Source: Nitrospirota bacterium (GTDB lineage: Bacteria > Nitrospirota > Thermodesulfovibrionia > Thermodesulfovibrionales > Magnetobacteriaceae). Taken from it: a stretch of 64,000 bases of DNA. Within the stretch, counting starts at the first letter, position 1. Every line of letters begins with the position of its first letter. The notes beneath the pieces were generated by a model. That model saw only the letters and a list, made by a program, of their open reading frames with translations. It was not told the DNA's origin and did no database searches. The stretch is taken from assembly GCA_015233895.1 (NCBI GenBank), contig JADFXG010000002.1, positions 248,001-312,000 of the forward strand. The letters are read 5' to 3'. Shown here one piece after another: positions 1 to 64,000 of the stretch. A program made the translations under genes and the position numbers.

Positions 1-185
1 TCTTGCATAATTAACACCCCGGTTTCAATTGTTCAAATTCAAATGCTTCTGCAGCTAAAACACCCTGCCTCACCTTTACAAAAAAGAATAAGTTAAAAAA
101 GAGAATAATTACAACCCTCCTTCAGATCAATTGGCATCGGAATAAGACCAAAAGATACCCCGCAGCTCTTTGGCGTAGAGTTTAA

Positions 186-812
186 TTAATCGAAATGTGT
201 TGCCATAAATTCATCAGGCTGCACGTAGTATGGATTCCGGAGAATCTGACCTTGAACTATCATAAGCGGATGAACGTTTAGAACATCAAACAAAGTAGCA
301 CCGTCATATATATTGGCATCATACTGACAAATTACCCCGCTAAACGGATATTCAACAAGTAGTTTGTTTATAAGAGACTCGTACATAAACCAGTTCTCTA
401 CCCCAGGCACCCCTTCTTTAATCCACACGGGCTCACCAGTACCCCGCAAACCTGTATAACCCTCTTCGTCAGCTTTTTTATAATAGCTCCTTAACGTATT
501 GAGCATTCTCTCCACGTCAAACCTGCCGTCAGGACAGTATCCCTTCCTTGCAGGTTCAACAAACAGTTGTCCGCTTTGCCTGTACTTCAATACATCAAGA
601 CCCAATTGTTCAAAATAACCGTCTATATCCGCATCTGTAGCTACATCTGCAAGGTAAATGAATTTTTCCTTTGCGCTCAGGCCACTCTCTACAAACTTTG
701 ACATTACCTTTCTACGTGCTTCACTACTACTATAAATAAAACAGATGTGTGTACCCATAGGAAAACTCTCCGGCGTGAAACCATAATCTACATTGTAGTT
801 TAGCTTTTCCAT
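186..812 (-). CDS. MEDS-domain (DcmR-type sensory) protein
   Basis: Protein of 208 residues, recognised as a MEDS domain (methanogen/methylotroph DcmR sensory domain) by its N-terminal GTHICFIYSSSEAR segment, the central GQLFVEP stretch and the later SGVICQYDAN segment. In this family the domain is thought to sense small ligands and is often joined to a kinase or regulator; here it stands alone with no output domain, so any partner must be elsewhere. An upstream in-frame ATG at 863 would add 17 residues, but the ATG at 812 has a strong GGAGGTG ribosome site about six bases before it, so I chose the shorter form. A 7-bp inverted repeat (878-884 / 894-900, ATATGCC/GGCATAT) lies in the upstream region and could be an operator. 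The family call is fairly sure; the biological role is unknown. Confidence 0.8.
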   Translation of the reverse strand: MEKLNYNVDYGFTPESFPMGTHICFIYSSSEARRKVMSKFVESGLSAKEKFIYLADVATDADIDGYFEQLGLDVLKYRQSGQLFVEPARKGYCPDGRFDVERMLNTLRSYYKKADEEGYTGLRGTGEPVWIKEGVPGVENWFMYESLINKLLVEYPFSGVICQYDANIYDGATLFDVLNVHPLMIVQGQILRNPYYVQPDEFMATHFD

Positions 813-877
813 CTTTCCCACCTCCGTTTTCAATAACTCGATTTTTAAACGGGATGCCTTCACTACATTGTCTTAAT

Positions 878-900
878 ATATGCCTGTTAACCCGGCATAT
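878..900. repeat. Inverted repeat upstream of the MEDS gene
   Basis: Perfect 7-bp arms ATATGCC and GGCATAT separated by nine bases, about 65 bases before the chosen start of the MEDS gene. It may be a regulator-binding site. The rest of 864-1118 shows no gene or clear promoter. Confidence 0.35.
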
Positions 901-1118
901 TATCTATTTTTAAGAACAATAACCCACTGGTTGATCTTTACACCTCTTTATAGAAGAATAACACAAAACCATATCGCTTGTCAAATAACTATGCAAGACA
1001 GATCAGGTTGATCAGAAACGCGCGTGTTGGCAGATACATACACAGCATTAACGTCATTGTGAAACAAACAGCAAAAACTCAGGAGCAAATACACTAAATA
1101 TAAACACCATGTGGTGTC

Positions 1119-2068
1119 TTATACACTCCTGGCCAGAAACTCCTTCAGTTCATCTATTGAATCAGCTTTTTTGATAAGGTTTTTAAAATCCTCTAATTTA
1201 TCGATAGTATTTATAGCCCTAACTATATTCATCAGTTCAAGTCCGGCAAAACTATATTTGAGTTCAAGTCCTAACTCAATACCCTCAAGTAATCCCTCCT
1301 GCTTACCCTTAAACAATCCCTTCTCAATCCCTCTCTCAATCCCTCTCTCAATCCCTCTCTCAATCCCTCTTTCCATTCCTCTTTCCATTCCTCTTTCCAT
1401 CCCTTTTCCATTCCTTGTTTGTACCTGACATCACGTTCTATATCATATACCAAAGCCATTTCACTTACCTCCTTGCATACGTTTTCCTGTAAATCTCTGA
1501 GTTGCGCCAGTATCTCTAACTGTCTTATGTACTTTAAACGACTAACCTCCTCTTTTACGGTTTCCATTATTTTGCTTAACAGGGTCTTTATTACTATTGT
1601 ATCATCTTCTGAGCCGAAATTACATAAAATCCCAAGTATCACCTCAGCAGGTGTATTGGAACTTATGAATTTTTCACAGTCTATGCTCCTGAAGTCTATT
1701 ATGTCATATTCAAAGGCCAAATTTTCGTCTTTGATATAATTTTTCATTCTGAGTGGTTTTCTGCCGACATAAAACAGCACCTGTTTTACCGGTTTTCCAT
1801 ACGTCTGACTAATATAAATACGGTACCGGAGCATTCTATATGGCATGTTGCTGTCATTTGTGGCCTGGAATTCTATATGCAAAATGTATGTGCTGCCATC
1901 GTGTAAGGTAACCTCAAGTAAGAAATCGGCTTCTCTTTCGTCAGTGATTTGTAGTTTAGTTTTCAGTGGCTTTATTGATATTGCATTTATTCCCAACACC
2001 TCAGAAATTAACACATGGAGCACACCGCGCAGACTCTCTTTTAATATTTTATCGTATCGCCCTGACAT
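1119..2068 (-). CDS. Rpn-family PD-(D/E)XK nuclease / putative transposase, split by a -1 frameshift
   Basis: The gene reads in one frame from ATG 2068 to a stop at 1271 (265 residues) and is continued in the -1 frame down to 1119. The N-terminal part has the restriction-endonuclease-like core of Rpn (recombination-promoting nuclease) proteins: READFLLEV followed by YILHIEFQAT, with the D...E-x-Q catalytic pattern. The usual C-terminus of the family (EKG/ERG tetrapeptides, then a helical tail ending LKEFLARSV) lies in the other frame. The switch falls in a tract of 12-bp repeats where one unit is 11 bp. Exactly there the zero frame reads A AAG GGA (1406-1400), a possible -1 slippage heptamer; slipping would give about 316 residues with unbroken MERG/IERG repeats. 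Either a one-base deletion has broken the gene or the full protein is made by frameshifting. Confidence 0.7.
1320..1414 (-). repeat. 12-bp tandem repeat inside the Rpn-family gene
   Basis: Eight units read on the minus strand: GGAATGGAAAAG, an 11-base unit GGATGGAAAGA, two GGAATGGAAAGA, three GGGATTGAGAGA and GGGATTGAGAAG. Each 12-base unit encodes a tetrapeptide (MERG or IERG in the -1 frame). Gain or loss of full units would keep the frame; the single 11-base unit does not. Confidence 0.85.
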
Positions 2069-2141
2069 TTAAATCTCACAGTAACACAATTGTGCGAAAC
2101 CATTCAAGTTATTTTGGATGAACAAAAAATGCTTGTAACAT

Positions 2142-2170
2142 TTGACAGTATGAGTTTTTTAATTTATACT
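2142..2170 (+). promoter_or_regulatory. Sigma-70 promoter for the DUF3842-cooT-cdaA-cdaR-glmM-comEC operon
   Basis: TTGACA (2142-2147), a 17-base spacer, then TATACT (2165-2170): six of six and five of six matches. It lies 25 bases before the first gene of the operon. Confidence 0.75.
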
Positions 2171-2195
2171 TAAACATCATTAAATTAGCACGGAA

Positions 2196-2648
2196 ATGAA
2201 AGAGACGATTGACAAACAAATGTTAAAAGTGGCAGTGGTGGACGGACAAGGAGGAGGTATTGGCTCTGTGGTAGTGAGGCGATTGCGTGAGGAGTTTGAT
2301 GAGGCTATTGAGATTATAGCGCTGGGTACAAACTCTGCCGCTACGACCTCTATGCTAAGAGCTAAAGCCAACAAAGGCGCTACCGGCGAAAACGCAATTG
2401 CACTTAACGCCGGGCGTGTGGATGTGATAACAGGCCCCCTAAGCATAGTCATAGCTAACTCCATGATGGGTGAGCTTACCCCCATAATGGCACAGGCAAT
2501 AGCACATTCACAGGCTAAAAAAATCCTTCTTCACTTAAACCAGGAGGGTGTGGAAATAGTGGGCATCGCACGGGAGCCACTGCCACATTTGGTTGATTGT
2601 CTGATAGAAAAGATAAAGAATCTTGTTGGAGGTCAAACCCATGTGTGA
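2196..2648 (+). CDS. DUF3842 family protein
   Basis: A 150-residue protein matching DUF3842: the N-terminal KVAVVDGQGGGIGSVVV stretch resembles a Rossmann-type glycine-rich nucleotide-binding loop, followed by EIIALGTNSAAT, GENAIALNA and a conserved GPLSIV segment. No reaction is known for the family. It is first in a tight operon: its stop lies inside the first codons of the CooT-like gene (8-base overlap), and that pairing suggests a metal-related or small-molecule-binding role, which is an inference. The ATG at 2196 is preceded by only a weak GGAA site; a second ATG eight codons later has no better site, so the longer form is kept. Confidence 0.8.
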   Translation: MKETIDKQMLKVAVVDGQGGGIGSVVVRRLREEFDEAIEIIALGTNSAATTSMLRAKANKGATGENAIALNAGRVDVITGPLSIVIANSMMGELTPIMAQAIAHSQAKKILLHLNQEGVEIVGIAREPLPHLVDCLIEKIKNLVGGQTHV

Positions 2649-2832
2649 AGCTAATGTGTATGTAAGGGAAAAGGACGGCACTGAATCGCTCTATCTGGAA
2701 AACGTTGATTTGCTGCGCCCGGAGGACGGCAGGCTTTTCATGAAAAACCTCTTTGGCGAACAGAAGTTTTTTGACGGAGACATTGGAGAGATTTCGCTAA
2801 TTAAACACAAAATAATACTAACAAGGCGGTAA
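2641..2832 (+). CDS. cooT: CooT-like small nickel-binding protein
   Basis: A 63-residue protein that begins MCEANVYV and continues with a compact beta-rich sequence, as in CooT, a dimeric nickel-binding protein in which Cys2 takes part in metal binding. An in-frame start six codons upstream exists, but the ATG at 2641 has GGAGG eight to nine bases before it and gives the family N-terminus with Cys at position 2. The gene overlaps the DUF3842 gene by eight bases. CooT was first known beside carbon monoxide dehydrogenase genes; none is seen here, where it leads into cdaA-cdaR-glmM. It could serve a nickel enzyme encoded elsewhere. The family is fairly sure; the partner is unknown. Confidence 0.75.
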   Translation: MCEANVYVREKDGTESLYLENVDLLRPEDGRLFMKNLFGEQKFFDGDIGEISLIKHKIILTRR

Positions 2833-2856
2833 CGCACCGTTAATACAACGTTTATT

Positions 2857-3624
2857 ATGGACATAATCAGGCGGATAAGATGGCAGGATATCGTAGATGT
2901 TCTGTTGATATGGTTGATATTTTACAGGCTCTTTTTGCTGATAAAAGGAACACGGGCCGTGCAGATGCTTATTGGCATAGGAGTGCTCCTTTTAACGTCA
3001 ATGGTCTCAGGGTATTTGAAGATATACACTTTGGACTGGATAATACAGAGCTTCTGGACATACATAATAGTATCAATTGTTGTGCTGTTTCAGCCTGAAA
3101 TTCGGCGCGCATTGGCACAGATGGGAAAAGCCCCTTTTTTGCCTTTTACTCCTGCAGAGGAACTTAAGTCTATAGATGAGGTTGTTAAGTCAGCGGCATC
3201 TCTGTCGGCACGAAAAATAGGCGCACTTGTGGTCATAGAACGTGAAACATCACTTAAGGACTACATTGAAATCGGCACCTACCTTGAGGCTAGGGTTAGC
3301 AGAGAGCTTCTGCTTAGTATCTTTCATCCCACATCTCCAATACACGACGGAGCAGTGGTAATTAAAGCAAATAAGATACTTGCCGCAGGGTGTTTTCTGC
3401 CTATCTCCTTCCGGCCCGACATTGATAAAATGCTTGGCACCCGCCACAGAGCAGCCCTTGCCATCACTGAGGAGACAGACGCTGTGGCTGTCATCGTGTC
3501 TGAGGAAACAGGAGATATTTCCATATCTGTAGGAGGAGATTTCATTAAAAAGATTGATATGAACCAGCTGAGAGTGGAACTTACCAATTTATTCACACAG
3601 AGCTCAGGCAGGGATAATGATTAA
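2857..3624 (+). CDS. cdaA: Diadenylate cyclase CdaA
   Basis: Makes cyclic di-AMP from two ATP at the membrane. The 255-residue protein has three hydrophobic segments in residues 14-78, then a DAC (DisA_N) domain with the signature DGA (164-166, in SPIHDGAVVI) and RHR (196-198, in GTRHRAALAI). The length and order are those of the CdaA/DacA/YbbP type. It is followed by cdaR (8-base overlap) and glmM, the classic three-gene set in which CdaR and GlmM modulate the cyclase. No strong ribosome site precedes the ATG, so its translation may depend on the upstream genes. Confidence 0.95.
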   Translation: MDIIRRIRWQDIVDVLLIWLIFYRLFLLIKGTRAVQMLIGIGVLLLTSMVSGYLKIYTLDWIIQSFWTYIIVSIVVLFQPEIRRALAQMGKAPFLPFTPAEELKSIDEVVKSAASLSARKIGALVVIERETSLKDYIEIGTYLEARVSRELLLSIFHPTSPIHDGAVVIKANKILAAGCFLPISFRPDIDKMLGTRHRAALAITEETDAVAVIVSEETGDISISVGGDFIKKIDMNQLRVELTNLFTQSSGRDND

Positions 3625-4267
3625 GCGATTTATAACGCAAAACTGGGAGATAAAACTCATTTCTCTTGTGCTTTCTGTCTTACTCTGGTCATTTGTCACA
3701 TTCAGAGGACAGTCTGAGGTAATACTTGAGCTTCCTGTAGAATTTAAAAATGTCCCGGTTGGATATGAGCTTTCCAGTACAAGCACAAACACGGTAAATG
3801 TCAGCATTTCCGGACAGGAACGAATAATCAAGGCAATAAGCCCTCAGGATATGAGCGTTTATGTGGATGTGGATAAGGTTAAGCCAGGGGAGAGTATTGT
3901 ATATCTTAAAAACAGCAACATAAAACTGCCACCCTCTCTTACAATTAAAAACATATCCCCCTCCTACGTAATTCTCCACATAGAGGAGCTCCTGACTAAG
4001 ACCGTCTCCGTAAAACCGGTTATAAAGGGAACCCCACGGAAAGGCTATGTAATCTCTGAAATCACTGTTAACCCCGATAATGTATCCGTTACCGGAACCA
4101 AACAGTCACTTGCCAAAAGGACAAACATAGAAACCGAACCGGTAGATATAAAAGGCGCAGCCACAACCGTGGAAAAAACGGTACCAATCATACTAAGAAA
4201 TTACACTGTTGCCACACAAAAAGACACAGTAAAGGTGACAGTTGTTATAACAGGAGAGAATAAATGA
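3617..4267 (+). CDS. cdaR: YbbR-domain protein, CdaA regulator
   Basis: A 216-residue protein with one N-terminal membrane segment (about residues 10-30, LISLVLSVLLWSFVTF) followed by repeated YbbR beta domains (VILELPVEFKNVP, then TVSVKPVIKGTP, each followed by an SVSGT-like turn). In organisms where it has been studied, CdaR binds CdaA and changes cyclic di-AMP output. Most of the chain is expected outside the cytoplasmic membrane. It overlaps cdaA by 8 bases and glmM by 4 (ATGA), so the three are translated as a unit. With about two YbbR repeats it is shorter than some homologues. Confidence 0.9.
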   Translation: MIKRFITQNWEIKLISLVLSVLLWSFVTFRGQSEVILELPVEFKNVPVGYELSSTSTNTVNVSISGQERIIKAISPQDMSVYVDVDKVKPGESIVYLKNSNIKLPPSLTIKNISPSYVILHIEELLTKTVSVKPVIKGTPRKGYVISEITVNPDNVSVTGTKQSLAKRTNIETEPVDIKGAATTVEKTVPIILRNYTVATQKDTVKVTVVITGENK

Positions 4268-5610
4268 AATTATTTGGTACAGACGGTATAAGGGGTGCGG
4301 TAAACACGCACCCTATGACTCCGGAGACTGTCGTACGGGTTGGAATGGCAATTGGACAGATTCTTCACAGAAACAATGGCAAAAACATGATACTCATTGG
4401 AAAAGATACGCGGCTTTCCGGCTACACAATAGAGAGCGCTCTGACCTCAGGAATTTGTGCAATGGGGATGAATGTGACACTGGTCGGCCCCCTGCCCACT
4501 CCCGGCGTTGCTTACTTAACTAAATCCCTGCGTTTTGATGCAGGCATCGTTATTTCAGCCTCACATAACCCATTTGAGGACAATGGCATAAAGATTTTTG
4601 ACAGGGATGGTTTTAAACTCTCAGACACTATCGAGCAGACTATCGAATCACTGGTAATTAATACCAAAAACGGCCTTACCCTCCCTCATGCCGGCAAAAT
4701 TGGAAAAGCGTACAGATTAGAGGATGCAACGGCACGGTACATAGAGTACGTGAAGTCAACAATATCACGGGATGTGGACTTTGAAGGCTTAAAAGTTGTA
4801 GTTGACTCGGCAAACGGAGCAGCTTATAAGGTTACTCCCCTTTTGCTTGCCGAACTGGGTGCTGAGGTCATAAGCCTGAATGACGACCCTGACGGGAAAA
4901 ACATAAATGACCACTGCGGCTCCCTGTATCTTGAAAATTTGTCTAAAGCGGTAATTAGCCACAGGGCACACGTGGGTATTGCTCATGACGGAGACGCCGA
5001 CAGAACCCTTATGTGTGATGAGTTTGGAAACACAATAGACGGCGACCTTATTATGGCTATATGGGCAAAAGAACTCCAGGCACAGGGAAAGCTGCGAAAT
5101 TCCACAGTGGTTTCTACCGTAATGAGCAATTTGGGACTCGAACACTATCTTAACAGGGAGGGAATAACCCTTCTGCGCACTAAAGTCGGAGACAGATATG
5201 TGGTAGAGAAAATGCTTGAGGGTAATTTTAACTTTGGCGGTGAGCAGTCAGGCCACATAATTTCCCTTGCCCACAGCACAACCGGAGACGGCCCTATAAC
5301 GGCTATACAAATTCTTGACATTGCATGGAAATCGAAAAAACCACTGTCAGAGCTTGTCTCAGAAGTTACACTCTATCCTCAGGTTTTAAAAAATGTACGT
5401 GTTGCCCGAATGCAGGATTTTAGAAGTTTTCCCGAAATAGTCAGCGCCATTGCTGTGGCTGAATCAGAGCTAAACGGTACGGGGAGAATCCTTGTGAGGC
5501 CATCCGGCACAGAGCCTAAGATACGCATCATGGTTGAGGGGCAAAACAAAGCACTCGTTGATGATATTGCAGAGAGAGTCTCAGGGATGGTTGAAAGGCT
5601 TATGGCCTGA
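4264..5610 (+). CDS. glmM: Phosphoglucosamine mutase GlmM
   Basis: Converts glucosamine-6-phosphate to glucosamine-1-phosphate, the step that feeds UDP-GlcNAc for peptidoglycan and lipid A. The 448-residue protein has all alpha-D-phosphohexomutase signatures: FGTDGIRG at the N-terminus, the phosphoserine loop SASHNP (residues 98-103, catalytic Ser100), the metal loop DGDADR near residue 240, GEQSGH near 325 and the phosphate-binding RPSGTEPKIRI near the end. It overlaps cdaR by 4 bases and comEC by 1. In the cdaA-cdaR-glmM arrangement GlmM can also restrain the cyclase. Confidence 0.97.
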   Translation: MKLFGTDGIRGAVNTHPMTPETVVRVGMAIGQILHRNNGKNMILIGKDTRLSGYTIESALTSGICAMGMNVTLVGPLPTPGVAYLTKSLRFDAGIVISASHNPFEDNGIKIFDRDGFKLSDTIEQTIESLVINTKNGLTLPHAGKIGKAYRLEDATARYIEYVKSTISRDVDFEGLKVVVDSANGAAYKVTPLLLAELGAEVISLNDDPDGKNINDHCGSLYLENLSKAVISHRAHVGIAHDGDADRTLMCDEFGNTIDGDLIMAIWAKELQAQGKLRNSTVVSTVMSNLGLEHYLNREGITLLRTKVGDRYVVEKMLEGNFNFGGEQSGHIISLAHSTTGDGPITAIQILDIAWKSKKPLSELVSEVTLYPQVLKNVRVARMQDFRSFPEIVSAIAVAESELNGTGRILVRPSGTEPKIRIMVEGQNKALVDDIAERVSGMVERLMA

Positions 5611-8099
5611 TGTATCTGTTTGCTCCGTTTATAATCGGGGTATTGTTTTTTTATTCATATCTGTATTTTCCTTATTTAACTGCGTTGGCCATTGGCAGCT
5701 CTGCGCTGTTTTTTCTATTTAGCTTGAAAGAGAAAATATCTGTTTTTCTACTAATATTTTTTGTGGCAGCAGCCGGATTTTTCTATAGCGCTCTTAGATA
5801 CGAACCGGAAAGCTCTGTGCCTTTCTCCAATCCGGTTGAAATCAGCGAGGCCACGGGAGTGTTCACATCAAGACCAGTGGTGATAAAAACAACATCTTCA
5901 CTTTCCGGTAAGGAGACGACTTTTATCCGGCAGGATTTCACAATTAATTCCATGAAGTCATATCGTGTGTTGCCATGTAAACACATCAAACAATACATCG
6001 GACAGCAGAAAATAATGCCCCACTTTGAACCTCTGCCGGTAACGGTTTTTTTCTACGATAACCAAACCATGGTTAATGCCGGAGTTGAGGCCGTAGTGGA
6101 TATTAAGATTAACTATGACAAGAGACTTTTCAATCCCGGCTCATACGCATTTCCTTACAAACCCGTTGCCACAATACAAAAAATCTATTCACTAAAAGAG
6201 TCTGACTCACTTGTCTGGACATTTCCGAAACTGAGAAAGAAACTCTCCGATGCAATAGAGAGGAAATTTAAGGGCGATGCCGCAGACCTCGTTAAAGCGC
6301 TGACTATTGGGGATACATCGTCAATCTCAGATCATGTAAATGAGATATTCAGACGCACCGGACTTACTCACCTTCTAAGTGTTTCAGGCAGCCACTTTGC
6401 AATGCTTACACTTGCAGCTTTTCTGGGTATAAGGTTTTTACTTAACCTGCTGCCCTTTAGAATGATTGTTAAAATCACCACATACCTGAGTTTAATTCAG
6501 CTGTCAGCGCTGATAGCCATTCCCTTTATAGCTTCATATTTTTTTATATCCGAGCTGACGATTCCTGCTTACAGATCATTTGTCACAATCGGAATCTATA
6601 TGGCTGCCTTGCTTTTGGGCAGAAAGGGTATATGGTGGAACAGCCTCCTGTTTGCCGCATTTGTGATAGAGCTAACCGATCCGGCTTCAATATTCAATGT
6701 GTCTTTTCTTCTTTCATTTAATGCCGTGATGTTTATAGGGCTTGCAAATGACAGGGTATTGAACAACATCATACAACCTGAAGACGGTGAAAAGACTGTT
6801 AAAAAAAAGCCTGACACATCTAAGGTTGGCCTTAAAAATCACATTTACGATAAACTGAAAACGGGACTCCAATACTTGTATGTTAACCTGGTGATAACAT
6901 TAGCTATAATAGCCGGAACTCTGCCTATAACAATATCATACTTTTACAACATCTCGCTCATATCGGTAGTTGCAAACTCAGTAGTTGTGCCAGTGGTCTG
7001 TGTGTTAGCAATGCCTTTGATTGCAGCATCAGTGTTTACATTTCTTTTAACCGGATATATGCCGTTTGTTTCAGTAATTTCAGAAATACTGCGCTTTTCG
7101 ATAAAACTAATGGAGTTTTTTTCAGGGTTTTCGTTTGCAGCAACAGGCATAAGTGCGTTTCCACCACTATTTGTGATTGTACTCTACATTAATGTTTTGT
7201 ACTTTTTTAAAAACAAAAAAAGAGCACTTCTATGTTTGATCTTAACGGTTTCCAGTATGGTGGCTTACAGTATTTATCAAAATCATAGTAACCTAAGAGT
7301 CACATTTCTTGATGTTGGTCAGAGTGATTCAATGGTGATAGAGACGCAGTCGGGAAAAATCATTGTCGTTGATACCGGGAAAACGGGACGGGAGCTTGAG
7401 AGCTTTTTACGCTATCGTGGTGCCAATACAATAGAGGCCGTGTTTCTCACCCACGGTGACAGCGACCATGTGGGCGGATTTGTACCCATTTCCAATAAGT
7501 TTGAAATCAAAGCGATATTTGACAATGGCGCTATAAATTATAGCGCATCAATTTTAAAACGCATGGGAAACAAAATTGTTCATCTGACAAAGGGCGATTC
7601 AATCAACATTGACGGTGCTGAAATAAAGGTGTTCCATCCGTTTTTGAATTATTCATCTGATAAGGGACGCCTTGTAAACAACACATCACTTGTTTTTCAA
7701 CTAAAGGGACATAACCGGACATTTCTATTTACCGGAGATATTGAGCAGGAGGGTGAGTGGGCTATGGATAGCCTTGGGGATTACCTTAAAAGCGATGTGT
7801 TAAAGGTGGCGCATCACGGGAGCGCTACATCATCAGATTTTAGTTTTTTGTCACACGTGTCACCAAAAATTTCGGTCATAAGTGTTGGCAAATGCAATTC
7901 ATACGGCCATCCATCCGAGGATGTGATACAAAGGCTTAACAACTCACTCATCTTAAGAACCGACACAGAGGGAGCAGTTAAGATTACCGAAAGTGACGAT
8001 GGCATAAAACTGGAAACCTATGCACAAACGAAACTCAAAAAAGCATTTGATTTACAAAGCGAGATTGAAAACATAAAAAAGCTTTACAGGATGTGGTAA
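5610..8099 (+). CDS. comEC: ComEC/Rec2-family DNA uptake channel
   Basis: An 829-residue polytopic membrane protein of the ComEC/Rec2 family, which carries single-stranded DNA across the inner membrane in natural transformation. Order: short N-terminal membrane segments and a soluble DUF4131-like part (about 1-190); the competence domain with the TGLTHLLSVSGSHF signature near residue 250 and many membrane helices (about 225-540); and a C-terminal metallo-beta-lactamase-like domain (about 555-800) with LDVGQSDSMVIE and the metal motif THGDSDHVGG, then VAHHGS. The length is normal and the domains are intact. It starts one base inside the glmM stop codon (TGATG). No other competence genes are visible here. 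Confidence 0.92.
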   Translation: MYLFAPFIIGVLFFYSYLYFPYLTALAIGSSALFFLFSLKEKISVFLLIFFVAAAGFFYSALRYEPESSVPFSNPVEISEATGVFTSRPVVIKTTSSLSGKETTFIRQDFTINSMKSYRVLPCKHIKQYIGQQKIMPHFEPLPVTVFFYDNQTMVNAGVEAVVDIKINYDKRLFNPGSYAFPYKPVATIQKIYSLKESDSLVWTFPKLRKKLSDAIERKFKGDAADLVKALTIGDTSSISDHVNEIFRRTGLTHLLSVSGSHFAMLTLAAFLGIRFLLNLLPFRMIVKITTYLSLIQLSALIAIPFIASYFFISELTIPAYRSFVTIGIYMAALLLGRKGIWWNSLLFAAFVIELTDPASIFNVSFLLSFNAVMFIGLANDRVLNNIIQPEDGEKTVKKKPDTSKVGLKNHIYDKLKTGLQYLYVNLVITLAIIAGTLPITISYFYNISLISVVANSVVVPVVCVLAMPLIAASVFTFLLTGYMPFVSVISEILRFSIKLMEFFSGFSFAATGISAFPPLFVIVLYINVLYFFKNKKRALLCLILTVSSMVAYSIYQNHSNLRVTFLDVGQSDSMVIETQSGKIIVVDTGKTGRELESFLRYRGANTIEAVFLTHGDSDHVGGFVPISNKFEIKAIFDNGAINYSASILKRMGNKIVHLTKGDSINIDGAEIKVFHPFLNYSSDKGRLVNNTSLVFQLKGHNRTFLFTGDIEQEGEWAMDSLGDYLKSDVLKVAHHGSATSSDFSFLSHVSPKISVISVGKCNSYGHPSEDVIQRLNNSLILRTDTEGAVKITESDDGIKLETYAQTKLKKAFDLQSEIENIKKLYRMW

Positions 8100-8107
8100 A
8101 GGCAATC

Positions 8108-9577
8108 CTACTTATTCCGTATAAACTCGTATATATCGAGATAATGTTTTCCGGGCCAGTTCCACGACCAGTCATACCCCATAGCATTTGTTATAAGTTG
8201 CCTGAAATCCCCCGGGTAGGAGTACCAAAGTCCGGTTGCCCTGTGCATGGCGTCCTCCAGCGAGCCGTAATCTGTCCCGTAAAAGACAAAGCCGTTTCTT
8301 TCATTAAACGGTCTCTCTGAGTAATTAGCATCATAGACTGTGTTGGATAACCCACCTGTGCTCCTTACTATAGGAATAGTGCCGTATTTCATAGCTATCA
8401 TTTGTGTTAGGCCGCAGGGTTCAAACAGACTTGGTATCAAAAGCATGTCAGACCCGGCGTATATTAAATGCGCCAGTTCGTCGTTGTATCCGATTTCCAG
8501 ATGGCAATCAGGATTATCGTTAAGTTGTTGTTTTATGTGCATAAATTCATCATTTAATGCTTTGTCTGTACTTGAGCCAAGAAGGATAAACTGCCAGCCG
8601 TTTTGTAGTGCGTAATACATAGCGTGTCTGATTAGATGCACACCCTTTTGGTGGTCAAGGCGTCCGATTGCACAGATTATGGGTTTAAGGTCTTGCCTTA
8701 AGAGCAGCCGGTGGCGCAGTGCCTCCTTATTTTTATACTTATCGTCTATGTTTGCAGGACCATACTTAAACGGGATATGCGGGTCAATCTCCGGGTTCCA
8801 AACCTCGTAGTCAACGCCGTTTAGAATGCCTCCAAATTTACTCTGATGCATGTGCAGTGTGTGCCCCAGTCCAAAGCCCTGGTCAGATGTCCGAACATCC
8901 CATGCGTATTGAGGCGAAACAGTGGTTACAAAGTTAGAGTAAACAATGCCGCCTTTCATAAGGTTAACAGCATGTGGGTTGTGGTCATCCTGCAACCGCT
9001 CATTATTGATTAGTTTGTTGCCGTCAAGTCCAACCTCACGGAGAGCATACTCACCAGCGATACCCTGATGCTTTAAATTGTGCAACGTGTAAATTACTCT
9101 TGGATGGCTCATCCCAATGTGCTGATATATTTCATATAACAGAACCGGTACAAGCGCCGTTTGCCAATCGTGGCAGTGTATGATGTCTGGGTTTTTACCG
9201 GATTTATACATAAATTCAAGAGCAGCGCGGCAAAAAAACGCAAATCGTTCGTTATCATCCCCATGGCCGTAAAATACACCGCGGCTGAAAAAGTTTTTGT
9301 CAGAATGTGAATCTATAAAAAAACACTTCCTGCCGTGCACGAAACCAAAAAACACCGTACAATGTACCCACGTATTGTAATAAGGCACCCAAAGTCCCTC
9401 ATATACGACTTGAAGGTTATATATCTGATCGTACCACATGCAGTCATACTTAGGCAGGATGATTTCCACGGAATTGCCTCTGATTTCAAGCTCACGGGAA
9501 AGCCCAAACACAACATCAGCAAGCCCCCCAACCTTTGCTACCGGCGCTATCTCCGGCGTTACCATAACTACATACAT
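8108..9577 (-). CDS. glgA: Glycogen synthase (ADP-glucose type), copy 1
   Basis: GT5 family glucosyltransferase of 489 residues that extends alpha-1,4-glucan from ADP-glucose. The N-terminus carries the diagnostic KVGGLADVV loop (residues 15-23), the middle has HCHDWQTALVPVLL, and the C-terminal domain has AIGRLDHQKGVHLI and the acceptor/donor motif SLFEPCGLTQMIAMKYG. AGGAG lies eight bases before the ATG. It is convergent with comEC (8 bases between) and opposite in strand to a second glgA at 13651 of identical length, so the two are old paralogues rather than a fresh tandem copy. Confidence 0.95.
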   Translation of the reverse strand: MYVVMVTPEIAPVAKVGGLADVVFGLSRELEIRGNSVEIILPKYDCMWYDQIYNLQVVYEGLWVPYYNTWVHCTVFFGFVHGRKCFFIDSHSDKNFFSRGVFYGHGDDNERFAFFCRAALEFMYKSGKNPDIIHCHDWQTALVPVLLYEIYQHIGMSHPRVIYTLHNLKHQGIAGEYALREVGLDGNKLINNERLQDDHNPHAVNLMKGGIVYSNFVTTVSPQYAWDVRTSDQGFGLGHTLHMHQSKFGGILNGVDYEVWNPEIDPHIPFKYGPANIDDKYKNKEALRHRLLLRQDLKPIICAIGRLDHQKGVHLIRHAMYYALQNGWQFILLGSSTDKALNDEFMHIKQQLNDNPDCHLEIGYNDELAHLIYAGSDMLLIPSLFEPCGLTQMIAMKYGTIPIVRSTGGLSNTVYDANYSERPFNERNGFVFYGTDYGSLEDAMHRATGLWYSYPGDFRQLITNAMGYDWSWNWPGKHYLDIYEFIRNK

Positions 9578-9620
9578 GAACTACACTCCTATTTTTAAGT
9601 AAATCTCAACAACAGCCTTT

Positions 9621-9629
9621 ATTGTAGCA
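9621..9629 (-). promoter_or_regulatory. Extended -10 promoter for glgA copy 1
   Basis: On the minus strand TGCTACAAT, an extended -10 element (TGnTACAAT), about 45 bases before the glgA start. No good -35 is seen at standard spacing. Confidence 0.45.
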
Positions 9630-9674
9630 TATTGGCACACAAAAAATCAGCAAGTTTGTTGTTTATATCACTTT

Positions 9675-9896
9675 AAGAATTTCGGCGATAACCACCCTGA
9701 TGTTGCATGCGACCTTAACAATATGGGATTAGCTTATTATTATCATCTTGGTAATTATGAAAAAGCAATTCCATTGTTTAAGCAGAGTTTAAGTATATAT
9801 GAGGAAAAATTAGGGGTTAACCATCCTTACACAAAAGGTACAAGGGATTCTTTAAAAAGAGCAGAGGAGAAGTTAGCGGGTTCAGGCACGAGATGA
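9675..9896 (+). pseudogene. Remnant of a tetratricopeptide-repeat protein
   Basis: An open frame without a usable start encodes about 73 residues of the TPR_10/TPR_12 type: DNHPDVACDLNNMGLAYY, then YEKAIPLFKQSLSIYEEKLG, then NHPYTKGTRDSLKRAEEKL and a stop at 9896. This is the normal C-terminus of kinesin-light-chain-like TPR proteins. Sequence upstream of 9675 does not continue the repeat, so it is a 3' fragment left after deletion or transfer. Confidence 0.7.
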
Positions 9897-9936
9897 GGAT
9901 TTAGCGGGCGTTGGCTTTTGAACAGCCCGTGTTTGT

Positions 9937-10129
9937 TCAATCAGCATGATTATTTGTAGGGGCGAATAATTATTCGCCCATCTGTATCTGCGAACATCTG
10001 TGCAATCTGCGGATAAAAAATTCTTTAAAAGATATCTATCCGCAGAGACGCAGATAAACGCATATGAAAGGATTATTTACATAACAATACAAAGAGGAAA
10101 CACTGTGGTGCAATCAGCATGATTGCACC
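9937..10129. repeat. Cluster of perfect palindromes (intergenic mosaic)
   Basis: Non-coding stretch with a 20-bp perfect palindrome GGGCGAATAATTATTCGCCC (9960-9979), inverted arms TCTGCGGATA/TATCCGCAGA (10006-10015 / 10037-10046), and a hairpin GGTGCAATCA-gca-TGATTGCACC (10107-10129). The core AATCAGCATGATT of the last also appears at about 9939-9951. Such short palindromes look like dispersed REP-type repeats; no gene is seen. Confidence 0.7.
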
Positions 10130-10216
10130 AACGGGTGTTACAAGTGTGCTATGCGACTGCTGTAATCGAGGATGTAACAGATGTATAGCGGGTTTTGATA
10201 TGGTTGCAAAAAGTGC

Positions 10217-10267
10217 CACCAATTGATTCAATCAAATTATAGAATGGTTGTATAAAATCAATTGGTG
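10217..10267. repeat. Long inverted repeat before the DUF4189 promoter
   Basis: Arms CACCAATTGATT (10217-10228) and AATCAATTGGTG (10256-10267) match perfectly over 12 bp with 27 bases between. The right arm ends ten bases before the -35 box of the next gene, so it could be a cruciform, an operator pair, or a transposon-end relic. Confidence 0.6.
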
Positions 10268-10277
10268 AAAAAATATC

Positions 10278-10306
10278 TTGACTTTTTGTTACAAATCATT
10301 TATACT
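10278..10306 (+). promoter_or_regulatory. Sigma-70 promoter for the DUF4189 gene
   Basis: TTGACT (10278-10283), 17-base spacer, TATACT (10301-10306), about 60 bases before the start codon. Confidence 0.7.
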
Positions 10307-10366
10307 AAATCGGGTTTGTTTCAAATTGGCGGCTTAGCTGCCTTAGAATAGTATCAGGGGGAAATC

Positions 10367-10717
10367 ATGAAAAAGTTAGTGTATTTGTTGGCCTTAGTGT
10401 TAATTGTTGTCTTTAGCTATTCAGAGAAGGTCTATGCAACAGGAGCAATAGCAATTTCTGATGAAGATGAACTGTATGGTGTTTGTACTGGTGCCAGCGA
10501 TAAAGACCAGGCTAAATCATGTTCTATTAAGGCGTGTGAAGATCACGGTGGCACAGATTGTAAGTTCCGCGTGTGGTTTGAAAAATGCGGTGCTGTTGCT
10601 TACAGTAATAAATACTTTGGAATCGGATGGGGCAAAGATAAAAATACAGCAGAGTCAAAAGCCCTCGATGATTGCGCTCATAATTGTGTGATAGTCGCAT
10701 CAGAATGTGAAAAATAA
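10367..10717 (+). CDS. Secreted DUF4189 domain protein
   Basis: A 116-residue exported protein. Residues 1-24 are a Sec signal peptide (MKKLVYLLALVLIVVFSYSE, likely cut after VYA). The mature part begins TGAIAISD and fits DUF4189: DKDQAKSCSIKAC in the first half, FEKCGAVAYS in the middle, then GIGWGKDKNTAESKALDDC. Eight cysteines could form four disulfides outside the cytoplasm. No reaction is known for the family. It has its own promoter and a GGGGG ribosome site seven bases before the ATG, and no co-transcribed neighbour. Confidence 0.85.
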   Translation: MKKLVYLLALVLIVVFSYSEKVYATGAIAISDEDELYGVCTGASDKDQAKSCSIKACEDHGGTDCKFRVWFEKCGAVAYSNKYFGIGWGKDKNTAESKALDDCAHNCVIVASECEK

Positions 10718-10718
10718 A

Positions 10719-10770
10719 GGTTTCTACAGGTAGGGTAAGGGTTCCTTGAGCTCTTTCCCACCTGGAAACC
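10719..10770. terminator. Stem-loop after the DUF4189 gene
   Basis: GGTTTC-ta-CAGGT (10719-10731) can pair with ACCTG-GAAACC (10759/10760-10770) around a loop that has further G/C pairing. No run of T follows, so it is either a weak terminator or an mRNA 3'-end structure. Confidence 0.45.
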
Positions 10771-10878
10771 GTATCTGTAGGGTGATTAAAAACTCCAACT
10801 TTTAAGAAATTTCAAAAACCACATTTTCAACGTAATTTATACTTCAAACGTGTTACAATAACAAAGGTTGCAAAATTT

Positions 10879-12255
10879 ATGGATATAAAGAGAGTATCGT
10901 TTATAGAGGTCAGATCGCCTGAGTCATATATATTCAGGCGATTTCCCATTCCGCGTGTGGGAAGTGTGCTGCTTTCCACAATTTTAAGCAAGATGGGCTG
11001 TGAGGTTAAAGTCTTTATAGAAGACATTAGCCAGCCGGATTGGAATTTTGTTGAAAGCTCTGACGTCGTCTGTATATCCACGATTACATCCACTGTCAGC
11101 ACTGCATATAAAACGGTGCTGAGATTAAAAAAACTTGGCATACCTGTGATTATGGGAGGAGCCCACCCGTCTTTTGTTCCCGATGAGTGTCTTGGCTTTG
11201 CCGATTTTGTCGTCAGAGGCGAGGGAGATATTGCACTCCCTGCCCTTATCAATTATATGAGAACAGGCACACCAGATATCAGCACAATTGCCGGAGTATC
11301 ATACAAAACCCCTGACGGCACAATCAAACATAATCCCACCGGGGAGTTCATCCAGGACCTCGACGCTTTACCGGATGTTGATTTCTCCCTCATATATAAA
11401 TGGAAACACTCAAACATTCACCCTGTGGCTACAATGCGCGGGTGCGCCTACAACTGCCGGTTTTGTCTGGTCTCTCCCATGTTTGGCAGAAAATACCGGT
11501 TTAGATCGGTTAAAAGTGTCACGGATGAGTTAAAGCGGATTGCCTCAGTATCAAGTTCGCCGCTGTTTTTTGTGGATGACAACTTTGCCGCTAACAGAAC
11601 CCGCACAAAGCAGATTATCCGCTTTATGCTTGACGAAAAAATCACACCCCGTTGGTCTGCCATGATGAGGCCAAACGTTGTCAAAGATGAGGAGCTGCTT
11701 ACACTTATGGCTCAGGCCGGAAAATTTACCGCCTGTCTTGGGTTTGAATCAATAACTCCGGAAAGTCTTATTGCTTATGAGAAAAAACAAACCCATCAGG
11801 ATAACATCGCAAGCGTTAAGGCTCTCAAAGAGCATGGGATAAAAGTTCACGGGATGTTTGTCTTTGGGGCAGACACCGATACAATTGAAAGCATCAAAAG
11901 AACTGTGGATTTTGCCGCCAACTCCGGTATTGATTCGGTGCAGTTTATGATATTAACCCCTCTTCCCGGAACCGCCGTCTATGAAGACTTAAAGACCGCA
12001 GGCAGAATCCTTCACACTCAGTGGGATAAGTACGACATCCACCACACCGTGTTCAGACCGGCACAGATGACCCCCTCAGAACTTCATATGGAAACTCTCT
12101 ACGCCATGAAAAGATTTTATTCGTGGAAATATGTCTTTAAACGCATCATGTCGCTTGATCTGTTTTATGGTGCTTTCGGCCTATACAGTAAAAGCATCAT
12201 CCGCCATGCGGTAAAAGAGTCTGAAAAGTACGTTAAAGACTTTAAGTTAGAATAA
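10879..12255 (+). CDS. B12-binding domain radical SAM protein
   Basis: A 458-residue enzyme with an N-terminal cobalamin-binding-like Rossmann domain (about 1-130, with VIMGGAHPSFVPDECL and VVRGEGD) and a radical SAM domain whose cluster motif is CAYNCRFC (Cys189, Cys193, Cys196), followed by FFVDDNFAANRTRT and LGFESITPESL. This layout is that of the BchE/HpnP-like and MiaB-remote group of B12-dependent radical SAM enzymes, which do methylations or cyclisations; the substrate cannot be told from sequence. It stands alone between the DUF4189 gene and the cNMP-fold pair, with no biosynthetic partners next to it. Confidence 0.88.
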   Translation: MDIKRVSFIEVRSPESYIFRRFPIPRVGSVLLSTILSKMGCEVKVFIEDISQPDWNFVESSDVVCISTITSTVSTAYKTVLRLKKLGIPVIMGGAHPSFVPDECLGFADFVVRGEGDIALPALINYMRTGTPDISTIAGVSYKTPDGTIKHNPTGEFIQDLDALPDVDFSLIYKWKHSNIHPVATMRGCAYNCRFCLVSPMFGRKYRFRSVKSVTDELKRIASVSSSPLFFVDDNFAANRTRTKQIIRFMLDEKITPRWSAMMRPNVVKDEELLTLMAQAGKFTACLGFESITPESLIAYEKKQTHQDNIASVKALKEHGIKVHGMFVFGADTDTIESIKRTVDFAANSGIDSVQFMILTPLPGTAVYEDLKTAGRILHTQWDKYDIHHTVFRPAQMTPSELHMETLYAMKRFYSWKYVFKRIMSLDLFYGAFGLYSKSIIRHAVKESEKYVKDFKLE

Positions 12256-12278
12256 TTTAGGGTTAAATAAAATAGCTG

Positions 12279-12308
12279 TTGACAAACTTGTTTTTCATTT
12301 AATATAAT
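12279..12308 (+). promoter_or_regulatory. Consensus sigma-70 promoter for the cNMP-fold gene pair
   Basis: TTGACA (12279-12284) and TATAAT (12303-12308), both perfect consensus, 18-base spacer, 47 bases before the first gene. This is one of the strongest-looking promoters in the window. Confidence 0.8.
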
Positions 12309-12355
12309 TAGATGGCAAGAATGATTAAGAAGTTGAAAGGAAAATTGGCACAAGC

Positions 12356-12886
12356 ATGTCCTTAGTAGATGATTTAAAAAGGCAGATTCTGCTCGATGGT
12401 ATTGAAGGCGCTGAGCTGGAGAAGATTGCCGGGATGGTAGATACGTTTAAGGTGTCAAAGGGTGATCCGATATTCAGGGAAAATGAGCAAACCCGCGGTA
12501 TTTACATGATAAACACAGGGGAGGTAGAAATCACAAAGAAACTTCCCATAGATTTAAAAACAAAGATGCTGATAACTATGCGTAATATGCAAAACTGCTG
12601 TCAAATCAGGAAAACCCCCTTTGGATGGAGACAGTTGTTTGCATCATTAATAGAGGGACAGTACTTTGGTGAGCTCTCCGTGATTGAGGGTAAAAAGAAA
12701 CACGGGGCGGATGCCGATGCTGTGACCGATTGTGAGTTTTACTTACTTAGTCCGGACAAATTCGCAGTGATTGAGGCGACAAGTCCTGAGACTATCCTGA
12801 AAATGCTTAAAACTATAGCGAGAGTTTCCTCTAAAAACCTTAGGTATCTGGACAGGCAGCTTTTGAAATTGCTTATAGGAATTTAA
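12356..12886 (+). CDS. Cyclic-nucleotide-binding-fold protein, tandem copy 1
   Basis: A 176-residue single-domain protein of the CAP_ED/cNMP-binding fold: KGDPIFRENEQTRGIYMINTGEVEI, then YFGELSVIEG and a C-terminal helical part. There is no DNA-binding helix-turn-helix, so it is not a classical Crp regulator. Between the beta strands there is an extra stretch of about 25 residues (from ITMRNMQNCCQ to FASL). In the phosphate-binding cassette the family arginine before the conserved alanine is replaced (ELSVIEGKKKHGADAD), so cyclic nucleotide binding is doubtful. It is followed after 11 bases by a paralogue, and both precede glgA copy 2. Confidence 0.82.
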   Translation: MSLVDDLKRQILLDGIEGAELEKIAGMVDTFKVSKGDPIFRENEQTRGIYMINTGEVEITKKLPIDLKTKMLITMRNMQNCCQIRKTPFGWRQLFASLIEGQYFGELSVIEGKKKHGADADAVTDCEFYLLSPDKFAVIEATSPETILKMLKTIARVSSKNLRYLDRQLLKLLIGI

Positions 12887-12897
12887 AAGGAGCGAAT

Positions 12898-13428
12898 ATG
12901 AAGCCTGATATAGAGGATTTAAAAAAACAAGTGCTTTTTGAGAGCCTTGATGACAACGAACTGCAAATAGTGATGAGTATTCTTCGGGTTGTAGAGTTTT
13001 CAAAAGAAGGTTTTATTTTTCAGGAAAATGACCCCACAAAAGGCCTCTATCTTATACACTCAGGAAAAGTTGAGATAAAAAGAAAACTGCAACTTGATAC
13101 TAAAAGCAAGATGCTTGTTATGCTCAGAAACATAAAAAGTGATGAAATCCGACACACAGCTCATGGCTGGGAAAATCGTTTTGCTGTCTTGGAAAAAGGG
13201 AATTTTTTCGGTGAGCTTTCTGTAATAGAGAGCAGGAGGAAGCACAGTGCAGAATGTGTAGCTTTGGAGGACACTGTCTTGTTGCTTTTACCTTCTGAGG
13301 ATTTTTTAAAACTTGAAGAGACGAATGTTTATATTGTTGTTAAAATTTTGAAATCTATTGCTAAAGTGACATCCGGCAATGTTCGTCAATTGGATAGAAG
13401 AATACTGAAAGCTTTGATGGGTACCTAA
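12898..13428 (+). CDS. Cyclic-nucleotide-binding-fold protein, tandem copy 2
   Basis: A 176-residue paralogue of the preceding gene, identical in length and with the same layout: EGFIFQENDPTKGLYLIHSG, the same inserted stretch (MLRNIKSDEIRHTAHGWENR), FFGELSVIESRRKHSAEC and a closing helical segment RQLDRRILKALMG. It too lacks a helix-turn-helix and has histidine where the cyclic-phosphate-contacting arginine normally sits. AAAAGGAG precedes the ATG. The pair arose by tandem duplication and has since diverged substantially. They may act as protein-interaction or ligand-sensing modules, perhaps for the glucan genes downstream, which is only inferred from position. Confidence 0.82.
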   Translation: MKPDIEDLKKQVLFESLDDNELQIVMSILRVVEFSKEGFIFQENDPTKGLYLIHSGKVEIKRKLQLDTKSKMLVMLRNIKSDEIRHTAHGWENRFAVLEKGNFFGELSVIESRRKHSAECVALEDTVLLLLPSEDFLKLEETNVYIVVKILKSIAKVTSGNVRQLDRRILKALMGT

Positions 13429-13502
13429 CTCAATATTATTGGCTCCGGCACAGTTTAATCTGAAAGTGTTGAAGTGATTTTTCCTGTTTAAGCAGACGTT
13501 GT

Positions 13503-13535
13503 GGGTGGTGGGTGATGGGTTGTAGGTGACTGGGG
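13503..13535 (+). other. G-rich tract upstream of glgA copy 2
   Basis: Repeated GGGT/GGTG units with four runs of three or more G (13503-13505, 13510-13512, 13517-13519, 13532-13535). It has possible G-quadruplex character although the last loop is long. The rest of 13429-13593 shows no gene. Confidence 0.3.
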
Positions 13536-13593
13536 ATTAGTTAGGTATGAGTGAGTCTGCATTGTTCCGAAGTTCAGCAGTGGTTTTTATAAT

Positions 13594-13621
13594 TTGGCAA
13601 ATTATTGTGAATAAATATAAT
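13594..13621 (+). promoter_or_regulatory. Sigma-70 promoter for glgA copy 2
   Basis: TTGGCA (13594-13599), 16-base spacer, TATAAT (13616-13621), 29 bases before the start codon. Confidence 0.65.
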
Positions 13622-13650
13622 CTTGTGACAGTATCTCTTGGAGGTCTATA

Positions 13651-15120
13651 ATGTACATTATAATGATAGCCTCGGAATGCGCACCTGTATCTAAAGTAGG
13701 CGGTCTTGCCGATGTTGTTGATGGCTTAAGCTGCGAACTTCTCAGAAAGGGCCATAACGTGGAAATAATCCTGCCTTACTATGATTGCATGAACCATTCG
13801 CTTGTTGAAAATATTCAGGGTAATCCTGTAGAACTTTACGTACCATTTAAAGGCAAACAAATTAAATGTACCATCCACACGGGCATGGTACATGGCAATG
13901 TGTGTTATTTTATTAAATCTCATTCCGGGGAAAAGTATTTTGACAGGGGCAGTTTTTACGGGGCGGGGGATGATGAGGAGCGTTTCGCACTGTTTTCAGT
14001 GGCAGCAGTGGAGTTTATGCTTAAGGCTGGTAAACAGCCGGATGTCATTCACTGCCATGACTGGCAAACTGCTCTCATTACGGTACTTTTGCGTTACAGA
14101 TATAAAAATTCGTTTTTGTCTAATACGAAACTTTGCTACACTATACACAACATAAAGCATCAGGGCAAGGTAACCCACAAACTGATGGATACGGCAGGGC
14201 TTAATCCGTCAGTTTTCACTGAACTTGATGCTATGGCAGATACGTTATCTCCGAGTTACATGAACTTAATGAAAGGCGGCATTGTTTACTCCGACTATAT
14301 TACCACCGTTTCCCCCAAATATGCCATGGAGACAAGGACATCTGAACTTGGCGAGGGCCTTGAGAGTGTGCTGTCTGCTAATGCGTCAAAATATGAGGGA
14401 ATAATTAATGGTGTTGAGTATGATGTCTGGAGCCCGGAAAAGGACCATAACATACCGGTTAATTACAGCGTTGATACGATTGACGATAAATATAAAAATA
14501 AGGAACAACTCAGAAAGAAACTGTCCCTGAGGAATGTGTTTAAGCCTATAGTGGCTGTTGTAGGCCGGCTTGACGCACAAAAGGGGGTTCATCTTATAAG
14601 ACACGCTCTGCTGTACTGCCTCAACAAGGGAATGCAGTTTGTCCTTCTGGGATCGTCTCCGGATAATGAAATAGACGAGTATTTTCATCATCTCAAACAC
14701 TACCTCAGGCGAAATTCCGATTGCTGTCTGAATCTTAGTTACGATGAAGAACTCTCGCACCTTATATATGCAGGCTCCGATATGATACTGATACCAAGCC
14801 TTTATGAACCCTGCGGCCTTACTCAGATGATAGCCATGAGATACGGCACAGTACCTATAGCCAGAAACACCGGCGGGTTAAGTGATACAGTGTTTGATCT
14901 TGAACTTTCCCAAAAACCGCTTATCGAACGAAACGGTTTTACTTTTGAGGACTTTACATATGAAGCCATAGAGTCGGCTCTGACGAGGGCTCAGTTTGTA
15001 TGGAACGAAAAGCCCTATACTTTCAGAGAAGTCATGATAACCGGCATGAAAACAGATTATTCCTGGACGTTATCTGCTGACAGATACCTTGGCATTTACA
15101 GCAAGATGTTAGGCAGGTAA
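13651..15120 (+). CDS. glgA: Glycogen synthase (ADP-glucose type), copy 2
   Basis: A second GT5 glycogen synthase, 489 residues, with KVGGLADVVDGLSCEL at residues 15-30, HCHDWQTALITVLL, AVVGRLDAQKGVHLI and SLYEPCGLTQMIAMRYG. All catalytic landmarks of the first copy are kept. It has a clear GGAGG site six bases before the ATG. It leads a forward cluster with a DUF4912 protein and a GH57 branching enzyme, so this copy is probably the one dedicated to branched glucan synthesis; the copy at 8108 may serve another condition. Which one is the main synthase cannot be told from the sequence. Confidence 0.95.
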   Translation: MYIIMIASECAPVSKVGGLADVVDGLSCELLRKGHNVEIILPYYDCMNHSLVENIQGNPVELYVPFKGKQIKCTIHTGMVHGNVCYFIKSHSGEKYFDRGSFYGAGDDEERFALFSVAAVEFMLKAGKQPDVIHCHDWQTALITVLLRYRYKNSFLSNTKLCYTIHNIKHQGKVTHKLMDTAGLNPSVFTELDAMADTLSPSYMNLMKGGIVYSDYITTVSPKYAMETRTSELGEGLESVLSANASKYEGIINGVEYDVWSPEKDHNIPVNYSVDTIDDKYKNKEQLRKKLSLRNVFKPIVAVVGRLDAQKGVHLIRHALLYCLNKGMQFVLLGSSPDNEIDEYFHHLKHYLRRNSDCCLNLSYDEELSHLIYAGSDMILIPSLYEPCGLTQMIAMRYGTVPIARNTGGLSDTVFDLELSQKPLIERNGFTFEDFTYEAIESALTRAQFVWNEKPYTFREVMITGMKTDYSWTLSADRYLGIYSKMLGR

Positions 15121-15197
15121 GAATTAACAGTAAGTGAACCGTGCAGTTAGTGTAGATGCACGTTTGAGTGGCAAATACACCTTAACAAGGAGAATAT

Positions 15198-16082
15198 ATG
15201 GAAGCAACTTCCGTTAACATTGCTTTAGGAGAGGCTAAAAAGCCAGAGGACGGCCACGGGATAGGTTTTTTTGTATCCGGTTCCATAAAGTATCCAATAG
15301 TTGAACAGTACGAGATTCCCTCTAAATATAATATTGATACCTTAGTGTTGTTACCTGTAAATGAGCATAGTATTTTTCTTTATTGGGAATTAACTGGCAA
15401 ACTGTTGGAGGCAAATTCGATAGATCCTGATACTGTACAATTTATAATAAAGGTTTATGAGATAAAAGCTGTACAAAAGAAAAGCGATGACAGAAAACAG
15501 ATATACTCTGCGGCAGTCAGCGGTCGGCTGGGTGAGTTTCATGCCACAGTGCCTGACGCTTTTAAACCGATGTCTGCGGCAATAGGGGTAGAAATCGGAG
15601 GCACGTTTAGGGAGCTGGTTGAATCAAACCATGTAAACATCCCTTCTTTTGCTGTGCTGGGGCTGAAAGATGATTTCTTTAGTACCGGAACAATAACGCT
15701 TCAGACGGAAAAACCTAAAGAGGAAGAGGAGGCGTTTAAAGGGCAGTCTGAGGCTTTCAATAAAGAAATCGAGATAGCCTCCCAACTTTTGGATATAAGA
15801 AGCAAGGATACACAAAGCATAGAGCTGCTTATGGGGCTATTGGAAAAATTTCGTAATTTCTCCAGTGAAGACAGAGCGCTACTTGACATTATAAAACGGT
15901 TTTATGAGGCACGTGCTGAAGACGTGAGGTTATTGCAGATGTTCCTTGAGTTTCTTAAAATGTTGGGACTTAAGGACGGTAACAAAAAGTCGATACTTGA
16001 GTACTTTGAGAGGCTAAAAGATTCATCCGCAGCCTCCGGCTCAAGCGGGTCATTGTCTAAGGATAAGGAGGCAGGCAAGTGA
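15198..16082 (+). CDS. DUF4912 domain protein of the alpha-glucan cluster
   Basis: A 294-residue protein whose residues 40-160 match DUF4912: YNIDTLVLLPVNEHSIFLYWE is the hallmark (a short strand ending in the aromatic-Trp-Glu motif), resembling a carbohydrate-binding or immunoglobulin-like fold. The second half is helical and charged (IEIASQLLDIRSKDTQSIEL onwards), with a low-complexity Ser/Gly/Lys end. No signal peptide. It has AAGGAG before the ATG and overlaps the GH57 gene by 4 bases (GTGA), which ties it to glucan branching. A role as a glucan-binding accessory protein is inferred. Confidence 0.78.
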   Translation: MEATSVNIALGEAKKPEDGHGIGFFVSGSIKYPIVEQYEIPSKYNIDTLVLLPVNEHSIFLYWELTGKLLEANSIDPDTVQFIIKVYEIKAVQKKSDDRKQIYSAAVSGRLGEFHATVPDAFKPMSAAIGVEIGGTFRELVESNHVNIPSFAVLGLKDDFFSTGTITLQTEKPKEEEEAFKGQSEAFNKEIEIASQLLDIRSKDTQSIELLMGLLEKFRNFSSEDRALLDIIKRFYEARAEDVRLLQMFLEFLKMLGLKDGNKKSILEYFERLKDSSAASGSSGSLSKDKEAGK

Positions 16083-17692
16083 TAAAAGGCTACTGGCTAC
16101 CCGTATTACATTGTCATTTACCATTTGTTAAACATCCGGAATTTGATTATTTCTTAGAAGAGCACTGGCTGTTTGAGGCTATCTCAGAAACGTATATACC
16201 ACTTCTGATGAGATTAAAGAAGTTTGAGGCCGAAAATGTGGACTTTCGTCTGACCGTATCTGTCTCTCCGCCTCTTGCCGAGATGTTTGCAGACGAGTAT
16301 TTGACTGAACAGTTCATAAAGTATATGGACAAGCTGATTGAGCTTTCGCAAAAAGAGATGAGACGTCTCAAAACCGATGAAGGGCTGCTTCCGGTTGCAG
16401 AGTATTATAATAAGCGGTTTTTAGAAATTAAATCATTTTTTACTGATGTTTTAGACAGCAGTGTGTTAAATGGTTACAAGTATTTCTCCCAAAAAGGGCA
16501 GCTTGAGATAATTACCTGCGGGGCAACTCATGGCTACTTACCACTGTTAAGAACGTCTGTCAAGGCGGTAGAAGCTCAAATAGATATAGCTGTACAGTGT
16601 CATAGCCGCAGGTTTGGCAAAGCTCCGGATGGTATATGGCTGCCTGAGTGTGCCTACTATGAGGATTTAGATGAGATCCTTAAAAAGTATGGCATAAAGT
16701 ATTTCTTTATGGAGTCTCATGGGGTAGCTAACGGAGTGCCAGCGCCAAAACACTCAGTTCATGCTGCTGTGCACACATTAAACGGGCTTGCTGCTTTTGC
16801 CAGAGACCCTGAGACGTCACGTCAGGTTTGGAGCTCTGAGGCAGGATATCCGGGAGCTCCTGAGTACCGTGATTTCTATCGTGACATTGGTTATGATTTA
16901 GACATAGACTACATTGGGCCATACATATCACCAGATGGTAACCGTGTGTTTACAGGAATAAAATATTATAAAATCACCGGGGAAACTGAAGACAAATTGC
17001 CATATGATCCGCATTCGGCTTTTCATAAGACAAAGTTCCATGCCGAGCATTTTTGTATGGCACGGTATAAGCAAGCGGATGAGCTTGCCGCAGTTATGGA
17101 CAGGCCGTCACTTATCGTGTCGCCTTATGATGCTGAGCTTTTTGGCCACTGGTGGTTTGAAGGCCCTGATTTCATCTATAATGTGATGTCTCAGTTTATA
17201 AAAGATGGCGCTATAAGACCCATAACAGCTATAGATTATCTCAGTGATTATCCTAAAAATCAGACAGTATCCCCAAGACCCTCATCGTGGGGAGAAAACG
17301 GTTACTATGAGATATGGTTAAATAAAGACAACGGGTGGATATACAGGCATCTACATTACATGGCAGATACGATGGAAAAACTTGCCAATGAGTACTACAG
17401 TATGAACGATTATGAATCAGAGGAAACAATACTGAAAGCCAGGGTGTTAAATCAACTACTCAGGGAGCTTCTCCTGGCCCAAAGCAGTGACTGGGCGTTT
17501 TTGATAACTCAGGGCACAGCGATAGAGTATTCGGAAAAAAGAACAAAAGAACATATTTCAAACTTCAACGCACTGCTGAAAAGTTTCAACGAAAACAATG
17601 TTGACCTAGAGTTTATAAACTGGCTTGAGTACAAAAATTCAATATTTGAGTTTCTGGACTTTAGGGTGTATGCTGATATAACGAACTCTTAA
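16079..17692 (+). CDS. GH57 family 1,4-alpha-glucan branching enzyme (DUF1957)
   Basis: A 537-residue glycoside hydrolase of family 57, branching-enzyme type. The N-terminus GYWLPVLHCHLPFVKHPE carries the first GH57 motif; the nucleophile Glu190 lies in GIWLPECAYY and the acid Asp351 in SPYDAELFGHWWFEGPDF. A C-terminal helical DUF1957 region follows (to SSDWAFLITQGTA near residue 475). It transfers alpha-1,4 segments to make alpha-1,6 branches in the cytoplasm. The start is GTG at 16079, overlapping the DUF4912 stop. With glgA copy 2 it forms a minimal synthesis-and-branching module. Confidence 0.93.
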   Translation: MIKGYWLPVLHCHLPFVKHPEFDYFLEEHWLFEAISETYIPLLMRLKKFEAENVDFRLTVSVSPPLAEMFADEYLTEQFIKYMDKLIELSQKEMRRLKTDEGLLPVAEYYNKRFLEIKSFFTDVLDSSVLNGYKYFSQKGQLEIITCGATHGYLPLLRTSVKAVEAQIDIAVQCHSRRFGKAPDGIWLPECAYYEDLDEILKKYGIKYFFMESHGVANGVPAPKHSVHAAVHTLNGLAAFARDPETSRQVWSSEAGYPGAPEYRDFYRDIGYDLDIDYIGPYISPDGNRVFTGIKYYKITGETEDKLPYDPHSAFHKTKFHAEHFCMARYKQADELAAVMDRPSLIVSPYDAELFGHWWFEGPDFIYNVMSQFIKDGAIRPITAIDYLSDYPKNQTVSPRPSSWGENGYYEIWLNKDNGWIYRHLHYMADTMEKLANEYYSMNDYESEETILKARVLNQLLRELLLAQSSDWAFLITQGTAIEYSEKRTKEHISNFNALLKSFNENNVDLEFINWLEYKNSIFEFLDFRVYADITNS

Positions 17693-17703
17693 AAAAGAGC
17701 AAT

Positions 17704-17760
17704 CCGCAGATGACACAGATTAACACAGATGGGAAATTACAGATCTGCGAGAATCTGCGG
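17704..17760. repeat. Inverted repeat between convergent genes
   Basis: CCGCAGAT (17704-17711) and ATCTGCGG (17753-17760) flank CACAGAT-containing sequence; AAAAATCCTTTT follows. It can act as a two-way terminator between the GH57 gene and the PPOX gene. The ATCTGCGG motif also occurs in the palindrome cluster near 10006, so it belongs to a dispersed family. Confidence 0.5.
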
Positions 17761-17787
17761 AAAAATCCTTTTCCCAATATCCTTGAC

Positions 17788-18312
17788 TTACAACTCTGGC
17801 GGAGTTGCGTGGTCCTTTATATACTTTTCAATGGTGTTATCCAGAGATTTTTTAAGAGCCCAGTCTCTTACACCAGCTCTTTCACCACTGTATTGCATGT
17901 AGGGCACCGACTTTCCACAGCTTGTCTCAACCGCGTATATCCGGTATATGATGAATCTTCTTATAGCAGCGGGACTGGCTTCTCTAAAATTGCCTGCAGC
18001 CTCTAAAAATCCCTCCGTGTTTCTTTCTATTAACTCTCCCTGACAAAACAGTCTTAGGATTTTGGCAGTTTCCGTAAAAGATGTAAACATCAGTGTAACC
18101 TGTCCGTTATTTCTTATATCTCTTGCCGTTCTGTCACCGCTGCCAGGGTAATCCATATATAAAAGCGTATTAGAATCTATAATTTTAAGGCTCTCATATC
18201 CCTTTGGCGAAAGATTCACCTCTTTGCCGCTTGATGAGGCAACAAAAAACACCCTCTGCTCCTTAATGAAATCTATATCCTCAGTTTTTAACGACTTATA
18301 CTGTGTTCCCAA
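17788..18312 (-). CDS. Pyridoxamine 5'-phosphate oxidase (PPOX) family flavoprotein
   Basis: A protein of about 174 residues of the PPOX/FMN-binding split-barrel group: [20 protein letters not shown], then [31 protein letters not shown], and a C-terminal [16 protein letters not shown]. Homologues normally begin M-G-x-x-Y, which here fits a TTG start at 18312 with GGGAG eight bases before it. The longer ATG at 18369 would only translate the end of the preceding receptor gene in another frame. With the TTG start the gene overlaps the receptor's 3' end by 17 bases. The substrate is unknown; members bind FMN or F420 and do small-molecule redox chemistry. Confidence 0.8.
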
Positions 18313-19843
18313 TGCGTAATCTCCCACTATTTGTGCCCTCAGTGCCGGTTCTGAAAAACGATATTGCACTTTGCAATTGCTCAGCCTGAGAGGAAAGCTC
18401 CCCGGAGGTTGATGCCATCTCCTCAGCAGCCGAGGCGTTTTGTTGAATCACCTGATCAAGCTCCGTTATAGCCTTGTTTATCTGAGAGGCGCCTGTGTTC
18501 TGTTCATTACTTGCAGCACTTATTTCCTGAACCAACTCTGCCGTCTTTTGAATATCAGGGACTAATTGTTTAAGCATTTTGCCTGCTTTTTCAGATACCG
18601 TTACCGTTGTAGCTGACAGGGTGCTGATTTCACCTGCCGCTTTTTGGCTTCTTTCCGCAAGTTTTCTCACCTCTGAAGCCACAACCGCAAACCCCTTACC
18701 ATGCTCTCCGGCACGGGCGGCTTCAATTGCGGCGTTAAGCGCTAAAAGATTGGTTTGTCTTGCAATTTCTTCTATAATTGAGATTTTGCTTGCAATTTCT
18801 CTCATTGCAGTGACTGCCTCATCCACAGCTTTTCCGCTTTCTTGTGCGTCCTGAGCTGCCTTGGCAGACATCCGTTCAGTTTGATTGGAGTTATCGGAGT
18901 TTTGTTTAATGTTAGAGGCCATCTCCTCCATTGATGAGGATACCTCCTCAACTGAGGCCGCCTGCGCTGTGGCACCCTCAGATAGTTGCCGTGCGCTTGA
19001 ATTTAACTCTCCACTACCGTTTGTTACCTGCCCTGAGACCTGTCTGACCTCACTCACAATGCTTTTTAATTTCTCAAGCATCGTTTTCATTGCAAGCAGT
19101 ATGCCGGTTTCTTTCTTGCCGGAATCCATTCTCACTGTAAGGTCACCATTAGCAATGCTTTCAGCTATGCTCATAATGTAGTTGGGATCCCCTCCCATCT
19201 GCTTTAATAATGTCAAAGTTATCAAGTGGGCTATTAATGAGATCGTAAGTACTATAATGAAACCTGCAGCAAATGTTTTTATTTTGATGTTCTTCACAGT
19301 TATACCAGATGTCGTATTGATTTCGTTACCGTGCTTTGTCTGAATGTCAATCAGCTTATTTAGGGCCTCGACGCTTCCAGCTCCGGAAATGAGGATTGTT
19401 TTTGCTCGAAACGCTGCAGCATCCTCAGTTTTTCCTGCCTCCATCAGTTCAAACCATTTAGGACGTGCCTCTTTGTACTGCCCAAAGATGTCGTTCATTG
19501 CTTGCAGGGCGGATTTAGCTTCGTCTGTTAGTTTTGTGCCGGAGTAGAGTTTTAGATTCTCATCCATAAGGTTATACCATTTTGGACTCTCCGCTATTAT
19601 CTTTTTTCTGCTCTCACGGTCAGGCACGGCTAAGTACTGAGAAATGCCAAAACGAAGACGCCACATAGCGTCCTGGGCAGCGGCAAGGTATCGCGTAGCC
19701 AGCACACTGTCCTTGTGCATATCGTTAACAATTGATGACAGAGTAGAAACACTCATAAAAGCTATAAAGACCATCAATGTTGTAAAAACAACTACCATCA
19801 CTGCTAATAATAACATCTTTGCCTTAACGGTCATGTCCTTCAT
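18296..19843 (-). CDS. Methyl-accepting chemotaxis protein, copy 1
   Basis: A 515-residue membrane receptor: membrane segment 1 at about 10-35, a periplasmic four-helix (4HB_MCP-like) sensor to about residue 190, membrane segment 2, a HAMP linker ([20 protein letters not shown]) and the cytoplasmic signalling hairpin ([20 protein letters not shown]). An ATG at 19996 would add 51 residues copied from the tail region of the preceding receptor; the ATG at 19843 has AAGGAG six bases upstream and was chosen. Unlike the two paralogues upstream it lacks their shared C-terminal tail and final EFEKY, ending instead within the PPOX gene start. The ligand is unknown. Confidence 0.92.
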
Positions 19844-19889
19844 TAGTTTCTCCTTTTTTTTAATATCAAATCCTAACAGCCATCTGGGT

Positions 19890-21578
19890 CTAATATTTTT
19901 CAAACTCCGAGTCATCTGAAGAACCTCTGGGGTTATCAGAAAGATCAATTGAGCTTGGTTTCGCAACCAGTTTGTGAACAGCCGCTCTTGGCTCATGAGT
20001 CAGGCGCTGTGTGACAGCCGCTGGTTTCTGAGATTGTGGTTTTCCCATGCCTGATTGAGCGCTTCTTACAGCATGTGTGCTCTCTGAGCCGGTTCTGAAA
20101 AACGATATTGTGTTTTGTAGTTGCTCAGCTTGATGTGTCAGCTCCTCAGAGGTTGATGCCATCTCCTCAGAGGCTGAGGCATTTTGCTGAATCACCTGAT
20201 CAAGTTGTATTATTGCTTTGTTTATCTGTTCGGCGCCTGAGTTTTGTTCATTACTTGCCGCACTGATTTCCTGAACCAGCTCTGCCGTCTTTTGAATATC
20301 AGGTACTAATTGTTTAAGCATAGTGCCTGCTTTTTCCGAGACTGTTACCGTATTTGATGACAGGGTACTGATTTCACCGGCTGCTTTTTGGCTTCTTTCC
20401 GCAAGTTTTCTTACTTCTGAGGCCACAACCGCAAAACCCTTACCGTGCTCTCCGGCACGGGCGGCTTCAATAGCAGCGTTAAGCGCTAAGAGGTTGGTTT
20501 GTCTTGCAATTTCTTCTATAATTGAGATTTTGCTTGCAATTTCTCTCATAGCAGTAACTGCCTCATCCACGGCTTTTCCGCTTTCTTGTGCGTCTTGAGC
20601 TGCTTTAGCAGACATCCGCTCTGTTTGGTGGGAGTTATCAGCATTTTGCTTAATATTAGAAGCCATCTCCTGCATTGATGAGGATACCTCCTCAACTGCT
20701 GCCGCCTGTTCGGTAGCGCCCTCGGAAAGTTGCTGAGCGCTTGAGTTTAACTCTCCGCTGCCGGTTGTTACTTGTCCTGAGGCCTGCCTTATATCACACA
20801 CGATGTTTTTTAACTTTTCAAGCAATGTTTTCATTGCTAAACAAAGCTCTCCTGTCTCGTCTTTTGATGTAACTTTAATATCCATTGTTAGATCACCTTG
20901 TGTCATCTGATTAGATATATCCACGGCTATTTTTAAAGGAATGGTAATGCTGCGGCTAATCCAAATAGTGACTATAATGCAAATAACTAAAATAATCGCT
21001 ATAATCAGCAATACGTTTACAAGTGTCGAATCTAATACATTTACGATACCGTATGTTTTTTCCTTGATTTCTGTAACCTGTTCATCCCTGAAGCCTCCGG
21101 ATTTTTTTTGTAGCTCGTCGGATATTTTATCAAAATCCTCCATTATTTTGTTTCCGGCATCTATTCCCTGATTAACGTAGGCAGCTGCCATCTTCTTACC
21201 CAAATCATAGTAGCGGGTAAATAAATCTTTTAATTCCTCCATTTTCTTTTGTGACTTAGTATTACCTTCAGCTCTGTACATCCCAATGACTTTATCTATA
21301 TCTTCATTAAACTTTGTTGCCGACTCTTGTGCATCCTTATAACCGTCTGCATTATGTGTTGCAGATACATCTGTTAAAAATTGCTGTACCTGAGTTATGT
21401 TTAAAACCATATCGTCAGCAATAAGAGCATACGGCAGACTCTCGTCTTTGACTTGTGTGACGTTTTGTTTTATCTTATTGAATCCAATATAAACGCCTCC
21501 GGCTATGACTAATATAAGCAGCATAACTATGCCAAAAGCACCGCCTATTCTTTTTGCAATTTTTAAATTTTTAAACAT
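19890..21578 (-). CDS. Methyl-accepting chemotaxis protein, copy 2
   Basis: A 562-residue receptor with an N-terminal membrane segment (about 12-32), a four-helix periplasmic sensor ([20 protein letters not shown] onward), a second membrane segment near 190-210, HAMP and signalling domain, and a C-terminal tail ending SDDSEFEKY. The last five residues fit the aromatic-x-x-aromatic CheR/CheB tether. The ATG at 21578 (AAGGAGCG site) was chosen over an ATG ten codons upstream. The signalling hairpin is identical over about 80 residues to copies 1 and 3, while the sensor domains differ, so the three are likely to sense different cues in one array. Confidence 0.93.
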
Positions 21579-21708
21579 TGTTGCGCTCCTTTGTAATATG
21601 GTGTTCATTATTATGTTACAATTTTTTGTAGTATAAACTCAAATTGCGCTAACGGCTGAAAAAAAAAGACGGGAATGAAAAAAAACCTCTTTTTACCATT
21701 CTGTGCTG

Positions 21709-21730
21709 CCTGGGGTTTTTAACCCCCAGG
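21709..21730 (-). terminator. Stem-loop after cheW
   Basis: On the minus strand CCTGGGGG-TT-AAAAA-CCCCAGG folds into a strong G/C stem with a short loop about 40 bases after the cheW stop; a run of T follows some 20 bases later. It probably ends or attenuates transcription between cheW and receptor copy 2. Confidence 0.6.
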
Positions 21731-21772
21731 AATCCTATTCTTTGTTTGCGGAATTAACTAAAAGGCATTATG

Positions 21773-22252
21773 TTAGACTAAAGAGATGGCCTCCAGGTCT
21801 TTTGTCAAAAATATTCTGTCAATCTCTAAAATTATAATAAACACTTCATCTCTTTTGCCCATTCCTTTGATAAATTCGGTATCCAGCTTTACACCTATGC
21901 TTGGAGCTGGTTCAATACTCTCCGGTTCAAGCTCTATTACCTCTTCTACGGAGTCAACCAGAGCGCCAAGAATGATATTGTCGTTTTCAACCTTGACCTC
22001 CACTATTATGACGCACGTGTTGACAGTCTTTTCACCCTTAGTCATTCCAAACTTTATACGCATATCAACAACCGGCACCACGTTGCCCCTGATATTGATG
22101 ACCCCTATGATGTAGTGCGGCATTTTGGGTACTGTTGTAACTGATGTAAATTCAAGCACCTCACGCACTTTGGAAATATCAATAGCAAACACCTCGCCAT
22201 CGAGATTAAACGTTAAGTACTGTGTTGTCTCAGTAACCGATGCTACTGCCAT
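21773..22252 (-). CDS. cheW: Chemotaxis adaptor CheW
   Basis: A 159-residue CheW: YLTFNLDGEVFAIDISKVREV, IIGVINIRGNVVPVVDMRIKFG and GALVDSVEEVIELEP are the standard strand motifs. It links receptors to the kinase CheA in the cytoplasm. It sits between receptor copies 3 and 2 on the same strand, 20 bases after copy 3 and with an AGGTAAAAC site, so it is dedicated to this receptor group. No cheA, cheY or cheR lies in the window. Confidence 0.95.
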   Translation of the reverse strand: MAVASVTETTQYLTFNLDGEVFAIDISKVREVLEFTSVTTVPKMPHYIIGVINIRGNVVPVVDMRIKFGMTKGEKTVNTCVIIVEVKVENDNIILGALVDSVEEVIELEPESIEPAPSIGVKLDTEFIKGMGKRDEVFIIILEIDRIFLTKDLEAISLV

Positions 22253-22272
22253 GTTTTACCTCCATCTGCGGC

Positions 22273-23976
22273 TTAATATTTTTCAAACTCTGAGTCATCT
22301 GAAGAGGACCCCCTGTGCCCGTCATCGAGATCTATTGACCTTGCTTTAGGTGTTGTTTTATGTACAGCCGCTCTTGGCTCATGAGTCAGGCGCTGCGGAG
22401 CAGCCGCTAGTTTCTTAGGTTGTGGTCTGGCTGTGCTGGGTTTAGATCTTCTTGCGGTAGACATACCATCTGAGCTGGTTCTGAAAAATGATATAGCATC
22501 TTGCAGTTGCTGTGCCTGAGATGTCAGCTCCTCAGAGGTTGAGGCCATCTCCTCAGAGGCTGAGGCGTTTTGTTGAATTACCTGGTCAAGCTGTGTTATA
22601 GCCTTGTTTATCTGCTCAGCGCCTATATTTTGTTCATTACTTGCCGCACTGATTTCCTGAACCAACTCTGCCGTTCTTTGTATGTCCGGCACTAACTGTT
22701 TAAGCATAGTGCCTGCTTTTTCAGAGACCGTTACTGTTGTAGATGACAAAGTGCTGATTTCACCGGCTGCTTTTTGGCTGCGTTCAGCAAGTTTTCTAAC
22801 TTCTGAGGCCACAACGGCAAAACCTTTACCGTGCTCTCCGGCACGTGCTGCCTCAATGGCAGCGTTAAGTGCAAGAAGGTTAGTCTGGCGTGCGATTTCC
22901 TCTATAATGGATATTTTACTTGCAATTTCTCTCATTGCCGTTACTGCCTCATCGACGGCCTTTCCGCTCTCCTGCGCATCCTGAGCTGCTTTTGCCGCCA
23001 TACGCTCCGTCTGCTGGGAATTATCGGCGTTTTGTTTGATGTTGGACGCCATCTCCTCCATTGACGAGGATACCTCCTCAACTGAGGCCGCCTGCTCTGT
23101 GGCTCCCTGTGAAATCACCTGAGCCGTGCTGCTTAGTTCCATACTGCCAGAGGAGACGTTATCTGAAGATACATTTACCTCTCCCACTATGCTTGTTAAT
23201 TTTTCAAGCATGTTTTTCATAGCTAAAAAAATGCCGGTTTCTTTTTTACCTGACTCTAACCTGATTGTAAGGTCTCCGCCAGCAATGCTTTCAGCTATGC
23301 TCATAATGTAGTTGGGCTCTCCTCCCAACTGCTTTAGTAATGTCATAGTTATCCACAGAGCTATCACCACTGCAAAGACTATTGCTATGACAGATAAAAA
23401 TATGATCATTGTGCGGGCAGATTTATAAGCATCCTCGGCCAGCTTAGATTTTTTATCCATACCATCTTCCTGGTGTTTTTTTAACTTTTCAATGGCATCG
23501 AAATAGGTGTTCTGCAATGCTCTTACCTTCGTTAAAAGAAACTCTTTTGCTTCGGCCTGCTTGCCATCAGCCGCAAGTTTTAGAAATTCGTCCTGGCTAA
23601 GAACATAAGGAGTCCTTGCATCAATTATGGCCTTTAGTCCCGCCTTGCCAGTTTCGCTTTTGACAAGTGGGGTAAGTTTGTCTAAATCAGAGGTGATTTT
23701 TTTTCTTGCCTCCTGAACTCTATCCACCTCTTTCTGTATCTCTTCCTTTTTTTCCAGTAACAGCGTATTACGCATAGCACGTGCTATCAGATTTATTTGA
23801 GCAAGCCAGTCGTTGCAATACGCTACCTTCGGATATTCCACTTTGACTATCTGAGACATCTCATCGTTAAGTTCAGCAAGCCTGCTTACGCCCATAATAG
23901 CTACCACTAAGAGCAAAACTACAACGATACCAAAAGCAAGCGCTAACCGTGTGCCAGTTTTCATGTTCTGAAGCAT
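22273..23976 (-). CDS. Methyl-accepting chemotaxis protein, copy 3
   Basis: A 567-residue receptor, first in the cluster. Membrane segment 1 at about residues 10-30 ([20 protein letters not shown]), a four-helix sensor that includes an [16 protein letters not shown] helix, membrane segment 2 near 190-212, HAMP ([20 protein letters not shown]), signalling hairpin and a tail ending [10 protein letters not shown]. The tail ([13 protein letters not shown]) is shared with copy 2. Start ATG with GGAGG six bases before it. The ligand is unknown. Confidence 0.93.
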
Positions 23977-24085
23977 CTTTATCCTCCATCAAGTCTTGTT
24001 TTATTTGATTTTTTCTATTTTACTTAAACGCGCAAACATCCGGGCTGTTAATGCACGTATAACCATCCTGTGTAAACACAATACA

Positions 24086-24114
24086 AGTGTACACTTGAGA
24101 AAAAAAAAAGTCAA
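24086..24114 (-). promoter_or_regulatory. Sigma-70 promoter for the receptor-cheW cluster
   Basis: On the minus strand TTGACT (24114-24109), 17-base spacer rich in T, TACACT (24091-24086), 110 bases before the receptor copy 3 start. No sigma-28-type flagellar promoter was seen. Confidence 0.55.
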
Positions 24115-24137
24115 TAGCCGGTTAGTGGTAATTGTGA

Positions 24138-24167
24138 AACAGGCCATGCAGGGGGGCACGGCCTGTT
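24138..24167. terminator. Hairpin downstream of recJ
   Basis: AACAGGCC (24138-24145) and GGCCTGTT (24160-24167) form a perfect 8-bp stem with a 14-base loop between recJ and the receptor promoter. No T-run follows on either strand. The remainder of 23977-24286 shows no gene. Confidence 0.45.
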
Positions 24168-24286
24168 CTTTGAGGAGGTGTGAAGTAAAGGAGAAATTTA
24201 ATCATATCACACCATTTTGCGTTTGTCAAGTTTTTTTACAATCTATGTGATTTTTAATCATAGAAGAAAGAATTACAAACCTTTTT

Positions 24287-26002
24287 CTATACTACGGCAC
24301 TTTTTCTGATAGCTTTTATATTTAATTGCAGGGTCCTAGAGCCGTTAAATTCATTTAAGGTTGGAGTGACAACGGCATCCACTCTGCCGGTGCCTAATAC
24401 CATAGGGAGGTGATCGCCTAAGTCAAACCCGATAGCGTCAAATTGCATGCCTTTGTCGCCAAGTTTTAATTTCAGATGATTTTTCCCCACTATTTTGGGT
24501 GAATATGGGGTAAGGCCTCTGATACCAAAAAAAGGCTCCGGATTCCCATAACCATAAGGAGCAAGCATAGAGAGTTCGTTAAGAAGTTTAAAGTTAATAT
24601 CCTTAATAGAGCAGTCGGCATCTATCATTATCATAGACTGTGAAGCGGAATCAGACGATGTCCGCTTTATGGCTTCATTCAGAGCAATAATAAATTGCGG
24701 TATCATATCCAGTTTTAGTTTAAGTCCAGCCGCCTGTTTGTGCCCTCCAAACTGCATTAAGTACTGAGAACATTCAGAGAGGACTTTGTGTATATCAACC
24801 TCCGGCACTCCTCGTGCTGAGCCCTTTGCTACTGTATCCTTAACAGTCAGCACAAATGCAGGCACACCAAACTTATCAACAAGCTTAGAGGCTACAATGC
24901 CAAGCACTCCCTCATGCCAATCCTCATCATAAATCACAATCGCTCTGTCAAATCCCTCAATCTCTATCTGATTAATGGCAGAGTCAAACACTCCCTCCTC
25001 AATCCGTTGACGCCTGAAGTTCAGGGCATCAAGATTTCCAGCTATCCGTTTGGCATCTGTTTCAGAATCGGTTAAAAAAAGCTCAACAACCTCGGAGGCA
25101 TCAGCCATACGCCCTGCCGCATTTATCCGGGGAATCGCCGTGTAAGACAACAACTCAACGTCTATCGTTCTGTTGGCAGATGCCGCTATTTCAAAAAGTG
25201 CCTTAAGCCCGGGCCTTTTACCAGCCGCCATCACCTTTATCCCATCTTTGACTATAAGCCTGTTTTCACCGACAAGCGGCGCCACATCTGCCACTGTCCC
25301 AATCGTTGCCAAATCAAGAAGGTCTGCCACATCAACAATGTCAGAGCGGTTAAGAGCCATCGAAAGCATAAGCGCCACACCTGCTCCGGTAAGCTGTGAG
25401 TGCGGATTATCACAGGCCATAATTGCAGGGTCTATCACTGAAAAAGCAGCCGGTAGCACAGGCTGCCCTGATAATTCATCAAAAGCAGGCTTATGATGGT
25501 CTGTGATTATAACGTCTATACTGTATCTCAACGCGCTGTCAACCGCTTCAAATGAGGATATTCCGCAGTCAACCGTCACAATCAAAGAGCAGCCGCTCTC
25601 CCGCGCCAGCTCAACCGCTGCCGTATGAAAACCATAGCCGTGCACAAATCTGCTTGGGATAAAATATCTGACCGCACATCCAAGTCTCCGCAGGGTTTCA
25701 ATCATAATTGCCGCAGCCGATGTACCATCAGCATCATAATCACCGTGCACAAATATGGTCTCAGAGCGCTTTACTGCAAGGTTTATTCGCTCTACAGCCC
25801 TGTCCATACCTGAAAGCATATACGGGTCTGCTAATAAGCTGACTGTGGAATCAAAAAAACTCCTCGCTTTTTCAGGAGTTTTTATATCCCGGTTTATTAA
25901 AATCTGCGACAGAATTGTTGAAACATTGAGCGACTTTGCAAGATAATCCACAAACTCGCTGTTTGTGCGAGCAAGTAGCCATTTTTTGTCCAAACGTGCC
26001 AT
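24287..26002 (-). CDS. recJ: Single-stranded-DNA-specific exonuclease RecJ
   Basis: A 571-residue DHH-family 5'-3' exonuclease used in recombination and mismatch repair. The manganese-binding motifs are present: VHGDYDADGTSA (residues 85-96), VDCGISS, DHH (168-170, in VIITDHHKP) and the DHHA1 motif GGHKQAAGLKL in the second half, followed by an OB-fold-like end. The length is normal. It begins 8 bases after the secF stop, so it is read from the secDF transcript. The ribosome site is weak (GAAGCGAAT), in keeping with coupling to secF. Confidence 0.95.
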   Translation of the reverse strand: MARLDKKWLLARTNSEFVDYLAKSLNVSTILSQILINRDIKTPEKARSFFDSTVSLLADPYMLSGMDRAVERINLAVKRSETIFVHGDYDADGTSAAAIMIETLRRLGCAVRYFIPSRFVHGYGFHTAAVELARESGCSLIVTVDCGISSFEAVDSALRYSIDVIITDHHKPAFDELSGQPVLPAAFSVIDPAIMACDNPHSQLTGAGVALMLSMALNRSDIVDVADLLDLATIGTVADVAPLVGENRLIVKDGIKVMAAGKRPGLKALFEIAASANRTIDVELLSYTAIPRINAAGRMADASEVVELFLTDSETDAKRIAGNLDALNFRRQRIEEGVFDSAINQIEIEGFDRAIVIYDEDWHEGVLGIVASKLVDKFGVPAFVLTVKDTVAKGSARGVPEVDIHKVLSECSQYLMQFGGHKQAAGLKLKLDMIPQFIIALNEAIKRTSSDSASQSMIMIDADCSIKDINFKLLNELSMLAPYGYGNPEPFFGIRGLTPYSPKIVGKNHLKLKLGDKGMQFDAIGFDLGDHLPMVLGTGRVDAVVTPTLNEFNGSRTLQLNIKAIRKSAVV

Positions 26003-26010
26003 ATTCGCTT

Positions 26011-26949
26011 CTATTTTTTCACAAGCTGCTTATCTCCAGCCCAAAGAAGCACAACCGGACTTGCAACAAACACCGAGGAATACGTGCCCACGATTACTCC
26101 CATAGCCATTGCTAATGCAAAACTATGCAGCACCTCACCACCGAAAAAGTACAGGGCTAATGATGAGAAAAATACAGTAAGAGACGTTATAAGCGTTCTT
26201 GAGAGCACCTCGTTTATGCTTTTATTTATAACCGTTGTAACAGGCTCTTTAATCATAGCGCGAAGGTTTTCCCTTATTCTGTCAAACACCACAACTGTGT
26301 CAGTAAGGGAATAACCGGCTATTGTTAAGAGCGCCGTCAGAAGAATCAGGTTAATCTCATATCCCATAACATAAAACACGCCAAGCACTGCCAGTACATC
26401 GTGAAAAGTGGCAAAGGTGGCTCCGATGCTGAAGCTGAACTGAAAACGCCAGCCGACATAAATCAGGATTCCCACCACAGAGGCAATAACTGCCCACATA
26501 GCATCGGTGCGCAGCCGGCTGCCAACTTTTGGACCAATCTCAGAGACCGAATCCACCGTCAGTTTGTTATCTTTAAGCCCTTTGGTCAGTATCTCTATGA
26601 CTTTATCCGACACTCCGGCTGATGTTGATGCAGATTTTATGTCAAGAGCTCCGGAGCCTGCTTTTTTAATTACCACCAACACTTTCTTAACTGCGGGGAA
26701 TTCTTGTAAATCAGCCCCTGTAAGGCCGCCTTCATCAAGAGCTTTTCTCACATCTGATAATTTCACAGGTTTATCGAACTTTACCTGTACTGCCGTCCCT
26801 CCGGCAAAATCAATGCCTAGGTTTGCCGTCCCACGCACCACAGCTATGATTGCAAGTATGCCCAGTACGGAGAAAACCCCTGATACGGCAAAAGCAATAT
26901 AGCGTTTTCCCATGAAATCTACGTTGGTTTTTTTTATAATTTCAATCAT
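26011..26949 (-). CDS. secF: Protein translocase subunit SecF
   Basis: A 312-residue membrane protein with six expected helices. The N-terminal segment has NLGIDFAGGTAVQVKF (P1-head entry motif), and the later GYSLTDTVVVFDRIRENLR and NEVLSRTLITSLTVFF stretches are the conserved SecF motifs. With SecD it uses the proton gradient to finish export through SecYEG. It starts inside the secD stop (ATGA overlap of 4 bases) and is followed by recJ. Confidence 0.97.
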   Translation of the reverse strand: MIEIIKKTNVDFMGKRYIAFAVSGVFSVLGILAIIAVVRGTANLGIDFAGGTAVQVKFDKPVKLSDVRKALDEGGLTGADLQEFPAVKKVLVVIKKAGSGALDIKSASTSAGVSDKVIEILTKGLKDNKLTVDSVSEIGPKVGSRLRTDAMWAVIASVVGILIYVGWRFQFSFSIGATFATFHDVLAVLGVFYVMGYEINLILLTALLTIAGYSLTDTVVVFDRIRENLRAMIKEPVTTVINKSINEVLSRTLITSLTVFFSSLALYFFGGEVLHSFALAMAMGVIVGTYSSVFVASPVVLLWAGDKQLVKK

Positions 26950-28568
26950 ATACTTAACTTTTTAACCTCCCTTTCGGCGTTGATGTAATCAAAGACGGCC
27001 TTTGTGCCTATGAGCGACGTAAAGAGATTGATTGCTATACCAATGCTGAGAGTTACGGCAAATCCCTTGATAGGACCAGTGCCGAATTGGTATAAAACCG
27101 CAGCCGTTATCAAAGTGGTAACGTGAGAGTCAACAATGGTTAAGAATGCTTTATCGTAACCGGAGTCAACCGAGGCACGCGGCGTTTTACCCGCCTTTAA
27201 CTCATCCCGCATTCGTTCAAACATCAGCACATTGGTATCCACAGCCATTCCGATAGCCAAAACAATACCGGCAATACCGGGCATAGTCAGTGTGGCATTA
27301 AGGGCAGCCATAGCACCCATGAGAAACACCATGTTTAAAACAAGTGCCAGATCTGCTATCAGCCCTGAGATTCTATAATAAAAGGCCATAAACCCAGCCA
27401 CTGCAATAAAGGCGGCGATAGCGGTAAGTTTACCGGCTGCAATAGAGTCCGTACCCAGTGAGGGGCCTACGGTTATGTTTTGAAGCATGTTAACGGGAGC
27501 TGGAAGAGCGCCAGCACGAAGCACTATCGCCAAATCCTTGGCCTCATCCATCGAATAAGAACCTGAAATCTGAGCGCTGCCTCCTGATATTTTTTCCTGT
27601 ATCACAGGGGCCGAATACACGTTACCGTCCAGTATTATGGCAAGGCGTTTCTTTACATATTTTCCAGTGATTTCCTCAAATATTTTAGCCCCTTCGGCGT
27701 TGAAAGTTAAAGACACATACGGGCTGTTGTATCTTGTATCAATCTGAACCCTCGCCTCAGATATGTAATTACCGGCCATTGGAGAGTCTTTCTTAAGCAG
27801 CAACGGTTTTTTAGTGATCTCTCCGGTCTCCTTGTTAGTGATTCGCTCAAACAGTATCTCATCACCCTCGGGAATCTTAGCCTTCATCTTACCCATGAGC
27901 TCATCCTCTTCAAATGGCTTAATTGTAGCAGGCAGTTCTGAGGCTGTGGGGGATTCGTCGTCAACGACTTTAAACTCTAATTGTGCGGTTTTACCGATTA
28001 GTTCAATGGCTCTTTTTGGCTCTTTGACTCCCGGCAACTGCACCACTATTTCGCTTTCACCCTGTCTTTGAATAACCGGCTCAGCCACACCAAACTGGTC
28101 AATCCGGTTTCTGATTGTTTCAAGAGCCTGTTCGCAGGCATTGTCTATAATGTATTTGGTTTCCTTTTCCGAAAGGGAATAGACCACAGAGGAACCGGAG
28201 TCCCGTGCAGACAGGGTTGGATAGGCATTTTCGATGGCTTTTCTGATTTCAGGTGTGGCAGTAGCCACGGTTATGTTTTTGCCGTCAAATTTTACATCTG
28301 CTTTAAGGTTTTTATTGTCTGAGAGCCTTTGAATTCCCTGAGAGATTCTGCTGGTAGTTTGTGCGACAGCCTTTTGTCCTTCAACTTCAAACACGAGGTA
28401 AAGGCCTCCCTGCAGATCAAGTCCTAAAATTATGCCTTTATCGGGGGACAGTTTCTTAATTACCGGCGGCAGATCCTTATAAAAAGGCATATTGGGCAGG
28501 AGTGCTGAGAGTGTAAGTAGAAGAGCCAGCCCTATCAGTAAAAACCGCCACTTTACAGATTTTTTCAA
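26946..28568 (-). CDS. secD: Protein translocase subunit SecD
   Basis: A 540-residue membrane protein with an N-terminal helix, a large periplasmic region (about 40-350: GLDLQGGLYLVFEVEGQKAV, RIDQFGVAEPVIQRQG, ISGSYSMDEAKDLAIVLRAG) and a C-terminal bundle with AIGMAVDTNVLMFERMRDEL. The length suits separate SecD and SecF. The start codon is TTG at 28568 with GGAGG five bases before it. It lies 24 bases after yajC and overlaps secF. Confidence 0.97.
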   Translation of the reverse strand: MKKSVKWRFLLIGLALLLTLSALLPNMPFYKDLPPVIKKLSPDKGIILGLDLQGGLYLVFEVEGQKAVAQTTSRISQGIQRLSDNKNLKADVKFDGKNITVATATPEIRKAIENAYPTLSARDSGSSVVYSLSEKETKYIIDNACEQALETIRNRIDQFGVAEPVIQRQGESEIVVQLPGVKEPKRAIELIGKTAQLEFKVVDDESPTASELPATIKPFEEDELMGKMKAKIPEGDEILFERITNKETGEITKKPLLLKKDSPMAGNYISEARVQIDTRYNSPYVSLTFNAEGAKIFEEITGKYVKKRLAIILDGNVYSAPVIQEKISGGSAQISGSYSMDEAKDLAIVLRAGALPAPVNMLQNITVGPSLGTDSIAAGKLTAIAAFIAVAGFMAFYYRISGLIADLALVLNMVFLMGAMAALNATLTMPGIAGIVLAIGMAVDTNVLMFERMRDELKAGKTPRASVDSGYDKAFLTIVDSHVTTLITAAVLYQFGTGPIKGFAVTLSIGIAINLFTSLIGTKAVFDYINAEREVKKLSI

Positions 28569-28592
28569 TTTTTCCTCCTCAATATATACTCT

Positions 28593-28922
28593 TTAATCAC
28601 CATCATGAGAACCACGTATGGTTGTTATAAATGATTTACCAAATTTCACCTTTACGTTTTCAGAGATTTTAAGTGTAACCGTGCTTTCATCAACAGACTC
28701 CACAACGGCGTAAATCCCGCCTGTTGTAATCACCTTATCACCTTTTTTGACGGCCGCAAGCATTTCCCTGTGTGCCTTTGCCTTGGTCTGCTGAGGCCTT
28801 ATCATTAGAAAGTAAAATATTATAAAAATCACCATAAGCGGCAGGAAACTCATAAATATGTCAGGAGCTCCAGCCTGTCCACCCTGAGGCGGTTGCCCCA
28901 TTGCCCACGCTATTGATAACAT
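28593..28922 (-). CDS. yajC: Preprotein translocase subunit YajC
   Basis: A 109-residue single-helix inner-membrane protein: MSFLPLMVIFIIFYFLMIRP gives the helix ending in the RPQQ motif, then KKGDKVITTGGIYAVV. It associates with SecDF. GGAGGTGG lies seven bases before the ATG. First of yajC-secD-secF-recJ. A long N-terminal Gly/Pro/Gln lead (residues 9-20) precedes the helix. Confidence 0.95.
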   Translation of the reverse strand: MLSIAWAMGQPPQGGQAGAPDIFMSFLPLMVIFIIFYFLMIRPQQTKAKAHREMLAAVKKGDKVITTGGIYAVVESVDESTVTLKISENVKVKFGKSFITTIRGSHDGD

Positions 28923-29018
28923 AACTTATCCACCTCCAAAATTTTTAGCTCATATTCTAACTCTTGTCAGTCATATAAAGCAAGAACGTAAAAATAAAAA
29001 ATACGTTAGCGCTATTTT

Positions 29019-31166
29019 TTACGATAGCTTCTGCGGCTTTAAATCGTATGCCTTTATTCTTTTAACAACATCTTTTCCTATCTCCCGTATTTCTACCGCT
29101 GTTGTCACATCCTCACCGAGATACATTCTGAGGCCGCAAATCAGCGGTTCATACAAATTGGCATGGGGCGACTCCGTAATCATTTCAAGTGCCTCCTTTG
29201 CACATCCCACAGCAGCAAGCCCTGTTGCTAACTCTATTGTGTCATCAATTTTTTTCTCGACACGGTCATTATTTTCAATCCATTTTTTGGCTGGCACCAA
29301 AGCCTCTTTCCCTCTGTTTAATTTGCAAAGAATACATGCCAGTGTATGCTGTGATCCCGTATCGTTAGAATCAATTGTGACAGCTTCGTTTATGTATGCT
29401 AATGCCTTAACAATTAAGATACTGTTGTTTGACTTATAGAAATCCCAGGCAATTCCATTTAGTAGTTCTGCATTATCGGGCAACTCTTTAGTTGAATCTT
29501 CAGCAAATTTAACTGCATCGTCTGCTCTATTGGTTTTTAATAGTAAATTGAGCAGCACATTCTTAAATAAAATCTCTTCAGGCTTTATTTCAATAGCTTT
29601 CAGATAAGCTTTTTCAGCCACCTCATATTGTTTAAAAGCTTCCATAATTGAACCATATAAAAGCCATAAATATAGTAAATTAGGACCTTTTGTAAGTAAT
29701 TCCTCAAATCCATTTCTAATGTTTTTTATATCATCATCGGTATAATTACCTTCTTTCAACTTTTTATCAGCTTCATCTATCAAACTCAGCGCGGTATCAA
29801 ATGGGTGTTCAAATGAAGATGTAGTTTCAACCAATTGCTTTAAAGAAGCCGTCATGTTAGGATGTTTAAAGAAATATTTGGGTGTATTTTCAATCATCTT
29901 TTTTCTCATACCCTCTGGTAATACTTTTAAAATAGCCTCGTAGGCACTAAAATGGTCGTCACAATATTCTAAATCTTTTTGACAGGCCTCTGATGCAATA
30001 TTACGGACTATTTTTAGAAGGTCCTCAGGATAATAAAAGCTGACCATAAAATCTACTACTGCTTTAATACGGCTTGAGGAATCCCCATGTTTACGCATTA
30101 GAAAATATATGTTATACATACGTTCCGCCACATAATATAGCTTAGTTTTTTCCCTTATTTTTGTAATCACAGCGCCGCGCTCGGCAAGTCTGTTAAGCAG
30201 GGCGCTTGTCTTATTTACGTCAAGCCGAGCCGCATCCGCTATTTTTCTTGCCGGTGATTCGTTCCAAAGGTCAAGCATCGCCAGATATACCTTCCGCTCA
30301 ACAGGCGCAAGCGCATCCAGATGGCTCTTAAAATATTCAGTGTGGTCATCAACAAGACGGATGAGATCCGTCATAAGCTGCCGAAAAGACATTTTACCGG
30401 CAAATGAGGATATTATCGTAAGAAGCCGCGGGCTCCCTCCAGTAAGTATCTGAATCGGCCTTATCCGGTCATCTTTGGGTTCTTCTCCTGTGATGTTTAG
30501 CCATATTTCGCGGCACTCATCGTCACTGAGAGGGCGTAGCTCATGGATTTTAAAAAGCTCAAACATCGCTTTGTCATGATTTTCAATTTCATCAAAACGC
30601 CGGGTTGCTGAGGCTATCATCATAATGCGTGGCTCATTTAATAAGGTGTGCCGGAGCGCCCAACCGTCACTGTCGTTGCACTGTTCCCCAAGCAGCATGT
30701 TAAGATTTTCAACAACCAGCATTATGCGCTTACCCTCAGTATCGGCAAGATCCAAAATCTGAGCCAATGTCCGCATTTGCAGCCGTTTGTCATCCTTTTC
30801 TTTTTTTAACTCATCATACGTGCGCTGCCAATTATCGTCTTTTAGCTGAATAGCCAACCGGTGCACCGCCTCAAGCCAAAACTCGCCAATTGATGTTACC
30901 TCATAGCTTTCCTCAGAAAACACCAACGGATACCAGAGCTTTGAAAGCTCCGGGTCTTTTCGTATCTCAGCCGCAACTCTTAGCAAAAGGGTCGTCTTGC
31001 CGCTTCCCCTTTGCCCCACAACAAGAACATGCTGGTTGGAATCAGCCGTGTTTTCTCTGACTATGTTAAGCAATATTTTGAAATCAACATTCCGTGCTAC
31101 AAAACTCTGAATAAGTTCCTCATCGGTAAGAAACGCTGGGTTATATTTCATATATTGTCTTGACAT
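29019..31166 (-). CDS. P-loop ATPase with winged-helix and TPR C-terminus
   Basis: A 715-residue protein. Residues 1-250 are an AAA-type (archaeal-ATPase/STAND-like) domain: Walker A GQRGSGKTT (51-59), Walker B RIMLVVENLNML (147-158), sensor-like IASATRRFDEI and LTGGSPRLLTI. Then a winged-helix-like section (ESPARKIADAARLDVNKTSA), a helical part, and from about residue 470 TPR-like repeats (YLWLLYGSIMEAFKQYEVAE; AYLKAIEIKPEEILFKNVLL). It starts one base after the upstream ATPase stop, so both are made together. The role is unknown. The layout resembles signal-transducing or anti-phage STAND NTPases, but there is no recognised effector domain. Confidence 0.75.
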   Translation of the reverse strand: MSRQYMKYNPAFLTDEELIQSFVARNVDFKILLNIVRENTADSNQHVLVVGQRGSGKTTLLLRVAAEIRKDPELSKLWYPLVFSEESYEVTSIGEFWLEAVHRLAIQLKDDNWQRTYDELKKEKDDKRLQMRTLAQILDLADTEGKRIMLVVENLNMLLGEQCNDSDGWALRHTLLNEPRIMMIASATRRFDEIENHDKAMFELFKIHELRPLSDDECREIWLNITGEEPKDDRIRPIQILTGGSPRLLTIISSFAGKMSFRQLMTDLIRLVDDHTEYFKSHLDALAPVERKVYLAMLDLWNESPARKIADAARLDVNKTSALLNRLAERGAVITKIREKTKLYYVAERMYNIYFLMRKHGDSSSRIKAVVDFMVSFYYPEDLLKIVRNIASEACQKDLEYCDDHFSAYEAILKVLPEGMRKKMIENTPKYFFKHPNMTASLKQLVETTSSFEHPFDTALSLIDEADKKLKEGNYTDDDIKNIRNGFEELLTKGPNLLYLWLLYGSIMEAFKQYEVAEKAYLKAIEIKPEEILFKNVLLNLLLKTNRADDAVKFAEDSTKELPDNAELLNGIAWDFYKSNNSILIVKALAYINEAVTIDSNDTGSQHTLACILCKLNRGKEALVPAKKWIENNDRVEKKIDDTIELATGLAAVGCAKEALEMITESPHANLYEPLICGLRMYLGEDVTTAVEIREIGKDVVKRIKAYDLKPQKLS

Positions 31167-31167
31167 C

Positions 31168-32430
31168 TTAACCCTCTCTTTTTAGAATTGGCTGATAGAA
31201 CGGATATTTTTTCTTGTACCATTCACGCATTATCTTAGAGATAAAAACATACCCGTCATTTGACAATCTAAAATATCCATCATGCAGGAATACTGCTATT
31301 ATTTGTTGCAGAACGTCTTGAATACTCATTCCTTCAAAGCGGCTTGTATCGTGTTCGTGCTTTTTCTGAAATGCAGCAAGCAGCTCATTATTCAGAGTTC
31401 CGCTTATTGCCGTCTCTGCCAGCATCTCTATCGCTAACGAAAGCATATCGGGCCCAAGTACCATTTTTAACCTCTCCTCATAATGAATTAATTCTGAGTA
31501 CCCCCTGGTTCCAAGCATATCCTCTTTATATACGGTATCTATATCTTGAATTTCCACATCCACGTTCTCTGTTCTCTCACAACGTTCATGGATATAAGCA
31601 AAAAACATCTGCACGTGGTGTGGAATACAACAGCCGAGGCGTTCTACAATCGCTCTTTCAGCAGAGTCTTTATAAATAACGCCATATTGGCTGGCTAGTG
31701 CACTGAGGCAGCCAATAGCCGCATTGTCATCCCATGGTTTTAGTTCAAAGCGATAAAAATTATTCAAGGTTGCACTAAGCTTAGCTTGATTCAGAATTGG
31801 CTCAAGTCCGATGCTTCCTGAAATCACGATTCTAATTGTTCCTTGATACTCAATGCTTTTTTTTCTAAGCCACGACATAAATTCATTTACATTATTCCTT
31901 CTTTCAGGAGTTACCACAAAATCCCCGCCTTTGAGCATATTACTAATCATAATAGGCACCTCATCCATCAGTAAAACTACAGGTTTATCAGCAGACTTAA
32001 GAATTTTAAACAGACGGTCTCCTTTTTGAGACCAATTACCTTGAGTTAAACCATCACGCAGCGACACTTCTTGTCCAAGCAGTTTAACACTGTTTATAAC
32101 ACCTGTAATTTTGCTTACGACATTTAAAAATATCTCTTCAACCTTATCCCATATATTTTTATGAGGTCTAGTAGCCATACTCATTTCAAAAATGGCATCG
32201 GCAGCATCTTTTGCACCTTGCAAATCAATAAAAAGAAGTGAATATTTATCTTTTAGACGAAGTGCCATCTCTTTCATAAGACTTGTTTTGCCAATACGTC
32301 TCTGGGCGACAATCAGCATATGTGCGCCCTCTTGCAGTTTCGTTTCAAACAACTCTGCTTCCTTCTCACGATCCCAGAAGCGATCACCGGTAACAAAATT
32401 ACCACTTGCCTGTATTAGCTTCCTCTCCAA
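31168..32430 (-). CDS. Archaeal-ATPase-like P-loop ATPase
   Basis: About 420 residues with a P-loop NTPase domain at the N-terminus: TGDRFWDREKEAELFE is the usual lead-in of AAA_16/ATPase_2 proteins, then Walker A AQRRIGKTSLM (42-52), Walker B VVLLMDEVPIM near 150 and SGSIGLEPIL as sensor region. The C-terminal half looks like a winged-helix (ISKIMREWYKKKYPF). The frame opens at TTG 32445, but GGGAGG stands seven bases before TTG 32430, which I take as the start. It is the first of a two-ATPase unit, with a promoter and a 15-nt repeat leader upstream. Function is unknown. Confidence 0.75.
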   Translation of the reverse strand: MERKLIQASGNFVTGDRFWDREKEAELFETKLQEGAHMLIVAQRRIGKTSLMKEMALRLKDKYSLLFIDLQGAKDAADAIFEMSMATRPHKNIWDKVEEIFLNVVSKITGVINSVKLLGQEVSLRDGLTQGNWSQKGDRLFKILKSADKPVVLLMDEVPIMISNMLKGGDFVVTPERRNNVNEFMSWLRKKSIEYQGTIRIVISGSIGLEPILNQAKLSATLNNFYRFELKPWDDNAAIGCLSALASQYGVIYKDSAERAIVERLGCCIPHHVQMFFAYIHERCERTENVDVEIQDIDTVYKEDMLGTRGYSELIHYEERLKMVLGPDMLSLAIEMLAETAISGTLNNELLAAFQKKHEHDTSRFEGMSIQDVLQQIIAVFLHDGYFRLSNDGYVFISKIMREWYKKKYPFYQPILKREG

Positions 32431-32467
32431 GCTCAAACCTCCCAAACGTTAATATAGCAACAATTCC

Positions 32468-32527
32468 GATGCCAGCGTCTTTGTTGCCATCATACACGTT
32501 GCCAATTATTTTATTGCCAACATATCT
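32468..32527 (-). repeat. Four 15-nt-spaced direct repeats in the ATPase leader
   Basis: On the plus strand GATGCCA, GTTGCCA, GTTGCCA and ATTGCCA begin at 32468, 32483, 32498 and 32513, exactly 15 bases apart; between them the sequence varies. On the minus strand they read TGGCAAC-like and lie between the promoter and the ribosome site, so they would be in the 5' leader. Confidence 0.65.
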
Positions 32528-32533
32528 GTTTTA

Positions 32534-32562
32534 AGAGTATCATTTATAAAAAAACTTGTCAA
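32534..32562 (-). promoter_or_regulatory. Probable sigma-70 promoter for the ATPase pair
   Basis: On the minus strand TTGACA (32562-32557), 17-base spacer, TACTCT (32539-32534). The -35 is perfect and the -10 weak, which suggests a regulated promoter; the four repeats follow directly downstream. Confidence 0.5.
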
Positions 32563-32627
32563 GAGGTTTTTTTTAATTTTTTAATTTGAACATCTGTTTA
32601 TACCGAGTTGCACTCAGAAAAAAATTT

Positions 32628-32703
32628 AACCACTGATGGACACAGATACACACAGATAAATTAAATAATCATAATCTGTGTTCATTCGTGTTTATCTGTG
32701 GTT
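32628..32703. repeat. Imperfect 30-bp inverted repeat (CACAGAT family)
   Basis: AACCACTGATGGACACAGAT and the next ten bases (32628-32657) pair imperfectly with 32674-32703, ending ATCTGTGGTT. It resembles the CACAGAT-containing inverted repeat at 17704-17760. Probably a dispersed non-coding repeat; no gene lies between 32563 and 32976. Confidence 0.6.
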
Positions 32704-32895
32704 TATTCGTTTTTGTTAATCTACTTTTTTGACGGCTAATTGGTATTAGTGGGCGGAGCTCGTCTCTCCTCAAGGGGAATCCCCTATAATACTTTTTAAG
32801 CGGCAGAACGCCGATTAAAAAAATCTTTCATCTGGGCAGCCACAGGGGGCAGCCCCTACACATAATGATAATCGCTGATAGTAAACCGAGGAGTC

Positions 32896-32957
32896 AAGGG
32901 GAAATCATTTCCCCTTGCAGGTAGGGGTTTAAGGGGAAGGACGGCGTCCTTCCCCTT
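32896..32957. repeat. Two adjacent perfect palindromes sharing an AAGGGGAA core
   Basis: AAGGGGAAAT-c-ATTTCCCCTT (32896-32916) and AAGGGGAAGGAC-ggc-GTCCTTCCCCTT (32931-32957). The second, with 12-bp arms, lies 20 bases after the stop of the acyltransferase gene and may end its transcript or protect it, although no T-run follows. Confidence 0.7.
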
Positions 32958-32976
32958 ACTACTTTCTCTCCCTTAT

Positions 32977-33912
32977 CTAATTAGCCCAGACGTTTTCTTT
33001 TTTATAGGTTTTCCATCTGTTATGAATCCAGAGGTACTGTTCCGGGTACTCTCTTATGATAATTTCCATTGCTTTTGTAACTTCTCCGGTAATCCGGTGT
33101 ATTTCGGCTTTTTCGCTGTTAAAGCCGCTTAGAGGAAAGATGGGGTCGCTTACAAATCCAGTAAATTCTCCATTTCCTTGCCGCACACAAGCGCACACTA
33201 CTATGGGTTTTTTATACATCACCGAGAGTATCGCAGGAACTGGCGTTGCCGTTGCCTTTCTGCCAAAATAATCCACACTGATTCCCTTTGATGTGCTTTG
33301 GTCAGGGAGCATTCCAATTGATTTACCGCGCCTCAGTGTCTCCTGAAGCTTAAACATTGCGTTGGTTTTAGCTATAAATATCTGACCGGTTTCTGTGCGC
33401 CGGGAGTAGAATAATTTTTCAAGATACGGATTATCAAGAGGCCGTGCCACAACTACCAGATTAATACCCACAATGGCGCTTACGTGAGGCAAAAGTTCCC
33501 AGTTACCGATGTGAGGAGTTAAAAATATGCAACCACCATTTGAGTCATGCAGGGTTTTTGCTTTTTTAAATAGTTCCTCTATGTGGGCTGTTCTTCTGTG
33601 AGCTTTTCTAAAAGCTTCAGTGGTTTTAAAAGTGCTCTGGTTTTTTATCATTTCAAGAAAAGACATGATAAAAGAGCGGCAGCTTTCCCGTGCAATCCTT
33701 GCCACCTCTTGTTGTGTTTTTTCCGGAAAAGCACAAGATATATTATTAAGGGCAATGGTTTTTCTTTTTGGCACAAGTGAAAAGAGCATATCGCCTAAAA
33801 TTCTTCCTAAAACCCTGATTCCCCAGTTTGGTAAAAGTCCGGCCAACGTAAAAAGCACAACGACAGCGTAGTATTCTAAAAGCCACTTGAGTTTAGATTT
33901 TTTTTTTGCCAT
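32977..33912 (-). CDS. LpxL/HtrB-type lipid A acyltransferase family protein
   Basis: A 311-residue membrane-bound acyltransferase: N-terminal membrane segment (WLLEYYAVVVLFTLAGLLP), the catalytic H-x4-E motif HIGNWE (134-139), and the later MLPDQSTSKGISVDYFGRKA stretch of the lauroyl/myristoyl acyltransferase group. It would add a secondary acyl chain to lipid A or a related lipid on the inner face of the membrane, which implies an outer membrane. It begins 16 bases after obgE. Substrate chain length cannot be read from the sequence; another lysophospholipid acceptor is possible. Confidence 0.85.
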   Translation of the reverse strand: MAKKKSKLKWLLEYYAVVVLFTLAGLLPNWGIRVLGRILGDMLFSLVPKRKTIALNNISCAFPEKTQQEVARIARESCRSFIMSFLEMIKNQSTFKTTEAFRKAHRRTAHIEELFKKAKTLHDSNGGCIFLTPHIGNWELLPHVSAIVGINLVVVARPLDNPYLEKLFYSRRTETGQIFIAKTNAMFKLQETLRRGKSIGMLPDQSTSKGISVDYFGRKATATPVPAILSVMYKKPIVVCACVRQGNGEFTGFVSDPIFPLSGFNSEKAEIHRITGEVTKAMEIIIREYPEQYLWIHNRWKTYKKENVWAN

Positions 33913-33928
33913 TTTTAGTAAAAAACAT

Positions 33929-34930
33929 CTACATTTTTTTTAGTCTTTCCGATATATAAGCAATAAGAGTATTTATGCCCTCGTGTGTAACGGCTGAAAC
34001 CGGGAAAAAAGGAATTTCGTTACTTCGGCAAAAGTCTGCTAAGAGTTCAGTTTGTTTGCCATCGCCTTCAACATCAATCTTAGAAGCCGCTACGAGCTGT
34101 GGTTTTTGTGAAAGCTCAACGCTATAGAGGGAAAGTTCACGGTTAAGTTTTTCATAAGCCACTATCGGATCTTCTGCAACCTCCTGAGAGACGTCAATCA
34201 TGTGAATCAGCAGTTTTGACCTTTGAGCGTGTCTCAGAAACTGTAACCCTAAACCAGCACCGTTATGAGCGCCCTCGATGATTCCCGGAATATCTGCCAC
34301 AATGAAACTTGAGTAATCGTTGAGTTTTACGACTCCCAGATTTGGCACCAATGTTGTGAAAGGGTATGGGGCTATTTTTGCATGTGAGGCGGTTATTGAG
34401 GAAATCAACGTGGATTTACCGGCATTAGGCATACCAATGATACCAACGTCAGCGATGAGTTTTAGTTCCAGAGTTATGTTGGCCTCCTCTCCGCCCTCAC
34501 CTGGCTGTGCAAATTTAGGAGCTTGAAACGTAGAGGATTTAAAATGAGCATTTCCTTTACCGCCTCTGCCGCCTTTTAAGATTACAGCCTGCATACCGTC
34601 CTCGGTTAAATCGGCCAGGGTCTCACCCGTATCAAAATTTTTAATTACCGTGCCGACAGGGACATCTATGATCACATCAGGGCTGTCGTAGCCATGTTTA
34701 TCTTTTCCCATGCCATGGCCGCCGCGTTTAACGGCGTAATGTTTTTTGTATTTGTGGTCTAGGAGGGTGTTTAGATGAGTTACGGCTCTAAAAACAATAT
34801 CGCCGCCTTTACCGCCGTCTCCACCGTCAGGGCCGCCACGGGGTTTAAACTTCTCTCTGCAAAAACTCACACATCCGGCTCCGCCAGCCCCAGCCTTACA
34901 GTAAATAGTTACAAGATCAACAAATTTCAC
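33929..34930 (-). CDS. obgE: GTPase Obg/CgtA
   Basis: A 333-residue Obg-family GTPase involved in ribosome assembly. The glycine-rich OBG domain occupies about 1-158 (GGPDGGDGGKGGDIVF, GKGNAHFKSSTFQAPKFAQP), then the G domain with G1 GMPNAGKSTLIS near 166, switch PFTTLVPNLGVV, G3 DIPGIIEGA and NKxD-like ASKID. The C-terminal OCT extension found in some homologues is absent. The start is GTG at 34930 with a weak ribosome site. It follows rplU and rpmA, the usual arrangement. Confidence 0.95.
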   Translation of the reverse strand: MKFVDLVTIYCKAGAGGAGCVSFCREKFKPRGGPDGGDGGKGGDIVFRAVTHLNTLLDHKYKKHYAVKRGGHGMGKDKHGYDSPDVIIDVPVGTVIKNFDTGETLADLTEDGMQAVILKGGRGGKGNAHFKSSTFQAPKFAQPGEGGEEANITLELKLIADVGIIGMPNAGKSTLISSITASHAKIAPYPFTTLVPNLGVVKLNDYSSFIVADIPGIIEGAHNGAGLGLQFLRHAQRSKLLIHMIDVSQEVAEDPIVAYEKLNRELSLYSVELSQKPQLVAASKIDVEGDGKQTELLADFCRSNEIPFFPVSAVTHEGINTLIAYISERLKKM

Positions 34931-35011
34931 GATTTACCATAGATACGAAACTGCCCGGCTTGATGTGTTATGGCTGTTAGGTAAAAAAAACCATCACAAA
35001 AGATCGGTATT

Positions 35012-35281
35012 TTAAGCCTGAGCTTGAAGTACCGGATAAACGCTCACTTTGGTTCTGGTTTTATCTTTTCGTTCAAACTTAACGACGCCTGTGATTTTAG
35101 CAAAAAGGGTGTCATCAGAGCCGATTCCGACATTAGAGCCGGGATGAAGTTTTGTCCCCCGCTGTCTGACAAGAATACTGCCGGCTGTGACGGCCTGTCC
35201 GCCATAGCGCTTGACTCCAAGCCGCTTTGCCTTACTATCTCTCCCGTTTCGTGTGCTTCCCACACCTTTCTTATGTGCCAT
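35012..35281 (-). CDS. rpmA: 50S ribosomal protein L27
   Basis: An 89-residue L27 starting [20 protein letters not shown], with [17 protein letters not shown] and [16 protein letters not shown]. It has the short N-terminus typical outside Firmicutes. Five bases separate it from rplU; 81 bases follow before obgE. Confidence 0.98.
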
Positions 35282-35286
35282 TGTGA

Positions 35287-35601
35287 TTAGCCTCCGATTA
35301 TCTCATTAATTTTTATCTTTGTGAAATGCTGTCTGTGGACGTGAAGTTTCCGGGTGGCTTTTCGTGGCTGCATTTTAAATACGGCAACTTTTTTGGTTTT
35401 ACCCTTTCCCAGTATCTCAGCCTTTACGGAAACACCTTCAAGATACGGTTTACCGACCAATAATTTTGTACCGTCAAAAAACGCCAGCACTTTATCTATT
35501 GTCACAGAGTCACCAACAGCGTTTTCCAGTCTGTCCACTCTCAAAGTCTCATCGGGCGACACTCTCACCTGCTTGCCCCCTGTTAACACTATCGCATACA
35601 T
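35287..35601 (-). CDS. rplU: 50S ribosomal protein L21
   Basis: A 104-residue L21: [33 protein letters not shown] and the C-terminal [23 protein letters not shown]-binding end. GGAGG lies eight bases before the ATG. First gene of rplU-rpmA-obgE-acyltransferase. Confidence 0.98.
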
Positions 35602-35649
35602 CAGCTTATTCCTCCAAAATCTTAGTTATTCTCTACACATAAATTGTAG

Positions 35650-35677
35650 TTTATATAATTTAGATTAGGTTTGTCAA
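35650..35677 (-). promoter_or_regulatory. Sigma-70 promoter for rplU-rpmA-obgE
   Basis: On the minus strand TTGACA (35677-35672), 16-base spacer, TATAAA (35655-35650), giving a short leader of about 40 bases before rplU. Confidence 0.7.
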
Positions 35678-35827
35678 ATGCAAAAAAAATATACAGTTTA
35701 ATTATAAAAATCCCTTTTCTGTCCCGATATTTCAACATCGAAGGCATGACCCCATGCACCCCATCTTTCTATTTACATGTTAAGTCCTACCCGTTCCTTA
35801 TAAATATGGCGATGTCGCCATTAGTCA

Positions 35828-36556
35828 TCACTGGTGATCATCAATTGTTTCTTCAAAAAATTTCATATCCAAACGACTAATGGCATCTGAGCTAAATTTA
35901 TCTCTATCTACTTGCTCAATGTATATTTTCTCCATGGAAACATTCTCCCTGGATGTCTTGACATTTTTCCCATCGTTGCGTTTGACTATCCTCACACCGG
36001 TAAGGTAATTCGAACTTTCGGATACAGACTTTACAGTTATATGATCCCTATAAACAAAGTCAAAACCAATAAGAAAAAACCTCCCAGTATCCGGCTCATA
36101 CCGAAAACGATAGGTATAAGAAGTGAGTTCTCTAGATCCATTTTCTTGTTCAACTACAAGAACACCTTTGGTTATTCTTACATTTGCGGGAGCAAAGCCT
36201 CCATAGAATAATCCTCCACACATAGGGCATTGCAATAATTTATAGTTGACAGCGGCACGGCGCAACTTACCGTTTTTATTTCCGAGCACAATAACGAGTG
36301 CTCTCTGTCGTTCATCGTCTTCTTTGTCAGATTGTTTCTCTATTAGTTTTAAAGCATAATCTTTTATAGAATCACCGTTTAAATCACCCGCTACTTTCTC
36401 TTCGATTTTCCATCCAGGTGAAACAAAGTTGTTAACGCTACCGGCCTCAACCGGTAATTGTGATTGGCCTTTGCTAACCCCTTCCTGTTGGGCAAAGGAC
36501 GGGGATGGCAGAAATAATAACAGGGTACAAAACAAAAGAGTCAACATCTGAAACAT
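35828..36556 (-). CDS. Exported protein of unknown function
   Basis: A 242-residue protein with a clear signal peptide (MFQMLTLLFCTLLLFLPSPS, cut probably after SFA). The mature part has an FG-GAP/VCBS-like strand (VAGDLNGDSIKDYALKL), a CPMCGG di-cysteine motif, and beta-rich sequence with TYRFRYEPDTGRFFLIGFDF. The combination recalls periplasmic proteins annotated as VCBS-repeat hypothetical proteins; no enzyme motif is seen. It has GGGAGG before the ATG and no partner gene; repeat-rich non-coding DNA separates it from ftsZ. Confidence 0.75.
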   Translation of the reverse strand: MFQMLTLLFCTLLLFLPSPSFAQQEGVSKGQSQLPVEAGSVNNFVSPGWKIEEKVAGDLNGDSIKDYALKLIEKQSDKEDDERQRALVIVLGNKNGKLRRAAVNYKLLQCPMCGGLFYGGFAPANVRITKGVLVVEQENGSRELTSYTYRFRYEPDTGRFFLIGFDFVYRDHITVKSVSESSNYLTGVRIVKRNDGKNVKTSRENVSMEKIYIEQVDRDKFSSDAISRLDMKFFEETIDDHQ

Positions 36557-36623
36557 AAAAAAGCCTCCCTCTTAAAAATAACCTTATACAGAGTTGCGTT
36601 CAAAGATATAAATAAAATACTGG

Positions 36624-36710
36624 ATTCCTGCCTTCGCAGGAATGACAGGATAAGAACCACCCCTTTGTCATCCCGCACCGCCCTTTGTCATCCCGCACTT
36701 GTTGCGGGAT
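36624..36710. repeat. REP-like hairpins
   Basis: ATTCCTGC-cttc-GCAGGAAT (36624-36643) and ATCCCGCA-cttgt-TGCGGGAT (36690-36710), the latter preceded by two copies of TTTGTCATCCCGCAC. Both are short perfect stems of the kind scattered in many bacterial genomes. Confidence 0.75.
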
Positions 36711-36869
36711 CCAGTCCTTTTTCTCCACCATTACATTATATTACCTTTTTGGCAGCAACTTGGTATTACTTAGCTTATTATAACACGTTTAGGTATTATT
36801 AAAGATGAGATTAAAGTAGGATTGCTGCATTAGCATTACAAATCAATATTTATAAATTGGAGGGGGGCA

Positions 36870-36893
36870 GGGGACGTCATGGGGGTTGTCCCC
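36870..36893. terminator. G/C-rich hairpin after ftsZ
   Basis: GGGGAC (36870-36875) pairs with GTCCCC (36888-36893), with further G/C pairs outside. It lies 25-50 bases after the ftsZ stop; no T-run follows, so terminator function is uncertain. Confidence 0.4.
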
Positions 36894-36918
36894 CGCCCTT
36901 TGGGAAGACCTTAAAGTT

Positions 36919-38091
36919 TTATAATTTATCTTCTTTCTGTTTCCTTATAAATGTTGGAATATCCATGTCATCATCGTAGTTCATTAAGTCTGTTGTTGGA
37001 ATTTTATCTTCTTTTGAAAAATCAAACAAATTCTTAGACAGAATCCTGTCTGCGCTCCTTGTATAAACCCGCTCTTTTTCCACAGGGGTTTTCCACCTGT
37101 GCATCTCAGGCATTGCTGTAATCTTGTTTTCTTTCTTTTCCTCAAAACCTGTAGCTATTACAGTTACTTTTACCTCACCGTTGAGGTTAGGGTCAATTAC
37201 TGCTCCAAATATAATGTCAGCCTCATCGTGTGCCGAATCGAACACCAGCTCCGATGCCCCCTGTACGGCATCCAGAGATAAATCCGTTCCTCCGGTTATG
37301 TTGATTAGAATTCCGCGTGCTCCATCTATTGAGGTCTCCTCAAGCAGCGGATTTGAAATAGCCTTTTTTGCGGCCTCTATGTGTCCCTGTTCACCTTTTC
37401 CCTTTCCTATCCCCATGACTGCCTTACCAGAGTACTGCATTATCGTCTTAACATCGGCAAAGTCTAAATTAATTAGTCCCGGCACAAGGATTAAATCGGT
37501 AATTCCCTGAACAGCATCTCTTAATACATCGTTAGCGATTTCAAATGATTTGATAAGTGAGGTACCCTTTTCAACAACCAGTTGAATCTTATCGTTTGGT
37601 ATCACTATGGTGGTATCAACAAACTGGTTTAGTTCTTTAATACCGGTTGCAGCATTACCAAGGCGTTTACGTCCTTCATAAAAAAACGGTTTAGTCACAA
37701 CCGCTACCGTAAGAGCTCCCAGCGATCTTGCAATTTCTGCTATCACAGGGGCCGCTCCGGTTCCCGTGCCGCCTCCCATCCCACCTGTTACAAACACCAT
37801 ATCGGCGCCCTCAAGAATCTCCCGTATCCTTTCGCTGTCTTCAAGAGCGGCCTCTCTGCCCACCTGAGGGTTTGACCCCGCTCCCAAACCCCTCGTTATC
37901 TTTGTACCTATCTGAAGTCTGTTTTCAGCTATTGATGAGTTCAGCACCTGTGCATCCGTGTTGATTGCTATAAACTCAACGTTACGCAAAGACGAGGCTA
38001 TCATGTTGTTTATGGCATTGCCGCCTGCCCCTCCCACGCCTACCACTTTGATATTGGCTTTACCGTCGGTACTCTCCACCAATTCAAACAT
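36919..38091 (-). CDS. ftsZ: Cell division protein FtsZ
   Basis: A 390-residue tubulin-like GTPase that forms the division ring. [13 protein letters not shown] is the first nucleotide loop, [12 protein letters not shown] (103-114) the tubulin signature, and [11 protein letters not shown] the T7 loop region. After a linker the C-terminal peptide DIPTFIRKQ, the docking site for FtsA, is intact. It lies 27 bases after ftsA at the end of the dcw cluster. Confidence 0.98.
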
Positions 38092-38118
38092 ACTGTATCC
38101 CTCCTTTTATATTTATTC

Positions 38119-39345
38119 TCAATTTAGTCTGAAAAACTTTCCCATTAATCCTCGGAACCAACGTTTCATGCCTCTTGCATCCCCTGTCAGGTTATCGGCA
38201 GAAGACATCTCATAAGTGTTCTTATGTGCATAGTAAAGAAGTCCCATAAGTGTTGAAAAAACAGGATTTTGTACCTTGTCTATTACATCTTTACCCTCAG
38301 GGACTCCTATCCTTACAGGTATGTTAAGCAGAGACTGCACGTGAGCTTCAAATCCCTTCATCTGCGACACCCCTCCGGTTATAACCACTCTGAGGTGTCC
38401 TGTTTCAACTCCGGCAAGCTTTCTCATCTCATCTGAAATTATGCCAATTAACTCCTCACTCCTGTCTATGATTATTTTGGTTATAAAAGATTTGGCAACC
38501 TTTTTCTCACCGCGGCCAGATACTCCTATAAGTATGGACTCATCCTCATAGTCCTCCGGAAATGCCGGCATCCCATACGCTTTCTTTATTTTTTCCGCCT
38601 CAGCCGAGGACACTCCAAGCCCTACGGCCAGATCGTTTGTAAACTGATTGCCGGCTATGTCTAAAACAGTTGCACCATAAAACCGGTTATTTTTAAAAAA
38701 AGCCACATCACTGGTTCCCCCCCCTATATCTATCAGAAAAACTCCCAGCTCCAGCTCATCCTCTCTTAGCACTGCCATCGAGGACACTATCGGTGTGTAA
38801 ACCAGCTCTGCCACACTGAGCCCCGCCATCTCGCAACACTTTAAAAGGTTGTGAATTGAGTTTGTCGCTGCTGTCACTATTTCCACATTTGCCTCAAAAC
38901 ACGTCCCCTTCATCCCGTGTGGATTATAAATTTCCGTTTCACCATCCACATTGTAACCCAAAGGGATTACGTGAAGAATCTCTTTGTCAAGCGGAACGTA
39001 AATTGTCTGCGCATTTTCTAAACAATCGTTTATATCGCGCACTGTGACAACTCCGTTTGATAAAACAACAGCGCCTGTGCTCCTCATTGTTTTTATGTAA
39101 CTGTCCGATATGCCAACATATACATCTTTTATCTCAACACCAGAAATCTCAGTCGCCCGGCGCACTGATTCCTTTATTGCAGCAAGTGTGCTGTCTATGT
39201 CAACGATTACCCCTTTGCGCACTCCCTGCGATGCAACCGTACTTACTGCTATTATTTCCAGCGAGTCACGTCTTGCCTCTGCCACCATTGTGCTGATTTT
39301 GGTTGTTCCAATATCAAGACACGCTAAAAAAATTGTCCCTGCCAC
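38119..39345 (-). CDS. ftsA: Cell division protein FtsA
   Basis: A 408-residue actin-like protein that ties FtsZ to the membrane. ACLDIGTTKISTMVAEA and GVFLIDIGGGTSDVAFFKNN are the phosphate loops; VVITGGVSQMKGFEAHV is the adenosine motif. The C-terminus GMKRWFRGLMGKFFRLN is an amphipathic membrane-targeting helix. The start is GTG at 39345, one base inside the ftsQ stop (TAGTG). Confidence 0.97.
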   Translation of the reverse strand: MAGTIFLACLDIGTTKISTMVAEARRDSLEIIAVSTVASQGVRKGVIVDIDSTLAAIKESVRRATEISGVEIKDVYVGISDSYIKTMRSTGAVVLSNGVVTVRDINDCLENAQTIYVPLDKEILHVIPLGYNVDGETEIYNPHGMKGTCFEANVEIVTAATNSIHNLLKCCEMAGLSVAELVYTPIVSSMAVLREDELELGVFLIDIGGGTSDVAFFKNNRFYGATVLDIAGNQFTNDLAVGLGVSSAEAEKIKKAYGMPAFPEDYEDESILIGVSGRGEKKVAKSFITKIIIDRSEELIGIISDEMRKLAGVETGHLRVVITGGVSQMKGFEAHVQSLLNIPVRIGVPEGKDVIDKVQNPVFSTLMGLLYYAHKNTYEMSSADNLTGDARGMKRWFRGLMGKFFRLN

Positions 39346-40097
39346 TACTTCTCTCCCTTTAATGGCTTCACAATCAATCTGTGTGAAAATCTCAGGTCTA
39401 TGTATTCCACAGGAATATTTCTCTTTACTATTTCATCTTTTAACGATAAGTAGCTTGTCAGCTTCTTGTCAAAATCACCAAATCCAACATACACCGGAAC
39501 CCCATTAATACGGATTGATATATCCTCCGGCCTGGTTCCGTCAATCTCCTCTACCAGTCCCTTCATTTTGGGATTTTTACTTATTGCAGACGATAGCTTT
39601 ATTGCCTCAAGATATGCCTTTTTATTTGAACCTGTTATCTTTATAACAGGCAACTCATCAGGTTTTCTGCCAAGCTTCTGAAGTTTAATTCCATCTTCAT
39701 CCACAAGGTAAATTACATCACTGTCAAGGGCTGCCGCTACTGGAACTTTTTCAATCACCCGTATTGCAAGTGAATGTGGAAGCTCTTTCCTCATATAGAC
39801 TTTTTTCACCCACGGGGAGGCAAAAAGACGTTTTGACAGGTTATCCATATCTGCAGTCACTATGCTCTGTCCGCTAACATTTAAAAGTCTGTTTATCTCT
39901 GAGTCTTCTACATGGTTATTCCCTTCTATATAAAGATTTTTAATCATTAAAGACTCTGCTTTTGTCAGCCTGAAAAACCCTATCCCTGATAGTACTGATA
40001 CCGCACAGACCACAATAAGCACAAGGATAAGTTTTGCCGGTACCTTCGCTCTTTCCTGTTTTACAGTCTGCTTTTTTAACCTTACCCTTGTTTGCAT
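39345..40097 (-). CDS. ftsQ: Cell division protein FtsQ
   Basis: A 250-residue bitopic protein: basic N-terminus, one membrane helix (residues 22-44, LILVLIVVCAVSVLSGIGFF), a POTRA domain (NLYIEGNNHVEDSEINRLL) and the FtsQ beta domain (WVKKVYMRKELPHSLAIRV). It bridges early and late division proteins. The gene is 24 bases after ddl and overlaps ftsA by one base. Confidence 0.93.
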   Translation of the reverse strand: MQTRVRLKKQTVKQERAKVPAKLILVLIVVCAVSVLSGIGFFRLTKAESLMIKNLYIEGNNHVEDSEINRLLNVSGQSIVTADMDNLSKRLFASPWVKKVYMRKELPHSLAIRVIEKVPVAAALDSDVIYLVDEDGIKLQKLGRKPDELPVIKITGSNKKAYLEAIKLSSAISKNPKMKGLVEEIDGTRPEDISIRINGVPVYVGFGDFDKKLTSYLSLKDEIVKRNIPVEYIDLRFSHRLIVKPLKGEK

Positions 40098-40121
40098 CGA
40101 GTTAGTTCATCCTTTAAGTTA

Positions 40122-41072
40122 TCAGTTCCCTGCGTACATGTGGCTATGTTTATTAAGCGCTTCCAGGAGCATCTGTTCTATCAACTCTAAAAAAGAGTAC
40201 CCGGCAGTTTTTGCTATCTTTGGCACAAGAGACGTTTCAGTCATTCCGGGAAGAGTGTTAACCTCCAGCACAAACACTGTATCAGTTTGCAGCTCATAGA
40301 TAGTATCAATGCGGGCAACCCCACTGCATCCCAAAGCCTCATACGCTTTAAGTGAAGCTTCTGATAACTTCTCATACTGCACTTGTGTCAGCTCTGGCGG
40401 CAAAATGTAACGAGTGTCACCGCTTACGTACTTGGCCTCGTAGTCATATATTTCTCCTTTTGGCCTAACCTCAACCGCACCCAGCACCCTGCTGTTTAGC
40501 ACAGCCATATGAATCTCTTTACCAGTAATAAATTTCTCGATAATTGACACCGCGCCATAACTAAAACAACGGTTTGATGCTTGCTTAAGTTCATCTATGC
40601 TTTTAACAAGGCTCACTCCAACACTTGAGCCCTCGGCACTTGGCTTAATAACCAGGGGGAGAGCTATAGGCATCGTGTTTATGAGCTCATCAAGCTCTTC
40701 TTGTCTGAAAATAACACATGGCGGGACTCTAAGCCCTGCAGCAATAAAAATTCTCTTAGACATCACCTTATCCATAGCTATTGCTGAGGCAAGCACACCG
40801 GAGCCAGTGTACGGATTGCCCATAACGTCAAGAAGGCCCTGAATGCCGCCGTTTTCTCCCCATCCGCCATGAAGCGCTATGAAAACCACATCAGGACTCA
40901 GGTCCCTCAGTTTCACTGCAACATCACGCATGGCGTCAACCTCATGAAAATTGTACCCAGCAGCCCTCAGTGCTTCACTCACTGCTTTTGCACTTTTTAT
41001 GGAAATCTCACGCTCCGATGACTCGCCGCCCATAAGCACAGCTATTGTCTTATTTTTCAACTCTTCTTTCAT
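40122..41072 (-). CDS. ddl: D-alanine--D-alanine ligase
   Basis: A 316-residue ATP-grasp enzyme that makes D-Ala-D-Ala for MurF. MGGESSEREISIKSA is the N-terminal signature, ALHGGWGENGGIQGLLD follows, and VLEVNTLPGMTETSLVPKIA carries the metal ligands near the end. The frame opens 12 codons earlier, but the ATG at 41072 overlaps the murC stop (TAATG) and gives the normal start. In many dcw clusters murB lies between murC and ddl; here the two touch directly. Confidence 0.96.
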   Translation of the reverse strand: MKEELKNKTIAVLMGGESSEREISIKSAKAVSEALRAAGYNFHEVDAMRDVAVKLRDLSPDVVFIALHGGWGENGGIQGLLDVMGNPYTGSGVLASAIAMDKVMSKRIFIAAGLRVPPCVIFRQEELDELINTMPIALPLVIKPSAEGSSVGVSLVKSIDELKQASNRCFSYGAVSIIEKFITGKEIHMAVLNSRVLGAVEVRPKGEIYDYEAKYVSGDTRYILPPELTQVQYEKLSEASLKAYEALGCSGVARIDTIYELQTDTVFVLEVNTLPGMTETSLVPKIAKTAGYSFLELIEQMLLEALNKHSHMYAGN

Positions 41073-42433
41073 TAACCCTGGCTTACAAACTCCTCTCCTA
41101 TTTTCCACACATCACCGGCACCAAATGTTACCAGTGTGTCACCCTCAGTTGTCTCCTTACTGAGAGTGTCCGAAAGACCCTCACCCTTTCCCACATAGAC
41201 TACATCAACCCCCCTTGCCCGCAGCTTTTCAGCCAACACCTGAGAGGTTGCACCCTCAATCGGTCTTTCACCGGCAGAATAGATATCCAGAAGATAAAGC
41301 CTGGAGGCCTCCGAAAAGCAGCCCGCAAACTCATCCATCAAATCCGCTGTCCTTGAATATCTGTGGGGTTGAAACACAACAATAAGCCTCTTCTCCACGT
41401 GGTGCTTTATTCCGTTTATTGTTGCTTTAATTTCTGTAGGATGATGCCCGTAATCGTCAAAAACCCTTACGCCTGCCTTGTGTCCTTTAAACTCCATTCG
41501 GCGCTTTATGCCGGAAAAAGTGCTTAGAGCAACACTACTAACCTCGTGAGGAATGTTTAGGAATGATGAGGCAGCAAGTGCCGCCAGTGTGTTTAGCACG
41601 TTATGTTTACCGGAGAGATTAATTGTAAATGTTCCCTTTGATACACCATCAGCTATGAGTTCAAATTCGGTTTTTTGAAAGCCATATTTTATGTTTATAG
41701 CGGAAAAGTCCGCTTTCTCTGTTAACCCATAAGTGACATACTTTCTGTTAACATTGGGCAGAATGTCTGCAATGTTGGGATCATCATAGCAGACCACACC
41801 TAATCCGTAAAAAGGCACTTTATTAAGAAAATTTATATACGCCGTCTTTAGATTATCCATATTGGAGTAGAAATCCATGTGCTCTCTGTCAATGTTAGTA
41901 CATATTGCCACTGTGGGATTTAGTTTAAGAAACGAGCCATCACTTTCATCCGCTTCAGCAACAAAAAACTCCCCCTTTCCAACACGTGAATTACTGTTTG
42001 TGTCATTGAGTTTTCCGCCAAGCACAACAGTGGGGTCAGAGCCTGATTTAATCAAAATACCGGCAAGCAGCGAGGTCGTTGTTGTCTTACCGTGAGAGCC
42101 GGCAACAAGAATACCGTATTTAAGCCGCCCAATTTCAGCCAACATCTCTGCCCGCGGGATTACTGGAATTGAGCGTTTCTTTGCCTCCTCTACCTCAGGG
42201 TTGGCTCCATTGACTGCCGATGTTACAACCACAACGTGGGCACTGTCCACATTTTCGGCCTTATGCCCAATGTACACCTTTATGCCCTCACTGATAAGCA
42301 CATCGGTTGTCGCTGAGGATTTTATATCAGAACCTGTAACGTCATAGTTAAGGTGCTTAAGCACACGCGCTATACCGCTCATTCCAATTCCGCCTATTCC
42401 CACAAAGTGGATTACTCTGTATCGGTTAAGCAT
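41072..42433 (-). CDS. murC: UDP-N-acetylmuramate--L-alanine ligase
   Basis: A 453-residue Mur ligase that adds L-alanine to UDP-MurNAc. HFVGIGGIGMSGIARVL is the N-terminal UDP-binding loop, AGSHGKTTTT (111-120) the ATP loop, EADESDGSFL and VFDDYGHHPTEIKATI the MurC-specific motifs. It overlaps the 3' end of murG by 22 bases. Confidence 0.97.
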   Translation of the reverse strand: MLNRYRVIHFVGIGGIGMSGIARVLKHLNYDVTGSDIKSSATTDVLISEGIKVYIGHKAENVDSAHVVVVTSAVNGANPEVEEAKKRSIPVIPRAEMLAEIGRLKYGILVAGSHGKTTTTSLLAGILIKSGSDPTVVLGGKLNDTNSNSRVGKGEFFVAEADESDGSFLKLNPTVAICTNIDREHMDFYSNMDNLKTAYINFLNKVPFYGLGVVCYDDPNIADILPNVNRKYVTYGLTEKADFSAINIKYGFQKTEFELIADGVSKGTFTINLSGKHNVLNTLAALAASSFLNIPHEVSSVALSTFSGIKRRMEFKGHKAGVRVFDDYGHHPTEIKATINGIKHHVEKRLIVVFQPHRYSRTADLMDEFAGCFSEASRLYLLDIYSAGERPIEGATSQVLAEKLRARGVDVVYVGKGEGLSDTLSKETTEGDTLVTFGAGDVWKIGEEFVSQG

Positions 42434-43575
42434 CTCGCCTCATACTCCTGATTTATAAGTAATGTTTTATCTTTTATTAAAAGCAGTGATACGCAGACGA
42501 CTTTCCTTGCTGCCTCCGGTCTGCCAAAAGACATGCTTTCACGCTTCAGACGGTTTCTCATGTTTTCATCCATGTAGAGTTTCTTTATATGCTCAGCTAA
42601 AACCCTGCCGTTTAACTCCTCGTCCTTAATCATAATGGCTGCACCGCTTACGGAAAGGCGTGAGGCGTTTACCTCCTGGTGAGATGCTGTTGCGTATGGA
42701 AACGGCACAAGGATTGCAGGCATTCCCAAAGCGGTAATCTCGGCAAGCGTTGTAGCCCCGGCTCTGCACACTATCATATCGCAAGCGGCATAGGCCTCAG
42801 GCATGTTGTAAATGAATGGAGCCACAGTGCCCATCATTCCCCAGTTCTGATACACGGAGCGTACCTGCTCATAGTCCTTGTCCCCTGTCTGATGTAAAAA
42901 CTGTATCCTGTCTTTATAGGGCAGAAGATGCTCAAGGGCATCCATGGCAGCCTTGTTTAAACTTCTGGCGCCAAGTGAGCCGCCAAATATAAACACTGTG
43001 AACATGTTGTCTTTAAGAGAGAATTTAAGCGCTCCCTCTTGTTTTCCCACCTTAAGGATTTTCTCACGTACCGGGTTTCCTGTAAGAACGGTTTTACTTT
43101 TTGGGAAAAACGACAAAGAGCTTTCATAAGTTATGCAGATTTTTTGTGCTAGCTTTGACAACATACGGTTGGCAACGCCGGGAATCGAGTTCTGTTCATG
43201 TATGACAACAGGAATGGACAGAAAAAAAGCTGCCACAACCGGAATAAACGAGGCATAGCCTCCGGTTCCTATCATAAGTTCCGGATTGAGTTTTTTTAAA
43301 AAAGAGTACGCCTCAAAAAACGATACGATTGTCCAATACAGAGCTCTTATTTTTTTATATATTGAGACGCCGACAAACCCCTCGGTTCTTAAGAGCTTTA
43401 CATAATACTTCTCTGCAGGCAGCACCCTTGCCTCTATCCCCTTATGTGTGCCCATAAAAACTATTTCAACATCATCGAGCCGCTTTTTTATTTCCTCAGC
43501 GATTGCAATGCCTGGGTACAAATGCCCTCCCGTGCCTCCGCCGGCTATGACGACTTTATGTTTTCCACTTGACAT
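42412..43575 (-). CDS. murG: UDP-GlcNAc transferase MurG (lipid II synthesis)
   Basis: A 387-residue GT28 glycosyltransferase at the cytoplasmic membrane: IAGGGTGGHLYPGIAIA is the N-terminal GGTGGH loop, IGTGGYASFIPVVAAF and HEQNSIPGVANRML follow, and CRAGATTLAEITALGMPAIL is the donor-binding motif. It converts lipid I to lipid II. The start overlaps the ftsW end by 20 bases; GGGAGG lies ten bases before the ATG. Confidence 0.97.
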   Translation of the reverse strand: MSSGKHKVVIAGGGTGGHLYPGIAIAEEIKKRLDDVEIVFMGTHKGIEARVLPAEKYYVKLLRTEGFVGVSIYKKIRALYWTIVSFFEAYSFLKKLNPELMIGTGGYASFIPVVAAFFLSIPVVIHEQNSIPGVANRMLSKLAQKICITYESSLSFFPKSKTVLTGNPVREKILKVGKQEGALKFSLKDNMFTVFIFGGSLGARSLNKAAMDALEHLLPYKDRIQFLHQTGDKDYEQVRSVYQNWGMMGTVAPFIYNMPEAYAACDMIVCRAGATTLAEITALGMPAILVPFPYATASHQEVNASRLSVSGAAIMIKDEELNGRVLAEHIKKLYMDENMRNRLKRESMSFGRPEAARKVVCVSLLLIKDKTLLINQEYEARCLTDTE

Positions 43576-44800
43576 CAGATAACATCCTCCCTTTTTGTCT
43601 CATAATTTTTTCTCTCATGCCGGAGTAGCTTTCTACTTGAGGATTAGCCACAGGCATATACTCCTCGCTGTCACCCTTAGCAATGTTAAGCAAAATTCCA
43701 ACCTCTATAAGGTTCATTATCATAGAGGTCCCGCCGTAACTTATAAATGGCAGCGGAAGCCCCTTGGTAGGCAAAAGCCCGGTCACTACCGACAGATTCA
43801 GCACAGCCTGAACCCCTATAAGTATTGTAATCCCGGTTGACAAGTAGTACAGATACGGTTCCCTTTGCCGAACGGCTATAAGTACCCCACGGATAAACAG
43901 AACAATAAACAGAGTGACTACAATAGTCGCCCCTATAAAACCAATCTCCTCGCCCACTATGGAAAATATGAAGTCTGTCTTTGCCTCAGGTAAAAAGAAC
44001 AATTTCTGCGTGCTTTTTCCAATACCCAGCCCTCTAAGCCCACCGTTACCAAAAGCCACAAAGGACTGAATGAGCTGGAACCCGGTGTTTTTTTCATCAG
44101 CCCACGGGTCTAAAAACACCATAATACGCTGCAAGCGATACGGTTTCATAATCAGTTTTATGACCACCGGAATAAGTAATACCCCCAGCGATAGTATGAA
44201 TTTAAGTCTGACCCGAGCAGCAAAAAGAAGTGAAAACGTTATAATGCCAAGGATAACACTTGAACCAAAGTCCGGCTGAAGGAGCAACAGTCCCTGAAGC
44301 AACCCCATGACGCCAATAGGTATTAAAAATAACTTAAAACTATCGGGATCAAAACTCTTACCGGAAAGATATCTGGCAAGAAAAACAATCAGTGCAGGCT
44401 TTGCCAGCTCAGAGGGTTGAAATGTAAAATGTGCTATCCGTATCCACCTTCTAGCGCCGTTTACGGTAAGCCCAATAAACGGCATTTTAACTGCGACAAG
44501 TAAAAGAGCAGCAAGCCCTATAAGCATAAACGCCGTCTTTTTAAGAGCTCCAAGATGAAGCTTATAAAACACCGTCATAAGCACAATGCCAAGCAGCTCA
44601 GATACCATATGCTTTTTCAGGTATCTCAGGTCTATAAGCGAGGAGGAGGCGCTGGAAACAGCTGCTGCCCCGCCTTTTGCGGGCGCAACTATAGATGTAG
44701 TGCTATAGACCATAACAGCGCCTATAAACACAAGCATCATGGTTGTTATCAAAAGCACTCTGTCAAATTGCTTTGTCTTAACTGACCGTGTTTCGTCCAT
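43556..44800 (-). CDS. ftsW: Septal peptidoglycan polymerase FtsW
   Basis: A 414-residue SEDS-family membrane protein with about ten helices. Motifs: GARRWIRIAHFTFQPSELAK near 115-135, LLQPDFGSSVILGI, and ATIVVTLFIVLFIRG in the late helices, then the closing LPFISYGGTSMIMNLIEVGI signature. A serine/alanine-rich loop (KGGAAAVSSASSSLIDLRYL) lies after the first helix. It works with FtsI to polymerise lipid II at the septum. It lies between murD (30 bases) and murG. Confidence 0.96.
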   Translation of the reverse strand: MDETRSVKTKQFDRVLLITTMMLVFIGAVMVYSTTSIVAPAKGGAAAVSSASSSLIDLRYLKKHMVSELLGIVLMTVFYKLHLGALKKTAFMLIGLAALLLVAVKMPFIGLTVNGARRWIRIAHFTFQPSELAKPALIVFLARYLSGKSFDPDSFKLFLIPIGVMGLLQGLLLLQPDFGSSVILGIITFSLLFAARVRLKFILSLGVLLIPVVIKLIMKPYRLQRIMVFLDPWADEKNTGFQLIQSFVAFGNGGLRGLGIGKSTQKLFFLPEAKTDFIFSIVGEEIGFIGATIVVTLFIVLFIRGVLIAVRQREPYLYYLSTGITILIGVQAVLNLSVVTGLLPTKGLPLPFISYGGTSMIMNLIEVGILLNIAKGDSEEYMPVANPQVESYSGMREKIMRQKGRMLSDVKWKT

Positions 44801-44830
44801 TATTTTCCAATTGTTACAGTATTCATAATT

Positions 44831-46297
44831 TTATGAAACAAGACTGAGAACTGCTTCTTTAAACACCCGCCCTCTTTCCTCAAAATCCTTAAACATATCG
44901 AAACTTGCACAAGCCGGAGACAATAAGACCACATCTCCGCCATTGGCTAATCTCTTTGAGCACTTTGCAGCCTCATACATATCACCGGCAAAATGAACCT
45001 CAGTAACATCCCCTAACGCCTCTTTTAATTTATTTCGTGCCTCACCTATTAAAACAAGAGCCTTAACCCTTTCCTTAACAAGGGTCCTGAGGGGCAAATA
45101 ATCCCCCGACTTATCCCTCCCGCCAGCTATCAGCACTATCGGCTCACTAAAACTCTCCAGCGATTTAACTACAGACCACACGTTTGTACCTTTTGAGTCA
45201 TTAAAATACTTCACGCCGTCAATCTCTGTGACAAGTTCAAGCCTGTGTTCCAGTCCTTTGAATGAAATGAGAGTGTTCCAAATATCTTTGACCTTACAGC
45301 CGCTGACAAGAGCCATGAGGGCTGCTGCCATTGCATTTTCTATATTGTGGCCACCTTTAATCCCAAAGTTTGCTGTGTTAAACGTAAACGGGCTGGTGCT
45401 GTCATCAGTGCCATCCACAAGCTCCGGACAGAGGATTTCAAGTTCTGGAATGTTGAAGTAAATCACTCCGTCTTTATAAAAAGCTCCTCTTACACGTTCC
45501 TTACGGCTAAAGTACAACACGTCAGGACCATTTTTCCCCACCCGTTGTGCTAAACCACTTGTAAGAGGATCATCGGCATTTAATATAAGAAAATTCATAG
45601 CATCCTGGTTTAGAAAAATCCGTGCCTTGGCATTCACATAATCATCCATAGTTTCATGTCTGTCCAGATGGTCAGGCGTTATGTTTAATACAGCTGAAAC
45701 CTTTGGTTTAAACTTATCTATTGATTCCAGCTGAAAACTTGACACCTCAGTGACTATATAATCAGGGCTTACAAATTCTCTGGGTTTTTCAAAGTTTTTG
45801 ACAATTTTACTGATTTCCTCAGTGATTGCCATGCCAATGTTGCCGCCGATTATGGTTTTAAACCCGCTATTTCGTAGTATTTCGTATAGCAAAGTTGTGG
45901 TTGTGGATTTCCCGTTTGTGCCTGTTATTGCTAAATACGCAGCAGCGCCAACCTTTCTTAGTTCCTCTAAAACCAGATACGCAAGCTCAAGCTCTCCTAT
46001 TATTCTTACCCCTTTGGCTTTAGCCCGCTTAAGAGACGGGATATTTAACGGTACCCCCGGACTCACTATAACAATATCAAACGATGTGAAAACATCCTCA
46101 TCAAAACTGCCGCACTTCATGTCCACCTGTGGATCAAGTTTTTGAATGAAGCTCTTTAGCTCCTCACATGGTTTTGCATCAAATACTGTAACCTTTGCCC
46201 CCAGCCTTGTACAGAGATTTGCAGCCCCCACTCCACTTCTGGCCAAACCTACAACAGCCGCTGCCTTATCTCTGAAGTCCTTATACATTGTTGTCAT
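44831..46297 (-). CDS. murD: UDP-MurNAc-L-alanine--D-glutamate ligase
   Basis: A 488-residue Mur ligase that adds D-glutamate. Signatures: VVGLARSGVGAANLC at the N-terminus, ITGTNGKSTTTTLL (124-137), LNITPDHLDRHETMDDYVNA and YFNDSKGTNVWSVVKSLESF. The frame is open for 15 more codons upstream; the ATG at 46297 was chosen because a GGGGGT site stands nine bases before it and it does not run into the preceding gene. An ATG three codons later is also possible. Confidence 0.95.
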   Translation of the reverse strand: MTTMYKDFRDKAAAVVGLARSGVGAANLCTRLGAKVTVFDAKPCEELKSFIQKLDPQVDMKCGSFDEDVFTSFDIVIVSPGVPLNIPSLKRAKAKGVRIIGELELAYLVLEELRKVGAAAYLAITGTNGKSTTTTLLYEILRNSGFKTIIGGNIGMAITEEISKIVKNFEKPREFVSPDYIVTEVSSFQLESIDKFKPKVSAVLNITPDHLDRHETMDDYVNAKARIFLNQDAMNFLILNADDPLTSGLAQRVGKNGPDVLYFSRKERVRGAFYKDGVIYFNIPELEILCPELVDGTDDSTSPFTFNTANFGIKGGHNIENAMAAALMALVSGCKVKDIWNTLISFKGLEHRLELVTEIDGVKYFNDSKGTNVWSVVKSLESFSEPIVLIAGGRDKSGDYLPLRTLVKERVKALVLIGEARNKLKEALGDVTEVHFAGDMYEAAKCSKRLANGGDVVLLSPACASFDMFKDFEERGRVFKEAVLSLVS

Positions 46298-46331
46298 CCT
46301 ATTATACCCCCTACTCCTCTCTGTCCATCCG

Positions 46332-47645
46332 TCAGTAAGCAACAGGCTTGCATTTAGGGTCAGTTGAAGCTACGTCAAAGACCCTGCCTTTTCTCACCTT
46401 AGAGACTTTAGTTGTCTTTTTAGCCACTATATAGCACTTTGCTTTTGAGGCGTGTTTGTTCGCAGCTTTGTTGTTTTCACCCCTTAATGACTTTGCTTTG
46501 TTGTGTTTCAAACCGGCTTTTGCCGTAAACTTTTCTCTTTTGTGGGCAACCTTAGATTTATGAGTGCCGGTACCTTTTGCATAAAGTTTCTTCTGTGTAT
46601 ATTTGACTGACAATACTGTGCCTTTATTACTCCGTGCTCCGGAATAACTTCTGGCAACTTTTGCTATTTTTAATTCCTTAGTATTTTTATGGGCAGTATA
46701 GTGTCCGTGTTTGGTTTTTGACGCCTTAGAATAATTGTAGTGATGCTTGCTTTCAAATTTTTTTGATTTCGCCTCGCTTCTGTCGTTACTAAAGTGTATT
46801 TCAGGTTTAGTGTGTGACTCTGATATATTATAGCCTTTATTAAGAACAGTCTCGGCACTCCTCCACAGATTTGACCTCTGAGAGTCTCCAAGCACGGCAG
46901 CAACAAACGTGTTTTCGCCGTGTTCGGCTGCAAATGCCAGACAATGCCGTGCCGCTCTGGTGTAGCCTGTTTTTCCGCCAAGTAAGTCCTCGTCTCTCCA
47001 CAGGAGTTTGTTTGTATTTGTCAGAGAGGCAGTTGAGCCGTCAATTGAAACAACGGTTTTAGTTTTTTTATTAATTATATTTTTTATAACCGGATACTGA
47101 AGAGACTCCCTCATGATAATGGCAAGGTCATAGGCAGTTATATACTGTCCCTGCCCTGGAAGGCCATGCGGATTAATATATCTGGTATTATTAGCGCCTA
47201 TTCTTTTGGCCTTTCTATTCATGAGATTAACAAATGCTCCCTCAGAGCCGCTAACCGCCTCGGCTAAGGCAACCGCAGCGCCATTAACCGATTTCATAAG
47301 CATAATGTGCAGCAAATCGCCTATGTAGTATCTGTCACCCTCATGCAGTTCCACAGTGCCACTACTCAGTTCCGCAGCATTAGCAGATATAGTTGTCACA
47401 TCCCCTACGTCCAGATTATCCAACACAACCATGGCGGTAACAAGCTTTGACGTGCTTGCCGGCGGCTGTTTAAGAAGCGGATTTTTAGCATACAACACCT
47501 GTTCTGTGTCTGTGTCCATGATGACTGCACTTCGTGCAGTTATATCGGTTGCACCTGAAACTGAGCACAGTAGAAAAGTTATCAATAAAGCCGCTACAAA
47601 TTCAAAACTACGCAAAATGTGTAAAAAATTCCTACTCCTTTTCAT
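46332..47645 (-). CDS. Serine D-Ala-D-Ala carboxypeptidase (S11) with a basic C-terminal tail
   Basis: A 437-residue penicillin-binding protein of family S11 (DacA/DacF type). A signal segment (about 13-30) precedes the catalytic domain with SxxK at STSK (64-67), SVN (119-121) and KTG (225-227, GGKTGYT). It trims the terminal D-alanine from stem peptides in the periplasm. From about residue 285 to the end there is a long Lys/His/Ala-rich tail (KHHYNYSKASKTKHGHY, KAGLKHNKAKSLRGENNKAA) instead of the usual PBP5-like domain; it could bind anionic wall or DNA. It sits inside the dcw cluster between mraY and murD, an unusual place. Confidence 0.88.
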   Translation of the reverse strand: MKRSRNFLHILRSFEFVAALLITFLLCSVSGATDITARSAVIMDTDTEQVLYAKNPLLKQPPASTSKLVTAMVVLDNLDVGDVTTISANAAELSSGTVELHEGDRYYIGDLLHIMLMKSVNGAAVALAEAVSGSEGAFVNLMNRKAKRIGANNTRYINPHGLPGQGQYITAYDLAIIMRESLQYPVIKNIINKKTKTVVSIDGSTASLTNTNKLLWRDEDLLGGKTGYTRAARHCLAFAAEHGENTFVAAVLGDSQRSNLWRSAETVLNKGYNISESHTKPEIHFSNDRSEAKSKKFESKHHYNYSKASKTKHGHYTAHKNTKELKIAKVARSYSGARSNKGTVLSVKYTQKKLYAKGTGTHKSKVAHKREKFTAKAGLKHNKAKSLRGENNKAANKHASKAKCYIVAKKTTKVSKVRKGRVFDVASTDPKCKPVAY

Positions 47646-47649
47646 TTTG

Positions 47650-48732
47650 TCACCTCAATTTAATAGTAGTTAAACTTAGCAATGCAAGCATAAAACCAAC
47701 AATCCAAAACCTGACAACTGTTTTTGGTTCCAACCAGCCTTTTAGTTCAAAGTGGTGGTGTATGGGAGCCATCCTGAAGATTCTCTTACCGGTTAACTTA
47801 AATGATCCTACCTGCAAGATTACAGATATTGTTTCTATCACAAAAATCCCGCCAACAAGCACCAGAACAATCTCATGCTTTGTTAGTGTGGCTAAGGTGC
47901 CAAGAGCACCACCCAATCCAAGAGAGCCTACATCTCCCATAAAAACCTCAGCAGGGTACGTGTTATACCACAAAAACCCCAGCGAAGCACCAAATATAGC
48001 TCCACAGCAGACCGTAAGCTCACCAATTCCGTTTATGTAAATCACCTGCAGGTACTGTGCAAGCCCTGCATGGCCGGATATATAGACAAGTACGCCAGTT
48101 GCAAAAACCGCTATCGCAACAAGCCCTGAGGCAAGACCGTCTAAGCCGTCTGTCAGGTTTACCGCATTTGATGAGCCCACAATTACAAACACACTGAAAG
48201 GAATATAAAATATCCCAAAATCAAAAAGCCATTTCTTAAAAAAAGGTATTATCAGGTCGGTACTGTAGGGGTCTGACACGTTTAAGTACTGAATGACGGC
48301 AACGACCAACGCAATAGCTATCTGAAGGCCAAACTTGTACTTTGCCCTGAGCCCCTTTGCGTTACGCTTTGAGACCTTTAGGTAATCATCCCAGAAACCA
48401 ATTGCACTGAAACATATTGTGGAAACCAGTAAAATCAAAACGTGCCTGTTTGACAAGTTGCCCCAAAGCAAAACAGAGACTACTGTTGATATTATTATCA
48501 ACACCCCTCCCATCGTAGGTGTACCTGCTTTACTGAGATGGCTTTGCGGTCCGTCATTGCGGATCTGTTGCGTAAGACTGATTCGCTTAAGAAATCTGAT
48601 AGTCTCTGGGGCAAGCAAAAACGTTATTGCCATTGATGTGATAATTGCCACTGCCGTTCTGAAAGTTATATAGCGAAATACATTAAACGGCGATACGTAA
48701 TCGCGAAACGCATATAGCAGGTAATAAAGCAT
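47650..48732 (-). CDS. mraY: Phospho-N-acetylmuramoyl-pentapeptide transferase
   Basis: A 360-residue polytopic enzyme that makes lipid I at the cytoplasmic membrane. Motifs: GTPTMGGVLIIIS, FWDDYLKV, NAVNLTDGLDGLASG (catalytic aspartates), and APIHHHFELKGWLEPKTVVR (the HHH motif). It overlaps the murF stop by one base (TAATG) and is followed 4 bases later by the S11 carboxypeptidase gene. Confidence 0.98.
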   Translation of the reverse strand: MLYYLLYAFRDYVSPFNVFRYITFRTAVAIITSMAITFLLAPETIRFLKRISLTQQIRNDGPQSHLSKAGTPTMGGVLIIISTVVSVLLWGNLSNRHVLILLVSTICFSAIGFWDDYLKVSKRNAKGLRAKYKFGLQIAIALVVAVIQYLNVSDPYSTDLIIPFFKKWLFDFGIFYIPFSVFVIVGSSNAVNLTDGLDGLASGLVAIAVFATGVLVYISGHAGLAQYLQVIYINGIGELTVCCGAIFGASLGFLWYNTYPAEVFMGDVGSLGLGGALGTLATLTKHEIVLVLVGGIFVIETISVILQVGSFKLTGKRIFRMAPIHHHFELKGWLEPKTVVRFWIVGFMLALLSLTTIKLR

Positions 48733-50093
48733 TAGTTTATAACTCCCTCCATTTTCAGTGCTCTTGAACCCTTGATAAGTACGGTATCTCCTTGTGCAAC
48801 GACTGTGTTTAAAATTTCTGCTGCTGCTTTGGCATTATCAGCTTTGTAGGCGGCCCCTGAACTTTCACCTTTTTGGTACTCATCTGAGGCTAATCCCATA
48901 AGTTTGCCAACTGCAATGAAAACGTCAATTCCCTTAAGGCTCAATAACTGTCCCAGCTCCCTGTGAAACTTCTCGCTCTCAGCGCCAAGCTCAAGCATAT
49001 CACCAAGCACTGCCACCGTGCGCCCACTTTTTAATCTGCAAAGCTCCTCTACGGCAGCCTTAGTTGACGCAGGGTTTGAGTTATAGAGGTCTTTTATCAA
49101 AAGCATCCCGTCTCTTCTTTCTATTTCAAGACGCAGCGGAACTCCTGAAAACTCACTTACTGCCTCTGTCATATCGTCCTTGTTTAAACCAAGTTTAAAG
49201 CCGGCTGAGAGAGCAGAAAGTGCATTGTGAACGTTAAAAACTCCCGCGATGTTTGTTATCAGAGCCTTAATGTCTCCATCAGGAAAAACCACTCTTGCTG
49301 AAAACCCTGTGCCATCTGTAAGACTCTCCACGTTCTCTGCCCGCATCGCACAGTGGCTACCAAATCCATACGTCAGTAGTTCTCTTTTTAGTGTGTTGTT
49401 TTTCCTTATTACCTCCTCCATTAGATAGTTGTCATCGCCATTAACAATCATAGTGGAGGCAAAATCCATAAGCTCAAGCTTAGTCTTTCTAAGAGTTTCC
49501 ATATCTCCAAAGCCCTCAAGATGGCCTGCCCCCAGGTTTGTCACAATCCCAATGTCGGGGCGCGCAATGTTACACAAAAGCTCAATGTCTCCCGCCACAC
49601 TTGCTCCCATCTCTAGCACCGCTGCGCTTTCGTCATTAAGTTTACTTAAAGACAATGGAAGCCCTATGTGATTATTAAAATTTCCCATGGTCTTAAATAC
49701 GTTGTAGCCTGTTGAAAGCACCTTGTACAAAAGTTCCTTTGTCGTAGTCTTGCCGTTTGTACCTGTTATGGCTATAACGGGAATTTTTTTTGACGCTCTT
49801 ACATATGCCCCAAGTGATTGAAGTGCTTTAAGAGTATCCTCCACAAAAACAACCACAGTTCCCTTTGGGGGCTTAACACCACCCCTTGAGCATAAACAGC
49901 AGCAGGCCTTACCGAGAGCTGTTTCTATGAAGTCATGGCCATCAACGTTATTGCCCTTAAGGGGCACAAAGAGCTCATGCGTTTTAAGGGTGCGTGAGTC
50001 TATTGAAGCGCCGCTTAACAGTAGTTCTTTAGTTGAGTTATCAGATAAAACCTTACCGCCTGTGGCTTTGACTATATCATCAACTGTAAACAC
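48732..50093 (-). CDS. murF: UDP-MurNAc-tripeptide--D-Ala-D-Ala ligase
   Basis: A 453-residue Mur ligase. N-terminal SGASIDSRTLKTHELFVPLK (UDP-MurNAc binding), ATP loop ITGTNGKTTTKEL (109-121), MGNFNNHIGLPLSL and DLYNSNPASTKAAVEEL. It finishes the UDP-MurNAc-pentapeptide. Nine bases after murE; touches mraY by one base. Confidence 0.97.
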   Translation of the reverse strand: MFTVDDIVKATGGKVLSDNSTKELLLSGASIDSRTLKTHELFVPLKGNNVDGHDFIETALGKACCCLCSRGGVKPPKGTVVVFVEDTLKALQSLGAYVRASKKIPVIAITGTNGKTTTKELLYKVLSTGYNVFKTMGNFNNHIGLPLSLSKLNDESAAVLEMGASVAGDIELLCNIARPDIGIVTNLGAGHLEGFGDMETLRKTKLELMDFASTMIVNGDDNYLMEEVIRKNNTLKRELLTYGFGSHCAMRAENVESLTDGTGFSARVVFPDGDIKALITNIAGVFNVHNALSALSAGFKLGLNKDDMTEAVSEFSGVPLRLEIERRDGMLLIKDLYNSNPASTKAAVEELCRLKSGRTVAVLGDMLELGAESEKFHRELGQLLSLKGIDVFIAVGKLMGLASDEYQKGESSGAAYKADNAKAAAEILNTVVAQGDTVLIKGSRALKMEGVIN

Positions 50094-50102
50094 TATGCTT
50101 TT

Positions 50103-51578
50103 TTAATCCTTTTCCTTTAATAATTTCTTTAATATCTTTGAAGCTGTCTCTTTATCACTAAAGGGATGCTGAACACCTTTGATTTCCTGATAAGGCTCAT
50201 GTCCTTTCCCTGCAATAACAACCGCATCTCCGGCACCTGCCATATATATAGCATCACGTATAGCCTTTGCCCTGTCTGGCTCCACACTATAACCCTCTGC
50301 AGCGCCCTCCTCTATTTGTTTAATTATATCCAGCGGCTCCTCATATCTGGGATTGTCTGATGTAATGATTGCGAAATCACTAAGGGATGTTGCCACAGCG
50401 CCCATAATCGGACGCTTACCCTTGTCACGGTTACCACCGCAGCCAAAAACCGTTATAATTTTCCCCGGAACTATTTTCCTTACGTTTTCAAGCAGATTTT
50501 TCAAAGCATCATCCGTGTGCGCATAGTCAATAATTACGTTAAAATCCTGCCCCTCGTCTATAGGTTCAAATCTGCCAGTAACGATCTTTAAGTTGTATAT
50601 GCCGGCAAGTATGTCATTGAAGGGGATACCCAGAGAGAGAGCTGTAGAAAATGCGGCAAGAATATTATATACATTTATGAGACCTCTCAGGTTTGAGGCA
50701 GTCTTATAATACTTACCATCTGAGGATACTGTAAATTCAAGTCCTGACATAGAGAGGTTTATATCTGTTGCCCTTACATCGGCATCAGCATTTAAACCAT
50801 AAGTAATCATCCGTCCGGGGTGCTGCGTGAATAACCTCCTGCCGTACGGATCATCTGTGTTTATAATGGCCGTGCCGGTTGGTTTAACCAGCTCAGTAAA
50901 GAGTCTCATCTTGGCGTTATAATAGTCATCCATGTCTTTGTGGTAATCGAGATGGTCTCTGGTCAGATTAGTAAACACAGCTGTGTCAAACTCAACCCCG
51001 TCAACCCGCCTTTGCGAAAGAGCATGAGAGGAGACCTCCGTAACCACGTGCGTACATCCGGCTTTATACATCTCACTTAGATACATTTGAAACTCTGGGG
51101 ACTCAGGAGTTGTGTGTCCTGCCGTATGGACTTTATCTTTAATCATGTAGGCAACAGTGCCGATAAGTCCGACATCTTTAGCGTTAGCCTCAAGTATGGA
51201 TTTCAGGATGTAAGAAGTGGATGTCTTGCCGTTTGTACCTGTTATTCCTGTTAGATTAAGATGTGTGGAGGGGTCGCCATAGTGATTGGCTGAGATATAC
51301 CCCAGTGCAAGCCTTACATCCTCAACCCTGACAAAGAGAACATCTTTGCCGCTATACGGCTCAATGTTAACATCATCTTCGTAGATAACAGAGCTGGCTC
51401 CATTTTTTACAGCATCGGCTATATAATTGTGGCCATCTGAGTGTTCACCCTTTATAGCGAAAAACATATTGCCCGGCTGTACTTTCCTTGAATCATAAGT
51501 AACGCCGTTAGCTGTCCGTGTAAGATTGCCGTCAATCTCACGCACCTTTATCCTGCCAAGCACCTCACTGATATTCAT
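50103..51578 (-). CDS. murE: UDP-MurNAc-dipeptide--meso-diaminopimelate ligase
   Basis: A 491-residue Mur ligase. GVTYDSRKVQPGNMFFAIKG, ITGTNGKTSTSYIL (112-125), and the specificity motif SDNPRYEEP near residue 410; the DNPR form indicates meso-diaminopimelate, so the wall is probably of the A1-gamma type found in Gram-negatives. Two starts lie side by side, TTG 51581 and ATG 51578; the ATG has AGAGGA eight bases before it. 23 bases after ftsI. Confidence 0.97.
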   Translation of the reverse strand: MNISEVLGRIKVREIDGNLTRTANGVTYDSRKVQPGNMFFAIKGEHSDGHNYIADAVKNGASSVIYEDDVNIEPYSGKDVLFVRVEDVRLALGYISANHYGDPSTHLNLTGITGTNGKTSTSYILKSILEANAKDVGLIGTVAYMIKDKVHTAGHTTPESPEFQMYLSEMYKAGCTHVVTEVSSHALSQRRVDGVEFDTAVFTNLTRDHLDYHKDMDDYYNAKMRLFTELVKPTGTAIINTDDPYGRRLFTQHPGRMITYGLNADADVRATDINLSMSGLEFTVSSDGKYYKTASNLRGLINVYNILAAFSTALSLGIPFNDILAGIYNLKIVTGRFEPIDEGQDFNVIIDYAHTDDALKNLLENVRKIVPGKIITVFGCGGNRDKGKRPIMGAVATSLSDFAIITSDNPRYEEPLDIIKQIEEGAAEGYSVEPDRAKAIRDAIYMAGAGDAVVIAGKGHEPYQEIKGVQHPFSDKETASKILKKLLKEKD

Positions 51579-51601
51579 CAAATATGTCCTCTTTCCTCAG
51601 T

Positions 51602-53326
51602 TTAATTTAAAATACCCGCCATATTGCTACCCTTATCCACAACCAGGACATTCTTTTTAATCATGTCCTCACGCGGCACATTTAAGTAGGTAAGAGCCTT
51701 CTCAGCGATATTTTTAAACACCGGTGCAGCTACAAGACCGCCATAAATTTCACCCCTTGGTTTCCATACAACTACTACCATTGCAAAGGCTGGCTTTTCA
51801 GCCGGTACAAAACCAACAAAGGAGCCTATGAAATCTGTGGATGAGTAGCGTCCAATGCTTCTGTCATACATTTGAGCTGTACCTGTTTTGCCTGCCACAC
51901 GGTTACCAACCACCTCTGCGTACTTTGCAGTACCACCCTCCTGGGTAACCATCATAAGCGCACGGGTTACTATATCCACCACGCGTTTTGACACTATCTG
52001 GGGTCCTGGCTCAGGCTTGTTAATTTCTGAAAACGTACCGTCTTCTGTTATAGAACCTTTTACCACATGCGGATGTACCTTGTACCCGCCATTAGCTATA
52101 ACAGAGTAGGCGGTCACTATCTGAAGCGGAGTCACGCCAACCTCTTGTCCTATTGGCATTGCCCCTATTGAGACTCCTGACCATCTTTCAGGACTTTTAA
52201 CCAGCCCTGAGACCTCACCGGGCAAATCAATGCCTGTCTTGTCTCCAAAACCAAACTTCTTAATATACTTATAAAGCCGCTGCTTGCCAAGTCTTTCAGC
52301 AAGTTTTATTGTTCCTACATTAGAGGACTTCTGGATGACTTCCATAAAAGTTAACACCCCGTGCGGATGGGCGTCTTTTATGATTTTCCCGCCAACTTCA
52401 ATCCCTCCACCGCTACAATCTATTTTTTCGTCCTCGCGGGCAAGTTTCTCTTCAAGCACTCCTGAGGCTGTTACAATTTTAAATGTTGACCCGGGCTCAT
52501 AGACATCTGTTACAGCGCGGTTTCTTCTGGATGCCGGGCTGGTTTTGACAGGATTATTAGGATCATATGTCGGTCTGTTAGAGATGGCTAAAATCTCTCC
52601 GGTAAACGGGTTCATCATAACTACTGTGGCAGCCACAGCCCGCCACTTTTTCATTGCCTCGTCCAGTTCCTTTTCCACTATGTACTGGAGCCCTTCATCA
52701 ATTGTCAGCACTATACTGTTGCCGAAGTTCTCAGCGTCATCCTCGGAATAAAACCTGTTACCGCGGGCATCCCGCTGAACAGCGTACTTTCCACCCTCTC
52801 CGGTCAGCTCCTTATCATACTTAGCCTCAACGCCCTCAAGCCCCTTATTGTCAAGATTGACAAAGCCAATAATGTGGGAGGCAAGAGAACCAAGCGTGTA
52901 GGACCGCTTTGCCTCCGGCGTTATCCCTATGCCGCCAATTCTCAGGTTTTCCACCTTTGCTATTTCCTCAAGAGTGATTTTCCGTTTAATCCAGAAAAAG
53001 TTCTTGCTGCTCTTAAGCTGTCCGGATAACTCATTTGTGCTAACATCAATCATCTTAGCAAGCTGATACAGCTTTTCCTCGTTGCCGCCAAAGTTGGCCC
53101 TGTCCAGATATACTGAACCCCGCTCAAGGTTTGCAACAAGCCGTCTTCCTTTTCTATCAAAAATCATACCTCTTCTTACCTGAATGTCAACCTCGGCAAT
53201 TCTCTGATTTGCCGACTTCTTGACAAACTTATCGTGATTTAGCACCATAAGGTCAAATAGCCGCCCCACGACAGCTAAGAAACCAAGCGCTATCAAAATA
53301 AATACAAAATATACTCTCTTACCCAT
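51602..53326 (-). CDS. ftsI: Septal peptidoglycan transpeptidase (PBP2b/FtsI type)
   Basis: A 574-residue class B penicillin-binding protein: membrane anchor (VYFVFILIALGFLAVVG, about 5-22), pedestal with RRGMIFDRKGRRLVANLERG, then the transpeptidase with SxxK at STFK (280-283), SSN (334-336) and KTGTA near 490. It cross-links septal peptidoglycan as the partner of FtsW. No PASTA domains. Position after ftsL in the dcw cluster supports the FtsI name. Confidence 0.95.
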   Translation of the reverse strand: MGKRVYFVFILIALGFLAVVGRLFDLMVLNHDKFVKKSANQRIAEVDIQVRRGMIFDRKGRRLVANLERGSVYLDRANFGGNEEKLYQLAKMIDVSTNELSGQLKSSKNFFWIKRKITLEEIAKVENLRIGGIGITPEAKRSYTLGSLASHIIGFVNLDNKGLEGVEAKYDKELTGEGGKYAVQRDARGNRFYSEDDAENFGNSIVLTIDEGLQYIVEKELDEAMKKWRAVAATVVMMNPFTGEILAISNRPTYDPNNPVKTSPASRRNRAVTDVYEPGSTFKIVTASGVLEEKLAREDEKIDCSGGGIEVGGKIIKDAHPHGVLTFMEVIQKSSNVGTIKLAERLGKQRLYKYIKKFGFGDKTGIDLPGEVSGLVKSPERWSGVSIGAMPIGQEVGVTPLQIVTAYSVIANGGYKVHPHVVKGSITEDGTFSEINKPEPGPQIVSKRVVDIVTRALMMVTQEGGTAKYAEVVGNRVAGKTGTAQMYDRSIGRYSSTDFIGSFVGFVPAEKPAFAMVVVVWKPRGEIYGGLVAAPVFKNIAEKALTYLNVPREDMIKKNVLVVDKGSNMAGILN

Positions 53327-53351
53327 AGAGAGAGTGCCTCTTAATAGAGGA

Positions 53352-53648
53352 CTAAATCCTTTCTTTTACGTAAAAAACCTTGTTTCTGTCAGGAAAATCA
53401 AAACCCATCTTTTTTATAGCCACATTGTCTATTGAGGCTATAGAAAGAAGATTATCTCTGGCAGCAATGAGATTTCTCTGCTCTTTAACAAGCACTGCTT
53501 TCCTGTGCTGAAGCACTCCCATTCTGTACTCGAGTGATTTAATGCTGGAGCGCAGCCACACCATATAAAAAACACTAATAACTATTAAACCTATTGCCGC
53601 TGCTGACAGAAAATGTCTAAAAACCGAACCTCTAATTTCAGATATCAT
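53352..53648 (-). CDS. ftsL: Cell division protein FtsL
   Basis: A 98-residue bitopic protein: one helix (about 14-32, LSAAAIGLIVISVFYMVWL) and a periplasmic coiled coil (SSIKSLEYRMGVLQHRKAVL). It overlaps the rsmH stop by 4 bases (ATGA). FtsL sequences are poorly conserved; the name rests on size, topology and place between rsmH and ftsI. Confidence 0.85.
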   Translation of the reverse strand: MISEIRGSVFRHFLSAAAIGLIVISVFYMVWLRSSIKSLEYRMGVLQHRKAVLVKEQRNLIAARDNLLSIASIDNVAIKKMGFDFPDRNKVFYVKERI

Positions 53649-54514
53649 AGCTTGATTCCTCCTCTGAGTTTGGCTGACCTTGCAGCAGGATTTTCCTTTA
53701 TTTCCTGAGCTTGTGCCATTACCGGTTTTTTTGTTAGAACAGCCATACGTCCCTCTGTTTTACTCTCTGCCAAAAACCTCTTAACTATACGGTCCTCAAG
53801 TGAGTGGTAAGAAATCACACAAAGCCGTCCACCTGGATTTAACACATCCCGTGCTCCCAAAAGCCCATTTTTTAAAGAGTTAAGCTCATCGTTTACATAG
53901 ATTCTGAGAGCTTGAAATGTCCTTGTGGCAGGATGGACCTTTCCCCTTCCGCCATAAACGTCTAAGACAATTTGCGAAAGTTCACGGCAAGTCCTGATTT
54001 TTCTGATACGCCTTGTTTTAACAATCGCATCGGCGATTTTCACACAGAGTGGTTCTTCACCAAAATTTTTTAAAATCTCCTCAAGTTCTTTCTTATTCAG
54101 GGTGTTTACTACCTCTTGCGCACTTTTGCCCTGAGTTATGTCCATTCTCATGTCAAGCGGATATTCAGAGTCAAAACTAAAACCGCGCTCGTGGTTTTTT
54201 ACCTGAAACATTGACATACCTAAGTCAAAGAGCACTCCGTCAACACCTGTTAAACCAAGGCCCTCAACGACATCACGAATGCGGGAAAAATTTTCCTTTA
54301 CGAATTGTACAGGTTTCCCTGTGAGCCGCTCAGCTGCCTGCTTTTGAGCCTCAATGTCTTTATCAAGGGCTATTAATCTGCCGCCGGTCAGTACATTTAC
54401 TATCTCCAGGGCATGACCTCCGGTTCCCACAGTCCCGTCAACGTACACCCCATTTCTTTGTACGTTTAGCATCCCCATGACCTCTGCCGCCATAACCGGC
54501 CTGTGAATAACCAT
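53645..54514 (-). CDS. rsmH: 16S rRNA m4C1402 methyltransferase
   Basis: A 289-residue RsmH (MraW) protein: VIHRPVMAAEVMGML, then the SAM loop VDGTVGTGGHALEIV, VLFDLGMSMFQVKNHERGFSF and the C-terminal VISYHSLEDRIVKRF. It methylates N4 of C1402 in the 30S decoding centre. The frame opens at TTG 54541 within mraZ; the ATG at 54514 gives the usual N-terminus, though its AAGGA site is rather far upstream. Confidence 0.95.
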   Translation of the reverse strand: MVIHRPVMAAEVMGMLNVQRNGVYVDGTVGTGGHALEIVNVLTGGRLIALDKDIEAQKQAAERLTGKPVQFVKENFSRIRDVVEGLGLTGVDGVLFDLGMSMFQVKNHERGFSFDSEYPLDMRMDITQGKSAQEVVNTLNKKELEEILKNFGEEPLCVKIADAIVKTRRIRKIRTCRELSQIVLDVYGGRGKVHPATRTFQALRIYVNDELNSLKNGLLGARDVLNPGGRLCVISYHSLEDRIVKRFLAESKTEGRMAVLTKKPVMAQAQEIKENPAARSAKLRGGIKL

Positions 54515-54530
54515 TGTATTATATTCATCC

Positions 54531-54989
54531 TTACACGCCAAGGGCTGACAACTCGCCCTCTATCTGCTTTATTTCGTCGCTGCTTCGTTTTATTACCTTT
54601 GACAACCTTTCCTTATCCCAGACCTCTATGATATCCTCCTGCCCTACAACAACAATCTCGGCATTTAGCTCTATCTTTACGTCCTCTCTCAGTGCCGGCG
54701 GAATTAATACCCTCCCCTGCTTGTCCACTTCACACTCTACTGCCGACCCTATAACTTTTCTCTTAAAAAACTTCACAGCCTCGTTTGTCTTAGGAAGGGT
54801 CTTTACTTTTTCCATCAGTGCCTTCCACTCCTCCTCAGGAAATATCTGCAGACACTCGTCATTTAAAGTGGCCGTTATATACAGGTTATTCCCGTAATTG
54901 CTCTTTAAAACGTCGCGAAACGAGGCAGGTACTATCATTCTGCCCTTTTCGTCCAGTCTCTGGTTATGTCTGCCGAAAAATCCTGTCAT
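54531..54989 (-). CDS. mraZ: Transcriptional regulator MraZ
   Basis: A 152-residue MraZ of two AbrB-like repeats: FFGRHNQRLDEKGRMIVPAS with R-x-x-x-D/KGR at the N-terminus and AVECEVDKQGRVLIPPALRE in the second half, followed by a helical end. It forms a ring that binds tandem boxes at its own promoter and damps dcw expression. First gene of the cluster, with three box-like repeats just upstream. Confidence 0.96.
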   Translation of the reverse strand: MTGFFGRHNQRLDEKGRMIVPASFRDVLKSNYGNNLYITATLNDECLQIFPEEEWKALMEKVKTLPKTNEAVKFFKRKVIGSAVECEVDKQGRVLIPPALREDVKIELNAEIVVVGQEDIIEVWDKERLSKVIKRSSDEIKQIEGELSALGV

Positions 54990-55002
54990 CTACCATTTCC
55001 TT

Positions 55003-55044
55003 CCATTGTCATCCACTTTATACCACTTTATCGGTAATTGTCAA
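55003..55044 (-). promoter_or_regulatory. mraZ promoter overlapping MraZ-box repeats
   Basis: On the minus strand TTGACA (55044-55039), 16-base spacer, TATAAA (55022-55017). AAAGTGG occurs at 55029-55023 and 55019-55013 and a related ACAATGG at 55009-55003, each 10 bases apart. The boxes cover the spacer and -10, as expected for MraZ autorepression. Confidence 0.75.
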
Positions 55045-55268
55045 GAAAAAAATTAGTAAAAATTAAAAATTTTTTTATTTTTTTATTTATCAAGCTAAGT
55101 AATTGTTTTTGTTGAAAAACAAGTTATAGTAAATATCATTATGTCTGAGTTTTTTAACTGCAGAAAAACCTCAAAACCTATGAAATTCAATTTCCTTAAC
55201 CAGCAGCAAAATGTTATATTAAAATTCTATGAGGACAACGAACTCACAAAAGAGAGAGGTGTAAACAA

Positions 55269-56768
55269 ATGGAAATAACAATTAAGGATGCTTATGAATT
55301 GGACTACAAGTCGGATTGTCTGGTGCTGCCGTTTTTTGAGACTGCCGACATGGAGCTTTGTGCTGATATAGATGCAAAAATCGGCGGGCTTATTCAGAAG
55401 GTGATAACGTCGGGGGAGTTTAAAGCAAAAGAGGGCCAGTGTGTAGTGCTTTATGTCTCGGGGGTAAGTTTTGACAGACTGTTGTTGGTTGGGTTAGGGA
55501 AAAGAGCGGACATAACGGCTGAGAAATTAAGAAGAGCAGGCTCAAAGGCCTTTGTGCGGGCAAGGGAGTCAAAAACTGAGACTGTTACAATATCAGTGAG
55601 AGCATTAAATGAGACAGAGAAATCAATCGGCGCTTTCAGCCCGCCGTATTACTTTACTGAGGGGGCAATGCTTGGCCTTTACCGGTATCTGAAGTACAAA
55701 AAGGCTGATGATGATAAAAAAGACGAAAAAGAAATAAAAGAAGCTGTGATTTTATCTAAGGACAAAGATTTCCCCGTTCAGTGGCTTACACTTAACACAA
55801 TGGCAAGCACGTTTGCACGGGATCTTGTAAATTCGCCATCAAAGGACATGACACCAACATCGCTTACCGATGTGGCGAAATCTTTGGCGGGAAAAAATCT
55901 GAAAGTTAAAGTATTAGAACAAAAAGATTCGGAAAAAGAGGGGATGTGGTCATATCTGGCTGTAGCAAAGGGTTCGGCAGAGCCTCCAAAGTTTATAGTG
56001 CTTGAATACAACGGAGCCGGAAAGGCTGTACCGCTGGCAATAGTGGGAAAGGCAATAACTTTTGACAGTGGCGGACTGTCTCTTAAACCAGCTGATTCCA
56101 TGGAGGATATGAAACAGGATATGGCAGGAGGCGCTGCAACCCTTGCCATCTTTAAGGCAGTATCGTTCTTAAAACTTCCGATTAACCTTATCGGAGTGCT
56201 GCCGGCAACGGAAAACATGCCGGGAGGGCATGCAATCAGGCCAGGTGATGTTGTGACAGCAATAACCGGAAAGACAATTGAGATTTTAAACACAGATGCC
56301 GAAGGACGGCTTGCGCTTGTGGATGCCATAGGCTACGTCATAAAGCATTACAAACCGGAGGCCGTAATAGATATGGCCACACTGACCGGAGCCTGCTCTA
56401 TAGCGCTTGGCAACGAGGCTGTTGCTATGATGGGTAATGACGAAAAAATAATGGCTGAAATTAGAGAAGCCTCAGATGAAACCTTTGAACGTGTGTGGCA
56501 GATGCCTCTATTTGAAGAGTTCAAAGAATATTTAAAAAGCGATGTGGCAGATATTAAAAACATAGGCGGACGCACAGGCGGGCTAATCACAGCAGCTTAC
56601 TTTATAAAGGAATTTGTGGGAGAGACCCCGTGGGTGCATCTTGATATAGCCTCTACCGCTTTTTTAGCCAAACCTAAGCCGTACTTTGTTAAAGGAGCAA
56701 CGGCAGTGGGCGTTAGATTGCTTTTAGAACTAATCCGAAAGAGAGTCGAAAAAGCACAGAAATCCTAA
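55269..56768 (+). CDS. pepA: Leucyl aminopeptidase (M17, PepA)
   Basis: A 499-residue M17 aminopeptidase with two metals in the active site. The C-terminal catalytic domain has VGKAITFDSGGLSLKP, MAGGAATLAIFKAV and the signature NTDAEGRLALVDAIGY. It removes N-terminal residues from peptides in the cytoplasm; homologues also bind DNA. The ATG has an AGAGAGGTG site. Divergent from mraZ with about 220 bases between; a possible TTGTTT-16-TATAGT promoter sits near 55100. Confidence 0.95.
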   Translation: MEITIKDAYELDYKSDCLVLPFFETADMELCADIDAKIGGLIQKVITSGEFKAKEGQCVVLYVSGVSFDRLLLVGLGKRADITAEKLRRAGSKAFVRARESKTETVTISVRALNETEKSIGAFSPPYYFTEGAMLGLYRYLKYKKADDDKKDEKEIKEAVILSKDKDFPVQWLTLNTMASTFARDLVNSPSKDMTPTSLTDVAKSLAGKNLKVKVLEQKDSEKEGMWSYLAVAKGSAEPPKFIVLEYNGAGKAVPLAIVGKAITFDSGGLSLKPADSMEDMKQDMAGGAATLAIFKAVSFLKLPINLIGVLPATENMPGGHAIRPGDVVTAITGKTIEILNTDAEGRLALVDAIGYVIKHYKPEAVIDMATLTGACSIALGNEAVAMMGNDEKIMAEIREASDETFERVWQMPLFEEFKEYLKSDVADIKNIGGRTGGLITAAYFIKEFVGETPWVHLDIASTAFLAKPKPYFVKGATAVGVRLLLELIRKRVEKAQKS

Positions 56769-57143
56769 ATGAAGCCTGTTGTTAAGACAGAGTTCAGGGA
56801 GGTTCCCTCCTATATCACAAAGGACGGCTCTGAGATACGAGAGCTTATGCATCCATCCGTGCATGGGAATAAAAACCAGAGCCTTGCCAGCGCTGTAATT
56901 GCACAAGGGCAGGAAACCTTGCTACATAAGCACATAAATACAGAAGAGCTCTACCACATAGTGTCCGGCACAGGGCTTATGCACATAGATGGCAGTGAGT
57001 TTGCTGTTAACCCGGGAGATACGGTTTTAATAGAGCCTGGGATTCCTCATAAGATAAAAAACACTGGGCGGGAGCCGCTACAAATCCTCTGTGCATCCTC
57101 CCCACCCTACAGTCACAGTGATACTATCATCTTGTCTAAGTAA
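56769..57143 (+). CDS. Cupin domain protein
   Basis: A 124-residue single cupin: LLHKHINTEELYHIVSGTGL is cupin motif 1 (two His and a Glu for metal), and VNPGDTVLIEPGIPHKIKN is motif 2 with its His. It starts directly after the pepA stop codon and must be co-transcribed. Such small cupins may be isomerases, dioxygenases or sugar-binding proteins; no substrate is evident. The preceding terminator-like stem follows it closely. Confidence 0.88.
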   Translation: MKPVVKTEFREVPSYITKDGSEIRELMHPSVHGNKNQSLASAVIAQGQETLLHKHINTEELYHIVSGTGLMHIDGSEFAVNPGDTVLIEPGIPHKIKNTGREPLQILCASSPPYSHSDTIILSK

Positions 57144-57144
57144 A

Positions 57145-57172
57145 AAGGCGGCCTTTGTAAAACAGCCGCCTT
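57145..57172. terminator. Two-way terminator between the cupin and flagellin genes
   Basis: AAGGCGGC (57145-57152) and GCCGCCTT (57165-57172) form a perfect 8-bp stem, 1 base after the cupin stop and 14 bases beyond the flagellin stop, with A/T-rich flanks on both sides. Confidence 0.75.
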
Positions 57173-57185
57173 ATCATTACAATGT

Positions 57186-58208
57186 TTACTGAATCAACTT
57201 CAGAACAGTTTGCGGTATAGTGTTAGCCTGCGCTAAGACGGAAATACCGGATTGCTGTAAGATCATGTATTTGGTCATATTTGCCGTTTCGTTAGCAAAA
57301 TCAGCATCCTGAATTCTTGACCGGGAGGCCATTGTTGACTCTATAACTGTATCTATATTATCGCTAACTGCTTGAAACTGGTTTTCTTTGGCACCCATTT
57401 TTGCCAATTCCGCTGTAACTACATTCAGTGCGCCATCTACAATAGCGATTGTGTTGGAGGCTGCTGATTTATATCCGTCAACCGATGTAGGGTCGGCAAC
57501 CCTAAGCGCTGCAAGTCCTGTATAGGTGATGGGGGAGGATGCGATATCACTCCAGTTTACCGGATACGGTGTCACATTACCGGTAAGGGATCTGGTGCCG
57601 ACACCGGGAACATAAGCCATAGCGCTGGCTGTGTGTATATCTTTTAGGAACATCATAGGACCATCTTTAGATCCGTCAGCACTAAATATTTTGCCACCAA
57701 CTGAGTCAGTGTTTAATGAGTTTATAACAACGCTAATAGCAGGGTCAGAGGCTGCATAACTTGCAAAAATCCTTGATTTAAAAGTACCGGAGAGAAGTTT
57801 GGTATCATTAAATTTAGTTTGCTCGGAAATACGTCCTATCTCCTCTGTCAGGGAATCAATTTCGTTTTGCATGTATGAGACATCAGTGACACCGTACTGG
57901 CCGCTCATCGCCTGCACAGCAAGTTCTCTCATCCTTTGAAGGTTTGAGGTTATCTGGCCCATGGAACCCTCAGCTGTCTGTGCCATAGAAAGGCCGTCAG
58001 CAGCATTCCGCACAGCTATAGTAAGGCCGCGTATCTGAGTCTCCTGTCTTGTTACAATAGCAAGTCCGGCTGCATCGTCCTTTGCAGAGTTTATCCTCAA
58101 ACCCGATGACAATCTCTGCATCGTATTAGCAAGGGGCAGCATAGTCTTTCTCAGGTTTCTCTGCGCGTCTATGGACATAATATTTGTGTTAATCGTTAGG
58201 CCTGCCAT
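57186..58208 (-). CDS. fliC: Flagellin
   Basis: A 340-residue flagellin, the filament subunit exported through the flagellar secretion system. The conserved N-terminal domain (LTINTNIMSIDAQRNLRKT, SSGLRINSAKDDAAGLAI, QTAEGSMGQITSNLQRMREL) and C-terminal domain (VIESTMASRSRIQDADFANE, QANTIPQTVLKLIQ) are complete; the variable middle (about 150-265) is short. GGAGGTG precedes the ATG, and a sigma-54-type promoter lies about 170 bases upstream. No other flagellar genes are nearby. Whether other flagellins exist cannot be told. Confidence 0.96.
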   Translation of the reverse strand: MAGLTINTNIMSIDAQRNLRKTMLPLANTMQRLSSGLRINSAKDDAAGLAIVTRQETQIRGLTIAVRNAADGLSMAQTAEGSMGQITSNLQRMRELAVQAMSGQYGVTDVSYMQNEIDSLTEEIGRISEQTKFNDTKLLSGTFKSRIFASYAASDPAISVVINSLNTDSVGGKIFSADGSKDGPMMFLKDIHTASAMAYVPGVGTRSLTGNVTPYPVNWSDIASSPITYTGLAALRVADPTSVDGYKSAASNTIAIVDGALNVVTAELAKMGAKENQFQAVSDNIDTVIESTMASRSRIQDADFANETANMTKYMILQQSGISVLAQANTIPQTVLKLIQ

Positions 58209-58378
58209 GTGTCACCTCCGTTCATTTGTGTCCTACACATCCTTGTTAGTTTTCTTTTAATGTCCTTATCGGTCATTCTACTTTAACTCCCTGTTTACCC
58301 CTTAACTCCTTAGTTACCTTTTAGCTCCGCTTATGCTTTATTTATTAAATCAACTTAATTTAATCATGACTACATATA

Positions 58379-58394
58379 TGCAATATGCGTGCCA
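58379..58394 (-). promoter_or_regulatory. Sigma-54-type promoter for flagellin
   Basis: On the minus strand TGGCAC (58394-58389), five bases, TTGCA (58383-58379): the full consensus TGGCAC-N5-TTGC. It would start a leader of about 160 bases before the flagellin ATG. The gene would then need an enhancer-binding activator. Confidence 0.75.
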
Positions 58395-58567
58395 GACCCC
58401 ATAACGCATTGATTTATAAGGATATGTTATCTTTGTTGGTTTCTGAGGCAAATTTTGAGCTTTTTGACTTGCGGTACAAATTGCCTGCAGGTAGGAAATT
58501 TTTTCACTCTTAGTACCGCTATAGTATTGACTGGGCAATAAACCCTGGCCATCAACACACCCTATAG

Positions 58568-58596
58568 TTGTTATTTTCCCTTTTGTGTGTTAATAT
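58568..58596 (+). promoter_or_regulatory. Possible sigma-70 promoter for the HD-GYP gene
   Basis: TTGTTA (58568-58573), 17-base spacer, TAATAT (58591-58596), 19 bases before the start codon; both boxes match only partly. No other gene-like sequence is present between 58209 and 58615. Confidence 0.4.
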
Positions 58597-58615
58597 TTAG
58601 TTAGGGGGTGGGGAG

Positions 58616-59854
58616 ATGATAAAGAAGATCCCCATTGAAGAGCTTTGTGTCGGTATGTATGTTGACAGTATAGACGAGAAATGGATACAGACGCCATTTC
58701 TGCTGCACCACTTTTCAGTCACAACCCAAAAACAAATAGCACAAATCAAAGAACTCGGTATTAAGCATGTTCACGTTGATACCGGCAAATCAAGCCATCT
58801 TAATGAGGTTTCTGAGGTTGTTGCTTCTAATAATTTAGAAGATAAAAGCGATAAACTTAATATCCAACCCTTACCGTACACACAAGAAGAGCTTACAAAA
58901 TATTATCACGACATTAACCTTTTCACACACATAGACAGGGACACTCTGATAAAAGGAGCTCTTATTGACTTTTCACTGTATATAAAAAAAGATATCAAGG
59001 TGCATATTTTACAAAAATATGAGGGTAAAAATATAGAAATAACAGATTCATTACTGTCAACCGAGGGAGATATTGCCATAGAGAAGGAATCTACCCATAA
59101 GTACAGAAACTACCTGAATGATCTATCCGGAACGAAATCTTTAAGTGAGCCGGATAAATTTAAACACATAAGGCAATCAATAATCCGAGAGAACTCTAAG
59201 ATACTTATGCATGAGCTTTTGGATGACCCCAGATGTGGAGATAAAATCAAAGAATGCAGAGGTTCAGTTGAGGAGATTGTAGATACGATAGAAAAAAACG
59301 GTATAGTAATAAAGGATTTGTTGACAATTAATAAATATGACTACTATACATACACACATTCGGTAAATGTATGCGTACTTTCTATTGGACTTGCTCTATC
59401 ACTGGGGACATTTACAAAAAGCGAAATACATTCAATTGGTATGGGAGCGCTTTTGCACGATATAGGTAAGAGTTCCATACCAGTAGAGATTTTAAATAAA
59501 CCTTCAATGCTCAATGAGAAAGAATATTCCATCATGAGACAACACGTGCTGATGGCTAACAAGATATTATCCGAACAAAAAATACTGCTAAATGAAATTT
59601 ACCACCCAGTGATGGAACACCATGAGAAACTAACAGGTGGCGGCTATCCTAAAGGACTAACAGATAGTCAAATTCACCCGTGGGGAAAATTGGTATCTTT
59701 GATAGATGCCTACGATGCTTTGACTACTGCCCGTCCATACAAGAGGGCTTTTTCACCCTTTGAGGCACTCTCAGTGATAAGACAACAACTAAATGATTTC
59801 GACCATACTTACTTTGTAAACCTGGTTAAAATACTTGGGTCTATAACCGATTGA
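58616..59854 (+). CDS. HD-GYP domain cyclic di-GMP phosphodiesterase
   Basis: A 412-residue protein. The N-terminal DUF3391-like part (IPIEELCVGMYVDSIDEKWI, to about 130) precedes an HD-GYP domain: THSVNVCVLSIGLALSLG, LLHDIGKSSIPVEIL, HHEKLTGGGYPKGLTDSQI (the GYP motif) and SLIDAYDALTTARPYKRAFS. The metal-binding HD and GYP residues are present, so it is likely to be active on cyclic di-GMP. It would lower the messenger level and favour motility, fitting the divergent flagellin gene. No signal receiver domain is seen. Start ATG with GGGGAG directly before. Confidence 0.93.
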   Translation: MIKKIPIEELCVGMYVDSIDEKWIQTPFLLHHFSVTTQKQIAQIKELGIKHVHVDTGKSSHLNEVSEVVASNNLEDKSDKLNIQPLPYTQEELTKYYHDINLFTHIDRDTLIKGALIDFSLYIKKDIKVHILQKYEGKNIEITDSLLSTEGDIAIEKESTHKYRNYLNDLSGTKSLSEPDKFKHIRQSIIRENSKILMHELLDDPRCGDKIKECRGSVEEIVDTIEKNGIVIKDLLTINKYDYYTYTHSVNVCVLSIGLALSLGTFTKSEIHSIGMGALLHDIGKSSIPVEILNKPSMLNEKEYSIMRQHVLMANKILSEQKILLNEIYHPVMEHHEKLTGGGYPKGLTDSQIHPWGKLVSLIDAYDALTTARPYKRAFSPFEALSVIRQQLNDFDHTYFVNLVKILGSITD

Positions 59855-59876
59855 TGTACAGTCTAAACCATTGCAA

Positions 59877-60845
59877 TCAATTAAAAATAAACTTGGTACC
59901 AACAGCCGGCATTATAAACGACTCAGGAAATGCCTCAGTCATCGCATGTACAGCAGTGAAACCAGTACAATGGCACGGGACAACGCAGGCCGGATTTATT
60001 TTCTTTAACTCAGCTATTGTCTCAGGGATTATCTTTTCAAACAAATAGCCGGATAAATGAAATCCCCCCATTATCGCATATATCTCATGAATTCCTGTAA
60101 GTTTAACTGCATACTTAATTATATTGATTAAACCTGAGTGAGCACAGCCGGTTAGAATCACAAGTCCTTTGCCTGAGACATTTAAGATTATGCTCATGTC
60201 ATCTTTTATAAAAGGGTCGGAACACCACTCAGCCCCACGTTTTATGTAGTGAAAAGGGAAACCTTTTTCAAATTCCGTAGTTCGTGGGATTTCTCCTGAG
60301 ATTAGCACCCTCCCATTATAAAGAGTCGAGGGCTCAGTAACTGTTATTGCAGTAAAATTCTCAGAATAAATGAGAGCCTTATCAATACTTGGCAAAAGTA
60401 TTTCTTCTTTATTTGGCAGCAGCACTTTTCTTTCCAGTAAAGCATCCGGATGAAAATATATATTGATTTTCTGAGTCCTCAGCTTGCCGGCTATCACCTG
60501 TAACCCTCCAACGTGGTCAAAGTGTCCATGGCTTAAAATTATTGATGATACCACTGTTATATCAATATCGAAAACATCAAGGTTGTGGGCGTAGCAGTTG
60601 TGATTCAAACCGGTGTCGAATAAAAAACTCTCTTCTAATTCATCATCTATAATTGACACTATTAAAGAAAAGCCATGTTCTGCCACAGGAAGATGCTCAC
60701 TACTTAATCCGCTGCCGGCTCTGTAACGCTTGGCATGAGCTGTATCAGTCATAAGAATATCTGTATAATTGTCCATTATAACAGAAATTCTTACCTCCTT
60801 GACAGCCTTTAAAAGACTGTCATGTTTAAGCGGTAACATCATCAC
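59877..60845 (-). CDS. Metallo-beta-lactamase-fold hydrolase (DhpA-like)
   Basis: A 322-residue MBL-fold protein: ISVIMDNYTD near the N-terminus, LFDTGLNHN, the metal motif HGHFDHVGG, TGCAHSGLINIIKY and a late HCTGFTAVHAM. This layout is that of the 7,8-dihydropterin-6-yl-methyl-4-(beta-D-ribofuranosyl)aminobenzene 5'-phosphate synthase-like group, often of unknown substrate. Starts with three consecutive ATG codons; AGGAG lies ten bases before the first. Convergent with the HD-GYP gene, divergent from padR. Confidence 0.85.
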   Translation of the reverse strand: MMMLPLKHDSLLKAVKEVRISVIMDNYTDILMTDTAHAKRYRAGSGLSSEHLPVAEHGFSLIVSIIDDELEESFLFDTGLNHNCYAHNLDVFDIDITVVSSIILSHGHFDHVGGLQVIAGKLRTQKINIYFHPDALLERKVLLPNKEEILLPSIDKALIYSENFTAITVTEPSTLYNGRVLISGEIPRTTEFEKGFPFHYIKRGAEWCSDPFIKDDMSIILNVSGKGLVILTGCAHSGLINIIKYAVKLTGIHEIYAIMGGFHLSGYLFEKIIPETIAELKKINPACVVPCHCTGFTAVHAMTEAFPESFIMPAVGTKFIFN

Positions 60846-60922
60846 TGACTTACTCCTATACTAACACTGACAATGATTCTTAGCAAGCAGCGAGAATACC
60901 TAAAAAATTTTTAAATTTACTC

Positions 60923-60970
60923 TTGACAAGACATATGTTATATGATAAGCTATGTATAGATACTACATAG
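60923..60970 (+). promoter_or_regulatory. padR promoter and candidate PadR operator
   Basis: TTGACA stands at 60923-60928. Further on, CTATGTA (60950-60956) and TACATAG (60964-60970) form a perfect inverted repeat containing ATGT and ACAT half-sites 9 bases apart, the style of PadR operators, 19 bases before the padR start. The -10 is not clear (TATGAT at 60941 is too close). Autoregulation is likely. Confidence 0.55.
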
Positions 60971-60989
60971 ATAAAAAAAGGACATAAAC

Positions 60990-61370
60990 ATGAACAGAAT
61001 GCGGCATGGACAGCAACAATGCGGAAAACGGCTTGGAGGTACTCTTGAACTTATGGAGTCGTGCATTCTCCTAACGTTAAAAAAACAAGCAGGGCATGGT
61101 TATGAGATAGCAAGGTCATTAGATAAGCATGGTATGTGTAAACGTGGATTGGGACCACTTTATACGATTCTCAACAAGATGGAAGAGCGGGGGCTAATCA
61201 AATCGCAGTGGGATACAAGCACTAAACATGGCCCTGCCAGACGGATTTATGAAATAACAGAGGGTGGAGTAATTCATCTTGAGGGTTTGGTTGCTATCTT
61301 ACAGGAGACGCTCAAAACGGTTTCATCTGTGATTGATGAATTTAAGTCTAACAGTGGTGAAAAAACATAA
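60990..61370 (+). CDS. PadR family transcriptional regulator
   Basis: A 126-residue PadR: TLELMESCILLTLKKQAGHG, YEIARSLDKHG, then GLGPLYTILNKMEERGLIKS (recognition helix and wing) and PARRIYEITEGGVIHLEGLV, followed by a helical dimerisation end. It begins a row of same-strand small genes and an inverted repeat overlaps its promoter, so it probably represses its own operon in response to an unknown ligand. The N-terminus NRMRHGQQQCGKRLGG is longer and more Cys/Gly-rich than average, as seen in PadR genes beside small glycine-rich metal-linked proteins. Confidence 0.92.
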   Translation: MNRMRHGQQQCGKRLGGTLELMESCILLTLKKQAGHGYEIARSLDKHGMCKRGLGPLYTILNKMEERGLIKSQWDTSTKHGPARRIYEITEGGVIHLEGLVAILQETLKTVSSVIDEFKSNSGEKT

Positions 61371-61409
61371 TAATTATTCTTAACCATAGTAATTAAGGAG
61401 GTTGTGATA

Positions 61410-61610
61410 ATGTCAGTACTTAAAAAGATAAAGAAGATGATCTCAAAGTGTGATGGCTCTGTTTTTGTGAAATCAGTGGGTGATGTTGCAGAGCTGGTGA
61501 GATCGCTTATTGGTACTACAAAAAAGTCGGATTCAACTAAAAATTCATCCGTAAGAAGTGTTTTTACTGGATGCGGCAAAAATGGCACGCTACAAATCAG
61601 ATGCAAATAA
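61410..61610 (+). CDS. Small protein of unknown function
   Basis: 66 residues from ATG 61410, which has AGGAGG eight bases upstream; a GTG six bases earlier has no room for a ribosome site. The sequence is basic and helical at first (MSVLKKIKKMISKCDGSVFV), then VGDVAELVRSLIGTT and a Ser/Lys-rich end with FTGCGKNG. No family was recognised. Placed between padR and the DUF5320-like gene. Confidence 0.6.
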   Translation: MSVLKKIKKMISKCDGSVFVKSVGDVAELVRSLIGTTKKSDSTKNSSVRSVFTGCGKNGTLQIRCK

Positions 61611-61661
61611 GGCGGGCAGCAATGCCGTTTTATGAACAATTTAAAAACGGAGGGTACTAAC

Positions 61662-61880
61662 ATGCAAGGACACGGAAAAGGTATGTGTGACAGTAGCACA
61701 ACAGAGCAGCGTCGTGGCCAGGGGATGGGTAAGGGTTTTTGTCATGGAAAGCGCCTTGACAGCTCAGATTTAACTGATGCTGAGTCTCTCAAAAACCGGC
61801 TGAGTATGTTAGACAAAGAGCGTGATGAGGTAGCTAACCGCCTGTCTAAACTTGAAAAGACAGATACTAATACCAAGTAG
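61662..61880 (+). CDS. DUF5320-like small glycine-rich protein
   Basis: 72 residues beginning MQGHGKGMCDSS, with a Gly/Cys/His-rich first half (RRGQGMGKGFCHGKRL) and a C-terminal coiled-coil-like helix (SLKNRLSMLDKERDEVANRL). This is the layout of DUF5320 proteins that stand next to PadR regulators and NifX/NifB-like proteins. GGAGGG lies seven bases before the chosen ATG; an earlier in-frame ATG at 61632 has none. Metal or iron-sulfur binding by the Cys/His residues is only inferred. Confidence 0.65.
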   Translation: MQGHGKGMCDSSTTEQRRGQGMGKGFCHGKRLDSSDLTDAESLKNRLSMLDKERDEVANRLSKLEKTDTNTK

Positions 61881-61893
61881 TGACGGTTGATTT

Positions 61894-61938
61894 TGCCGGA
61901 GAGTTTCACCGAAACAGCGAGTGTGAAGCTCCTCGGCA
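61894..61938 (+). other. Long hairpin in the padR operon
   Basis: TGCCGGAGAGTTTCAC (61894-61909) pairs with GTGAAGCTCCTCGGCA (61923-61938) with 13 of 16 Watson-Crick matches plus wobble, around a 13-base loop. No T-run follows, so it may be an mRNA-stability or regulatory structure rather than a terminator. Confidence 0.55.
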
Positions 61939-62016
61939 AGAGATGTAGAAATACATTGAAATAAGGGTAAAAGGAGCTTCCTTCTATCTTTAAAGTTTTT
62001 ATTCCAACAGAATTAA

Positions 62017-62256
62017 ATGGAACTAAACCCCTTTGTTAGGTCTGAAAAAGGCAGGGGGAAAAAGCTGGTTGAACATATTGTAAAAAATGGTGTGGAAAGC
62101 GTCTGCACAAAAGAAGATTTGCGTGACAAGGGGCCTGGCTTGATGCTTTATCATCATGGTATAGATACAAGAATTACTGAGTTAACATCAGTAAGTGAAT
62201 TAGTTGCAGACTATTTCGGAAATTCCAGAGCTGTGTTTGCACAAAGGAGAAGTTAG
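62017..62256 (+). pseudogene. C-terminal fragment of a NifX/NifB-like (dinitrogenase cofactor) protein
   Basis: 79 residues that match only the second half of the dinitrogenase iron-molybdenum cofactor family: NPFVRSEKGRGKKLVEHIVK, NGVESVCTKEDLRDKGPGLML and GIDTRITELTSVSELV. The usual N-terminal strand and HFG-type loop are missing, and no ribosome site precedes the ATG. Just upstream, in another frame, KVFIPTELN can be read (61989 region), like the first strand of the family; ELN is encoded on both sides of the joint. This suggests an internal deletion. It might still be translated as a short protein. Confidence 0.6.
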
Positions 62257-62300
62257 AGTGTAATTTATGTTAACTTGTACCAAACGCAAGGAGGGTTGCC

Positions 62301-63233
62301 ATGTATGCGAACGTACTGATAAGAGTTCTAAAGTATGTTATTCCGGCTGTGCTTTCGCTTATTGGTAAATCCTCAGTTGTGGATATGAAAGACAATCCAA
62401 AGGAAACCGTCTTTAGAGCAATTGCCAAAAGCATCGGCACAAAGAACTTAGCACTGGGAGTTACAATTGCAACGGGACTGGAAACCGGTTTAGCATTATA
62501 CTCCAAACCTGGCCTCCATGCCTCTGTGGAGTCTTTAATAAAGGAGATAATTTCCGGCAGTGGGGAAAATGGAGAGTATCCGGTGAGTGTTGAAAACTAT
62601 GCAGATGAGATAGAATTTCTTTTTAAAAAACATAATTTGAAACCAAATCGTTTAGCTATTGACGGTATTGTTGGATGCGGCAAGAGCACACTTTCTTTAG
62701 CTCTTGCTAGAAAACTTGGCATGAGGTGGCAATCATTAGACCACATGAATATGGATAAACCAATTGATTTTAGTGCTGAAAACACCATTTATGAACATCA
62801 CAGACTTTTACGAACCCAGAATATTGATTGTTTTGATGCAATAATCTACATAGATGAACCCATAGAGATTTCAAAAGAAAGGATATTAAACCGCAAACGT
62901 GGAGGATATCTGGTAGATATACTGGATTTTGAAAAACATAAACGTGTTGGGAAAATGGCATTTAATGTGGCAGATGGGGTGGAGATTGCAATTTCAGACA
63001 GTTTCATTAAGATAAAACTCAGACCAAAGGATGGTTTTAAATCCCATGAAAATATAGTAGCCGAGCTTAAGAAAAAAGGAATTAAGGCAGAAAATATTTC
63101 TAAGGAGGAGCTGCTGTTTCTGTGTACGGAACATGAGGTATGCAAGGGGTTTTTAGCTTATGTTAATGCAGACGCTTACACAAAAGAGATATTGACAGGT
63201 GTTGCCTCAGGGTTAAGGCAATTAGCAAAATGA
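62301..63233 (+). CDS. P-loop kinase-like protein of unknown substrate
   Basis: A 310-residue protein. The first 75 residues are hydrophobic and unlike known domains (VLKYVIPAVLSLIGKSSVVD; ALGVTIATGLETGLALYSKP). From about residue 115 a nucleoside/shikimate-kinase-like P-loop domain begins: LAIDGIVGCGKSTLSLALAR (Walker A GIVGCGKST), then FDAIIYIDEPIEISKERILNRK (lid-like arginines). AAGGAGGG lies five bases before the ATG. It overlaps a PAP2 phosphatase gene by 4 bases (ATGA), so a lipid or polyprenol kinase/phosphatase pair is possible, but that is inference. Confidence 0.7.
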   Translation: MYANVLIRVLKYVIPAVLSLIGKSSVVDMKDNPKETVFRAIAKSIGTKNLALGVTIATGLETGLALYSKPGLHASVESLIKEIISGSGENGEYPVSVENYADEIEFLFKKHNLKPNRLAIDGIVGCGKSTLSLALARKLGMRWQSLDHMNMDKPIDFSAENTIYEHHRLLRTQNIDCFDAIIYIDEPIEISKERILNRKRGGYLVDILDFEKHKRVGKMAFNVADGVEIAISDSFIKIKLRPKDGFKSHENIVAELKKKGIKAENISKEELLFLCTEHEVCKGFLAYVNADAYTKEILTGVASGLRQLAK

Positions 63234-63724
63234 CAATTGACAACTTGATACAAAAAGATATTGAGATAAGTGGTTATATTTATAGAGCTTTTAATCACAG
63301 ATTCAGAAAAGCACTCGGGGTGTTGACGCACTTAGGCGATGGAGCGCTGTGGGGTGTTTTGTATTTTCTGTTTTTATTTGTCATCAAACCTCATGTAATA
63401 ACTTTGATTCATAAAATAATATTGGGGGAATTTATAGGCTTGTTGATTATCATACTCCTTAGGTACGTTACAAGGCGAAACAGACCCGATAAAGACTACC
63501 GCTCAACGATACCATGGAACCACTATTCGTTTCCGTCACACCATACGTTCAGAGTGTTTTATATATCTTTTGTAGCCGGCACTTATTATCCCTCCATATT
63601 TTCAATTCTGCTTTTTTGCTCCTGTGTTGTGGCATTAAGCAGAATATGTCTGTTGAAGCATTTTCTGACAGATGTGCTGGGAGGTATAATTATCTCAGTA
63701 GTAATGGCAAAAGTTTTAACTTAA
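63230..63724 (+). CDS. PAP2 superfamily phosphatase
   Basis: A 164-residue membrane phosphatase with the three PAP2 motifs: RRNRPDKD (K/R-x6-RP), SFPSHHTF (PSGH variant PSHH) and SRICLLKHFLTDVLGG (SR-x5-H-x3-D). About five membrane helices. Members remove phosphate from undecaprenyl diphosphate, phosphatidic acid or similar lipids. It is translationally coupled to the kinase-like gene. The small size fits a bacterial BcrC/PgpB-like enzyme, but the substrate is not certain. Confidence 0.85.
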   Translation: MTIDNLIQKDIEISGYIYRAFNHRFRKALGVLTHLGDGALWGVLYFLFLFVIKPHVITLIHKIILGEFIGLLIIILLRYVTRRNRPDKDYRSTIPWNHYSFPSHHTFRVFYISFVAGTYYPSIFSILLFCSCVVALSRICLLKHFLTDVLGGIIISVVMAKVLT

Positions 63725-63845
63725 TATATAATGCTAATCTATTAGCTGCTAATATACCCATATACTACAAAACATGATATTTTCTGATATACTAATTTCA
63801 GGGACGGGTGCATGACTTCAAAGATTATACTTTAGGAGCAGAGAG

Positions 63846-64000
63846 ATGGATTGTTATGAGCAGACATCAGACTTTTCATTAAGTAGAAGTATTTTATTAT
63901 GGCTTATAATAGTCTCAAGCCTGTACATCAGCAGTTTGTTTGGGTATTTAGTCTTTCACACGTTTGCAGAGATGTTTAGTATAGTTATAGCGTTTTGCAT
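63846..64000 (+). CDS. MASE3-type membrane sensor, 5' end only
   Basis: The first 51 codons of a gene that runs off the window. MDCYEQTSDFSLSRS precedes a membrane helix (ILLWLIIVSSLYISSLFGYL) and FHTFAEMFSIVIAF, which is the opening of the MASE3 membrane sensor domain usually followed by histidine kinase or diguanylate cyclase domains. AGGAG lies seven bases before the ATG. The output domain is not visible. Confidence 0.75.
   Translation, partial: MDCYEQTSDFSLSRSILLWLIIVSSLYISSLFGYLVFHTFAEMFSIVIAFC

Follow-up and report, generated by a model that had tools for sequence, protein, structure and literature searches.

What are the short, evenly spaced repeats in front of a two-ATPase operon in a Nitrospirota bacterium of the family Magnetobacteriaceae, and what might read them? 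In the stretch of 64,000 nucleotides that was analyzed (the window), the motif RWTGCCA occurs on the plus strand at 32468, 32483, 32498, and 32513, exactly 15 bp apart, which confirms the four copies at 15-base steps reported in a sequence-only reading of this DNA. With 49 copies in the window (46.2 expected), the motif shows no enrichment of its own, so the signal is the fixed spacing. A whole-window scan for four-unit repeats (7 columns, steps of 10–40) returned only two features with scores of at least 19 out of 21, the array and a plain 12-nt tandem repeat near 1304–1400. The tandem repeat, with units of the type ATCCCTC.., is the strongest four-unit repeat of the window. The only further genome copy of three TGGCA motifs at 15-bp steps was found at locus L011, in a different setting, and was taken as chance.

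Read on the minus (coding) strand, the units are GTTGGCAAT (O1, 32513..32521), ATTGGCAAC (O2, 32498..32506), GATGGCAAC (O3, 32483..32491), and GCTGGCATC (O4, 32468..32476), again in exact 15-bp steps, and they are 9-bp imperfect palindromes of the GTTGGCAAC kind. Degenerate units flank them in the same 15-bp register: a zeroth, TCTTAAAAC (O0, 32536–32528), which retains the right half only and overlaps the -10 element, and a fifth, GTTGCTATA (O5, 32461–32453), which retains the left half only. The sequence-only reading had placed the array between a promoter and the ATPase operon, and this placement holds. Upstream on the minus strand are a -35 hexamer, TTGACA (32557..32562), and, after a spacer of 17, a weak -10 element, TACTCT (32534..32539), in which three of six bases match TATAAT; downstream follow a ribosome-binding site, GGGAGG (32438..32443), and, 7 nt further on, the TTG start codon of gene 1 at 32430. 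The TTGACA/TACTCT pair is absent from the promoter scanner's list for the window. With this predicted promoter, all full units are downstream of the presumed transcript start. Two other inverted repeats were observed nearby. One, at 32618–32713 with CACAGAT..ACACAGAT arms, lies just upstream of the promoter; its sequence CACAGATNNACACAGAT has 16 copies in the genome (reversed control, 0) and by its look it is a dispersed, MITE-like repeat family. The other, a strong inverted repeat at 32930–32958 on the plus strand, was flagged as terminator-like.

Both genes of the operon are on the minus strand. Gene 1 (31168..32430) encodes an ATPase of about 420 aa resembling PF01637, and its TTG start at 32430 agrees with the ATG of the orthologue at locus L002. 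Its match to ATPase_2 (32.3 bits) is just below the Pfam cut-off of 33.2, and 9 of 15 members of the gene 1 family have a match at E 0.01. The family profile also matched the AAA+ domain of the archaeal ATPases 2fna (E 7.5e-10) and 2qen (E 2.1e-06), mainly over the N-terminal half; to our knowledge no operator array has been described for them. Gene 2 (29019..31166) begins 1 bp after the end of gene 1 and encodes a 715-aa AAA+ protein, assigned by profile matches as AAA_16/ORC-CDC6-like with a TPR tail. AAA_16 and ORC-CDC6-like profiles matched above cut-off and a TrmB-like winged helix (residues ~288–346) below it; the ORC-CDC6-like match, to PF24389, has 28.8 bits (cut-off 27) and covers residues 7–62 only. 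No strong PADLOC match to a known defence system was obtained for the window proteins, the best being mad8 (E 5.4e-06) over residues 43–138 of gene 2.

Gene 1 is absent in three congeners. In the congener G003, yajC and an acyltransferase gene adjoin, separated by 47 bp, and the corresponding segment of the window (29009..32972) measures 3964 bp (3.96 kb); the operon is thus an insertion relative to G003.

The sequence-only reading had proposed looking for the same array upstream of orthologues, and there it was found. A scan of genome contigs with gene 1 gave two loci, L002, in a planctomycete, which holds the nearest orthologue found, and L003, where the match is weak (29% over 65 residues). 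At L002 the orthologues share 53% (gene 1) and 49% (gene 2) identity with those of the window, and three units, GTTGGAAAC, GTTGGCAAC, and GTTGGCAAT, follow TTGACA/TACACT in 15-bp steps. The TACACT is at the place matching TACTCT, an equivalent of O0 (ACTTACAAC) is present at the same step, and the first unit is 40 bp from the start of TTGACA, vs. 41 bp in the window. The array is present in a different phylum, at the corresponding position.

The search was widened to 60 relatives, with a match in six genomes (the window's own included), to 395 genomes of the phylum, where three queries with differing cut-offs gave 2, 15, and 5 genomes with a match, and to a plasmid collection, with five matching records in each search. 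Protein scans of viral contigs gave no relative, and phages gave no match. In total, 18 promoters were readable, L002 included; L027, L028, L037, L055, and L038 were left out with unreadable N-termini, and further Moraxella plasmids were also unused. Most loci carry two adjacent ATPase genes, the exceptions being L021 (gene 2 shortened), L022 (gene 1 alone), L029 (contig end), and L040 (gene 1 in pieces). At L040, L030, and L039 (G306:C114) gene 1 is broken into three matching pieces and has an internal stop, yet the promoter ladder is intact.

A maximum-likelihood tree of gene 1 (15 rows; L029 and L040 left out) resolved three clades, B (support 100/100), C (100/100), and A including the Methylomonas plasmid row (97/95), and the joins between clades were weak. 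The period of each promoter was scored from three consecutive 8-bp windows within 160 nt upstream, at steps of 12–20, and compared with 1000 dinucleotide shuffles. The best step was 15 in all three promoters of clade B, 16 in six of the seven of clade A (the exception, L014, having 12), and 17 in three of the four of clade C (the exception, L035, having 18, with 17 one point behind). The number of shuffles reaching the score was 8 for the window, 0 for L002, and 110 for L012; 206 for L014, 4 for L013, 0 for L015, 12 for L025, 0 for L026, 14 for L029, and 0 for L040; 59 for L016, 51 for L017, 18 for L035, and 606 for L036; and 0 for L019, 875 for L020, 276 for L021, and 484 for L022. Considered one by one, then, 6 of the 18 promoters (L012, L014, L021, L036, L020, L022) had scores that more than 10% of shuffles reached, and for L016 and L017 the share was 5–6%. 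Among control upstream regions, 1 of 130 scored at least 14.

Scores were also summed per clade over steps of 10–30 and compared with 400 shuffles (three promoters for B, seven for A, four for C; the four plasmid loci were left out). Clade B peaked at 15 (42 vs. a shuffle mean of 29.3, sd 1.8), clade A at 16 (97 vs. 67.3, sd 2.7), and clade C at 17 (50 vs. 39.2, sd 2.0). In all three clades alike the maximum was reached by none of the 400 shuffles, which ignore kinship, that is, any promoter ancestry shared by clade members; the ladders of clades A and C had been spotted by eye before period testing. In the Moraxella plasmid locus L020, three ACTATAnnnnTATAGT-like palindromes about 27 bp apart were seen by eye before gene 1 (upstream of 3826); they were missed by the period scan because its steps ran from 12 to 20.

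The step follows the ATPase clade and not the host, since all three clades occur, each with its own step, in a single bacterial family (f1), the one to which the window belongs. Clade B is found in Planctomycetota as well, and clade A in other families and on a gammaproteobacterial plasmid. With one mismatch allowed, the clade A pattern was detected in 8 of 395 genomes, in six of them at the promoter of this operon (reversed control, 2 of 395). As the step tracks the clade and the clade A pattern is mostly at the operon, the simplest reading is that whatever reads the array travels with it. Two occurrences of the pattern without the ATPase were set aside: L045, inside a coding frame, and L050, the one match of the pattern scan in viral contigs, inside ORFs. 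At L046 (~1500–1526) an intergenic GTTATACAACAAAATCGTTGTATAAC matches the clade A pattern with no ATPase within the surrounding 3 kb; it could be a hairpin or an orphan site.

Alignment of the units (units and anchors picked by eye; L012 and the plasmid loci left out) gave GTTGgCAAC plus 6 bp for clade B (7 units), GTTGTATAAC plus 6 bp for clade A (22 units, 16-bp steps), and AACGTT plus 11 bp for clade C (13 units, 17-bp steps). The units are palindromic in all three, with best-axis scores of.64,.67, and.59 for B, A, and C and next-best scores of.40,.42, and.37. Sites of this kind, repeated, palindromic, and in fixed register at a promoter, are what an autoregulatory tandem-operator array would have, and they are kept with the operon across species, with the same step at L002 and other steps in clades A and C. 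A TTGACA precedes the array at L002 and in all seven clade A promoters. In six of these seven the first unit starts exactly 19 bp after the start of TTGACA (36 in L014), so that it contains the predicted -10 element. In clade C, the units of L035 and L036 are upstream of or across TTGACA; the promoter is less clear in L016 and L017. At L015 (~7828–7885, clade A) the four units were seen by eye to form one long inverted repeat with 23-nt arms, and the nearby gene 2 is seemingly interrupted by a transposase-like ORF (5696–6388).

The helix twists by 34.3 degrees per bp, and steps of 15, 16, and 17 bp correspond to turns of about 154, 189, and 223 degrees. The earlier remark that the step does not make up a whole number of helical turns is correct; it had been taken as a hint of RNA binding or of a coding relic, but is no sign of RNA, as about 1.5 turns per step (15–17 bp) suits dimers on alternate faces of the DNA.

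We infer that the array is probably a ladder of dimeric DNA operators by which the mobile two-ATPase operon regulates itself. Each unit, a 9-bp imperfect palindrome with GTTG-g-CAAC half-sites and a 6-bp linker, would be the dock of one dimer. Dimers of an operon product, most likely that of gene 2, would occupy successive palindromes and wrap the start region. The steps put neighbours some 150–225 degrees round the helix, so several dimers could wrap this region and block RNA polymerase, and the expected outcome is repression of the operon rather than activation. Induction by a trigger would end the repression through a change in the nucleotide state of the ATPase or in the C-terminal (sensor) tail, which in gene 2 is usually a TPR or another C-terminal extension.

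The sequence-only reading had suggested an RNA-binding array as one possibility. An array acting in RNA, with units in the 5′ UTR serving as protein-binding sites or forming inter-unit hairpins that control translation of gene 1, agrees with the position of the full units after the presumed +1 in the window and L002, and with the folding of the window leader, which is better than in any of 200 shuffles (z -2.68); O1 and O2 can pair lengthwise apart from the centre, and one outer pair is compensating. The L002 leader, however, has a z of only -0.82, with 37 of 200 shuffles as good, and among the five leaders folded those of the window, L040, and L036 were better than most shuffles and those of L002 and L026 were not. 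Complementary pairs among off-consensus cells amount to 11 of 27 between adjacent units and 15 of 42 within units; there is no covariation signal, and the counts favour neither the DNA nor the RNA reading. What tells against RNA is the placement in relatives, where units are outside the transcript as predicted: unit 1 covers the -10 element in six of seven clade A promoters, and the arrays of L035 and L036 are upstream of or across TTGACA. An RNA array does not fit these loci and we think it quite unlikely, a role in clade B alone being the form in which it could still apply. The same reading had offered the relic of a coding repeat, and chance would be a related explanation. The 15-nt step does agree with the gene 1 reading frame both in the window and at L002 (codons LA[TI]..), but relatives have steps of 16 and 17, which are not divisible by 3 and break the frame, and the coding relic was rejected for this reason; position and palindromy are conserved, and the joint test gave 0 of 400. 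A coding relic or chance is scarcely credible, save in the case that the clade B array had an origin of its own.

The operators could also be read by a regulator of the host, for example of the GntR/FadR or MarR type, and not by a product of the operon. Regulators of these types bind sites of the TTG..CAA type, the GTTG/CAAC half-sites resemble generic winged-helix sites, and a WYL-domain gene lies immediately upstream at the Segatella plasmid locus. A host protein is hard to reconcile with a step that tracks the ATPase clade both between phyla and inside a single bacterial family, or with a clade A pattern found mostly at this operon (six of the eight genomes with a match), and we consider this explanation unlikely. 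Repeats of a replication origin (iterons or ORB) serving an Orc1/Cdc6-like gene 2 on an integrated element would be in keeping with the insertion relative to G003 and with the profile matches of gene 2, which are ORC-CDC6-like for five of the 11 members and TIGR02928 for three. Against this are the small number of short units (just 3–5), their promoter setting, and the genes listed beside the operon in the window, which are housekeeping and include none for replication; an origin appears very improbable.

An ATPase of the operon itself is a reasonable candidate for the binder, and such binding had been suggested earlier as something to look for. The likeliest binder would be gene 2, which encodes an AAA+ protein and whose winged helix is basic in clades A and B. 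HTH_24 and TrmB each matched 6 of 11 gene 2 members, and the net charge of the winged-helix stretch is +5 to +12 in 9 of 11 rows and neutral or acidic in the two clade C rows (0 and -3); in the C-terminal stretch of gene 1 the charge ranges from -8 to +1 (15 rows). At 298 aa, the gene 2 of the Segatella plasmid (L019) is the shortest and stops right behind its winged helix; a clear ladder with 16-bp steps is present in its promoter, the score being reached by none of 1000 shuffles. On the Methylomonas plasmid (L021) gene 2 is reduced to an 85-aa remnant and the ladder is irregular (276 of 1000 shuffles). The profile matches, the charge, and these two loci favour gene 2 without proving it; the winged helices of STAND proteins are often structural. 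Structure predictions from two-row alignments (mean pLDDT 46.7 and 63.7) were of too poor quality at the winged helices to help with the binder.

Literature searches among open-licence papers listed none with a title or opening lines of the abstract that mention such arrays at this gene pair. Several known systems share parts of the proposed arrangement. The controller protein of restriction-modification systems, a small HTH protein, binds two C-box operators (PMC4824078) that are likewise near-palindromic and located in the promoter of a self-regulating, horizontally spreading operon; the ladder, likened to them by description, differs in having two to five units at fixed steps of 15–17 bp and no small HTH gene noticed beside the operon. 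ParA of type Ia (PMC8465637) combines a P-loop ATPase with a winged HTH and represses its own promoter, binding cooperatively to repeated sites with centres 33–34 bp apart, near two ladder steps (30–34 bp). Its sites, in contrast, are hexamers in inverted repeats with wide spacers, in partition genes, and the fold is that of ParA; no ParA family is among the Pfam matches listed for the window proteins, and ParA serves only as an analogue. AbiEi (PMC3985639) is a winged-helix product of a two-gene operon that binds repeats in its own promoter, but the sites described are two inverted ones of 11–23 bp, and the system is a toxin-antitoxin pair without an AAA+ domain. IniR, a mycobacterial signal-transduction ATPase that has been compared with SSO1545 (PMC5760070), combines DNA binding and a sensor with an archaeal-ATPase type of AAA+ domain; unlike the protein proposed here, it is described as having a separate LuxR-like C-terminal domain and as activating another operon, iniBAC.

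Tentatively, the operon may belong to an undescribed family of mobile signalling modules with two ATPases. In these, a winged-helix STAND/ORC-like AAA+ protein with an exchangeable sensor tail would be the gated repressor of its own operon, and the operator step (15, 16, or 17 bp) would have been reset as the protein family split. If this is true, the family would offer a natural series for the co-evolution of a cooperative repressor with its DNA register. The three clades already lend themselves to comparing operators whose steps differ by one base pair. The array predicts that an operon product binds DNA, where it binds, and that it likely does so cooperatively, which gives a handle on a scattered and uncharacterised pair of ATPases. 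Should such modules have a part in defence or in sensing stress, the ladder could serve as a readout for finding their trigger.
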